Source of the DNA: Pseudobdellovibrionaceae bacterium | GTDB taxonomy: Bacteria > Bdellovibrionota > Bdellovibrionia > Bdellovibrionales > Bdellovibrionaceae | Length of the DNA: 39,272 nt | Direction of reading: 5' to 3' | Assembly (NCBI GenBank): GCA_013359135.1 | Contig: JABWCN010000043.1 | Coordinates: 1-39,272, forward strand | Shown: in pieces, positions 1-39,272 of the stretch | Position numbering within the stretch: position 1 is the stretch's first letter | Layout: the number at the start of each line of letters is the position of its first letter | The notes under the pieces: generated by a model | What the model was told of the DNA's origin: nothing | Database searches by the model: none | What the model saw: only the letters and a program-made list of their open reading frames with translations | Translations under genes and position numbers: made by a program

Positions 1-784
1 CAATTTTGTCTGGAATATAAGGTCTTTTCTCTGGAATATAATGATCAAATCTATAGGCACTTTCACCCAAAGCCGCCTTCTGAGGATTCTTCTTTTTTTC
101 GTCCCAAAGCCAATACTGAGCTCCATGGGAACTAAGAAGATCAATGGCCGTTCCAAAAGAATGATTGGAAAGCCTTTGAGTTCCAGCAATATTTCTCCAA
201 CTAAAAGTCATACCCTGTAACTGTTTTTTTTGACTCAAAAATGGGTCCAAAAAAATTTTTGCTTCATTATCAATTTGACTAAGATAAACTAACTTGGTCC
301 CTACCATTTCAAGTCTCTGAGCGGCCCCTAATTTTTTTTGAAATTTTATTTTTTGATTTAAAAATTGAATCTCAACTAAATTCTTTTTTACATTGGATTC
401 TGAACTACCGAAAACAGTTCGGTTCAATTGTTCCAATCTAAGTCGACCTGGATCAAAATTTTTTCGTACTTCTGGTAAAGGGATTGAGCCCATTTGATAA
501 GGAATTAAAAATAAAGACCTAACATCCATGTTTTCCATACGCTCATAAAAATCTAATTTTTTCCCGTCATCACAAATGTATTTACTTTTTTTAAAACCAC
601 TATCCACCAATAAAATATTAGCTTCTTTGTCAATTTTAACATTATCACCACAAACAGAGTAAATTTTTTGAACCAACTCACAACTCTGAGAGCTTTCTAA
701 TGAAGAAAAATCATTTTCTTGTGCCTGTAAAAAACAATTTAAAAATACAAATATGAAAATTGTAAAATAAATAACTAATCTCAT
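1..784 (-). CDS. M15-family peptidoglycan peptidase (VanY/DacB-like), C-terminus outside window
   Basis: The minus-strand frame opens with ATG at 784 and runs off the left edge, giving 261 codons. Residues 1-21 form a signal peptide ending near LQAQ. Residues 203-216 read QRLSNHSFGTAIDL, the SxHxxGxAIDL signature of M15 zinc D-Ala-D-Ala carboxypeptidases and L-Ala-D-Glu peptidases, so H208 and D215 should be zinc ligands. The catalytic Glu and third ligand would lie beyond the edge. The roughly 200 residues before the motif contain cysteines but no domain I recognise. The probable role is cell-wall trimming in the periplasm. The divergent neighbour at 1027 is also a cell-wall hydrolase. The family call is fairly firm; the exact bond cut is not known. 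Confidence 0.75.
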   Translation of the reverse strand, partial: MRLVIYFTIFIFVFLNCFLQAQENDFSSLESSQSCELVQKIYSVCGDNVKIDKEANILLVDSGFKKSKYICDDGKKLDFYERMENMDVRSLFLIPYQMGSIPLPEVRKNFDPGRLRLEQLNRTVFGSSESNVKKNLVEIQFLNQKIKFQKKLGAAQRLEMVGTKLVYLSQIDNEAKIFLDPFLSQKKQLQGMTFSWRNIAGTQRLSNHSFGTAIDLLSSHGAQYWLWDEKKKNPQKAALGESAYRFDHYIPEKRPYIPDKI

Positions 785-1026
785 AACATGAACATATAAG
801 CGAGAATTAGAAGTTCAGCGAGATGAAATAGTAAATATGAAAAAAAGAACTCCCTATCTGTCAAAAAAAAGAACAGTAGGAATGGGATTAAGATATTTTC
901 TTGGTTAAAAACATGACAATTTTTGTAATCTTTGTCTGTTTATCTACAGATGATTTTTTTTAAATTCTTAGCTATTTTACTGACTAAAAATATCTATTTA
1001 TCTAAGATTAAGGAATCTGCACTGAA

Positions 1027-2271
1027 ATGAAAAAGTTATTTAGCTTGATGATAATTAGTCTTAGTCTTTATGGGTCTATTGCCATAATTATTCTCCTAAG
1101 CCCACGAAATTTTAATCGGCCTCTACTTTCTAAAATTGATTTCATTATTTTACATACTACTGAGGGAGCACTTGAAGGGTCTCTATTTAAACTCAGGAAA
1201 AATGGTGAAGCGCACTTTTTAGTTTCAGAAAAAGGACAAATTTATCAACTCATTGAGGAAGGTCGAGTAGCTAGGCACGCGGGACGAACCCTCTGGAATG
1301 GTACAACTCGGCTTGATGAAAACTCACTTGGAATTGAAATTGTAGGCTATCACAATAAACCAATTACAGCAGCTCAAGAGTTAGCTCTTGGGCGCTTACT
1401 TTATCAAATGAAAAAAAAATATAAAGTTGATGATAGAAATATTTTACCCCACTCCATGGTCGCTTATGGTGTTCCAAACAAATGGTTCGATCAAGCTCAT
1501 AGAGGAAGAAAGCGCTGTGGGATGATGTTTGCAGACACGGATTTTAGAAAACGAATAGGGTTAGGACCAGTTCCCTCATTTGACCCAGACGTGCTCCAGG
1601 GTAGACTCATTGTTGCTGATCCATTTTTGAATTCTATGTTATTTGCAAATTCCATAGAAAAGAAGAAAACTCTTAATTCAGAATTAACTAACGATGGAGA
1701 ATTTATAGTTTCAAAGACTAAATCCGCTTGGTATTTCGCAAGAGAGTTATACAATAAATCGACTACTCTGTATCACCTCCCAAATGGTCAAAAGTTTTTG
1801 GGAAATCAAATTAAGAACTGGAACTTACTTCCTGAAGGGACCAGAGTTATTTTGGATAAAAATGAGAAAATAGACTCAGAAATTTTAATTAGCGATCTAG
1901 CAAATCAACAATCTAAAGTCGACTTCAAAGAGATTGGAATTGACGGACAAACTGCTTACCAAATAGCTGGGAAAAACTATGCTAGTAGATCTACAATTTA
2001 TTTTTTTCCCAATGGTGATACTTCAACAGGAGTCGACCTTTATTATGAAAAAAAAGAACTACTGGCCCATCTTCCAAAAGGTACAAAAGTTCTTTTAGGT
2101 TATATCTATGGAGGAGCAATTGGTCCATTGCAAAGCGCGTATCGTATTGCGGGAAAACGCTGGAACTCACCAGCAACGATCTACCGACTTCCAAATTCAC
2201 AAATTATAACGGGTGATGAAGTGGATATAAATTCTGTGAAGACAGGGACTCAAGTTTTTTTTGAACTTTAA
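1027..2271 (+). CDS. N-acetylmuramoyl-L-alanine amidase (Amidase_2/PGRP fold) with three C-terminal repeats
   Basis: This 414-residue protein begins with a membrane anchor or signal segment (residues 4-24). An Amidase_2 domain spans about 36-170. It cleaves the bond between MurNAc and the stem peptide. Likely zinc ligands are H43 (ILHTTEG), H142 (PHSMVAYG) and C164 (GRKRCG). Cysteine as third ligand, with a lysine two residues earlier (K162), matches T7 lysozyme and PGRPs rather than AmpD, which has Asp. The C-terminal half holds three diverged repeats of about 50-60 residues (near 235-285, 302-358 and 363-414), each with an A-Y-x-I/A-x-G/E-K/L core, TIY-LPN and an LP-GT-V-type end, possibly a wall-binding module. 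Its stop overlaps the convergent ctaB stop by 4 bp. Confidence 0.8.
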   Translation: MKKLFSLMIISLSLYGSIAIIILLSPRNFNRPLLSKIDFIILHTTEGALEGSLFKLRKNGEAHFLVSEKGQIYQLIEEGRVARHAGRTLWNGTTRLDENSLGIEIVGYHNKPITAAQELALGRLLYQMKKKYKVDDRNILPHSMVAYGVPNKWFDQAHRGRKRCGMMFADTDFRKRIGLGPVPSFDPDVLQGRLIVADPFLNSMLFANSIEKKKTLNSELTNDGEFIVSKTKSAWYFARELYNKSTTLYHLPNGQKFLGNQIKNWNLLPEGTRVILDKNEKIDSEILISDLANQQSKVDFKEIGIDGQTAYQIAGKNYASRSTIYFFPNGDTSTGVDLYYEKKELLAHLPKGTKVLLGYIYGGAIGPLQSAYRIAGKRWNSPATIYRLPNSQIITGDEVDINSVKTGTQVFFEL

Positions 2272-3143
2272 TTACTTTTAATAAATAAAAAGTTCCACTT
2301 ATCAAGAACAGGAACCAGTAAAAAAATCAATACGCTTACATTTACCCACATAAAGAATTTAAGCCAATTATCTTTCCCTTGAGACTTGTGAAACTTAGCA
2401 TACTCTTGTAAAAGTTTTAAAGATACAGGCACTACAAGTAAAATATAAAACCAGCTTGTTTTATAAAACATAGGTGAAGCCAAAGCACATCCTACATAAG
2501 CCAAAGTATACATCCCCATTTGGTATAAGGTTTTTTCCATACCCAAGGCCACTGGCAAAGTAGGAATGCCTCCTTCTCGATAATCATCTTTAAACTTAAT
2601 CGCTAGAGCCCAGAAGTGCGGCATTTGCCACAGAAACAAGATAAGAAATAAATAAATAGATTCACTGGAGAAAACATTATTGTTTACTGCTGCGTAGCCA
2701 ATAGTAACAGGTAAAGTTCCTGGAATAGCTCCTGGAATTGCAGCATAAATCCATTTAGGCTTCCAATAATAGGTGTAAACACCATTATAAAGTAAAACAG
2801 TTGCTAGTCCCAAATATGCGGATAACTCAGAAACCTCCCACAAAAGTTGTAGGCCAGTAAAAATAAAGAAAAAAGCCATTAAACCAGCAGCAGTAGGGGT
2901 GATTTTACCAGAAGCCACCGGCCGATTTGCAGTCCGCTTCATCAAACTATCTAATTTATATTCTTGTACTTGATTAAGGGCCAAACTACCAGAACTTAAA
3001 ACAAAAACACCAAGAACAAGGTCAAAAAAATGAGACCATACGAAACTTCGTTCAGATTCAAAACCTGTGGCGTAACCAGCAATTGCCGATAACACCACAA
3101 AAATCGTAATACCTACCTTAGTAAGTTGAGCAAATAACTTCAC
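2268..3143 (-). CDS. ctaB: Protoheme IX farnesyltransferase (heme O synthase)
   Basis: This is a UbiA-superfamily membrane prenyltransferase of 291 residues with about eight or nine hydrophobic helices. It farnesylates heme B to heme O for the adjacent oxidase. The family block SLMKRTANRPVASG (66-79), the proline-rich AIPGAIPGTLP stretch and the QMPHFWALAIKFKDDYREGG block are all present. The first polyprenyl/Mg-binding motif, usually N-x3-D-x3-D, reads N57-x3-E61-x3-D65, a conservative change. Translation appears to start at a GTG 7 nt after the ctaF stop, making it the last gene of the oxidase operon. The partner heme A synthase (ctaA) is not in this window. It converges on the amidase gene with a 4-bp overlap. 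Confidence 0.92.
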   Translation of the reverse strand: MKLFAQLTKVGITIFVVLSAIAGYATGFESERSFVWSHFFDLVLGVFVLSSGSLALNQVQEYKLDSLMKRTANRPVASGKITPTAAGLMAFFFIFTGLQLLWEVSELSAYLGLATVLLYNGVYTYYWKPKWIYAAIPGAIPGTLPVTIGYAAVNNNVFSSESIYLFLILFLWQMPHFWALAIKFKDDYREGGIPTLPVALGMEKTLYQMGMYTLAYVGCALASPMFYKTSWFYILLVVPVSLKLLQEYAKFHKSQGKDNWLKFFMWVNVSVLIFLLVPVLDKWNFLFIKSN

Positions 3144-3150
3144 AATAAAC

Positions 3151-3501
3151 TTACAGTGTACTTGTCACTGCAACTCTTGTCCAAATATCTAATGCAGAAA
3201 AGAAGATTAAAACAAATAAAAAGAAAAATCCAAGAGCAAAAATGATTCTATTATCAACGGAATCATACTTTAAACCCATGAAAAACATTAATACCAAAGA
3301 AGCTTTTACTGCAGCGATAAGAAAAGCCACTGGTGCCGCTAAAACAGATCCATGCATTACCGAATGAAACAAATAGTGAAAACCCACCGTTAATAAGGTT
3401 AATACAAATAAGGCCAAAGCCACTTTTTTATATATTTCTGCTGGAATAATGTGATGTCCGTGACCAGCTGACTGATGCTCTGAATGATTATTTGCAGCCA
3501 T
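3151..3501 (-). CDS. ctaF: Cytochrome c oxidase subunit IV (caa3 type)
   Basis: This 116-residue protein has a His-rich cytoplasmic start (residues 5-18) and three transmembrane helices (about 25-45, 54-77 and 85-107), the layout of the prokaryotic COX4 subunit found in caa3 and bo3 oxidases. The stretch around AAVKASLVLMFFMGLKYD is the most family-like part. It sits between ctaE and ctaB. A GAGAGAG purine run just before the ATG serves as ribosome-binding site. The 112-bp gap to ctaE is the largest within the operon and shows no clear hairpin. It is a structural subunit with no cofactors. Confidence 0.85.
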   Translation of the reverse strand: MAANNHSEHQSAGHGHHIIPAEIYKKVALALFVLTLLTVGFHYLFHSVMHGSVLAAPVAFLIAAVKASLVLMFFMGLKYDSVDNRIIFALGFFFLFVLIFFSALDIWTRVAVTSTL

Positions 3502-3613
3502 TCGCTCTCTCTTTCATTTAAATACTAGTTTAAACTTTATAGTACTATTTCATTTAATTTTAGTTGTTATCGCCCAAAATTGAATTCTTGTTATTTTTTT
3601 ACTTTGTTTGTCT

Positions 3614-4273
3614 TTAGCCAACCAAGTAAAGCAAAGGAAATAAAAAAATCCAAATCAAGTCAACAATATGCCAAAAAATCCCCACTCCTTCAACAGGAGT
3701 AAAATAATCTTCTCCAAACTCACCTTTTTGTGCTCTTAAGGCTAGCCAAACAATAAGCCCCATTCCAATTAAAACATGAAGTCCATGTAAACCAGTCATA
3801 CAATAATAAAATCCATAATACATACCTAGATTTGCTGATTCAGCTCCAGTATGAACAACATCCAACAACCGTCCAGGTAGAAATCCATGTTGAAATTTTC
3901 CAGTGTATTCGAAAGCCTTAATACACATAAAAATGACTCCACAACCAACAGTTAACCACAACTTAGTGACGGCTTGTGATTTCTCATTTTTCTGAAGGTG
4001 GTGAATAGACATCGCCATGGTATATGAAGAAAAAATTAGTACCAGAGTATTCACAAAACCTAGTTTCCAATTTAAATGGCTAGCTCCTTCTGCGAACATC
4101 TTAGGATAAAGTGCATGGAATATAGCATAACCAACAAACAAACCTCCAAACATTAGAATTTCAGTTACCATGAATAACCAAATTCCTTGCTTAGCACTTT
4201 CAAATTGGTGATTTGCATCTCTAAAGTGATGCGCTACATGTGAATCGTGTGTATGTGAACTACTTGTACTCAT
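3614..4273 (-). CDS. ctaE: Cytochrome c oxidase subunit III
   Basis: The protein has 219 residues: a His-rich N-terminus (7-22), then five hydrophobic helices, as in the short subunit III of caa3-type enzymes. Family blocks include [17 protein letters not shown] (30-46), [16 protein letters not shown] and, at the end, the [18 protein letters not shown] helix. Subunit III supports proton uptake and turnover stability of the core; it holds no redox centre. Its start lies inside the end of ctaD with a 14-bp overlap, so the two are probably translationally coupled. Confidence 0.93.
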
Positions 4274-5867
4274 AAGGCCCCGCTGTTACTACCGGCTCCA
4301 CATGAAAATTAGTATGCGGAGGAGGTGATGATGTTTGCCACTCTAATGTTTTTGCTCCCCAAGGATTATCGGAAGCTTTCTCGCCACTTCTTAACGCCGT
4401 AACGATTACATATAAGCTTAATAGAAATCCACAACCAATCAACCAAGATCCTATTGTTGAAATAGAATTTAATGATTGATACGCTGGAATATAATCAAAA
4501 TATCTTCTTGGCATACCCATAGCTCCCAAAATAAATTGAGGGAAAAAGGTTACGTTAAAGCCAATAAAAATTAAAACAAAAGTTAATCTTGCCAATGTTT
4601 CATTATACATTTTCCCAAACATTTTAGGGAACCAATAATAAAGTCCACCCATCAATGCCATCAATGTACCACCAACCATCACATAGTGAAAATGTGCCAC
4701 CACGAAATAAGTATCATGAAAATGAACGTCTGTTGCAATTGTTGCCAACATAATTCCAGTAACGCCACCAATTGCAAACAAGAATAAAAATCCAAGAGCA
4801 AATAACATTGGTGATTCAAAAGAAATATTTCCTCTATATAAAGTCGACAACCAGTTAAACATTTTAATCGCTGTTGGAACTCCGACCAGCATTGTTAAAA
4901 AAGAGAATACAATTCCAGCCACCTCTGATTGGCCAGATACAAACATGTGGTGTCCCCAAACAAAGAAAGACACAGCAGCAATCCCAATGGATGAAAATGC
5001 AATCGCTGTATAACCAAAAATTGTTTTTCTAGAAAAAGCAGCGATAAGCTCACTGACAACACCCATCGCAGGAAGAATCATAATGTAAACTGCTGGATGA
5101 GAGTAAAACCAGAAAAAGTGTTGGAAAAGCACAGGATCTCCACCAAGGTTAGGATCAAAAATTCCCACACCAAATGTTCTTTCCATAGCCAACAACAAAA
5201 GAGTAATCCCCAACACAGGAGTTGCTAAAATTTGAAGTACCGCTGTTGAGTATATAGCCCAAATGAATAATGGAATTCTAAACATAGTCATACCCGGGGC
5301 TCTTAACTTGTGAACAGTCACAATAAAGTTCAAACCCGTCAAAATTGAGGACATTCCCATAACAAACGCGGCAACTACCATCATTGTGGCAGCAGTACCT
5401 GTTTTAATAGAATAAGGAGTGTAAAAGGTCCAACCCGTGTCGATTTTACCTAAAAACAAAGTACAAATGGCAATGATAGCACCCAACATAAACACGTACC
5501 AGCTTGTTAGATTTAGCCTTGGAAAAGCCACATCTTTAGCTCCGATTTGAAGAGGCAAAAAGAAGTTTCCAAGAATCGCTGGAATTCCAGGAACAATAAC
5601 CATGAAAACCATAATGGCCCCGTGATATGTCATTACCTGATTATATTGATCGGGTGTTAAATACTGAGCTCCTGGTTTAAAAAGCTCTAACCTGATAAGC
5701 AAAGCAAAAAGCCCTCCCACCAAGAAAAAGAACAAAACTGAAATCATATAAAGTAAACCAATTCTTTTGTGATCTAAACTGGTAAACCATGACTTCAAAC
5801 CTTTAAATTCATTTATATAGTTCACTTCGCCGCTAGTATGGGAAGCTGTATGTGTTGATGCTGACAT
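4260..5867 (-). CDS. ctaD: Cytochrome c oxidase subunit I, A2 subtype
   Basis: This 535-residue subunit with 12 or more helices carries the heme and CuB centre that reduces oxygen to water and pumps protons. Visible ligands include the low-spin heme His in [10 protein letters not shown], the CuB His and cross-linked Tyr in [10 protein letters not shown], the HH pair in WGHHMF, and the [12 protein letters not shown] helix with heme ligands. The YSHPxV motif in place of GHPEV marks the A2 subtype, in which Tyr-Ser replace the D-channel glutamate; this is typical of caa3 oxidases. [20 protein letters not shown] retains the D-channel entrance Asp and Asn residues. A GGAG ribosome-binding site precedes the ATG. 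Confidence 0.97.
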
Positions 5868-5881
5868 TGTTTACTCCGTAA

Positions 5882-6838
5882 TTATTTTGCCGATTTAATA
5901 TATTCAATAATTGCACTTAACTCGTCTTCACTTAGTTGCCCTTGAAAAGAAGGCATAACTCCAGACGCAAAACCTTTAACAATTTTCGCATTAGGATTTA
6001 GAATAGATTCCCTGAGATAATTTTCATCCACACCTGTAGAGTCTCCAGAGGTCAACTCTTCCTTTGCTCCAAATTTTTTAAACAAAGAAGGACCTACTTT
6101 AACGCTAGCATCTGCTACTGAATGACAGCCAGAACAAGCTTTAATTTGAAACAATTTTTCACCTTTTTGAGCTATCGGTAAAGTGCTAAACTTAGCTTCT
6201 TCTTCAAGCCATTTATCATATTCTTCACGACTCACTACTTGTAATTTGCCAATCATCCCAGAGTGTTGAGTACCGCAGTATTCGGTACAAAAAATGTGAA
6301 AATCTCCAAGCTTATTAGCATTAAACCACACCGCTGTGTAACGCCCCGGAACAGCGTCTTGCTTAATCCTAAAACTAGGAACATAAAAACTGTGAATGAC
6401 ATCATTTGAAGCCAATATAATTTTAACATCAGTATCTATTGGCACCTTCACTAAATTTGCAGTTCTAACACCGCTTTTGTAAGTAGCTTCCCACGCCCAC
6501 TGTTTACCCGTAACATGAACTTCCAAAGCATCTTTTGGAAACTGCCTCATTTGATGATAAATGTGCCATCCCCATCCAAATACCACTAAAAATATAACAA
6601 GTGGTATAAATGACCACAAAAACTCCAAAAAAGTATTGTGAGTAATGTAAGCAGATTTTGCCGTCAGTGATTGTCTTTTATATTTGTAGGCAAAATAAAT
6701 CATTCCACCAATCAAAATCACACAAGCAATGAAGCTTGAAATCAACAGAAAGCTATAAAGGTTATTAACCTGTGAAGCCTGATCTGTAGCCGCAGTCGGC
6801 ATGAATTTACTTGCAAAAGCATATTGCATCCAGAACAT
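5882..6838 (-). CDS. ctaC: Cytochrome c oxidase subunit II fused to cytochrome c (caa3)
   Basis: The 318 residues comprise two N-terminal helices (about 28-50 and 72-92), a periplasmic cupredoxin domain and a C-terminal cytochrome c domain. The CuA ligands H149, C184, E186, C188, H192 and M195 are all present (CTEYCGTQHSGM). The heme c site is C235-SG-C238-H239, with M295 as likely axial ligand. This fusion defines a caa3 oxidase: electrons enter at the fused heme, pass to CuA, then to subunit I. AGGAG lies 7 nt before the ATG. It follows the Sco gene by 3 bp, matching Sco's role in loading CuA. Confidence 0.96.
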   Translation of the reverse strand: MFWMQYAFASKFMPTAATDQASQVNNLYSFLLISSFIACVILIGGMIYFAYKYKRQSLTAKSAYITHNTFLEFLWSFIPLVIFLVVFGWGWHIYHQMRQFPKDALEVHVTGKQWAWEATYKSGVRTANLVKVPIDTDVKIILASNDVIHSFYVPSFRIKQDAVPGRYTAVWFNANKLGDFHIFCTEYCGTQHSGMIGKLQVVSREEYDKWLEEEAKFSTLPIAQKGEKLFQIKACSGCHSVADASVKVGPSLFKKFGAKEELTSGDSTGVDENYLRESILNPNAKIVKGFASGVMPSFQGQLSEDELSAIIEYIKSAK

Positions 6839-6841
6839 GAA

Positions 6842-7723
6842 TTAACTCCTAACTGTACTTTCATTTTTTTTAATTCTTAACCAAAAAGGTAATAACCATA
6901 AAACCATTAGCAACACTATTAATGCACCACCAAGACGTACTAAGTTGAAAGCATAAAGCGCATATTTATTAGCTTGGGGATCATAATGAAAACAAAAAAG
7001 AATTACTTTATCAATTAAACTACCAATTTTTCCGTCAGCAGCTTCGTTGAGTGCTAGTTTAATGTCTTTGGCCTCAAATTGAATACCACCCAAATATCTC
7101 GAGATAATGCCCTCAGAAGTCGTCACAATAGCAGCTGAAGCATGTGACCACTCATTTTCTTTTTCATTCCATTTATACTTGAATCCCACAGAGTTTGTTA
7201 GTTTATCAAGGGTAGTTTGATCTGCTGTCAAAAAGTGCCATCCTTTTTCAGCATTTGGACGATTATATATCTCCATATATGTCTTCTTTTTATTTTTAGC
7301 CATTTCTGGAGTTTCTTTGCTGTCAAAACTTATTGCCAAAACTTCAAATTTATCACCAGGGTTCCAATCTACACCCTTAAGAACCTCTGTCATGCCATTG
7401 AGATGAAAATTACAAAGACTTGGACAGTTAAAATAAACTAAAGAAATAATAACTGGCTTATGAGATTGGTAAAAAGAACCTAGTTTTACACTTTCACCTA
7501 ATTCATTTTTAAAAGACAACTCTAAATCGATCTTTGAACCTAATTTCTGATCAATCCCCACACCTTCAAGTTGCTTAGGTGTTTGATTAGACAAACTGGG
7601 TAAAGTTTTTCCATCATACGTATCCATAGCCATTGCCTGACAAAAGAAAACCATAGAAAAAAGAGGAATGAAAACAATCAGTCCCTTCTTTAAGTTTAGA
7701 TTTTCTTCAAGCAAGCCAAGCAT
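6842..7723 (-). CDS. Sco-family copper chaperone/thiol protein for CuA assembly, membrane-anchored at both ends
   Basis: This 293-residue protein has a thioredoxin fold with the Sco copper motif C100-PSL-C104 and the distant ligand H194. A hydrophobic segment at 13-32 may act as signal or anchor, and a second helix near 263-282 followed by lysine-rich residues anchors the C-terminus. That second anchor is extra relative to classical Sco1/SenC but is seen in larger SCO proteins. It lies just upstream of ctaC, so copper delivery or disulfide reduction for CuA is the natural role. It is distinct from the shorter Sco in the nirK operon at 25834-26394. Confidence 0.88.
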   Translation of the reverse strand: MLGLLEENLNLKKGLIVFIPLFSMVFFCQAMAMDTYDGKTLPSLSNQTPKQLEGVGIDQKLGSKIDLELSFKNELGESVKLGSFYQSHKPVIISLVYFNCPSLCNFHLNGMTEVLKGVDWNPGDKFEVLAISFDSKETPEMAKNKKKTYMEIYNRPNAEKGWHFLTADQTTLDKLTNSVGFKYKWNEKENEWSHASAAIVTTSEGIISRYLGGIQFEAKDIKLALNEAADGKIGSLIDKVILFCFHYDPQANKYALYAFNLVRLGGALIVLLMVLWLLPFWLRIKKNESTVRS

Positions 7724-7774
7724 AGGAGTGTAACTTTCTATATTTTAATTGGTACTTTTTAATAAGCTTAAATT

Positions 7775-8311
7775 CTAGTTTGCTGTTTTTGCAAACTCAG
7801 CCACCTTGGCCGGATCATCTTTAGATTTATTTTGAGTAATTGATTCAATAAAATGAAGAATTGCCCATCTATCATAAGTCTTCAAATGTTGAAAAGAAGC
7901 CATAGATCCACCTTTAATACCATTAACTAGCACATTGTAATGAGCTATAATACCTTCACCCTGGGTCCACTTACCCTCAACCATATTACGTGGTTTTGGA
8001 TTCATACTAGCACTGGAAGGGCCATCCCCCTTACCTTCATTACCATGACAAACAGAACAGTTGTTCTTAAACACTTTAGCTCCATAAGTTATGATTTCAG
8101 GAGTCGATGTCCAAGGCTCTTTAACTGCTGACATATTAAAAACTGCGGCCGCTCCATCTTTAGTAGGTGCCCTAGGGTCTACGACATTTTCACCCAAATC
8201 AACTCCAGGATGAATAACCACAAGATAAAAGAAAAAACTAAACACAAAAACCATCGCAAAGATAAAAGCGGTAAAGCCACCTCTGTTATGAACATCAGAA
8301 GCATCTGACAT
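7775..8311 (-). CDS. Membrane-anchored mono-heme cytochrome c
   Basis: The ATG at 8311 with GGAG 7 nt upstream is chosen over a TTG two codons earlier, giving 178 residues. One N-terminal helix (about 12-33) anchors a periplasmic class I cytochrome c domain. In numbering from the upstream TTG, the heme motif is C87-SV-C90-H91 followed by GNEGKGDGP, and M139 in GGSMASF is a likely sixth ligand. Being first in the operon, it may pass electrons to the caa3 oxidase. It resembles the mono-heme cytochrome of alternative complex III, but no other complex III subunit is in the window, so that link is unproven. Confidence 0.85.
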   Translation of the reverse strand: MSDASDVHNRGGFTAFIFAMVFVFSFFFYLVVIHPGVDLGENVVDPRAPTKDGAAAVFNMSAVKEPWTSTPEIITYGAKVFKNNCSVCHGNEGKGDGPSSASMNPKPRNMVEGKWTQGEGIIAHYNVLVNGIKGGSMASFQHLKTYDRWAILHFIESITQNKSKDDPAKVAEFAKTAN

Positions 8312-8362
8312 AATCAATCTCCAAATCTATATCTGATTAATTTAATTAGAATTTATATATAA

Positions 8363-8391
8363 ATGATAAGTAGCGTAAAAAAAAACCTCAA
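8363..8391 (-). promoter_or_regulatory. Predicted sigma70-type promoter of the oxidase operon
   Basis: On the minus strand, TTGAGG (8391-8386) and TATCAT (8368-8363) are separated by exactly 17 nt, which include a run of nine T. Transcription would start near 8356, about 45 nt before the cytochrome c ATG. This is a motif match only, with no data on which sigma factor is used. Confidence 0.5.
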
Positions 8392-8454
8392 GCAACCAAA
8401 AGCTTAATTCTACAAAAAAAATGCCGCATATACTAAATAGCAGTCCAGTTTACT

Positions 8455-8494
8455 AAATAAAAAACCCCAAGACTATGATGTGAGTCATGGGGTT
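8455..8494 (-). terminator. Rho-independent terminator after the secreted hydrolase gene
   Basis: A hairpin pairs 8463-8469 (AACCCCA) with 8488-8494 (TGGGGTT), plus four more pairs (GACT with AGTC) beyond an A-A mismatch and an 8-nt loop. On the minus strand it is followed by six T and an ATTT stretch. It lies about 50 nt past the stop of the gene at 8544-9635. Confidence 0.8.
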
Positions 8495-8543
8495 ACAAAA
8501 AAAATTCCAATCTCAATAAATATGAAATTTAATTACGTTTTTT

Positions 8544-9635
8544 TTACTTTTTGGACAAAATACTTTCATCTTTTTCAAAAGCAAACTTTCCACCGCCGAT
8601 AGTTTCAACATAGCCTAAAGTAGGAAAGCCAAGGAAGTCATGTCCTTGAAACATAATTGAAGTTCCAGAAACAATGTGAGAAACCCAAGCTGCCGTAAAC
8701 CTAGGAACTACGGCATTAATATAGTGCCCCACCCCTTGAACAAACACTCTACTCATTCTTGCCTGTGGATTCACTTTTCTCCAAAAAACATCTAAAACAT
8801 ATGGCAACACTAAATTATCCATAGCGCCCACAATAAGATGAATTTTACCAGCTGGATAATTAGGCGCCAATTTCTCTGTAAGGACTCTTCGAATTCCTTG
8901 TGTTAGTCTAAATGTACTTTCTTTTTTATACTTAACTGTATTCAAAGAAGGCTCCCCAACAGGAAACATAGTGTATACAAAAATTTTCAAATAATAATCA
9001 TAATTTTGATCGTAGGTCCAAGAGTTGAAGGGATACAAATAACTTGTCATTAAAATTTGAGTTCTAATCCAGTTGTCTTGCCAATCAACAGGACGGGTAT
9101 ATGGGGCCATTAAAATCAAATTTTTGACTAATTGAGGATATTTAGAAACAAAAACCTGACCAATACCTCCACCATAAGAATGGCCTACTAAGTTATAAGG
9201 TTTTGGAACATTTAATTTTTCAAGTAATATTCTCAAGTCTTCAACTTGATTTTCAGGAGCAATCATATCCTTAGGTTCGCCATATCTAGCTAAGGTTCGT
9301 CCTTGACCATAAAAATCAAACCGCACAACACCCATACCTTTTGAAACAAGGTATTCCGTCATCCCATTCCAATCCTCAGTGGTTGCGGTCAAACCATTTA
9401 AAAAAACAATTGTTGGCTTATTGGCTTGAGGCTGAATGTAATCAAAAAACAATTGTTTGTTATCAGCTACAGCAGCCCAATTCTGAATTCTTTGAACTGG
9501 AGAAATAACTCTCGCTCCTGAAGCTTTGCCAACAAGAGCCACCTGGGCCGGAGCCTTGAAGCTAAGTAGAAATCCGAAAATTAAAAGAAAAGTACCGAAT
9601 ATTTTAGTTGTTATTGCTTTCTCTTGATGGGCCAT
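8544..9635 (-). CDS. Secreted alpha/beta hydrolase
   Basis: This 363-residue protein has a signal sequence or anchor (helix about 12-30). The hydrolase core carries the nucleophile elbow GHSYGGG with S153, the acid D273 in VGAMDNLV and H304 in GVGHYINAVV, so the catalytic triad appears complete. HG is replaced by NG near the oxyanion loop (FLNGLTATTEDW). The substrate cannot be read from sequence; an esterase or lipase is plausible. AGGAGGG lies 5 nt before the ATG. It has its own promoter and terminator, so it is probably monocistronic. A second secreted hydrolase with a similar GHSKGGG elbow is at 35466-36740. Confidence 0.85.
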   Translation of the reverse strand: MAHQEKAITTKIFGTFLLIFGFLLSFKAPAQVALVGKASGARVISPVQRIQNWAAVADNKQLFFDYIQPQANKPTIVFLNGLTATTEDWNGMTEYLVSKGMGVVRFDFYGQGRTLARYGEPKDMIAPENQVEDLRILLEKLNVPKPYNLVGHSYGGGIGQVFVSKYPQLVKNLILMAPYTRPVDWQDNWIRTQILMTSYLYPFNSWTYDQNYDYYLKIFVYTMFPVGEPSLNTVKYKKESTFRLTQGIRRVLTEKLAPNYPAGKIHLIVGAMDNLVLPYVLDVFWRKVNPQARMSRVFVQGVGHYINAVVPRFTAAWVSHIVSGTSIMFQGHDFLGFPTLGYVETIGGGKFAFEKDESILSKK

Positions 9636-9670
9636 GAAACCCTCCTACGATTAGAATTTTTCCGCTTACT

Positions 9671-9699
9671 AAAATAGAGCTACTACTCACTCTTGACAA
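9671..9699 (-). promoter_or_regulatory. Predicted promoter of the secreted hydrolase gene
   Basis: Minus-strand TTGTCA (9699-9694) and TATTTT (9676-9671) are separated by 17 nt, placing the start about 30 nt before the ATG at 9635. Motif match only. Confidence 0.5.
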
Positions 9700-9735
9700 G
9701 TAAAAACACTAGTGAATTAAATTTTAGTGCTTTAC

Positions 9736-9784
9736 CTCAAAAATTCGGACCCCTTTCAACTTCAGAAGAGATCCGAATTTTTTT
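9736..9784 (-). terminator. Terminator downstream of the FabG-like gene, bidirectional form
   Basis: A perfect 9-bp stem pairs 9741-9749 (AAATTCGGA) with 9772-9780 (TCCGAATTT) around a 22-nt loop. T runs follow on both strands. It ends transcription of the gene whose stop is at 9788. Confidence 0.8.
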
Positions 9785-9787
9785 CAA

Positions 9788-10537
9788 CTACAATACAATT
9801 CCACCATCAACACTTAAAACAGTGCCATTGATATAAGACGCCTGTTCTGAGGCCAAATACAAGCACGCATTAGCGATATCATCAACTTCACCAAGTCTTT
9901 GTACAGGTACCTTAGCGGCCATTCCATCAAGTACTTCTTTAGGCATAGCATTGGTCATTGAGGTCTTAATAAAGCCTGGAGCAACAGCGTTAACTGTGAA
10001 ACCTTTTCTGCCCAATTCTTTTGCAAGTGTTTTTGTAAAACCAATTACACCAGCTTTTGTTGCCGCATAATTAGCTTGTCCAAAGTTACCGTACAAACCA
10101 ACAACACTTGAAATATTAATTACGCGCTTATGAGCTGAAGAAGAATTAAATTTTTCAAGTAAACCTTTTGTGACGTTATAGAGACCAGTTAAATTAGTAT
10201 TAATAACCGCATCCCAATCAACATCTGTCATTTTGACAAAAGATTTATCTTTAGTAATACCCGCATTATTGATAACAACATCAACCGACCAAGGAAGAGC
10301 TGTTATAGCTGTCGCTAAAGAGTCTCTTTTGGTAACATCAACTTGAGCAAAGTGAAGTTGACTTGCATATTTACCAAGTTCCTTTTGAGCCGTATCTAAA
10401 GCTTGCTGAGAATAATCCCATACTACAACTTTAGCACCAGCTTCTAAAAAAGAAGTGGTTAATTTAAATCCAATACCAGCCGCACCACCTGTGACAACAA
10501 CGACTTTATTAGAAAAATTATAGGTTACATTTTGCAT
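9788..10537 (-). CDS. 3-oxoacyl-ACP/CoA reductase, short-chain dehydrogenase (FabG-like)
   Basis: A start at 10537 is chosen because AAGGAAA lies 6 nt upstream; a 15-codon extension has no such signal. The resulting 249 residues are the usual FabG length. The NAD(P)-binding loop TGGAAGIG is at 16-23, NNAG at 90-93, and the catalytic set N115, S144, Y157 and K161 is complete (YAATK). The enzyme would reduce 3-ketoacyl thioesters with NADPH. It is divergent from a KAS III-like gene and an acyl-CoA synthetase, suggesting a shared acyl-chain pathway. The location away from a fabD-acpP cluster makes a specialised reductase, or a PhaB-like acetoacetyl-CoA reductase, possible. Confidence 0.85.
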   Translation of the reverse strand: MQNVTYNFSNKVVVVTGGAAGIGFKLTTSFLEAGAKVVVWDYSQQALDTAQKELGKYASQLHFAQVDVTKRDSLATAITALPWSVDVVINNAGITKDKSFVKMTDVDWDAVINTNLTGLYNVTKGLLEKFNSSSAHKRVINISSVVGLYGNFGQANYAATKAGVIGFTKTLAKELGRKGFTVNAVAPGFIKTSMTNAMPKEVLDGMAAKVPVQRLGEVDDIANACLYLASEQASYINGTVLSVDGGIVL

Positions 10538-10971
10538 ATCTTTTCCTTTGAAAGAGTTTTTTTGAAGCAATTTATTAATCACTTTTTTGCATTCACAAGC
10601 GGGTATCCCATAAAATTAATTATAAAACAATAATCTAAATCATACTTGTTTAAACTCAACCAATGACTTTAATTAAAAGCTATTATTGAAATTAAATTTA
10701 AATCGATCCAATGACCATTATTAGTATTTTTGCTCTATAAAGTTTTCTTGCCAAACAACCCTCTTTTATATACTGACTCAAAAGTAGAGTTTTTGTTTAA
10801 AACACCTCTTTCTTGAATTTGCGGTTAATGAAGAGCGACCTGGTTTCACAATCTAGGTAGTTAGTTACTTAATTGAGTCATCTGAAATTAGTCACCTGGC
10901 TTTTTAAAAACTAAATACTGATTTAAGCAGAAACTAAAACGAACCAATTTATTTCTACGAAAGGATTATTT
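10538..10971. other. Divergent intergenic region between the FabG-like and KAS III-like genes
   Basis: These 434 bp are AT-rich and must hold the promoters of both divergent genes. A perfect TATAAT is visible on the minus strand near 10622-10627 but has no good -35 partner. An AATCTAAATCA stretch near 10632-10642 matches only half of the FNR-type palindrome seen elsewhere in this window. I see no convincing open frame, hairpin or RNA gene. AAAGGA precedes the ATG at 10972. Confidence 0.5.
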
Positions 10972-11970
10972 ATGAGAAATGCAACTATTATCGGAACTGG
11001 AATGTATGCGCCAGAGAGAGTAATTAAAAATGATTACTTCAATGATCTTTACAAAAAAGATCTAGATACTTTTTTAAAAACCCAACGAAATATTTCAGAA
11101 CGTCGCTGGATGAGCCCAGAACAAACTACTAGTGATCTTATAATGCCAGCCGCGCAAGAAGCTCTTAAAAACGCAGGCATCACAGCTCAAGATTTAGATA
11201 TGATTATTGTCGCCACAGATACACCTGATTACTTATCTCCCTCTACGGCTTCAGTAGTTACTTATCGCCTTGGTGCCACGAAAGCAGGATCATTTGACTT
11301 GAATACAGCCTGCGCTGGTTTTGTCACCGCACTTGAGGTAGCTCAAAAATTTATCAAAGCTGATGAACAATTCAATCACATTTTAGTTGTTGGAGCTTAT
11401 GCCATGAGTAAATGGTTAAACTTCGATGATTACAAAATTGCATCTCTTTTTGCAGATGGAGCTGGAGCCGCGGTTCTTAAATCTACAAAAGACACGAAAG
11501 GCTTCATGTCTTCCACTTTTTATACTGATGGGCAATATCATGACTATATGGGGATATACGCAGGTGGAAGCTATAAACCTGTCACACACGAAGCAATTGA
11601 GAAAAAAGAACACCTATTGGCATTTCCCAAAAGAATTCCACCTGAAACCAACGGAATTCATTGGCCAAGATTAACTCAAATCGTATTAGATAAAATTGGC
11701 AAAAAACCTGATGACGTAGCTCATTTTTTTATTACTCAGTTTAATGTACAAAGCATCTATGAAACCATGGATAAATTGAATTTGCCAAGAGACAGATCTC
11801 ATTACATCATGGACAAGTATGGCTACACAGGAAGCGCCTCTATTGGAATGTGCTTAGCGGATGCAGTTCGTCAGCATAAGCTTAAAAAAGGAGATCTGGT
11901 AGTTATGCTTGGCTCTGGTGGTGGCATGTCCATGGCGGCCTTAACATTGGAGTGGGGCTATAACACTTAA
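10972..11970 (+). CDS. Ketoacyl-ACP synthase III-like enzyme (thiolase fold) with altered catalytic residues
   Basis: The 332 residues span the FabH family length and fold. C114 in NTACAGF is the expected nucleophile, and the glycine-rich end GSGGGMSM is present. However, the His of the canonical PHQAN motif aligns with Q256 (ITQFN), and the Asn of GNTS aligns with Y285 (YGYTGSAS). A standard decarboxylating FabH uses Cys-His-Asn, so this protein may do non-decarboxylative acyl transfer or condensation. It is followed 18 bp later by an acyl-CoA synthetase, which could supply its thioester substrate. It is unlikely to be the housekeeping FabH. Confidence 0.85.
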   Translation: MRNATIIGTGMYAPERVIKNDYFNDLYKKDLDTFLKTQRNISERRWMSPEQTTSDLIMPAAQEALKNAGITAQDLDMIIVATDTPDYLSPSTASVVTYRLGATKAGSFDLNTACAGFVTALEVAQKFIKADEQFNHILVVGAYAMSKWLNFDDYKIASLFADGAGAAVLKSTKDTKGFMSSTFYTDGQYHDYMGIYAGGSYKPVTHEAIEKKEHLLAFPKRIPPETNGIHWPRLTQIVLDKIGKKPDDVAHFFITQFNVQSIYETMDKLNLPRDRSHYIMDKYGYTGSASIGMCLADAVRQHKLKKGDLVVMLGSGGGMSMAALTLEWGYNT

Positions 11971-11988
11971 TTAAATAAGGAACTTCTT

Positions 11989-13512
11989 ATGAAAACCGAA
12001 TTAGATTGGTTAAAAAAATGGAGTCAGTATTCACCTAATAATATCGCTATCAAAGATGGCGAAACTGGACAGGAATTTTCCTACAAATCTTTTTATGAGC
12101 TTTCTCACAAAGGAGCTCATATTCTGCGTGAAAAATTTCATATTGAAAAAGGTGACCGTGTTGCTGTCCTTGCAACTAATGAGCTAGAATATGTATTTTT
12201 ATTTTACTCTTTGCAAAGACTAGGTGCTATCATGGTCCCAGTTAACTTTAGACTTACACAAAGAGAAGTTGATCACATTATTACGGATTGCTCTCCCAAA
12301 TTGGTAGTTCACCAAGAAGCTTATGATTCAATTATCAAAAACTTACCTAATGTGAATTATAAAAGACAGTCCTACTTATTAAGTGATTTTTCTAAAGATT
12401 TAGGATGTCAGGAATCAAAAGCTTCTTACATTGAAGGACTTAAAAAAATTGATTTTGTTCCTGATTCTCAAGACGGAGCAATGATTATTTACACTTCTGG
12501 AACTACCGGTGCACCCAAAGGAGCTCTGATTTCATACGACATGTTATTTTGGAATTCTGTTAACACCACATTGAGACTTAACATTTCCCAAAATGACTGC
12601 ACAGTCATCTTCCTTCCTTTTTTTCACACTGGAGGATGGAACGTACTTACAACACCATTTTTACACCGTGGTGCTAAAACTATTTTCTTGAAAAAATTTG
12701 ATGCTGAGCAAATTCTAAAGTTGTCATCTCAAGATAAAGCGACAATTCTTTTTGGCGTTCCAACAACTATGGACATGATGGCAAGAACTTCTATCTTCAA
12801 AGACATAGACATATCTACTCTAAGATATGCTATTGTTGGCGGTGAACCAATGCCTGTTGATCTAATAAAAGTTTGGCACAACAAAGGGATTCCAATCAGA
12901 CAAGGATATGGCCTTACTGAGTTTGGACCAAACGTTTTCTCATTAAATCAAGAAGATGCCATTAGAAAAATTGGCTCAATTGGCTTCACTAATTTTTATA
13001 CTGAAGCTAAAATTGTCGATAATGATGACAAAGAACTTGGTAATAACGAAATTGGTGAATTAGTACTGCGCGGACCTATGTGTATGACAGGTTACTGGAA
13101 TAATGAAAAAGCAACAAAAGAAACTATTAAAGATGGCTGGTTGTATACTGGTGATCTGGTTAAAAGAGATGACGAAGGTTATTACTATGTCGTAGGAAGA
13201 AAAAAAGATATGTACAAATCAGGTGGTGAAAATGTGTATCCTCCTGAATTGGAACAGGTCCTAAGACATCATCCTGGCGTCAGAGAAGTTGCCGTAATTG
13301 GCGTTCCTGACTCTAAATGGGGCGAAGTTGGAAAAGCTTTTATCGTAAAAGAAGACAACACTTTGAGTGAAGATAGCCTTAATGACTACTGTCTTAAAAA
13401 CTTGGCTAAATTCAAAATACCAAAATATTTTGTATTCGTTAATGAGTTACCCAAAGGAGACTCAGGCAAAATTTTAAAAAGAAAACTTCTTGAGATGTAT
13501 CCTAATAATTAA
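11989..13512 (+). CDS. AMP-forming acyl-CoA synthetase (ANL superfamily)
   Basis: This 507-residue enzyme activates a carboxylic acid to acyl-AMP and then acyl-CoA. The ATP loop TSGTTGAPKG lies at about 169-178, the GYGLTEFGP motif near 311, YTGDL near 387, the hinge GRKKDMYKSGGENV after it, and the adenylation lysine in GDSGKILKRKL is K494. All core motifs are intact and the length is typical for medium- to long-chain fatty acyl-CoA ligases. It appears co-transcribed with the KAS III-like gene (18-bp gap, AAGGAAC upstream of the ATG). Chain-length preference cannot be read from the sequence. Confidence 0.92.
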   Translation: MKTELDWLKKWSQYSPNNIAIKDGETGQEFSYKSFYELSHKGAHILREKFHIEKGDRVAVLATNELEYVFLFYSLQRLGAIMVPVNFRLTQREVDHIITDCSPKLVVHQEAYDSIIKNLPNVNYKRQSYLLSDFSKDLGCQESKASYIEGLKKIDFVPDSQDGAMIIYTSGTTGAPKGALISYDMLFWNSVNTTLRLNISQNDCTVIFLPFFHTGGWNVLTTPFLHRGAKTIFLKKFDAEQILKLSSQDKATILFGVPTTMDMMARTSIFKDIDISTLRYAIVGGEPMPVDLIKVWHNKGIPIRQGYGLTEFGPNVFSLNQEDAIRKIGSIGFTNFYTEAKIVDNDDKELGNNEIGELVLRGPMCMTGYWNNEKATKETIKDGWLYTGDLVKRDDEGYYYVVGRKKDMYKSGGENVYPPELEQVLRHHPGVREVAVIGVPDSKWGEVGKAFIVKEDNTLSEDSLNDYCLKNLAKFKIPKYFVFVNELPKGDSGKILKRKLLEMYPNN

Positions 13513-13525
13513 AAATGATTTAGCT

Positions 13526-13557
13526 AGCCCATGTGTCTTAACAGACAATGGGCTTTT
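13526..13557 (+). terminator. Terminator after the acyl-CoA synthetase gene
   Basis: AGCCCAT (13526-13532) pairs with ATGGGCT (13548-13554), extended by TGTCT with AGACA beyond a single bulged G and closed by a TAAC loop. Four T follow on the plus strand. It abuts the stop codon of the convergent AlkB-like gene at 13556. Confidence 0.7.
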
Positions 13558-14368
13558 AGAGTTTAATTTGCTCTTGAAAAAATGATGATTTTTCAGAAAG
13601 TTTAAGCATATATTCGTGAACATCTCGCTGCAAATTTTCAGGAAAAAGTCGGTAAGGCTTTATATGCTCAGTTGGAACATACCTAAAAGTAAGATTAATC
13701 CTTCGTGTGATAAAATTTTCTACTTTGACTTGAAAAGGTTTTCCAGATTTTTCTTCTACTCTTTGTACACGGTGAAATAATTTTTTTTTGAATTTCTCTC
13801 CACCAAAAACTTGCAAACAAGAGTCTGAAAGCCATTGCTGCAAAATCACCTTACTCTTTTGGGCTCTGTCCCGACCACTACTTTCAACAAATTGGAATAA
13901 AGCTCTATCTCCAAATGAAATCGAAGCAACTGGCCCAGGCTCAAAATCCTTATGCTCACCAACTCTGGCTAAATCTATTGTTTGATTATCTCGAACTTCT
14001 GTCCCGTAATAATTTACTAGGCAGGTATTCAGATGCCACTTATGAGGAATATCACTCGGGGAAAATTCATTACGTACCTTATTCTCAACATCATCAACAA
14101 CCCTTTGCATGAAATCCGGGAAAGGTTCAGCTTCAACACATCGATAATCGATACCCCTAGGAGGGTGATAATAATTTAAACATGCGAATTGCCAGTTACC
14201 AAGCCAATAAACTGGCCTCAACAATTTTCTTTGCTGATCCCCCTTAGGTGGTGGATTACTCTCTGAAAAACGATTTTCCCAAAGCGGGGTCAACCCCTCC
14301 AAGTAGTCAACAAATTGCACACGTAAAGATTTTGAAATATAATTTTCTTCAAAAATAAGATTCTTCAT
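13556..14368 (-). CDS. AlkB-like Fe(II)/2-oxoglutarate dioxygenase
   Basis: The 270-residue protein shows the AlkB-family core: NTCLVNYYG (114-122), the iron ligands H139-K-D141 in GEHKDFEPG, SFGDRALFQF (151-160), the distal iron ligand H199 in LFHRVQRV, and the 2-oxoglutarate/Fe signature R223-x-N225-x-T227-x-R229, which matches AlkB's RxNxTxR exactly. Such enzymes oxidatively demethylate DNA or RNA bases, while some act on protein. Residues 1-110 form an extra N-terminal region with WLGNWQFACLNYYHPP, suggestive of a substrate lid. It stands alone between convergent and divergent neighbours. A DNA-repair role is likely but unproven. Confidence 0.85.
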   Translation of the reverse strand: MKNLIFEENYISKSLRVQFVDYLEGLTPLWENRFSESNPPPKGDQQRKLLRPVYWLGNWQFACLNYYHPPRGIDYRCVEAEPFPDFMQRVVDDVENKVRNEFSPSDIPHKWHLNTCLVNYYGTEVRDNQTIDLARVGEHKDFEPGPVASISFGDRALFQFVESSGRDRAQKSKVILQQWLSDSCLQVFGGEKFKKKLFHRVQRVEEKSGKPFQVKVENFITRRINLTFRYVPTEHIKPYRLFPENLQRDVHEYMLKLSEKSSFFQEQIKL

Positions 14369-14603
14369 CAGACTAACTTTATAAATTCAAAATACAACTT
14401 AAACAATAATTTTTCTCCAAATTAGCAACATGAAAATATTGGAAAATCTAAAAACCCTGAAAGAAGCAAAAAAAACGTTCTCCTAAGTTATCTTCACTGT
14501 CACATTCTAATACAAGTATTTTATTTGTTCCATTTTGAGACTATACTTTTAAAGACTTTTTCTTTTATTTTTTTTTCCGATAAAATGAAAGTGAGGGTGA
14601 TTT

Positions 14604-15053
14604 ATGAGGATATTTTTTTTCTTGATGCTTCCATTAGCTTTATTTCTTTCAGCTTGTCAAACCAATATGATCAAAGAGTTTAACGACTTAAAGGTTGGAT
14701 ATGACAAACATCAAGTTATTGAAAAAATAGGATCTCCAAGGCATATGCTCCGTATGTCTGGCGAAGACCGCTGGTATTATATGTTCTACAATGATGATCA
14801 ACGTTTTCAAAAAGAAGTTCATTTCAAAGATGGACTAGTTATTTATTTTGGTGACAAAAAAATACCTCAAGCTGAGCTTCTTCCTGAAACAATTGATGCC
14901 AAGAATGAAGAAAAAAATAAAATTATTGATATTGAAAAAAGCAAACGCGATGAAGACTCAAAAAATGCATACGCTGATTATTTAAAATATGAGAAAAAAG
15001 TAAAAAAGGAAGATCGAGTTCACTACTTACCTGATTTTGAACCAGTAGATTAA
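14604..15053 (+). CDS. BamE/SmpA-like small lipoprotein
   Basis: These 149 residues start with a lipoprotein signal peptide whose lipobox is LSAC with lipidated C18. Residues 24-80 match the SmpA/OmlA domain: a DLKVGYDKHQVIEKIGSP helix, then the D-RWYYMFY strand and an EVHFKDGLVIYF strand. BamE proteins assist the Bam complex that inserts outer-membrane beta-barrels, and related small lipoproteins have other envelope roles. After residue 100 the protein is a charged, lysine-rich helix of unknown purpose. GAGGGTG precedes the ATG. It converges on the gene at 15080 with a 26-bp gap. Whether it is the true BamE is open. Confidence 0.8.
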   Translation: MRIFFFLMLPLALFLSACQTNMIKEFNDLKVGYDKHQVIEKIGSPRHMLRMSGEDRWYYMFYNDDQRFQKEVHFKDGLVIYFGDKKIPQAELLPETIDAKNEEKNKIIDIEKSKRDEDSKNAYADYLKYEKKVKKEDRVHYLPDFEPVD

Positions 15054-15079
15054 TTACTAAAAAATAAAAATTTAATGAA

Positions 15080-15670
15080 TTACTTTCTTATGATTATAGG
15101 TTTTGCCAAATTATTTATTTCCTCTTCTCTCTTATTTTCTTCCTCTTCGCGAACCTTGGGAGCATCATCATGGTCATCTTTTAGGCCATAATGCTCTTGG
15201 ATTTTTTGTACAGATTGTTTAATTTTACCTTCTAATGTCATTTGCTCTTCGTAATCCTCGAGCGATTTCACTTTAACTCGCTCATATTTTCTTTTTTCTG
15301 TTAAACCGACATCTGGGTATCGATACTTCATTAACTGGATGTTTTGGTTATACTCTTCTTCCAACTTCATTAGCTCTTTGTGTTCCTCTTTTAAATTATT
15401 AACTGCATGTTCTGCTTCCGCTTTACTTTTAGCATGATGCTTGTGCTTAATAATTTCTTTAATAGACTCTTCTTTAGATTTTATTTTTGTTTTAAGACCA
15501 CTGATCTGAGAGGTTAAATCCATCCACTCTTTATTCCTCTGCTGCTGAGCTTTATCAACATCTTGAGTGGTTTCAGCAGGTTTTGCAGCTTCATTAGCTA
15601 GTGAACTATTTATCATCAAAAAAAAGAAACTGAACAACAATAAGAAATAAAATCTATTGTGTAGAAACAT
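15080..15670 (-). CDS. Secreted coiled-coil protein of unknown function
   Basis: The 196-residue product has a signal peptide (1-25, ending SSLANEA). The rest is highly charged and predicted helical, with heptad-like stretches at about 40-115 and 125-175, including several EE and KK clusters. I recognise no domain. Its ATG lies 17 bp inside the end of the preceding zinc-ribbon gene, and GGAGAG stands before it, so it is likely translated from the secA transcript. A periplasmic spacer or chaperone-like protein is possible, but that is only a guess from shape. Confidence 0.75.
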   Translation of the reverse strand: MFLHNRFYFLLLFSFFFLMINSSLANEAAKPAETTQDVDKAQQQRNKEWMDLTSQISGLKTKIKSKEESIKEIIKHKHHAKSKAEAEHAVNNLKEEHKELMKLEEEYNQNIQLMKYRYPDVGLTEKRKYERVKVKSLEDYEEQMTLEGKIKQSVQKIQEHYGLKDDHDDAPKVREEEENKREEEINNLAKPIIIRK

Positions 15671-16394
15671 GTTCTCTCCAAGTTATCTCAAATCCTTGCC
15701 CTTGAAGTCTTTGAACCAAAACTATAGTTTTAGCAGCTGGAAAATCAAGTATTTCTACTACTCCTGAATCTAATCTTTTTTTCACTTCCTCAAGATCAAG
15801 CCCTAAACGACTATCCTCAATACATTCTAATAAAATTTTCTTCTGCGTAGACAAATCGATACCTTCAATTTTAAGATCAAAACTTAGCACTCCTTCATAA
15901 TTTTTATTATTATTTCCAAAGTCCTGAACCTCATCAAAAGATACCGAGGAAGAGTTAATTGATGAAGAAATTCGTGGTTCCTCAACGCCACCCTGTCTAA
16001 CCTCTGCAGACTTTCCCCCAGAAGCCTCATGGCTCCAAAAATTTTCATAGGTAGAAGTTATAGGTGCTGACTCAACTACAGAAGGGGCTTCCGAGGATGG
16101 CACCTCAAAAGAGTCTGAACCTGGATTTGAATCTACCTTAGGTTCCATTCCAAAATCAAATACAGGTAGAGCTTCATTATTCTGATTTTTTACTTTTTCT
16201 AACTCTGATGATAAATGAGCGGGCTCAGAATTAGGTAAATTTGGGGAAACTTCAGGTAATGGCTCCTTTGAGTTTTCAGGAGTCCCGCTGAAATCCACAA
16301 AAAATTCTGATCCACAAAAAGAACACTTGAACAGCGTACCGTAGTGCTCCTCACTAATTTGAATGGATTTTTGACAGCTAGGACAACTCGTCAT
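15654..16394 (-). CDS. Zinc-ribbon protein with a C-terminal bL12-like alpha/beta module
   Basis: The 246 residues begin with a zinc ribbon (C4-x2-C7 and C24-x2-C27, CPSC and CSFC). A long acidic, serine- and proline-rich linker (about 38-165) follows and is probably disordered. The last 75 residues (about 168-243) form a compact alpha/beta unit whose order (KKILLECIEDSRLGLDLEEV, then an AKTIVLVQRLQGQGFEI end) resembles the C-terminal domain of ribosomal protein bL12. That similarity is my reading and needs a structure check. It starts 7 nt after the secA stop. The function is not known; an adaptor that binds protein or RNA through the C-terminal unit is possible. Confidence 0.75.
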   Translation of the reverse strand: MTSCPSCQKSIQISEEHYGTLFKCSFCGSEFFVDFSGTPENSKEPLPEVSPNLPNSEPAHLSSELEKVKNQNNEALPVFDFGMEPKVDSNPGSDSFEVPSSEAPSVVESAPITSTYENFWSHEASGGKSAEVRQGGVEEPRISSSINSSSVSFDEVQDFGNNNKNYEGVLSFDLKIEGIDLSTQKKILLECIEDSRLGLDLEEVKKRLDSGVVEILDFPAAKTIVLVQRLQGQGFEITWREHVSTQ

Positions 16395-16401
16395 CCTTTA
16401 A

Positions 16402-19068
16402 TTATCTTCTTTTTTGATCCTTTTGCAAACGACGTCTTTGTTCTCGATTCATTTTTGGCTCTTCTTCAGAATCTCTAGAGAACGTCATTTTATTTTTTTT
16501 TGGAGCATCTGGACCTTCGTCTGTGAAAGCTTTACCAATATCCTCTTCTTGTGGAGACTTATAATCTAACTCATCAAGATCAGTTTCTTCTGGCATAAAA
16601 GACTCTAAAGCCTGTTCAGCATGTTGAGCCACAATTTGCACCCTCATCAATTTTTCACAGACTTCGAATTTGATAGAGTTATTGAGACTTTCAAAAGCAT
16701 CAAAGGCTTCTTTTTTATACTCTATCAGCGGATCTTTTTGAGCATAGCCACGAAGTCCAATTCCTTCTTTCAACTTATCAATTACAAGTAAGTGCTCTTT
16801 CCATTTCTGATCAATACTTTGTAGTAAAACCATTTTTTGAACTTGATCAAAAAATGGCCCCATAGACGCTTTCTGTTTTTCATAGATTTCTTTTATTTTC
16901 TCTTGGATTTTTTGCGTTAGCTTGTCAGCTGAAAGATCATAGTCCTCAGTTTCAAGCTTCAAACCAAAAGTTTGTTGTAATGAAAGATCAAGAGCCTCTA
17001 CATTCCATTGATTTTTTGGAGATCCTTCTGGCAAGTAACGATCCAAAATAGAATTAATAACATCTGCTAGGACTTCCAAAACAAAGCTATTAATATCTTT
17101 ACCCTCTAAAACATTTCTTCTCATTTTGTAAATAGCATTTCTTTGAATATTCATCACATTATCATAATCAAATAAATGTTTACGAATATCAAAATGATGA
17201 CCCTCAACTTTTCTTTGAGCACTTTCAATTTGTGAAGTCACCATTTTCGCTTCTATAGGTTCATTTTCATCAATTTTCAAAAAGGTCATTGCTTTTTGAA
17301 TTTTTTCGCCATTGAAAATGCGAAGTAAATTATCCTCTAAAGATAAATAAAACCTAGACTCTCCAGGATCCCCTTGACGCCCAGATCTTCCTCTTAACTG
17401 ATTATCAATCCTTCTCGACTCATGTCTTTCCGTACCTACAATGTATAGTCCACCAGCAGATTGAACTTCTTTTCTCTCATCTTCACATTGCTTCTTAAAC
17501 TTTACGAGGGCAGCATCAAACTCTGGGCCAGCATCTTGTTGTGTCTCTTTCTTGGCAAGGACTTCTGGATTTCCCCCAAGCATAATATCAGTTCCACGGC
17601 CTGCCATATTCGTTGCTATGGTAACAGCATTTTTTCTGCCGGCCAAAGCAACAATTTCAGCCTCACGCTCATGATGTTTTGCATTTAATACTTGGTGTTT
17701 GATTCCTTCTTTTTTCAAAAACTGACTAAGTAATTCAGATTTCTCAATACTGATAGTTCCCACTAATATTGGTTGTCCTTTTTCAGCTCTAGACTTGATA
17801 TCACTGACAATAGCAGAAAATTTAGCACGCTCAGTTTTATAAATAACATCATTTAAATCAATTCTTGAAATAGGCCTATGAGTTGGAATCACATTAACTT
17901 CAAGATCATAGATTTTTTTAAACTCAACTGCTTCTGTATCAGCTGTTCCTGTCATACCAGAAAGCTTACCGTACATTTTGAAGTAATTTTGAAAAGTAAT
18001 TGATGCTAAAGTCTGATTTTCGTTTTTGATTTCAACGCCTTCTTTAGCTTCGATTGCCTGATGTAAACCATCACTCCAACGCCTACCTGGCATGAGTCGA
18101 CCAGTGAACTCATCTACGATAACAATTTCATCGTTTTGCACCATGTATTCTACATCTTTACGATACATAAAATGAGCCTTCAAAGCTTGAGTCACATGAT
18201 GAAGTAACTCTATATTCTGGGCATCATAAAGATTATCTAATTTTAATAACTCTTCTACTTTTTTATTTCCATCATCCGTCAAGGTTACCGTTTTAGACTT
18301 TTCTTCAGTAGTAAAATGCTCTTTTTCTTTCAATAAAGGAATAATTTTATCTATAACAACATATTTATCAGTCGAGGCTTCTGCTGGGCCAGATATAATT
18401 AATGGAGTTCTTGCCTCATCAATTAAAATCGAATCACACTCGTCAACAATAGCAAAGTTATGACCTCTTTGGACATACTCACTAAGATCAAATTTCATAT
18501 TGTCTCTTAAGTAATCAAAACCTAACTCATTATTTGTCGCATAGGTTATATCACTGCCATAAGATTGCTTTCTTTCTTCATCTGTTAATCCATGTACGAT
18601 AATCCCGATTGACAGACCTAACCAAGTGTATAGCTTCCCCATCCATTCCGCATCACGAGTGGCTAAATAATCGTTCACAGTAACAACGTGAACACCTTTA
18701 CCGCTTAGAGCATTCAAATATACAGGTAGGGTTGCGACTAAGGTTTTTCCTTCACCGGTTCTCATCTCTGCAATTCTTCCCTTGTGCAAAACATATCCAC
18801 CGATGAGCTGAACATCATAATGGCGCATTCCTAAAACACGAAAAGAAGCTTCCCGACAAACAGCAAAAGCTTCAGGCAAAATGTCATCCAAGGTTTCGCC
18901 TTTAGCTAATCTTTCCTTGAACTCTGGTGTTTTATTTTTTAACTGTTCATCAGAAAGAGACTTAAGGGTCGGTTCAAAGTGGTTGATTTTGTCAATCACT
19001 GGCTGAATCACTTTCATTTCACGTTGATGTTTTGTCCCGAATATAGCTTTTAATAAATTTGTTATCAT
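16402..19068 (-). CDS. secA: Preprotein translocase ATPase SecA
   Basis: This 888-residue motor drives secretory proteins through SecYEG. The first nucleotide-binding site has GEGKT at 105-109 and [15 protein letters not shown] at 209-223, where Val of the usual DEVD is Cys. The preprotein cross-linking region follows, then NBD2 with [10 protein letters not shown] and [13 protein letters not shown], and the helical scaffold and wing. The C-terminal tail is charged ([16 protein letters not shown]) and lacks the CxCxSG-x-C-H zinc motif by which SecA of many proteobacteria binds SecB. It follows trmL in the same orientation after 64 bp. Confidence 0.98.
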
Positions 19069-19132
19069 AGACTCAAAGGATAACTGTGATCACTTAAAAC
19101 AGCAACCATAGACTGACCTAAAGCATTATTAT

Positions 19133-19597
19133 TTATCGAGATTGAGTCTTTTCTCTGACCTGCCTTATGGCTTCGTAAACAACAACAGCAACCGAGGTCG
19201 CCAAATTAAGACTTCTGACCTTGTCCGTCGTTGGAATAAAAAGACAACTGTCTTTATTTTCAGCAATTATTTCTGGATCTAGACCTTTAGTCTCTTTACC
19301 AAAAATAAGATAATCATCAGGTTGGAACTCAAAGTCATAATAACTTTTAGAGGCATGAGCTGTAAAAAAAATTTTCCTATTCTCTTTGCGAATAGAATTA
19401 AAATCATTGTAACTTTGATACTTAGTCCAATTCAAATGTACCCAGTAATCAAGACCTGCACGCTTTAATTGCTTATCATCAATGGCAAATCCCAGGGGCT
19501 CTATTAAATGGAGTGAGCACCCAGTCGCGACACAAGTTCTACCTATATTGCCTGTATTATTAGGAATCTCTGGTTCTACCAAAGTAACATTAAACAT
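19133..19597 (-). CDS. trmL: tRNA (cytidine/uridine-34-2'-O)-methyltransferase TrmL
   Basis: This 154-residue SPOUT methyltransferase is the usual size for TrmL, which 2'-O-methylates the wobble base of tRNA-Leu isoacceptors. Signature blocks are the N-terminal EPEIPNNTGNIGRTC (8-22), the IFGKETKGLDPE motif and the knot region SLNLATSVAVVVYEA that binds S-adenosylmethionine. The ATG lies 2 bp beyond the stop of the upstream gene, so they are probably one operon. Confidence 0.92.
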   Translation of the reverse strand: MFNVTLVEPEIPNNTGNIGRTCVATGCSLHLIEPLGFAIDDKQLKRAGLDYWVHLNWTKYQSYNDFNSIRKENRKIFFTAHASKSYYDFEFQPDDYLIFGKETKGLDPEIIAENKDSCLFIPTTDKVRSLNLATSVAVVVYEAIRQVREKTQSR

Positions 19598-19599
19598 GA

Positions 19600-20193
19600 C
19601 TACAAATACCTAAAAACTTCTTGCCCTAATTTAGTTAATGCAATTCGACGGCCCTTATCTATAACAAGCTCTAAATTCATTAATTCTCTATACAAAGATA
19701 AATCTATAGGAACAATTTCACGTCCAGAAGATAATCCCAATCGTTGTATATAATTTTTTTGTTTTTCAGAAAGTTTTTGAGGAATTGCCGGCATCTCCCT
19801 TAGAGATTTTTGCCAATCTCCATCTTCAATACGCTTGAGTTGAGAACTATGTTTTTTTAAATTAATAAAATAAATAAAGACCTCTTTCATACCATGAGAA
19901 GTTTCAACAACAACAGTTTCACGTAAGTTTAACGATTGTTCTGGATCCTGGGGATTAAACCCCATCAACTCATCCATAACATTAACTATAATTTCAGAGC
20001 TTCTAAAATGGGCCAAAGTACCCTGAATAGCATCTTGACCTTCCTTTGACAGCACTGGAAACCCCAACCTAAGTCTATAAGCTGATCCTGTATAAACTGC
20101 AGACTCAGTAGCTTCTACAAATGGCTGAATTTTTTTAAAAAGAGACATCCCCTCGGCCAACGCACCAATAAGAAAAAACGAATTTGTCGACAT
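19600..20193 (-). CDS. Gamma-glutamylcyclotransferase-fold protein with helical C-terminal extension
   Basis: The 197 residues begin like the GGCT/AIG2 family: FFLIGALAEGMSLFKKI (6-22) replaces the YGTL-G-N motif, then a VYTGSAYRLRLGFPVL stretch and a QGTLAHF strand. In the family a Glu in the D-x-L-E-G sequence is the general base; here the segment is D74-E-L-M77-G78-F79, with Met at that position, so gamma-glutamylcyclotransferase activity is doubtful. Residues 135-197 are a second unit with helix-turn-helix character and a basic end. GGAGGGG lies just before the ATG. It begins the trmL-secA run. The function is unknown. Confidence 0.7.
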   Translation of the reverse strand: MSTNSFFLIGALAEGMSLFKKIQPFVEATESAVYTGSAYRLRLGFPVLSKEGQDAIQGTLAHFRSSEIIVNVMDELMGFNPQDPEQSLNLRETVVVETSHGMKEVFIYFINLKKHSSQLKRIEDGDWQKSLREMPAIPQKLSEKQKNYIQRLGLSSGREIVPIDLSLYRELMNLELVIDKGRRIALTKLGQEVFRYL

Positions 20194-20265
20194 AATTCCC
20201 CTCCAATTAAGACTACAAATTTATAGAGGCCCCTGTGTAACAGAATTGCCACAGATGAGCAACCC

Positions 20266-20294
20266 TTGAACAATTTTGTCTTGCGTTATATGAA
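20266..20294 (+). promoter_or_regulatory. Possible promoter of the H-protein-like gene
   Basis: TTGAAC (20266-20271) and TATGAA (20289-20294) are separated by 17 nt, with the start about 55 nt before the ATG at 20356. Each hexamer matches four or more of six consensus bases. Motif match only. Confidence 0.35.
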
Positions 20295-20355
20295 AAAAAT
20301 CTTAGCCTTAAGGAAAAAATGTTTATTATTAAGTCTGAAATAAAAAGGAAGTTTT

Positions 20356-20748
20356 ATGAGTGATAATATAAGAAATTTTATGGGTTACATGTGGGTTCAA
20401 CAGGAAGATGGGATAGTAACTATCGGTATCAATGAAGACGGCCTTGAAGACTTTGAAGAAATCACTTCCATTGAGCTTCCTGCTGAGAACGAAAAAGTTG
20501 AAGCTGATGTTGTTCTGGGAACAATCGAAACTGACGATGGCCCTTTGGATATATATTCTCCAGTTGATGGCACAGTTATTGAGGTTAATAGTCAAGTACT
20601 TGAAGATCCTTCACTGATTCAAGAAGATCCCTATGAGGAAGGCTGGTTGATACGTATTGAACCTGCAGATGAGGATGAAGACGATGAGGACTATGACGAA
20701 GATGATGACGATGAGGACGACGAAGAAGATGATGATGATGAAGAATAA
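20356..20748 (+). CDS. Glycine-cleavage H-protein-like barrel protein without the lipoyl lysine, acidic tail
   Basis: Residues 8-102 follow the GcvH lipoyl domain: YMWVQQEDGIVTIGI, the ELP-EN-KVEADV strand, IYSPVDGTVIEVNSQVLEDP and DPYEEGWLIRI. In GcvH the lipoylated lysine sits six residues before the Tyr of IYSP (ESVKAAS); here that residue is D61 (ETDDGPLD), so the protein cannot be lipoylated there. From residue 104 the tail is almost only Asp and Glu (about 27 residues). No gcvP or gcvT genes lie nearby. AAGGAAG precedes the ATG. It may be a scaffold or metal-binding relative of GcvH rather than a glycine carrier. Confidence 0.85.
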   Translation: MSDNIRNFMGYMWVQQEDGIVTIGINEDGLEDFEEITSIELPAENEKVEADVVLGTIETDDGPLDIYSPVDGTVIEVNSQVLEDPSLIQEDPYEEGWLIRIEPADEDEDDEDYDEDDDDEDDEEDDDDEE

Positions 20749-20776
20749 CTCACATCTGATATAGAAAAATTTCAAT

Positions 20777-20809
20777 AAGCCTATGATTTATTTCATAGGC
20801 TTTTTTTTT
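20777..20809 (+). terminator. Terminator after the H-protein-like gene
   Basis: A perfect 10-bp stem pairs AAGCCTATGA (20777-20786) with TCATAGGCTT (20793-20802) around a 6-nt loop and is followed by a T run to 20809. Its presence makes an ATG at 20783 implausible as the start of the next gene. Confidence 0.9.
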
Positions 20810-20830
20810 GAACTGTCTAAAAATCAATTA

Positions 20831-21514
20831 ATGACAACAGAAATGAAACTTCCTTTATCTCCTCTTGGAAAATTAGAAATGATTTTAAATGTTCCAAGAA
20901 AAAAACTTCTTGATTTAACCAAAGACTATAAATTTAAAGTTTTAAAAAAAGGAGAAATCTTATTTAAGCACGGAAGTGAAGTCAATGACCTCATCATTAT
21001 TCTGAAGGGAAACCTAAGAATTGTTAAGCTTCTTGATGGAAGAGAAATTAACTTGACTCTGCTCAACTCGGGAGACATCGCCGGGGCTATTTTGCTTAAT
21101 AGCTCTTCACAAAGCTTTTATCCAGGCGATATTCAATCCATCAACAAATCGGAAATCATACTCATCCCTAAAAATGTATATCACACTTGTTGGATTAATG
21201 ATCCAGATATCTATGCTAAGATTCAGAATCATATCCAAAAAAGAATTACTTATCTTCATGAAGATAAAAGTTCACAAATTTATAGCATAGAGAAGAAATT
21301 AGCTATTTTCTTATTAAGACACTTTTCAGAGTCTTTAACTAAAAAAGATTTAGCACCAATTTTTACAAAACGTGAAATAGCCTCTGCCCTTGGAGCAAGA
21401 ACAGAGACTATTATTAGAGCTATGAAAATTTTCGAAAAAAAACAGCTCATAAAAATTGAAAGAAAAGAAATAATTCTATTAGATATCAACAAGCTTAAGT
21501 CTCTCTCTGTTTAA
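20831..21514 (+). CDS. Crp/Fnr-family transcriptional regulator
   Basis: The first in-frame ATG (20783) sits inside a terminator, so the start is placed at 20831, giving 227 residues. An N-terminal cyclic-nucleotide-binding-like beta-roll (about 25-125) leads to a dimer helix and a C-terminal winged helix (TKREIASALGARTETIIRAM recognition region near 175-195). There is no cysteine cluster as in FNR, so any oxygen or NO sensing must use another means, as in DNR/NnrR. It is followed after 26 bp by the convergent nrdD. It may control anaerobic genes here, but its own site is not evident. Confidence 0.85.
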   Translation: MTTEMKLPLSPLGKLEMILNVPRKKLLDLTKDYKFKVLKKGEILFKHGSEVNDLIIILKGNLRIVKLLDGREINLTLLNSGDIAGAILLNSSSQSFYPGDIQSINKSEIILIPKNVYHTCWINDPDIYAKIQNHIQKRITYLHEDKSSQIYSIEKKLAIFLLRHFSESLTKKDLAPIFTKREIASALGARTETIIRAMKIFEKKQLIKIERKEIILLDINKLKSLSV

Positions 21515-21540
21515 AAAAGTTAAACTTATTGACATTTTTT

Positions 21541-23358
21541 TCAAGATAAAACTTTCTCATGGGTAGATTCCACAAGTTTGCGATTCCACAGATGGTAGCT
21601 CCTAAGACCATGTTCTTTTCTTCTTCCGTGACTGAAAGAACTAATTTTTTTCAAATAACCAATAACTCTTGTGGCATAGTCAACATCTTCAGATCCACAC
21701 TGAGAACAAAAGAGCAAAGTTTTTTTATCTATATGATGACACTCATTGCAAATAGTAATTTTGACATTAATACAAAAATAGTTACAGCCTGTTTTGGCTG
21801 CTAGCTCAATAAGTTTTTCATATTGAATTTGTGTTAAAGATTCTTCCAAATTTAAGTGCAAAGCCGAGCCGCCATCAAGATATTTAATAACAGAATGACC
21901 ATGAAGAACAAACTTCTCTAGAGGATTAACAGATTCATCTTCGACCTTGTAAAAATAAGAATTATAACATTCTCTAGGAACAACATAACCATCTTTTAAA
22001 TCCCACTCAGCATTTTTAACTCCAAGATTTTCTGCAGGAACAAATTCAGTATTAAATTTATACCCTGTTTGTTCTGATCGCTCTCGATTCAAATCATAAA
22101 TGACTTTTAATTGCGAGCTTACAAACGATATATACTCCTCATTATCAGAAATATTGTGGCCCAAGTATTCTGCCGCTTCTACCATGCCATTAATTCCTAT
22201 CGTTAAATACTGTTTATCTAGCGAAATAAAACCTGCTTCGTATACTGTCAACATCCTAGCCTCTTTAAACTCTTCTATGAGTTTTCTATAAGCAATCTGA
22301 TAACTCTGAATTTTTTTAATCTCAGCCTTTAAATCACGTTGATCTTGAATTAGGCGATTCATGTTCAAAGTGATCACATTGATGCTTCCTGTTGCTATAC
22401 CACCAGCTCCTAAAGTGTATGAAAAATCTTTTCCTGAAACTTCATTCCTTAAACGACAACAACTGGCCAAACTGTCAGCACTGTCAGAAAGATAAATAAA
22501 AAAAGAATTTCCTTGAGCTAGCTCTTTGGCACAAAAACTTTGATAAGCTTTATCCTTAGGTTTATCAGTTTCAGTCAACATAGCAACTGTAACTACAGGA
22601 AATGTTAAAACAGACTTACTTCTTTCATGATTAAACCATGTCAAAAAAAACTTTTGCAGCTTATCGACAGTTTTCCAATTTGGTTTATCACCATCAGGGA
22701 AAATAAAATTTTCAAAAAGCGATTCAAAATAAAATTTATCATATATTGAAATATTCCAAAAAACGGATTGATACCCTCTAGCTGCGGCTGGCTGATTAAT
22801 TGAGTAAATTACCTGTTGAAGATAGGCACTTATTTCTTTTTCATGGGTATTCAAGTAATTTTCACCAAATTCAAGACGAGCAAAATAGTCAAAATACATC
22901 AAGAACTCAACTGTTGCGACAGCACCTGCAAATTGAGAACTCACGGCAAAAACAAAATTAATAAATATACCACAAAAGGAAGATAAATGCTTAGGTGCCT
23001 TTGATTCTCCACCAATTTTAGTCAAACCATCCAGAAGCAATGGGTACATACTAACAGATACACAATAAGGTTTTATAGATGTTTCATCATGAACGTAGAT
23101 TTCATGGTCTTCTATCTGCCTAACATACTCGTGAGCTAATGATTCAGAAAATGTTTCTTTTATTTTTTGGAAAACTAAGGCTCTATTAATTTGAATATTA
23201 ATATCTTTATTAATTTCAGATTCTAAAGTAGCAATATTTTTAATCGTGACATTAGCATTAGCATCCATTTTTGATCCATCAGCAGCATTTACAGCATGCA
23301 AATAATCTTCAATAAACTCTATTTTTTTATTGATTTGCTGAGCGTTCAGCCGAATCAT
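21541..23358 (-). CDS. nrdD: Anaerobic (class III) ribonucleoside-triphosphate reductase, large subunit
   Basis: This 605-residue glycyl-radical enzyme makes dNTPs without oxygen. The C-terminal zinc site uses C537, C540, C551 and C554, and the radical glycine is G567 in RVIGYL. Active-site thiols are in SCCRL (C300, C301). It opens with NANVTIKN (34-41), without an N-terminal ATP-cone of about 100 residues, so allosteric on/off control by dATP through a cone is unlikely. Length and lack of the cone recall phage T4 NrdD (605 aa) rather than E. coli NrdD (712 aa). Its AAGGAGG ribosome-binding site lies inside nrdG, and the two genes overlap by 32 bp. Confidence 0.95.
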   Translation of the reverse strand: MIRLNAQQINKKIEFIEDYLHAVNAADGSKMDANANVTIKNIATLESEINKDINIQINRALVFQKIKETFSESLAHEYVRQIEDHEIYVHDETSIKPYCVSVSMYPLLLDGLTKIGGESKAPKHLSSFCGIFINFVFAVSSQFAGAVATVEFLMYFDYFARLEFGENYLNTHEKEISAYLQQVIYSINQPAAARGYQSVFWNISIYDKFYFESLFENFIFPDGDKPNWKTVDKLQKFFLTWFNHERSKSVLTFPVVTVAMLTETDKPKDKAYQSFCAKELAQGNSFFIYLSDSADSLASCCRLRNEVSGKDFSYTLGAGGIATGSINVITLNMNRLIQDQRDLKAEIKKIQSYQIAYRKLIEEFKEARMLTVYEAGFISLDKQYLTIGINGMVEAAEYLGHNISDNEEYISFVSSQLKVIYDLNRERSEQTGYKFNTEFVPAENLGVKNAEWDLKDGYVVPRECYNSYFYKVEDESVNPLEKFVLHGHSVIKYLDGGSALHLNLEESLTQIQYEKLIELAAKTGCNYFCINVKITICNECHHIDKKTLLFCSQCGSEDVDYATRVIGYLKKISSFSHGRRKEHGLRSYHLWNRKLVESTHEKVLS

Positions 23359-23818
23359 CGAAACCTCCTTGTAAAAAGTATTTATTTAAACTTTCATTTG
23401 TGTGCACATTAATCAAATTCTGATTTGTCATAGACGAAGATAAACCACCTAGTTGCTGCTGATATGAACCATACTTTAAATAATCTAGATTTTTTAAAAT
23501 TTCGATTGGAACATCTTTTTTATTTAGTCCCGTGTAAAGTGCTGTTTTAAAACCGAGTTCTTTTATTTTTTTTAAGTGTTTTACTAGAGTTTCGTTATAC
23601 CATTCTCCTCCCAGGAAGAGAACACACGAAATGTATATCTGATACTTCTGCAAAAAATTTTCAAGAACTTTGTCTGATAATTCACTTCCTATGGAGCCAT
23701 TCCACTCCCTTACTGAATGACAACCAGGACAACGAAGTGGACATCCTGTAATGAAAAAAGCTAACGAGATCTCTGTGGGCACTTCTTGTAAAACAATTTT
23801 AATATCACTATATCTCAT
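23327..23818 (-). CDS. nrdG: Anaerobic ribonucleotide reductase-activating protein (radical SAM)
   Basis: The 163-residue protein is NrdG-sized. The [4Fe-4S] motif C26-PLR-C30-PG-C33 (C-x3-C-x2-C) binds the cluster that cleaves S-adenosylmethionine to make the glycyl radical on NrdD. FLGGEW (68-73) is the conserved GGEP-like strand of the family. It precedes nrdD and overlaps it by 32 bp, so both come from one transcript and are probably translationally coupled. The order nrdG then nrdD is the reverse of E. coli. An FNR-type palindrome lies about 60 nt upstream. Confidence 0.93.
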   Translation of the reverse strand: MRYSDIKIVLQEVPTEISLAFFITGCPLRCPGCHSVREWNGSIGSELSDKVLENFLQKYQIYISCVLFLGGEWYNETLVKHLKKIKELGFKTALYTGLNKKDVPIEILKNLDYLKYGSYQQQLGGLSSSMTNQNLINVHTNESLNKYFLQGGFDDSAERSANQ

Positions 23819-23880
23819 GCCTCAATTAAGCTCTTACTACTAGATATAGTCAAAACTTGTAAAATATTTTTACAAAAATA

Positions 23881-23892
23881 TGATCTAAATCA
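23881..23892. promoter_or_regulatory. FNR/DNR-type operator between nrdG and the second Crp/Fnr gene
   Basis: The palindrome TGATctaaATCA is perfect in its TGAT-N4-ATCA core and is flanked by A and T (ATGAT-N4-ATCAT). On the plus strand a TATCAT -10 element (23915-23920) would put the transcription start near 23927, so the site is centred at about -41, the classic activating position for Crp/Fnr proteins. On the minus strand it lies about 65 nt before the nrdG ATG. The same flanked form occurs at 28978-28989. Confidence 0.75.
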
Positions 23893-23990
23893 TTTTTTTA
23901 TACTTTCTTTTACTTATCATTTATTATGGTGTGGTCTGTCTTTTTTCACTGTCATTGCCATTTTTATAATTTGTCTTTACACTAAATTAT

Positions 23991-24689
23991 ATGTCGGTAA
24001 ATAAAAATGCACTTTCAAGTGCCTTAATAGAGTTACTTTCTTTTCCTATTTTTAAAGAGTTTTCTTTAGAGAAACTAGAAATTCTTTGCGCAAATTCTGA
24101 AATTTTTATTTGCAAACATAGACAGGTAATTTTTGAATACGGAGAACCTGCTTTTAAGTTTGGAATTGTCCTAGGTGGTGCATTTAAACTTTCTAGACCA
24201 ACAATAACAGGTGAAGATTCAATTATGCATTTCTCATCCCCTGGAGATATTATTGGAGCTTTCATTATGGCTCAACCACAACCCAAATATCCTGTAACAA
24301 CAGCCGCTATGGGACCTTCAAGACTTCTTGCTGTTCCAAAAGAAAACTATATACAAAGCTGGAAAAAAGATTCTGATTTGATTTTTAAAATTCAAAATTT
24401 AATTTCATCTAGAATGAGTCAATTTCAAGCTCAAAAAGCTATGCAAAAATCTCCAATTCCTGCACGTATCGCGGAATTACTTTTACAATTATCAAATCGT
24501 AGTTCTTCACATGAATATAAATTAGATATTCCGCTTACAAGAAAAGAAATCGCAGATTCTTTGGGAGTTACCATAGAATCTGTAATTAGAGTGATGAGTG
24601 AGTGGTCCAAGTCAGGACTAATCGATACCACTGAACAAATGATTACAATTAATAAACCTGAAAAACTAATTGAATTTTTGAAATCTTAG
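23991..24689 (+). CDS. Crp/Fnr-family regulator (DNR/NnrR-like)
   Basis: This is a 232-residue regulator. The sensor beta-roll covers about 20-125 (VIFEYGEPAFKFGIVLGG, SPGDIIGAF), a dimer helix follows near 130-160, and the winged helix is about 165-225, with recognition helix TRKEIADSLGVTIESVIRVM. There is no N-terminal FNR cysteine set; one pair of cysteines (C33 and C41) exists. FNR-like recognition helices carry E-x2-S-x2-R, and here E-S-V-I-R is similar, fitting binding to TGAT-N4-ATCA sites. It lies next to the nirK operon and has such a site at about -41, suggesting auto-activation. It is the best candidate regulator of the region. Confidence 0.87.
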   Translation: MSVNKNALSSALIELLSFPIFKEFSLEKLEILCANSEIFICKHRQVIFEYGEPAFKFGIVLGGAFKLSRPTITGEDSIMHFSSPGDIIGAFIMAQPQPKYPVTTAAMGPSRLLAVPKENYIQSWKKDSDLIFKIQNLISSRMSQFQAQKAMQKSPIPARIAELLLQLSNRSSSHEYKLDIPLTRKEIADSLGVTIESVIRVMSEWSKSGLIDTTEQMITINKPEKLIEFLKS

Positions 24690-24692
24690 CAC

Positions 24693-25829
24693 TTAGTCTT
24701 TCTTCAATAAAATAGAAAAGAATTTATTTAGCCACAATAGGATAGAAAATAAAAAGAATAACTCAGCCGCTAACATGTATACACTAAAGGTATTACTTTC
24801 AGATATAAACCTTAGAATTCCGGCTAGTATAAAAAAAATAATAACTACTAATATTCGTCCAAACTCAAACTCATATTGCAACGACACTCCACCATGGGCT
24901 AACATCACACGTGAAGCAATCATTAAAGTTAATAAAGAAATTCCTCCAATATAAACTAAATGACGGGACGTCAAAGCTAAACTTTCATCATAAAAAAAAC
25001 TGATGATTGTACCAAATATACAAAACAGTAGCGCTACTTTCAAACCAACTCCTAAAGATGACCATTGAGTTGGTTTTTTCAATAACCCCAAATATGTAAT
25101 TGAAAAGAATAAAGTGAACAGTGCTCTTAATAAAATAGCTGTGTGATTATGAAATAAAACTTCTACTAAGTAAGTCAGATTGAAAATAACTCCTAATACA
25201 AAAAATAAAGTACTATGTTTCATTTTTGATTGTTGGTCAGGCATAGTGCTATTGGCGATTCTGGAAAGAACAGGAATTAATCGACTTCCGATTCCAAAAA
25301 TTAAGTTAAGAATAAAACATTCACCTGCAATTTTTAAAAATTCAGAATGTGAAATTAAATTAAATCTAAATAATAAAAAACTAGCTGTTATCATAAAAAA
25401 AGCAAACGGTATAAAAATAAACCCCTCAAAAGGAATTTTTTTATTTACTAAAAATCGCCTTAAAATAAAATAAATTAAAAATAAGTTTTGTACTAAATAC
25501 ACATTTGTAGCTTGCTGCCACTGATTCACTATATCAAGACTCACTTGCAAAATTAAAAGTACAGTTGCAAAAACAACTTCCCCCGCCAGAGCTCTACGAC
25601 TTTGAGTCATTTTGGGAATAGCTGTCATCAGAAATCCAGTAACGAAAGCCCCTAAGAAACCAAAATACATTATCTGAGCATGTGCTTCTCTAGGATAAAA
25701 CCCAAGTAGTCGGCTATTAAACAAAATCCAAATAAAAACCCCCACAAATGCTAGAATAATACCCAAGGGGAAAAAAAATCTGTAGGGTTCATACTGTTCA
25801 ATATTAGCTATCCATTTTTTTTGTATCAT
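24693..25829 (-). CDS. nnrS: NnrS-family multi-helix membrane protein
   Basis: The ATG at 25829 is preferred over a TTG four codons earlier; it leaves a 4-nt gap to the sco stop. The 378 residues form about twelve hydrophobic helices. Near the start, EAHAQIMYFGFLGAFVTGFL resembles the NnrS signature of a histidine followed by a GF-A-GFL helix, and a second block is RVMLAHGG near residue 295. NnrS proteins are heme/copper membrane proteins that help cells withstand NO stress and are common next to denitrification genes. It is the last gene of the nirK operon and converges on the Crp/Fnr gene 3 bp away. Confidence 0.8.
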   Translation of the reverse strand: MIQKKWIANIEQYEPYRFFFPLGIILAFVGVFIWILFNSRLLGFYPREAHAQIMYFGFLGAFVTGFLMTAIPKMTQSRRALAGEVVFATVLLILQVSLDIVNQWQQATNVYLVQNLFLIYFILRRFLVNKKIPFEGFIFIPFAFFMITASFLLFRFNLISHSEFLKIAGECFILNLIFGIGSRLIPVLSRIANSTMPDQQSKMKHSTLFFVLGVIFNLTYLVEVLFHNHTAILLRALFTLFFSITYLGLLKKPTQWSSLGVGLKVALLFCIFGTIISFFYDESLALTSRHLVYIGGISLLTLMIASRVMLAHGGVSLQYEFEFGRILVVIIFFILAGILRFISESNTFSVYMLAAELFFLFSILLWLNKFFSILLKKD

Positions 25830-25833
25830 ACAA

Positions 25834-26394
25834 TTACTCAACTTTGCTTTGACTTACTTTAATTTTCTCACTAAATGATTTTAAATCAGCGTTTAAGTTA
25901 TCAACTTTGTGAATCACAACTCCTTTAGTATCAAGTAGTGTGAGCATATTTGAATGTGAAAAATCATTATTTCCAAGGTCTTTATAAGCTATTCCCAAAA
26001 TAACAGAAAGCTCTCTCGCTATGCTTTCAGCTTTTGTCGACAAAAAACTCCAATGTTTAGGATCTAGTTTTCTCTCTTCCATGTACTGTTTCAGGTGTTC
26101 TGGAGTATCATTTTTAATATCGAATGATGCTAAAACCATATGATAATTTTCAATTTTTTCTTGTTTTAAATAACTTTCAATTTCCTTAATTTTTGAAATA
26201 GTCATTGGACAAGCATGCGCACAGCCCGTATAGACCATGGTTATCACAACAAAATCATTTTTAAAGTGATTTAATTTTATTGTCTTACCACTTTGATCCT
26301 GCCAATCGGATTGGTTTTCATACAAACTGACATCCGTTTTTGCAAGTGTAACCAAAGAAAATATACAAATTATTTGAAGTATTATTTTTTTCAT
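25834..26394 (-). CDS. Sco-family copper chaperone linked to nirK
   Basis: The 186-residue Sco/PrrC-like protein has a signal peptide (1-18), a thioredoxin fold and the copper ligands C58-AHA-C62 and H147 (DFSHSNM). It lacks the C-terminal anchor seen in the larger Sco at 6842-7723. Its ATG overlaps the nirV stop as ATGA, so it is translationally coupled. Its place in the nirK operon suggests delivery of copper to NirK, whereas the other Sco serves the CuA centre of the oxidase; this division of labour is an inference from location. Confidence 0.87.
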   Translation of the reverse strand: MKKIILQIICIFSLVTLAKTDVSLYENQSDWQDQSGKTIKLNHFKNDFVVITMVYTGCAHACPMTISKIKEIESYLKQEKIENYHMVLASFDIKNDTPEHLKQYMEERKLDPKHWSFLSTKAESIARELSVILGIAYKDLGNNDFSHSNMLTLLDTKGVVIHKVDNLNADLKSFSEKIKVSQSKVE

Positions 26395-27173
26395 TTATTA
26401 TCCTCCACACATCTAAAGCCAAGATTCCAAACGGAACTTTTTCCACTAAGACTAGAGCGAAAAGCGAACCTCATAAAAGCTGCATAATTTTCCTTATCAG
26501 CTCCAGATAAAGCTCCTGCTCCACAAAACATATCTTTGTTAAAACTAGAATCTTCACGACTCTCACCTGTGACAAATGAGGTGTTAAAGTCTTCTACCCA
26601 CTCCCATATCAAGCCGTGTAAATCCCAAACTCCATATATGTTTTTATATATACTACCTACGTTTTTAAGAGAGCCCGTCCTAGGCTCACCATACCATTCT
26701 AAAATCCTCTTAAGAAATTTCTCATCTTTATTTGCATCTCTCTTCAACTCTGAGGCCGCTGCTACATACTCCCACTCAGAAACCTTTGGTAGTCTCATTC
26801 CAAAACTCTGACAAAAAGCTCTCGCTGCAAACCAAGAAACTGAGGTTACAGGAGCTTCAGAGCTTTTATCTTTATCAGACATCATTTCCAAATAAGATTC
26901 ATCAGCATAAAGACTTGAAACATTTTTTTTATCCCACTGCGAATTTTTTTTTATAAATGACTGATATTCAGAAATGGTAACTGGATACCTCATCATTTTA
27001 AAAGAATTGACAACAACCTCTTTAACCGATTTTTTATTTTTTTCTTTGGCATTAACAGGTGACTGCCAAAAAGCTGCTATACTACCTGATGGTATCTGGA
27101 TCATTTCCGAAGCTACACATGTAAAAAATTGAAATGAAATTAAAATCACAAGATAAACAGCAGCTTGGTTCAC
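26391..27173 (-). CDS. nirV: NirV, formylglycine-generating-enzyme-fold protein
   Basis: A GTG start 2 nt after the nirK stop gives 260 residues with a signal peptide (1-22). The FGE/SUMF1 fold is recognisable from MIQIPSG (24-30), RYPVTISEYQSFIK, APVTSVSWFAARAFCQSFGMRLPKVSEWEYVAA, GVWDLHGLIWEWVED and the GFRCVED end. A NirV protein of this fold follows nirK in several denitrifiers, where its chemistry is still unclear. Whether the copper-binding cysteine pair of true FGE is present cannot be settled by eye; only C-containing spots at AFCQSF, MFCGAG and FRCVE are seen. The downstream sco overlaps its stop. Confidence 0.85.
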   Translation of the reverse strand: MNQAAVYLVILISFQFFTCVASEMIQIPSGSIAAFWQSPVNAKEKNKKSVKEVVVNSFKMMRYPVTISEYQSFIKKNSQWDKKNVSSLYADESYLEMMSDKDKSSEAPVTSVSWFAARAFCQSFGMRLPKVSEWEYVAAASELKRDANKDEKFLKRILEWYGEPRTGSLKNVGSIYKNIYGVWDLHGLIWEWVEDFNTSFVTGESREDSSFNKDMFCGAGALSGADKENYAAFMRFAFRSSLSGKSSVWNLGFRCVEDNK

Positions 27174-27175
27174 GA

Positions 27176-28597
27176 CTAATGCCCACCCTCGATAGTTTTA
27201 CTTACTACTGACTTGACATCACTTGCTTTAATTACTTTTTTTGAATTTCCCCAAGACCCATAAACGTAAGTTAAAACATTAGCAATTTCCTCATCACTTA
27301 ATCCTAAAGCTGGCATCACACCATTGTAAACCTCACCATTAACTGTGATCGAGCCACTAAGTCCATTTTTAACAACACCAATAATTTTTTTTGTTTCTTG
27401 TTTTAAAAAATCTGAACTTGCTAGCGGCGGAAATGCTCCTTTGACGCCTTTTCCATCAGGTTGATGGCAAGCTGCACAGTTTTGTGTAAACGTATTTTTC
27501 CCTAACCTAAACTGTTCTTCAGGAGAACTTGCCTTTGAGATTTCCTCTTTGTCATGTACTTTTTGAATGGCTCCTCCCTCTGGTAAATAAACATTATCCG
27601 CCGTTTTTCCTGAAAAAACGTCCTTGTTACTTTCACCATCAACCTTGATCAATCCTAAAGATCCTTTATTGAACGTTCTAAAAATAGAATGGTCCACAAT
27701 TACAAGATTACCAGGAACTTCCACTTTAAATTCAACAACTGCGGAACCTCCGGCTGGAACTAATGTCGTTTGTACATTTTTATTAATGTTAGATCCACCT
27801 TCAATGTACACTTTATCAAAAATCTCTCCTATAACATGAAATGAAGACACTAAATTAGGACCACCATTACCAACAAATAAGCGAACAGTTTCTCCTACTT
27901 TAGCTTTCAATGATTTATCTCCTGTCATTGAATTAGTCGCTCCATTAAAAACAACATAAGTAGGTTTTTCATCAATTGCTTTCTCCATATCAAACGGCTG
28001 ATAACCTTGCTTACCATATTTACCTTTGGTATAAAAATCTCCTTGCATAACATAGTATTCTCGATCCACTTTAGGTAATCCATCTTTTGGCTCAACAAGA
28101 ATTAATCCATACATCCCATTAGCTATGTGCATACCAACAGGAGCAGTTGCACAATGATATACATAAAGTCCTGGATTCATAGCCTTGAATGAAAAAACAC
28201 TTTCGTGCCCTGGTAGAGTAAAAGAAGCACTAGCTCCTCCTCCAGGACCTGTAACTGCATGAAGATCAATATTATGTGGCATTTTAGAAGATGGATGATT
28301 TCTTAAAGAGAACTCTATTTGATCGCCTTCCTTAACTCTAATAAAACTTCCAGGGACCGTTCCTCCAAATGTCCAAAATGTATAGTCAACACCATCTGAA
28401 ATTTTCATTTTTTTCTCTATGACCTCAAGTTTGACAAATACCTTTGTATTATGTTTTCTTGTGATCGGTGGTGGCACCTCTGGTGGTGAAGTTAATACAG
28501 CTTGCTCTTCCCCTTTAATTTCCCCAACAGCTGGAATTACATAAAACAGCCAACTGACTATTACAGAAAAAGTAATGTAAAAAAATTTATTTGTCAT
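27176..28597 (-). CDS. nirK: Copper nitrite reductase NirK with C-terminal cytochrome c domain
   Basis: The ATG at 28597 has GGAGGT 5 nt upstream and is chosen over a TTG four codons earlier, giving 473 residues. After a signal peptide come two cupredoxin domains. Type 1 copper ligands are H108, C149, H157 and M162; type 2 ligands are H113, H148 and H303; the catalytic pair D111 and H254 is present. A class I cytochrome c is fused at 355-450, with C374-AA-C377-H378 and probable axial M429. The enzyme reduces nitrite to NO in the periplasm; the fused heme probably feeds electrons to the type 1 copper. No NO reductase gene is in the window. Confidence 0.96.
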
Positions 28598-28640
28598 CGT
28601 GACCTCCAATTAAATTATTTAGTATAAATCTATTAAGCAC

Positions 28641-28925
28641 CTATTCTTCATTAGAACAAAGTCCGCAACAGCCACCATTTTGGTGTTTTTCTTTTTGAAC
28701 TTTAGTAACTGTTATAACCCATTTATTATCATTAGATAAAAAATCAACTAGGCAAATAGCCCCAGGAATTTCAGCACGTTCAAAAGCTTCTAAAATATCC
28801 TTTGGATCTTGAGAGCAAATAAACCGAACACTCTTTCCTGTTTTAAGCCCTTCAACCATTGAAAAAATCAAACCCGATATATAGCCAGTCTCAAAGCTAG
28901 ACATATCTATAGTTGTTTCTAACAT
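28641..28925 (-). CDS. Small DUF2249/TusA-like protein with C-terminal CCGLC
   Basis: The 94-residue protein is first in the nirK operon (43 bp before nirK), behind the FNR-type operator and a GGGAG ribosome-binding site. Residues 10-75 have the beta-alpha-beta-alpha-beta-beta pattern of the TusA/DUF2249 fold (GLKTGKSVRFICSQDPKDIL, then WVITVTKV). The end carries GGCCGLC, a possible metal or Fe-S binding motif. DUF2249 proteins are frequent beside denitrification genes but have no settled role. The TusA active cysteine at the N-terminus is not seen, so sulfur transfer is doubtful. Confidence 0.7.
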   Translation of the reverse strand: MLETTIDMSSFETGYISGLIFSMVEGLKTGKSVRFICSQDPKDILEAFERAEIPGAICLVDFLSNDNKWVITVTKVQKEKHQNGGCCGLCSNEE

Positions 28926-28977
28926 AACTTAACTCCCTTTTGACTTTACTATCGCAATAAAACAAAGAAAGTACTTA

Positions 28978-28989
28978 TGATAAATATCA
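28978..28989 (-). promoter_or_regulatory. FNR/DNR-type operator of the nirK operon
   Basis: TGATaaatATCA is a perfect TGAT-N4-ATCA palindrome, again flanked as ATGAT-N4-ATCAT. On the minus strand a GATAGT -10-like hexamer (28953-28948) would put the start near 28941, so the site is centred at about -42. The first gene begins at 28925. It pairs with the site at 23881-23892 and points to a common Crp/Fnr-type activator. Confidence 0.75.
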
Positions 28990-29123
28990 TAGCCTTGTTA
29001 TGTATTTAAATTTTATTGAAAAACTAATATCTTAGAATTCTTAACTTTATTTATAAGCTAATAACACAAGACACTGAAGAATAAACTTACAAGACATTTG
29101 AATAGCAAATATATTATTTAATA

Positions 29124-29159
29124 ATAAAAAAGCCTCTGTAAATACAATTCACAGAAGCT
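29124..29159 (-). terminator. Terminator after the outer-membrane protein gene
   Basis: On the minus strand AGCTTCTGT (29159-29151) pairs with ACAGAGGCT (29139-29131), with one G-T pair and an 11-nt loop, followed by a run of T (29130-29124). It lies about 22 nt past the stop of the gene at 29182. Confidence 0.85.
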
Positions 29160-29181
29160 CCAAATAAAATTTAAACTAAGA

Positions 29182-30222
29182 TTACTGTTTTAAAAAGTCA
29201 GCAAGAAGTCTCATACCAACAAAGATCTTTTTTTCTGTTTTGGTATCAATTCCATCAGCTTTGATGTCTTTTTGAGTAGCTGCAATATGAGCTCTCCAAT
29301 TATCATCTTTCACAGGCTTAAACTCATAAGCTAAAGTTATTCCACTAATCGTTGATTTAGCTGAATCTGTAGCTGATATCGCTGTTTTTAATGCTGAGTT
29401 TTCATATTTAGCATGTATCGAGCCCATTTCAAGATTATACCTAACAAGAGCTACTAATGACTGAGTATCTAAAAGTTGAGTCGATTGAGTATCATACTTT
29501 CTATTGTTATTCAGATAATCAAATTCGATATCGAAAGTATTAACCACAAACTTAGCACCAGCAGCTAAATAATATTTAGTTATTTTATTCAAGCTACTAT
29601 CGTTAAAAGACTCAGAGTGATAGCTTAAATTCGGCATTATCATTCCGTCGGCTAGCTTACTTGTATAAGTTAACCCAAATAAATGACTAGTACTTGATAA
29701 ATTACTTGAAGAAGTAACATCTTCAGAGATATTAGCAGCATTTATTGTTAACTTATGATCTCCAAACTTACCAACAACTTGAGCTCCAGTTGGCCAATAA
29801 ATAGCGGCAACTTCGTCCCCAGCTGTTGATCTTAAGTATAAATCAGCTGGATTATTCATAGCCTCAACGCCACCCATTCCTGTAATGATTTTTCCCATAG
29901 CTACACTCCACTCTTCATTTAGATTGTGTGTAATAAAAGCAAAATCAACATAGGATGAAACTCCATCTCTGACATTTTTTGATGTGGCTTTATCTACTTT
30001 TAATGGATCAATTCTAGTTCTAAATGAATTATCAGCTCCCAAGCTACCCTGAAAATCTAGCTTCAATCGGCTAATTTTAAAAACTGAATACGCTGGTTTG
30101 GCTGCTGCCTCATTAGCACTAAATGACTCAAAATCAGTTCTAGCATCTAATCCGATGCGGGCTGCTAAGCCTACACTTGAAATAAGCGCAGTTGATAAAA
30201 ATAATTTTATGAATCCGTTCAT
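29182..30222 (-). CDS. Outer-membrane beta-barrel (porin-like) protein
   Basis: The ATG at 30222 with AAGGAG 8 nt upstream is chosen; an upstream extension has no ribosome-binding site. The 346 residues begin with a signal peptide (1-21, ending SSVGLA-A). The rest shows many alternating strands with aromatic belts (NLSYHSESF, YYLAAGAKFVV, FDIEFDYLNNN, VALVRYNLE) typical of outer-membrane barrels, and the last residues LLADFLKQ do not end in the usual aromatic. It resembles phosphate-selective (OprP) porins in layout, but no substrate is evident. It may be on the same transcript as the chemoreceptor 66 bp upstream. Confidence 0.75.
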   Translation of the reverse strand: MNGFIKLFLSTALISSVGLAARIGLDARTDFESFSANEAAAKPAYSVFKISRLKLDFQGSLGADNSFRTRIDPLKVDKATSKNVRDGVSSYVDFAFITHNLNEEWSVAMGKIITGMGGVEAMNNPADLYLRSTAGDEVAAIYWPTGAQVVGKFGDHKLTINAANISEDVTSSSNLSSTSHLFGLTYTSKLADGMIMPNLSYHSESFNDSSLNKITKYYLAAGAKFVVNTFDIEFDYLNNNRKYDTQSTQLLDTQSLVALVRYNLEMGSIHAKYENSALKTAISATDSAKSTISGITLAYEFKPVKDDNWRAHIAATQKDIKADGIDTKTEKKIFVGMRLLADFLKQ

Positions 30223-30288
30223 ATATTTCTCCTTGTTACAAAATATGGTCAGCCTATTCTTAATTTCTGTCAACAAGGAAGAAGTTTT

Positions 30289-31683
30289 TTAACCCGCAAG
30301 TTTAGACAGAGCATTCAATGACTCTGTAAGAAGTTTTGTTTGATTAGAAAGCTCTTGAGCTGTGTTTGCTGTCTCTACAGCCTCTTTACTGTTATTCTGT
30401 GAAATTGTATCCAAATGATTTAAAACCTGAGAGATCTGTTTTACACCCATAGACTGATCCTTGCTACCTTCTGAAATATCTCTAGCAATGTGATTTAATT
30501 TTGAAATTGAATCTAAAACGTCAGTAAATAAACCACTACCTTTAATTGCTAATTGAGAACTATTTTCCGTATCTTTAGAAGCCACATGAATAAGCTGTGA
30601 AATTTCTTTTGCAGAAATTGAAGCTCTTTGAGCTAATGACCTGACCGCTTCAGCAACGACAGCAAAACCTTTTCCTTGCTCACCAGCTCTTGCCGCCTCT
30701 ACTGCAGCATTTAATGCCAGTAAATTTGTTTGGAAGGAAATATCTTCTATAACATTAACAATTTCTTCAATTTTTTTTGAACTAGCTTGCATCGCTTTTA
30801 TTGAAACTATCAATTCATCGATGGAGAGTTTTCCAGTATTTACAAGATTTAAACTGCGATCTGATATTTCAGCACATCTTTGTGCTCCTTCGGAATTTCT
30901 CTCTACCAATGATGAGACCTCTTCTAAACTGGCAACAGTTTGTTCAAGTGATGAAGCACTACTGACAGCCGAATTTGAGAGTTGATTACTTGATTCACCC
31001 AGAGCTGAAGAGGATTTTTCCAAAGTAATCCCCGTTGCATTTATATTCTGTAAAGCCTCGTTCAAATTTTTTTTAATTCTTTTTGAAATAAAAATGCCAA
31101 AAATCAGAAAAAAGATGACTAAACATAAAGCAATAAGTTCTATTAAAAAGTTCGAATTTTTTTGATCTTGTTTGGCTTGTATCAAGGAACTTATAATATG
31201 TTCATTTGTTCTTTTTTGAATTTTCTCTAAAAGATTAGCAACTTCATCAAAACTTTTATTTAAGTCTAAAATAAAAAAATCAGTTGCCTGAGAACTCTTT
31301 CCCATCAAAATAAACTCAGTAAGATTCTTCTCTAGCTGTTTATTATATACAGCATATTTTTCGTATAAATTTTTATCACTTGGAAAAAAAGATGCAATTT
31401 TTTGAGCGTACTCATTTCTTTGCTTATTAAATTTTTCAACCTGATGTTCTAACTGATTCATATCCTTTTGTCTTATTAATGTAACAACAGTCAAATGAAT
31501 ACTGGTTAAATCGTCAATTAAACTATTTGTTGTAGAATACTCTCTGTAGCCCTTTTCGCTGACCTGAAAAATATGTTCGCTTTGCTCTGTTGAAAAAAAC
31601 AACGACATCCCTACACTTACCATCAAAGTTATCGTAGATAGGACTAGCAAAGATGTTATCTGAAATGTAATACTTTTTTTCAT
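30289..31683 (-). CDS. Methyl-accepting chemotaxis protein
   Basis: The 464-residue receptor has a first helix near 8-30, a periplasmic four-helix-bundle-type domain (about 31-178), a second helix at 179-200, then a cytoplasmic coiled coil. The kinase-control tip [20 protein letters not shown] (about 312-331) and flanking methylation helices (about 225-310 and 345-455) are intact. HAMP is not evident: helix two runs almost directly into the coiled coil. It lacks a CheR/CheB tail pentapeptide. It lies 14 bp downstream of a periplasmic sensor-like gene, suggesting the two act together. The stimulus is unknown; nearby nitrite genes make a respiratory signal possible. Confidence 0.93.
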
Positions 31684-31697
31684 AAATTACAATTTGC

Positions 31698-32228
31698 CTA
31701 TTTTAATTCGCTTACATTAAAACCAACAGTAAGACTTCCTATGTTTTTCCCAGCATCAACCACAGGTACAGAAACTTGTATTTGAGTTTTTCCAGAAGAT
31801 TCATCCACTTCTACTTTACCAATCCAAACATTTCCCTTCATAGGTTGCTCATGCTTAGGCTTACCTTTATGAGACCAATTAGTTGTTTTAGCTAGAAAAG
31901 CTACTTTTTTTCCGTCAGCACTATTCAAGAAAATCTCACTGATTGAATCAGTCTTGTGTGTTTTAAGTAATTCAGCCGCCGAATTTTTTTCAAAATCTCT
32001 TACAATTGGATCTAACACCGATAATTTTTCCCACTTATCTTGCGTTAATTCATTATTCTTTGATTTTTTGTTTTCCTCTCTTACAGCATCTATAATTTTT
32101 TTATCTATAGCCCAAACTTTAACTTTTTCCACTTGCTCCATAAGTGACTTCTTTTTTTCAGTGGAAAGTTCTTCTGCAGAAACAAAACTTGCAAAAAATA
32201 TAAATAGCACTATCATTTTACTCAACAT
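31698..32228 (-). CDS. Periplasmic Cache/PDC-like sensor protein partnered with the chemoreceptor
   Basis: Start 32228 has GGAG 6 nt upstream and is chosen over an ATG four codons earlier. The 176 residues start with a signal peptide (1-18, ending VSA-EE). A long helix (about 24-55) precedes an alpha/beta domain with SEIFLNSADGKKVAF, TKTTNWSHKGKPKHEQPM and VSVPVVDAGKNIGSLTVGFNVSEL, the strand pattern and VPV-D-GK-IG-L-VG motif of PDC/Cache sensor domains. It lacks a membrane anchor and signalling domain. Its stop is 14 bp before the receptor start, so it could present a ligand to the receptor from the periplasm. The ligand is unknown. Confidence 0.75.
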   Translation of the reverse strand: MLSKMIVLFIFFASFVSAEELSTEKKKSLMEQVEKVKVWAIDKKIIDAVREENKKSKNNELTQDKWEKLSVLDPIVRDFEKNSAAELLKTHKTDSISEIFLNSADGKKVAFLAKTTNWSHKGKPKHEQPMKGNVWIGKVEVDESSGKTQIQVSVPVVDAGKNIGSLTVGFNVSELK

Positions 32229-32593
32229 GTGATTCTCCATCTTCTTGTATAGAAGTTCGGTTTCTAAGGTTTTTACTTAAATTAAAAAAACCTAACATAA
32301 CTTCCTACATATAATTGTGAAAATTTCTAATGTTCACTCTTTTCTCAATTTGAATCGCAAACAAAATAATAATTTGTGACAGCTTTTTGTAAAGAATCTA
32401 AATATACTTCTTAAAAGAAGAGAGTTTTCTACCCAAAATTTGAAGAATTTTTTTAATATTTCAATAGCTTTAAAATATCTATTTCCGAAATTGAGTTTAT
32501 CTCTTTAAAAAAGATAACTCTATAGTTAGGAGAGCCATAATAGCAAAAAAAATTAAGCAAGATGAAAATAACAGTTCAGCCCTGGCAGAGATA
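32229..32593. other. AT-rich intergenic region upstream of the chemoreceptor pair
   Basis: These 365 bp lie between the start of the sensor gene and the stop of an alpha/beta hydrolase. I see no FNR-type site, no hairpin followed by T, and no RNA gene. Near 32540-32614 a short open stretch after AGGAG has no ATG, GTG or TTG and is not called as a gene. Confidence 0.5.
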
Positions 32594-33475
32594 TCAAATC
32601 GTCCTGTCTTCTGATTTAAGTAGGTCTTCCAAAATTTTATTTTTATAGTTATAAGGTAATGAGTAATGCCCCTCTCCCCTATAAATATTCAATTTTACAT
32701 CTCGTAATTTTTTATTCATATAGTATGACATTTTATAGTGAACAATATCATCTTCATCTCCATGCCAAAGATGATAGGGAACTTTAATATCACTTAACTC
32801 AAACCCCCAGGGGTTTGTTAAAATTTCCATGTCTGTCAAAATACCTGCTGGTCCTTTTGCAAGAGCTTCCTTAAATGAATCTACTAAAAAAGGACCGATC
32901 TCTGGATGCTCAAAAACTACCTTATCTTTTGTGCTTAATAAATCACTGGACATAATATTATTAAGCTCAGTTAATAACTCACTAAATGCCTTGTTAACAA
33001 AAAAATTCATCACTTTTTTTGGTAAAAATTTTTTCAAAAAATAAGTCTTCTTTTGTTTACTGTTCAAATAAACAAGATTTCCTGGAGTTACAGGTGCCAC
33101 TCCACAAATACTCCCAACTTTCAATACCCTTTCTGGATAATAATAAGCAACAGAAGCGACGAAAGGTCCCCCACCACTCACCCCCATACAAATAAACTTT
33201 TCAATACCAAGAAAATCTGCCAAAGCACAAACGTCATCGGCAAACTTCTTTAAAGTTAACCCAGACTGTGGATCTGACAATCCATACCCAGGCCTATCTA
33301 TAGAGATCAAGCAAAATTCATCTTGTAGATAACTGTCCCTGAGTAACATTGCTTGTTTGCCAGTTCCAGGATAGCCGTGAAAGAAAAAAATCGGAGTTGC
33401 ATTAATGTCTCCAAAAATATAATAATATATTCTTTTGCTATCTTTTGTTAAAAAAGTATCAACTTTAAACTTCAT
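32594..33475 (-). CDS. Cytoplasmic alpha/beta hydrolase
   Basis: The 293-residue protein has no signal peptide. The oxyanion motif FFHGYPGTGKQ starts near 31, the nucleophile is S100 in GVSGGG, and the acid and base are in HGDEDDIVHY and GEGHYSLPY, so the triad is complete. The RPGYGLS stretch (61-67) is typical of epoxide-hydrolase and haloalkane-like relatives as well as esterases. Its ATG overlaps the glnS stop as ATGA, so the two are translationally coupled. The substrate is unknown. Confidence 0.83.
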   Translation of the reverse strand: MKFKVDTFLTKDSKRIYYYIFGDINATPIFFFHGYPGTGKQAMLLRDSYLQDEFCLISIDRPGYGLSDPQSGLTLKKFADDVCALADFLGIEKFICMGVSGGGPFVASVAYYYPERVLKVGSICGVAPVTPGNLVYLNSKQKKTYFLKKFLPKKVMNFFVNKAFSELLTELNNIMSSDLLSTKDKVVFEHPEIGPFLVDSFKEALAKGPAGILTDMEILTNPWGFELSDIKVPYHLWHGDEDDIVHYKMSYYMNKKLRDVKLNIYRGEGHYSLPYNYKNKILEDLLKSEDRTI

Positions 33476-35151
33476 AGATCCACTATCATATTAAAAACTA
33501 ATTTTCCAGGTTGAGAATCCTTGCTATCTAAACAAAAATATCCTGTTCTTTCAAACTGATACTTATAACTTTGAGAAGCATTCATCATCGCAGGCTCTAG
33601 TTTTGCTTGTTTAATCACTTTCAAAGAATTTGGATTTAAATTGGACTTAAAATCTTTACCAGTAGGAACATTTTCAGGATCAGCCACTTGAAACAATCTT
33701 CCATACAATCTAATTTCAGCACTAACATTTTCAGTTGCAGAAACCCAATGAATAATTGCCTTGATTTTTTTTCCATCAGCCGTTGGCTTACCACCTAGAG
33801 TTACTGGATCATAAGAGCATTTCAACTCTTTAATTTCTCCTTGGCTATCCTTAACAACCTCATCGCACTTGATCACATAACCATTTCTAAGCCTTACCTG
33901 TCTTCCGGGGGCCAATCTAAAAAAATCTTCTGTTGGGTCTTCCATGAAATCACTCTTATCAATAAAAATTTCCTTAGTAAAAAAGAAGCTTCGTTTTCCC
34001 AAATCTTCTTTTTTAGGATGAACTGAGGCATGAAGCTCTTCTTTTTTATTTTCTGGATAATTAGTAATCACAATTTTTAATGGGTTCAACACTGCCATAG
34101 CTCTATGTGAAACCTGGTCCAAATCTTCCTTTACGCAGGCTTCAAGTATTTCAAAATCAATTAAACTTTCGGCCTTAGCAACACCAATACGTTTGGCAAA
34201 TAAACGCAATGACTCTGGCGTATACCCTCGCCTTCTCATACCGGAAATAGTTGGCATTCTTGGATCATCCCAACCCGAAACTAATCCTTCTTTCACTAAC
34301 TGAAGAAGTTTTCTTTTACTCATCACAAGATAAGTCATATTTAATCTAGCAAATTCATATTGCTTAGGTTGAGCTGGAACTGGTAAGTTTTCAATACTCC
34401 AATCATAAAAAGGACGATGGTCTTGAAACTCCAAAGTACAAATCGAATGAGTAATTTTCTCGATAGCATCACTTAAAGGATGAGCAAAGTCGTACATGGG
34501 ATAAATGCACCATTTATCTCCTGTTCTATGATGTGGGACTTTCTTTATACGATAAAGTAAAGGATCTCGCATATTCATATTGGGAGACTTCATGTCGATC
34601 TTAGCTCTCAGTGTACAGGCACCTTCAGCAAATTCTCCATTTTTCATTTTTCGAAATAATTCTAAATTTTCTTCAACAGATCTTTGACGATATGGAGAAT
34701 CTTTTCCGGGTTTATTAAAATCACCTCGATATTCACGTAGCTCTTCTTCATTTAAGCTACAAACATAGGCCTTGCCCTCTTTGATCAATTGTTCAGCCCA
34801 TAAATAGATCTGATCAAAATAATCGGAAGCATAGTACATATGATTGGCCCAATCAAAACCAAGCCATCTTACATCTTCTTTAATTGACTCAATATACTCA
34901 GTTTCTTCTGTCTCGGGATTAGTATCATCAAAACGCAAATGACAACGGCCTTTATACTCTTGAGCTAAGCCAAAATTCAAACAAATCGATTTTGCATGAC
35001 CTAGATGTAAATAGCCGTTGGGCTCAGGAGGAAATCTAGTAACGACCCTTCCTTGATGAGTATTGTTAGCAATATCTTTTTCAATAATTTGCTTTAAAAA
35101 ATTTGGCGCCTCAATCTCAACATTCCCTTTTTTACTATTTCCTGAATTCAT
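33472..35151 (-). CDS. glnS: Glutaminyl-tRNA synthetase
   Basis: The start at 35151 follows an AAGGA ribosome-binding site, shortening the longest frame by 11 codons to 559 residues. The class I motif FPPEPNGYLHLGHAKS (40-55) holds HLGH, and VMSKRKL is the KMSKS-type loop. The C-terminal half is the two-barrel anticodon-binding domain of GlnRS. PEPNGYLHLGH and RFDDTNPETEE are GlnRS-type, not GluRS-type. Having GlnRS means Gln-tRNA is charged directly here. The following hydrolase overlaps the stop by 4 bp. Confidence 0.96.
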   Translation of the reverse strand: MNSGNSKKGNVEIEAPNFLKQIIEKDIANNTHQGRVVTRFPPEPNGYLHLGHAKSICLNFGLAQEYKGRCHLRFDDTNPETEETEYIESIKEDVRWLGFDWANHMYYASDYFDQIYLWAEQLIKEGKAYVCSLNEEELREYRGDFNKPGKDSPYRQRSVEENLELFRKMKNGEFAEGACTLRAKIDMKSPNMNMRDPLLYRIKKVPHHRTGDKWCIYPMYDFAHPLSDAIEKITHSICTLEFQDHRPFYDWSIENLPVPAQPKQYEFARLNMTYLVMSKRKLLQLVKEGLVSGWDDPRMPTISGMRRRGYTPESLRLFAKRIGVAKAESLIDFEILEACVKEDLDQVSHRAMAVLNPLKIVITNYPENKKEELHASVHPKKEDLGKRSFFFTKEIFIDKSDFMEDPTEDFFRLAPGRQVRLRNGYVIKCDEVVKDSQGEIKELKCSYDPVTLGGKPTADGKKIKAIIHWVSATENVSAEIRLYGRLFQVADPENVPTGKDFKSNLNPNSLKVIKQAKLEPAMMNASQSYKYQFERTGYFCLDSKDSQPGKLVFNMIVDL

Positions 35152-35465
35152 ATATTTCCTTATTAAACATTTTGTACTGAGCAATCTGTAGACTACCTAA
35201 ATTTATTAAAAAAATCATCTGGAAATTACCTTTTAAGATTCTTAGCAATAAATTAAGCTTATATCCAGCCCTTAGGCCGACTTTTGTCATAATCTGTAAT
35301 GATACTTAACAAAGTCCTAATTAACTATAATTCTAAATTCTTTCTATCTGTAAGACAATGGATTAAAAACCTATTAAAATAATAGCTCTAATGGCAAATT
35401 CGTGGTCTCGACATTGCATTCTTGATCTTGGTACATAAATCACACAAATAAAGAGGGTTCCACAA
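35152..35465. other. Divergent intergenic region between glnS and the secreted hydrolase
   Basis: These 314 bp are AT-rich and hold the two divergent promoters. I find no convincing -35/-10 pair, no open frame with a ribosome-binding site and no stable hairpin with a T run. Confidence 0.5.
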
Positions 35466-36740
35466 ATGTATCAAAAAAAGTATTTAGCAGTTCTTCTAGT
35501 TGCCTCAATGTTCAACGGACAAGCTTCCCATGCTACGACTTGTATTGGTTACTACAACGCTGATAAATCATCTCTTTTAAGAATAAAAGACAAATCCATT
35601 TCTGCAATAGAATTAAAACAAGCTATCAAAAAAAATACTCCTATTAGTGGTTTTATCACGACTTCAGACAAAAGACGCATCAATGTTAAATTCACCCCAG
35701 GTGATTTGTCACTTCCTATGGCTCTAGCTATTCACGGCCTAGGAGATAAAAAAGAAAGCTTAGATCCTTTGATTTCCGCTTTTAAAAGCCTGATTAATGT
35801 ACCCGTTTTAAGTTTAGATACTAACCTTAGCGGAGAGAGTCTAAAAGCATTCTTACAAGATAATAAAAATGAAGTACCTAAAGTTTTTAGTTACCAAAAG
35901 GATGTTGCTGACATTTCGGAGATAGTTAAAAGCGTTGGAAGAAATGAACTTTTTGTTTTAGGACACTCTAAAGGTGGAGGTCTTGGTTATGAAACTTCAG
36001 TATCTCTAAAAAAGGATGGGATTGAAATTTTGGGATTAATTCCAATGGCACCTTATGCTCAAGATGGATTCAAATACTCTCTTAGTTTGCTTATGAGCTT
36101 CAACTTACCCGCTGAGCTTCTGCAAAAATTAACTAATGAATTAAGCGGCATTCCTGTCGTTGGAGGGCCCATTGAGGACTCCTTAAAACCATTTATTAAT
36201 ACCCTGGGAACTATTTCAAACCAATTCAGGGAGGGGCTAGTTGGCTATTTTGATTACTTCAGTCGCTTTATGGGCTTACCAACAACCGAAGATTTAATTA
36301 GAACTACAATGACTCCCTCATTAAATGATTTTATGCAAAGAACTTATACCGAATATTTTACAGAAATTGCAGAAAAAGAACTCAATAGACCACTTAACAA
36401 AAAAGAGTATGATTTCATTCAAAAACAAGTTGATGCGAGCATATCCCTAACAAATGGTTTACTAAGGAATGATAACCAAGAAGCCTTGGATCTATTAGAT
36501 GGTTCAAAGCCTTTAAAAATAGACCCTTCTATTCCTGTTCTGCTCATGGTCGGTCAAGAAGATCCACTCGTAACCCCGCCACAAATGAATTTACTTAAAG
36601 AACGACTAGTTAATAATGGCAATCATGTAACAGTCTACGAGGTTAAAAATAAAGGTCATTTTTTCCCTCAGCAAGATCCAACCACGGTAGCTACACAAAT
36701 AGCAGAATTCATGTTGAAACAGATAAGTGCCAAAAAGTAA
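35466..36740 (+). CDS. Secreted alpha/beta hydrolase, lipase-like
   Basis: The 424-residue protein carries a signal peptide (1-23, ending ASHA-TT). An alpha/beta fold is evident from AIHGLGDKKESLDP (oxyanion region, about 88-101), GHSKGGG with nucleophile S168, the acid in VGQEDPLVTP and the base in KGHFFPQ near the C-terminus. Between them is a helical cap of about 170 residues. A lipase or esterase acting in the periplasm or outside is most likely. It resembles the smaller secreted hydrolase at 8544-9635 in the elbow and following MAPY strand, so the two may be distant relatives. Confidence 0.83.
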   Translation: MYQKKYLAVLLVASMFNGQASHATTCIGYYNADKSSLLRIKDKSISAIELKQAIKKNTPISGFITTSDKRRINVKFTPGDLSLPMALAIHGLGDKKESLDPLISAFKSLINVPVLSLDTNLSGESLKAFLQDNKNEVPKVFSYQKDVADISEIVKSVGRNELFVLGHSKGGGLGYETSVSLKKDGIEILGLIPMAPYAQDGFKYSLSLLMSFNLPAELLQKLTNELSGIPVVGGPIEDSLKPFINTLGTISNQFREGLVGYFDYFSRFMGLPTTEDLIRTTMTPSLNDFMQRTYTEYFTEIAEKELNRPLNKKEYDFIQKQVDASISLTNGLLRNDNQEALDLLDGSKPLKIDPSIPVLLMVGQEDPLVTPPQMNLLKERLVNNGNHVTVYEVKNKGHFFPQQDPTTVATQIAEFMLKQISAKK

Positions 36741-36748
36741 AAATATTA

Positions 36749-36883
36749 TCAAAAATCAAAGTCTCCGATTGAGTTAGCTAAAACTTTCTCTACTGGAGAT
36801 ATTGCAACAATACTCCCCTCATAGAGTGACATTTTTGCTGATACGGGCATTATATCGAAGGGTTGTAATAATCTTGAAACCAT
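36749..36883 (-). CDS. Small 44-residue protein coupled to the flavodoxin-like gene
   Basis: The ATG overlaps the stop of the reductase gene as TGATG, and GGAAAGG lies just before it, favouring coupled re-initiation. The 44 residues contain VSRLLQPFDIMPVSAK and a GSIVAISPVEKVLA stretch with balanced composition; no domain is recognised. The stop is 9 bp before the end of the plus-strand hydrolase. It is too short for a homology guess, so the call rests on the overlap and ribosome-binding site alone. Confidence 0.45.
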   Translation of the reverse strand: MVSRLLQPFDIMPVSAKMSLYEGSIVAISPVEKVLANSIGDFDF

Positions 36884-37479
36884 CAACCTTTCCACCAAAT
36901 ATCCATATAATTTTCTGAATCAATGTCCCACGAAGTCATTCTTTTTTTTGCTGGTGCTGTTAACAACACAGCTTGATAAAGATTAGCAAATAAAACTGTT
37001 AAATCTTTTGACTGCCAAAGATCAGCAGAATATTTAGAACCGGAATGTAATGCCTCTTGAGCGACCATTGAAAATACAATCCCACAAAAAGGTGGAATCC
37101 AAGCTCCAAAACTATTTAGAACACCAAGCAGTCTAGACAAAACAGATTTTCCTCCAACGGAATGCATACCAACAATGACAGCCACAGGTTTATAAAAAAA
37201 ATGACCTTTTCCTTCCCATTCAGTAGCAACTTCTAAAAACTGCTGTAGTGGACTTCCCCATGAATCCCAATAAGTACCAGTTATAAAAATAAATGCATGA
37301 GCTTCTAAAACAACTTTTTCGATTCTACTATAGTCTTTTTCATCGGCTAGATGAATAACATTGATTTGAACAGTTTTATATTCAGGGTTAAGTGATATGT
37401 AGTGATTAATAGTCTCTATCATTTTTCCTGAATTTTTTTGAGAACCATGAATAGATCCATTTATAATTAAAAACTTCAT
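36883..37479 (-). CDS. NAD(P)H-dependent FMN reductase/flavodoxin-fold oxidoreductase
   Basis: The start at 37479 follows AAAGGA and a TTGAGT-N17-TATATT promoter whose position excludes the 23-codon upstream extension. The 198-residue protein begins with MKFLIINGSIHGSQKNSG, the FMN phosphate-binding loop of the WrbA/SsuE/NQO-like flavodoxin fold (GS-hG-S/T). FITGTYWDSWGSPLQQFLE near residue 72 is the second FMN loop. Such enzymes transfer hydride from NAD(P)H to quinones, azo dyes or nitro compounds via FMN. The in vivo substrate is not known. The downstream small gene overlaps its stop. Confidence 0.83.
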   Translation of the reverse strand: MKFLIINGSIHGSQKNSGKMIETINHYISLNPEYKTVQINVIHLADEKDYSRIEKVVLEAHAFIFITGTYWDSWGSPLQQFLEVATEWEGKGHFFYKPVAVIVGMHSVGGKSVLSRLLGVLNSFGAWIPPFCGIVFSMVAQEALHSGSKYSADLWQSKDLTVLFANLYQAVLLTAPAKKRMTSWDIDSENYMDIWWKG

Positions 37480-37791
37480 AAATCCTTTTAGTTTAACAAA
37501 ATATGAAATATACATTTTATATCTTATAAACTCAAAAACTATCATCAACTCGATCTAAATGAAAGTATAATATTGAAGTCAATCGTCATCTACAATTTCC
37601 TTATTAAGATTGTTAATTTATTAAGAAACTAACCAAGATTAGGCTTTAATTCACTTAACGATTCTCTCTAAATAAATTATTTAAAAGCAATCTATTGTAT
37701 AATGTATAGTATTAAACTTTTTTCTTAATTAATAGCTTGCTAGAATTAATTTATAGTTTCCTATTACAATTTTTATGTTAACAATTAATGT
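37480..37791. other. AT-rich divergent promoter region
   Basis: These 312 bp separate the reductase gene (minus) from a small gene (plus). The reductase promoter is marked separately. A perfect TATAAT stands at 37698-37703 on the plus strand, about 90 nt before the small gene, but the -35 partner is poor. Nothing else is recognised. Confidence 0.45.
37507..37535 (-). promoter_or_regulatory. Predicted promoter of the flavodoxin-like gene
   Basis: Minus-strand TTGAGT (37535-37530) and TATATT (37512-37507) are separated by 17 nt. The start would be near 37500, about 20 nt before the ATG at 37479. Motif match only. Confidence 0.5.
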
Positions 37792-37941
37792 ATGAAAAAA
37801 AATCCTAAAAAATCAAATCCCTTAGTCAAAACTCCCCAGATTACATCTACTTCTAAACAGTGGGCAGCCAAAACACCTTTTAGTCATTTAATATCACAAA
37901 TTGTGAATGATATAACACCATTTTCAACCATAGCATCATGA
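37792..37941 (+). CDS. Small 49-residue basic protein overlapping the YkgJ-like gene
   Basis: ATG at 37792 opens a frame of 49 codons ending in TGA that overlaps the ATG of the next gene as ATGA (37938-37941), a sign of translational coupling. The product is lysine-rich at the start (MKKNPKKSNP) and has a WAAKTPFSHLISQIV stretch. No strong ribosome-binding site is seen before it and no domain is recognised. It could be a small partner of the cysteine-cluster protein or a leader; I rate the coding call as moderate. Confidence 0.45.
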   Translation: MKKNPKKSNPLVKTPQITSTSKQWAAKTPFSHLISQIVNDITPFSTIAS

Positions 37942-38351
37942 AACGAACTAATAAAAAACTAAGTTTAACTCCAGAACAAGAAGTGAATAAAGAAAACCCA
38001 ATTTCATGGGTAAAATATACCAAGAATAGTTGTGCAACATGCGCCGCCACATGTTGCACAATGCCTATTGAGGTACGCTGGGAAGATCTTGTTGAACTCA
38101 ATTTAGTTTCAGATGACGATCTAAGCCTACCTTTAAAATCCATAATAAATCGTCTAAAAAAAGAAAAAGTTATATCTACCTATCGTTCCGAAACTAGCTT
38201 GTTTGCGTTAAAAATGACAGCCGATGGAAAATGTAGATATCTAAAAAATAATAAATGTAGCGTTTATAAAAATAGACCACTCGTATGTAGAGAGTTCCCT
38301 CTACGAATGGGATGGCGGCATGGATACTGCCCTAAAACTCCAATAAAATAA
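37938..38351 (+). CDS. YkgJ-family cysteine-cluster protein
   Basis: The 137-residue protein has the family motif C32-x2-C35-x3-C39-C40 (CATCAATCC), then a GKCRYLKNNKCSVY stretch, RPLVCREFP and a final YCPK. These cysteines likely bind zinc or an Fe-S cluster. The family (formerly UPF0153) is widespread, and its function is poorly defined. It overlaps the upstream 49-codon gene by 4 bp. The C-terminal RPLVCREFP block is nearly invariant in the family, so the call is firm while the function is open. Confidence 0.85.
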   Translation: MKRTNKKLSLTPEQEVNKENPISWVKYTKNSCATCAATCCTMPIEVRWEDLVELNLVSDDDLSLPLKSIINRLKKEKVISTYRSETSLFALKMTADGKCRYLKNNKCSVYKNRPLVCREFPLRMGWRHGYCPKTPIK

Positions 38352-38470
38352 TTTGTAAAGTTAAATTTCGATTTTTTCTATTATGATTAAATCACAAAAA
38401 ATGGAAACTTTTCCAATGACAAGTTAGAGGTTTTGCATATTCCGATCTTTTGCAATAAATTTAGAAATAT

Positions 38471-39178
38471 CTATAAACATAATTGTCTTAAACACTTGGC
38501 AACTTTATTAGTCATCAAGTTCTCATCGGAATTAGCTCGCAACACTAGAAATGCATTTCGCTTTTCTGATTTAATTTTTTTTGGATTGGGTATAGTAAAA
38601 ATTTCTTCAAAAAATAGTTTTGGCAAAAAGTCCGGCAAATAAATTGCGGCATAGCCTGAATCCACAATAGGCAAAGCAGTTGCAAGCGAGTTAGTTTTAA
38701 ACTTGATATTTCTTTTTTGTAGGGATTCTTTCCAGCCGTCTCGATTCTTAATATTTTGAGGGGTAAAGTCTAATATATCTTCTGGTACAACAAATGGAAC
38801 GTTTTCAAAAGGAAGATCTAGAAACTTTTTGTTCACTGAGTATACTTTTGTTTCAAAAGTTGCGACCTTCAAATACTTAATGTTTTTATTAGGACTAGAA
38901 ATATAGGTAATGCCAAAATCAACAGTTCCATTACCCACAGCGGTCTCTATTTGACCTGGAGATAGTTCGAAAAAAGACATCTCATAATCTTTAAAAAAAG
39001 TATCTTGATATAGAATCGATGGAATGCTGCACGTAAACACCTCAATAGCTGCAATCTTTAAATTTTTTTTTGGCAATGTCGGTTTTGATTTAAGCTCTTC
39101 TACAGCGTTCAGTAAATTCAATGCCTTTTTATACAAAAGAGTGCCTTCAGCGCTGATTTTTATTCCTCTACCATTAAG
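38471..39178 (-). pseudogene. LysR-type regulator, truncated: DNA-binding N-terminus lost
   Basis: About 236 codons remain. They start with GRGIKISAEGTLLYKKALNL, which is the end of a LysR winged-helix region (R-GR-v-LT-aG) and its linker helix, then the periplasmic-binding-like effector domain (KKNLKIAAIEVFTCSIPSIL, TVDFGITYISSP, SGYAAIYLPDF). The first 55-60 residues with the helix-turn-helix are missing: upstream of about 39178 all three minus-strand frames soon stop, and the only in-frame start is a TTG. The break coincides with the transposase fragment on the opposite strand, so an insertion and deletion removed the 5' end. It should be unable to bind DNA. Confidence 0.75.
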
Positions 39179-39272
39179 CAAAGCTTTTGCTGGACAAGAA
39201 GTGGGAATTAAAGAAGTTGAAGATGGAATTTGGATCGTTAGTTTTTTAGATTATGATCTTGGATATTTTGAT
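39174..39272 (+). mobile_element. C-terminal fragment of an IS481-like transposase, running off the window
   Basis: The plus-strand frame from 39174 reads LSKAFAGQEVGIKEVEDGIW and continues IVSFLDYDLGYFD to the last base (33 codons). AGQ-VGI-EV-D-IW-VSF-DYDLG-FD is the conserved C-terminal stretch of IS481-type integrase-core transposases. No start, catalytic DDE region or terminal repeat lies in the window, because upstream sequence is the LysR gene on the other strand. It is therefore a 5'-truncated remnant here unless the rest lies elsewhere. Confidence 0.75.

Follow-up and report, generated by a model that had tools for sequence, protein, structure and literature searches.

A His-less KAS III-like subfamily with a new invariant Asp and a gene context that points to acid or ester breakdown

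FabH decarboxylates malonyl-ACP and holds the enolate by means of a His and an Asn. Non-elongating ketosynthases lack the His, and OleA and PpyS are non-decarboxylating KAS III relatives that use an acidic base. The OleABCD proteins comprise a thiolase-fold enzyme, an AMP-binding enzyme, an SDR, and an α/β hydrolase. The catalytic Cys of OleA is presumably Cys143, which places the Glu of this enzyme 26 residues ahead of it. The OleA base is supplied by the partner subunit. For PpyS, an excerpt of one paper gives the residues C129, H281, and N310, with a Glu that sits 24 residues ahead of the Cys (PMC4578411); the Glu of OleA is Glu117 in the same excerpt and in a second one (PMC7064751), which also names OleA, OleC, and OleD together. 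The active site of human HMGCS1 is listed in an extract as Glu95, Cys129, and His264 (PMC9458500), and ChlB3 appears in another extract as a KAS III-like acyltransferase (PMC9573744).

The window—the whole stretch of DNA analyzed here, 39,272 nucleotides of contig JABWCN010000043.1 from a Pseudobdellovibrionaceae bacterium (assembly GCA_013359135.1)—contains a genuine open reading frame for a KAS III-like protein of 332 residues (Table 1). Both KAS III Pfam domains (PF08545 and PF08541) exceed their cut-offs in this protein, and FabH chains are its top sequence matches among solved structures (among the best 60 of 70 matches). The NCBIfam fabH models stay below cut-off: TIGR00747 with 220.1 against 292.1 and PRK09352 barely, with 248.6 against 249. 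An AlphaFold2 model, for which 95 aligned subfamily members served as input, reaches a pLDDT of 96.7 and a pTM of 0.94. Its Foldseek matches are FabH and BioZ, and comparison with FabH-fold structures by VIA-align yields Z values of up to 47.4, with an rmsd of 1.5 over 318 residues for Escherichia coli FabH (6x7r). Hence, the KAS III fold is present by Pfam domains and by model comparison alike. Among the viral families of PHROGs, no match was found at E 0.001. The same genome holds two KAS III matches, namely the window protein and, on another contig, an ordinary FabH that carries HQAN and GNTS and lies ~1 kb from an ordinary FabG.

Table 1. Positions of the genes and codons discussed, in the window or in the named locus
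Feature	Sequence	Positions	Strand	Remarks
KAS III-like protein, 332 aa	window	10972..11970	+	ORF call; AlphaFold2 model; FabH fold
Asp83 codon, new invariant acid	window	11218..11220	+	139/139; HMG-CoA synthase Glu column
Cys114 codon, nucleophile position	window	11311..11313	+	139/139
Asn227 codon, new invariant Asn	window	11650..11652	+	139/139; FabH-like set Ala 23/24
Thr255 codon, FabH catalytic His position	window	11734..11736	+	Thr 128, Asn 11 of 139
Tyr285 codon, FabH catalytic Asn position	window	11824..11826	+	Tyr 139/139; FabH-like Asn 24/24
Acyl-CoA synthetase (AMP-binding)	window	11989..13512	+	best NCBIfam model PRK06839, below cut-off
FabG-like SDR	window	9788..10582	-	GLYGNFGQANY motif; NAD-type Asp (VVVWDY)
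α/β hydrolase	window	8544..9635	-	GHSYG; likely signal peptide (by eye)
Cytochrome c and SCO1/SenC-like genes, two further genes	window	4260-8317	-	beside the module
AlkB-like 2OG-Fe(II) oxygenase	window	13556-14368	-	PF13532
PRK06840, second unusual KAS III family	L208	13400-14425
PRK06840	L220	6126-7151
PRK06840	L203	12670-13719
PRK06840	L239	10004-11038
Type 2 PHA depolymerase-like gene	L201	12496-13728		Gammaproteobacteria

In HMMER alignments, the FabH motif PHQAN lies opposite ITQFN of the window protein, and GNTS lies opposite GYTG. Hence, Thr255 occupies the position of the catalytic His and Tyr285 that of the catalytic Asn, while Gln256 is the Gln kept from HQAN and the nucleophile position still holds a Cys (Cys114). 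The best match from each of 238 loci was compared, and proteins identical over residues 41–200 were collapsed, leaving 169 rows. Two groups were separated by their tblastn score against the query (at least 222 versus at most 213 bits), independently of the catalytic residues. Six rows were excluded. Three were first-group fragments; the other three came from the second group and were L097, which has masked letters, L127, in which both His and Asn are present, and L128, a PRK06840-like protein of 24% identity that lacks the FabH pattern. The sets compared are therefore 139 subfamily members of at least 300 residues and 24 FabH-like sequences.

The Cys114 and Gln256 columns are uniform in both sets, with Cys and Gln, respectively, in 139/139 members and in 24/24 FabH-like sequences. 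The "His" column, by contrast, is His in all 24 FabH-like sequences versus Thr (128) or Asn (11) in the subfamily, and the "Asn" column is Asn in 24/24 versus Tyr in every member, so that both decarboxylation residues are missing from 139/139 proteins. Five residues are invariant in the 139 members and new to the subfamily: Asp83 (a column with Val in 17/24 of the FabH-like group), Gly194, Asn227, Trp231, and Gly287. Tyr143, likewise new compared with FabH, is found in 138/139, and Ser315 in 135/139, where 19/24 of the FabH-like group have the Phe of the FGGG loop. Judged by the alignment, Asp83, Asn227, and Tyr285 would lie near Cys114. The variant with Asn at position 255 occurs, among others, in the Bipolaricaulota loci L183, L184, and L187–L190. 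In one Bdellovibrio metagenome assembly, represented twice among the loci (as L020 and L039), the KAS gene is broken by an in-frame stop codon, which is either a sequencing error or the mark of a decaying copy.

The original prediction of a KAS III-like enzyme with its Cys retained and with His and Asn replaced is borne out for the fold, for Cys114, and for the exchange of Asn by Tyr285; it named the wrong residue for the His, which gave way to Thr255 and not to the neighboring Gln256. A substitute His and Asn elsewhere in the protein were sought by alignment: no His is invariant in the subfamily (the best, His277, is present in 84/96 members of alignment A1), and Asn227 is both invariant and new, so that at most the Asn, one of the two residues, may have a counterpart in the active site. 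The suggestion that the protein belongs to a subgroup with different chemistry agrees with the loss of both residues from every member and with the single group that the members form in the tree described below. Chemistry other than that of FabH is very likely for this subfamily, and the case for it is strong. The opposite reading, a KAS III that still decarboxylates with Thr255, Tyr285, and Asn227 in place of His and Asn, draws on the fold, on the closeness to FabH sequences, and on the PRK09352 score just under its threshold; against the universal loss of the two decarboxylation residues and the presence of an ordinary FabH near an ordinary FabG in the same genome, it is very unlikely.

Loss of the His with retention of the Cys would also fit an enzyme in which Cys114 does no more than pass acyl groups on from CoA to a different acceptor, and KAS III-like acyltransferases such as ChlB3 do exist. 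The invariant new residues Asp83 and Tyr285, however, suggest more than a loss of function, and neither CerJ nor ChlB3 is among the best 60 of 70 or the best 60 of 103 matches listed, which is weak evidence. Such an acyltransferase is regarded as rather unlikely.

In an alignment with L113, a Streptomyces plasmid protein that is annotated as HMG-CoA synthase and shows 19% identity, Asp83 shares its column with the Glu of ATES; the distance from acid to Cys is 31 residues in the window protein and 32 in L113. That the ATES Glu corresponds to Glu95 of human HMGCS1 is judged from this spacing and from Glu79 and Cys111 of the staphylococcal enzyme. The Cys/Glu/His set of HMG-CoA synthase is nevertheless incomplete in the subfamily, which has an Asp in the Glu column, the Cys, and no conserved His. 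The position of the OleA and PpyS Glu, 24–26 residues before the Cys, is Ser in 132 and Thr in 7 of the 139 members, its equivalence to position 89 resting on spacing only. Together, the retained Cys and the acid gained where HMG-CoA synthase has its Glu suggest α-carbon chemistry without decarboxylation.

The 139 members span Bdellovibrionota, the Ignavibacteriae/Bacteroidetes class, Bipolaricaulota, Gammaproteobacteria, and Chloroflexota. One genome scan yielded 68 loci, part of them ordinary FabH, and further genome searches added many. Counted as matches at E 1e-62 to 1e-66, with residues checked only in the loci fetched, strict matches occur in 76/368 genomes of Bdellovibrionota (the phylum of the window), 55/341 of the Ignavibacteriae/Bacteroidetes class (L080, L075), 20/100 of Bipolaricaulota (the phylum of L085), and 3/53 of the gammaproteobacterial order of L088. 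The distribution is patchy, and several genomes from the genus of Bdellovibrio bacteriovorus are without a match. On plasmids, 400 records match the window protein; of the two examined, one carries a member—a Chloroflexota plasmid, on which it is annotated as ketoacyl-ACP synthase III—and the other an ordinary KAS III with HQAN.

A maximum-likelihood tree was calculated from 56 proteins, including 28 subfamily members (selected at less than 66% pairwise identity, with L112 added to make up this number). Herein, the 28 members form a single group (support 92/95, not starred), and eight PRK06840-like proteins, one of them a fragment, form its sister (96/91). All 19 FabH-like proteins are found on the same side of a branch supported at 96/91. 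With a branch length as great as 6.45 for HMG-CoA synthase, the root is uncertain. The model behind the sister family, PRK06840 (NF005308, "3-oxoacyl-ACP synthase"), scores the window protein below cut-off, with 171.1 against 315 bits. A PRK06840 match lies near 8/81 subfamily loci. Haloarchaeal relatives—30–32% identical to a PRK06840 protein and assigned by this identity, not by model score—directly follow permease genes of branched-chain-type ABC importers on 3/3 plasmids examined, which supports a catabolic use for this branch of the fold.

The literature searches found no mention of the name PRK06840 in paper text and no paper that brings together an acyl-CoA synthetase and a 3-oxoacyl synthase III in Bdellovibrio; for FabH-like proteins with retro-Claisen cleavage or thiolysis, a single paper came up, which concerns BioZ. 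The subfamily is real and widespread and is without a name of its own in these searches, which did not cover every possible name.

In the window, the acyl-CoA synthetase gene starts 18 bp downstream of the KAS gene on the same strand, the FabG-like SDR gene is divergent from the KAS gene across 389 bp, and the α/β hydrolase gene is located beyond it. Neighbors were counted by tblastn (E 1e-15, within 7 kb) at 81 homologous loci for which 4 kb or more of flanking sequence was available on each side. A FabG-type SDR match lies near 76/81, a synthetase match near 74/81 (76/81 if CoA-transferases are counted), an α/β hydrolase match near 71/81, an importer match (any of three query proteins) near 26/81, and a match to a thiolase or SCP-x-type thiolase near 13/81. 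The control is small: at seven FabH-like loci, three have an SDR match and none has a match to synthetase, hydrolase, or the other queries.

This gene set recurs across phyla, with an operon order that varies by lineage. Much of the Ignavibacteriae/Bacteroidetes class has MarR–SDR–KAS–sodium symporter or MFS–synthetase–(PRK06840)–lipoprotein–outer membrane protein–hydrolase(s)–(thiolase), part of Bipolaricaulota has TetR–hydrolase–synthetase–SDR–KAS–hydrolase–ABC importer, and three Gammaproteobacteria have TonB receptor–KAS–synthetase–hydrolase. An SDR match is lacking at both gammaproteobacterial loci tested by tblastn and, by clustering, at a third. A CoA-transferase takes the place of the synthetase at two loci, L112 (the Chloroflexota plasmid) and L220; neither of the two kinds of enzyme is matched at L187–L190 and L051, the latter also being without SDR and hydrolase matches. 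Importer matches are found at only 2/43 Bdellovibrionota loci. By gene clustering, a thiolase gene is inside eight of the mapped operons. At L183 and L184, it is located beside the KAS gene, in addition to a synthetase, and L187–L190 have an SCP-x-type thiolase, in 3/4 of these loci with a DUF35-type protein.

Several further genes adjoin the module. On the minus strand of the window, cytochrome c and SCO1/SenC-like genes stand beside it together with two genes taken for cytochrome oxidase subunits, and the cytochrome c and SCO1/SenC-like genes are retained there in 19/104 clustered loci. The synthetase gene is followed closely, on the opposite strand, by an AlkB-like oxygenase gene, for which no match was found at E 1e-8 in the compared loci listed. 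In the gammaproteobacterial locus L201, a gene resembling type 2 PHA depolymerases is situated two genes upstream of the KAS homolog; its score of 218 bits falls short of the curated cut-off (280 bits), and it is a possible hint at polyester breakdown. PHA degradation as the source of the substrate was set aside as a lead only: the gene clusters with no other locus, and the corresponding genes of L200 look different.

In SDR enzymes, an acid after the second strand favors NAD rather than NADP. An SDR was hit at 125 loci; the position following the second strand is occupied by Asp at 118 of them and by Glu at 4, and a motif of the YGNFGQ type is present at 120/125. The FabG near the ordinary FabH of the window genome has neither the NAD-type acid nor YGNFGQ, and the same is true of the three SDRs near FabH-like loci. 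The motif thus separates the window SDR from the FabG of fab operons, without fixing a substrate. By the sum over two domains, its best solved match is 2et6, a (3R)-hydroxyacyl-CoA dehydrogenase in which both domains bear YGNFGQANY; the per-domain scores of 108 and 119.5 bits are under those of one-domain oxoacyl reductases such as 4nbu (217 bits, motif YGNVGQ). With a 56-residue fragment around the motif, 2et6 again comes first by the sum, followed by 4nbv. The motif is also carried by 4nbv (GLYGNFGQTNY), named an oxoacyl reductase, and by 4nbw, named an SDR, both of which we take to be NADH-dependent FabGs. Because 2et6 leads only by its domain sum and 4nbv shares the motif, the apparent tie of the window SDR to (3R)-hydroxyacyl-CoA dehydrogenases is weak.

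The pairing of the KAS gene with an acyl-CoA synthetase gene and the divergence of the FabG-like reductase, seen in its NAD-type Asp and YGNFGQ motif, had both been part of the original prediction and are confirmed. The unusual acyl product expected from them is not favored: with a CoA-transferase or ligase, an NAD-type dehydrogenase, hydrolases, some thiolases, and importers at part of the loci, the gene context points instead to the breakdown of acids or esters.

The same neighborhood may be read in the direction of C–C bond formation, either as an aldol reaction like that of HMG-CoA synthase or as a Claisen reaction like that of OleA; the SDR would then reduce the product, and ligase and hydrolase would correspond to OleC and OleB. 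The column of Asp83 fits this reading, as do the names of the closest one-domain solved SDR relatives (oxoacyl reductases) and the enzyme classes of the module—thiolase-fold enzyme, SDR, AMP-binding enzyme, and α/β hydrolase—which are those of OleABCD. The OleABCD analogy is, however, downgraded because the stretch in which PpyS and OleA have their Glu holds Ser89 and no acid, and because a CoA-transferase can replace the ligase. With the NAD-type partner SDR and with importers and thiolases in some of the operons also speaking against it, C–C bond formation is unlikely.

The reading preferred here, tentatively and with residue roles, direction, and substrate that we infer, is a non-decarboxylating, thiolase-like enzyme that acts on C–C bonds in a catabolic pathway; the case for catabolism is fair. 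Given the NAD-type dehydrogenase and the CoA-activating partners, the simplest pathway would lead from an acid via its CoA ester to a 3-oxoacyl-CoA and its cleavage. An ester or acid would be hydrolyzed and imported, converted to its CoA ester (synthetase or CoA-transferase), and oxidized as the 3-hydroxyacyl-CoA, perhaps in its (3R) form, by the NAD-type dehydrogenase, whereupon the KAS III-like enzyme would cleave the 3-oxoacyl-CoA. Herein, Cys114 may form or release the acyl-enzyme, Asp83 may serve as acid/base for the carbanion beside the thioester like the Glu of HMG-CoA synthase, and Thr/Asn255 and Tyr285 may be hydrogen-bond donors that replace His and Asn and could form an oxyanion site. 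Spelled out in full—a His-less KAS III machinery of Cys, Asp, Tyr, and Thr/Asn that acts as a FabH-derived thiolase on 3-oxoacyl-CoA from (R)-3-hydroxy acids, in an (R)-specific, β-oxidation-like module of five bacterial lineages with PRK06840 as its archaeal and bacterial sister—the proposal is doubtful.

We know of no characterized CoA-dependent thiolase without a His. Another thiolase would not be needed where the operon includes one already (eight of those mapped) or in the window genome, in which four thiolase-family matches reach E 1e-40 or better. The four matches speak against a generic thiolase role, so that either the substrate is special or the thiolase idea is wrong. The notion that the KAS protein is the only thiolase of Bdellovibrio was discarded, since a thiolase-family match above cut-off occurs in 137/138 genomes of the order and the window genome has the four named above.

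For annotation, the label "ketoacyl-ACP synthase III" conveys a reaction whose defining residues are gone in every member compared, and metabolic models would err in counting these proteins among the fatty-acid starters. Should the catabolic reading be true, a FabH scaffold would have been rewired toward the breaking of C–C bonds without the usual His. As a speculation, predatory Bdellovibrio might in this way use hydroxy acids derived from their prey, such as those of storage polyester or of lipid A chains.

Compared with the known systems, the subfamily resembles FabH in its fold, the Cys, the Gln of HQAN, and the two KAS III Pfam domains. It differs in the replacement of His by Thr/Asn, of Asn by Tyr, and of the FGGG-loop Phe by Ser315, and FabH lacks Asp83, Tyr143, Asn227, and Trp231. 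With HMG-CoA synthase it has in common the Cys and an acid 31–32 residues upstream of it; the His of that enzyme falls in the His251 column, and because only 49/96 members have a His there, the subfamily is not classed as an HMG-CoA synthase. OleA and PpyS differ from it by their Glu position, which is Ser89 in the window protein. In the three PRK06840 proteins aligned, a Glu stands in the Asp83 column, Trp231 is present, and the Cys is kept, while the Asn column holds a His in 3/3 and a further His, within LHFK, is found in 2/3, the third being without a His at this place.
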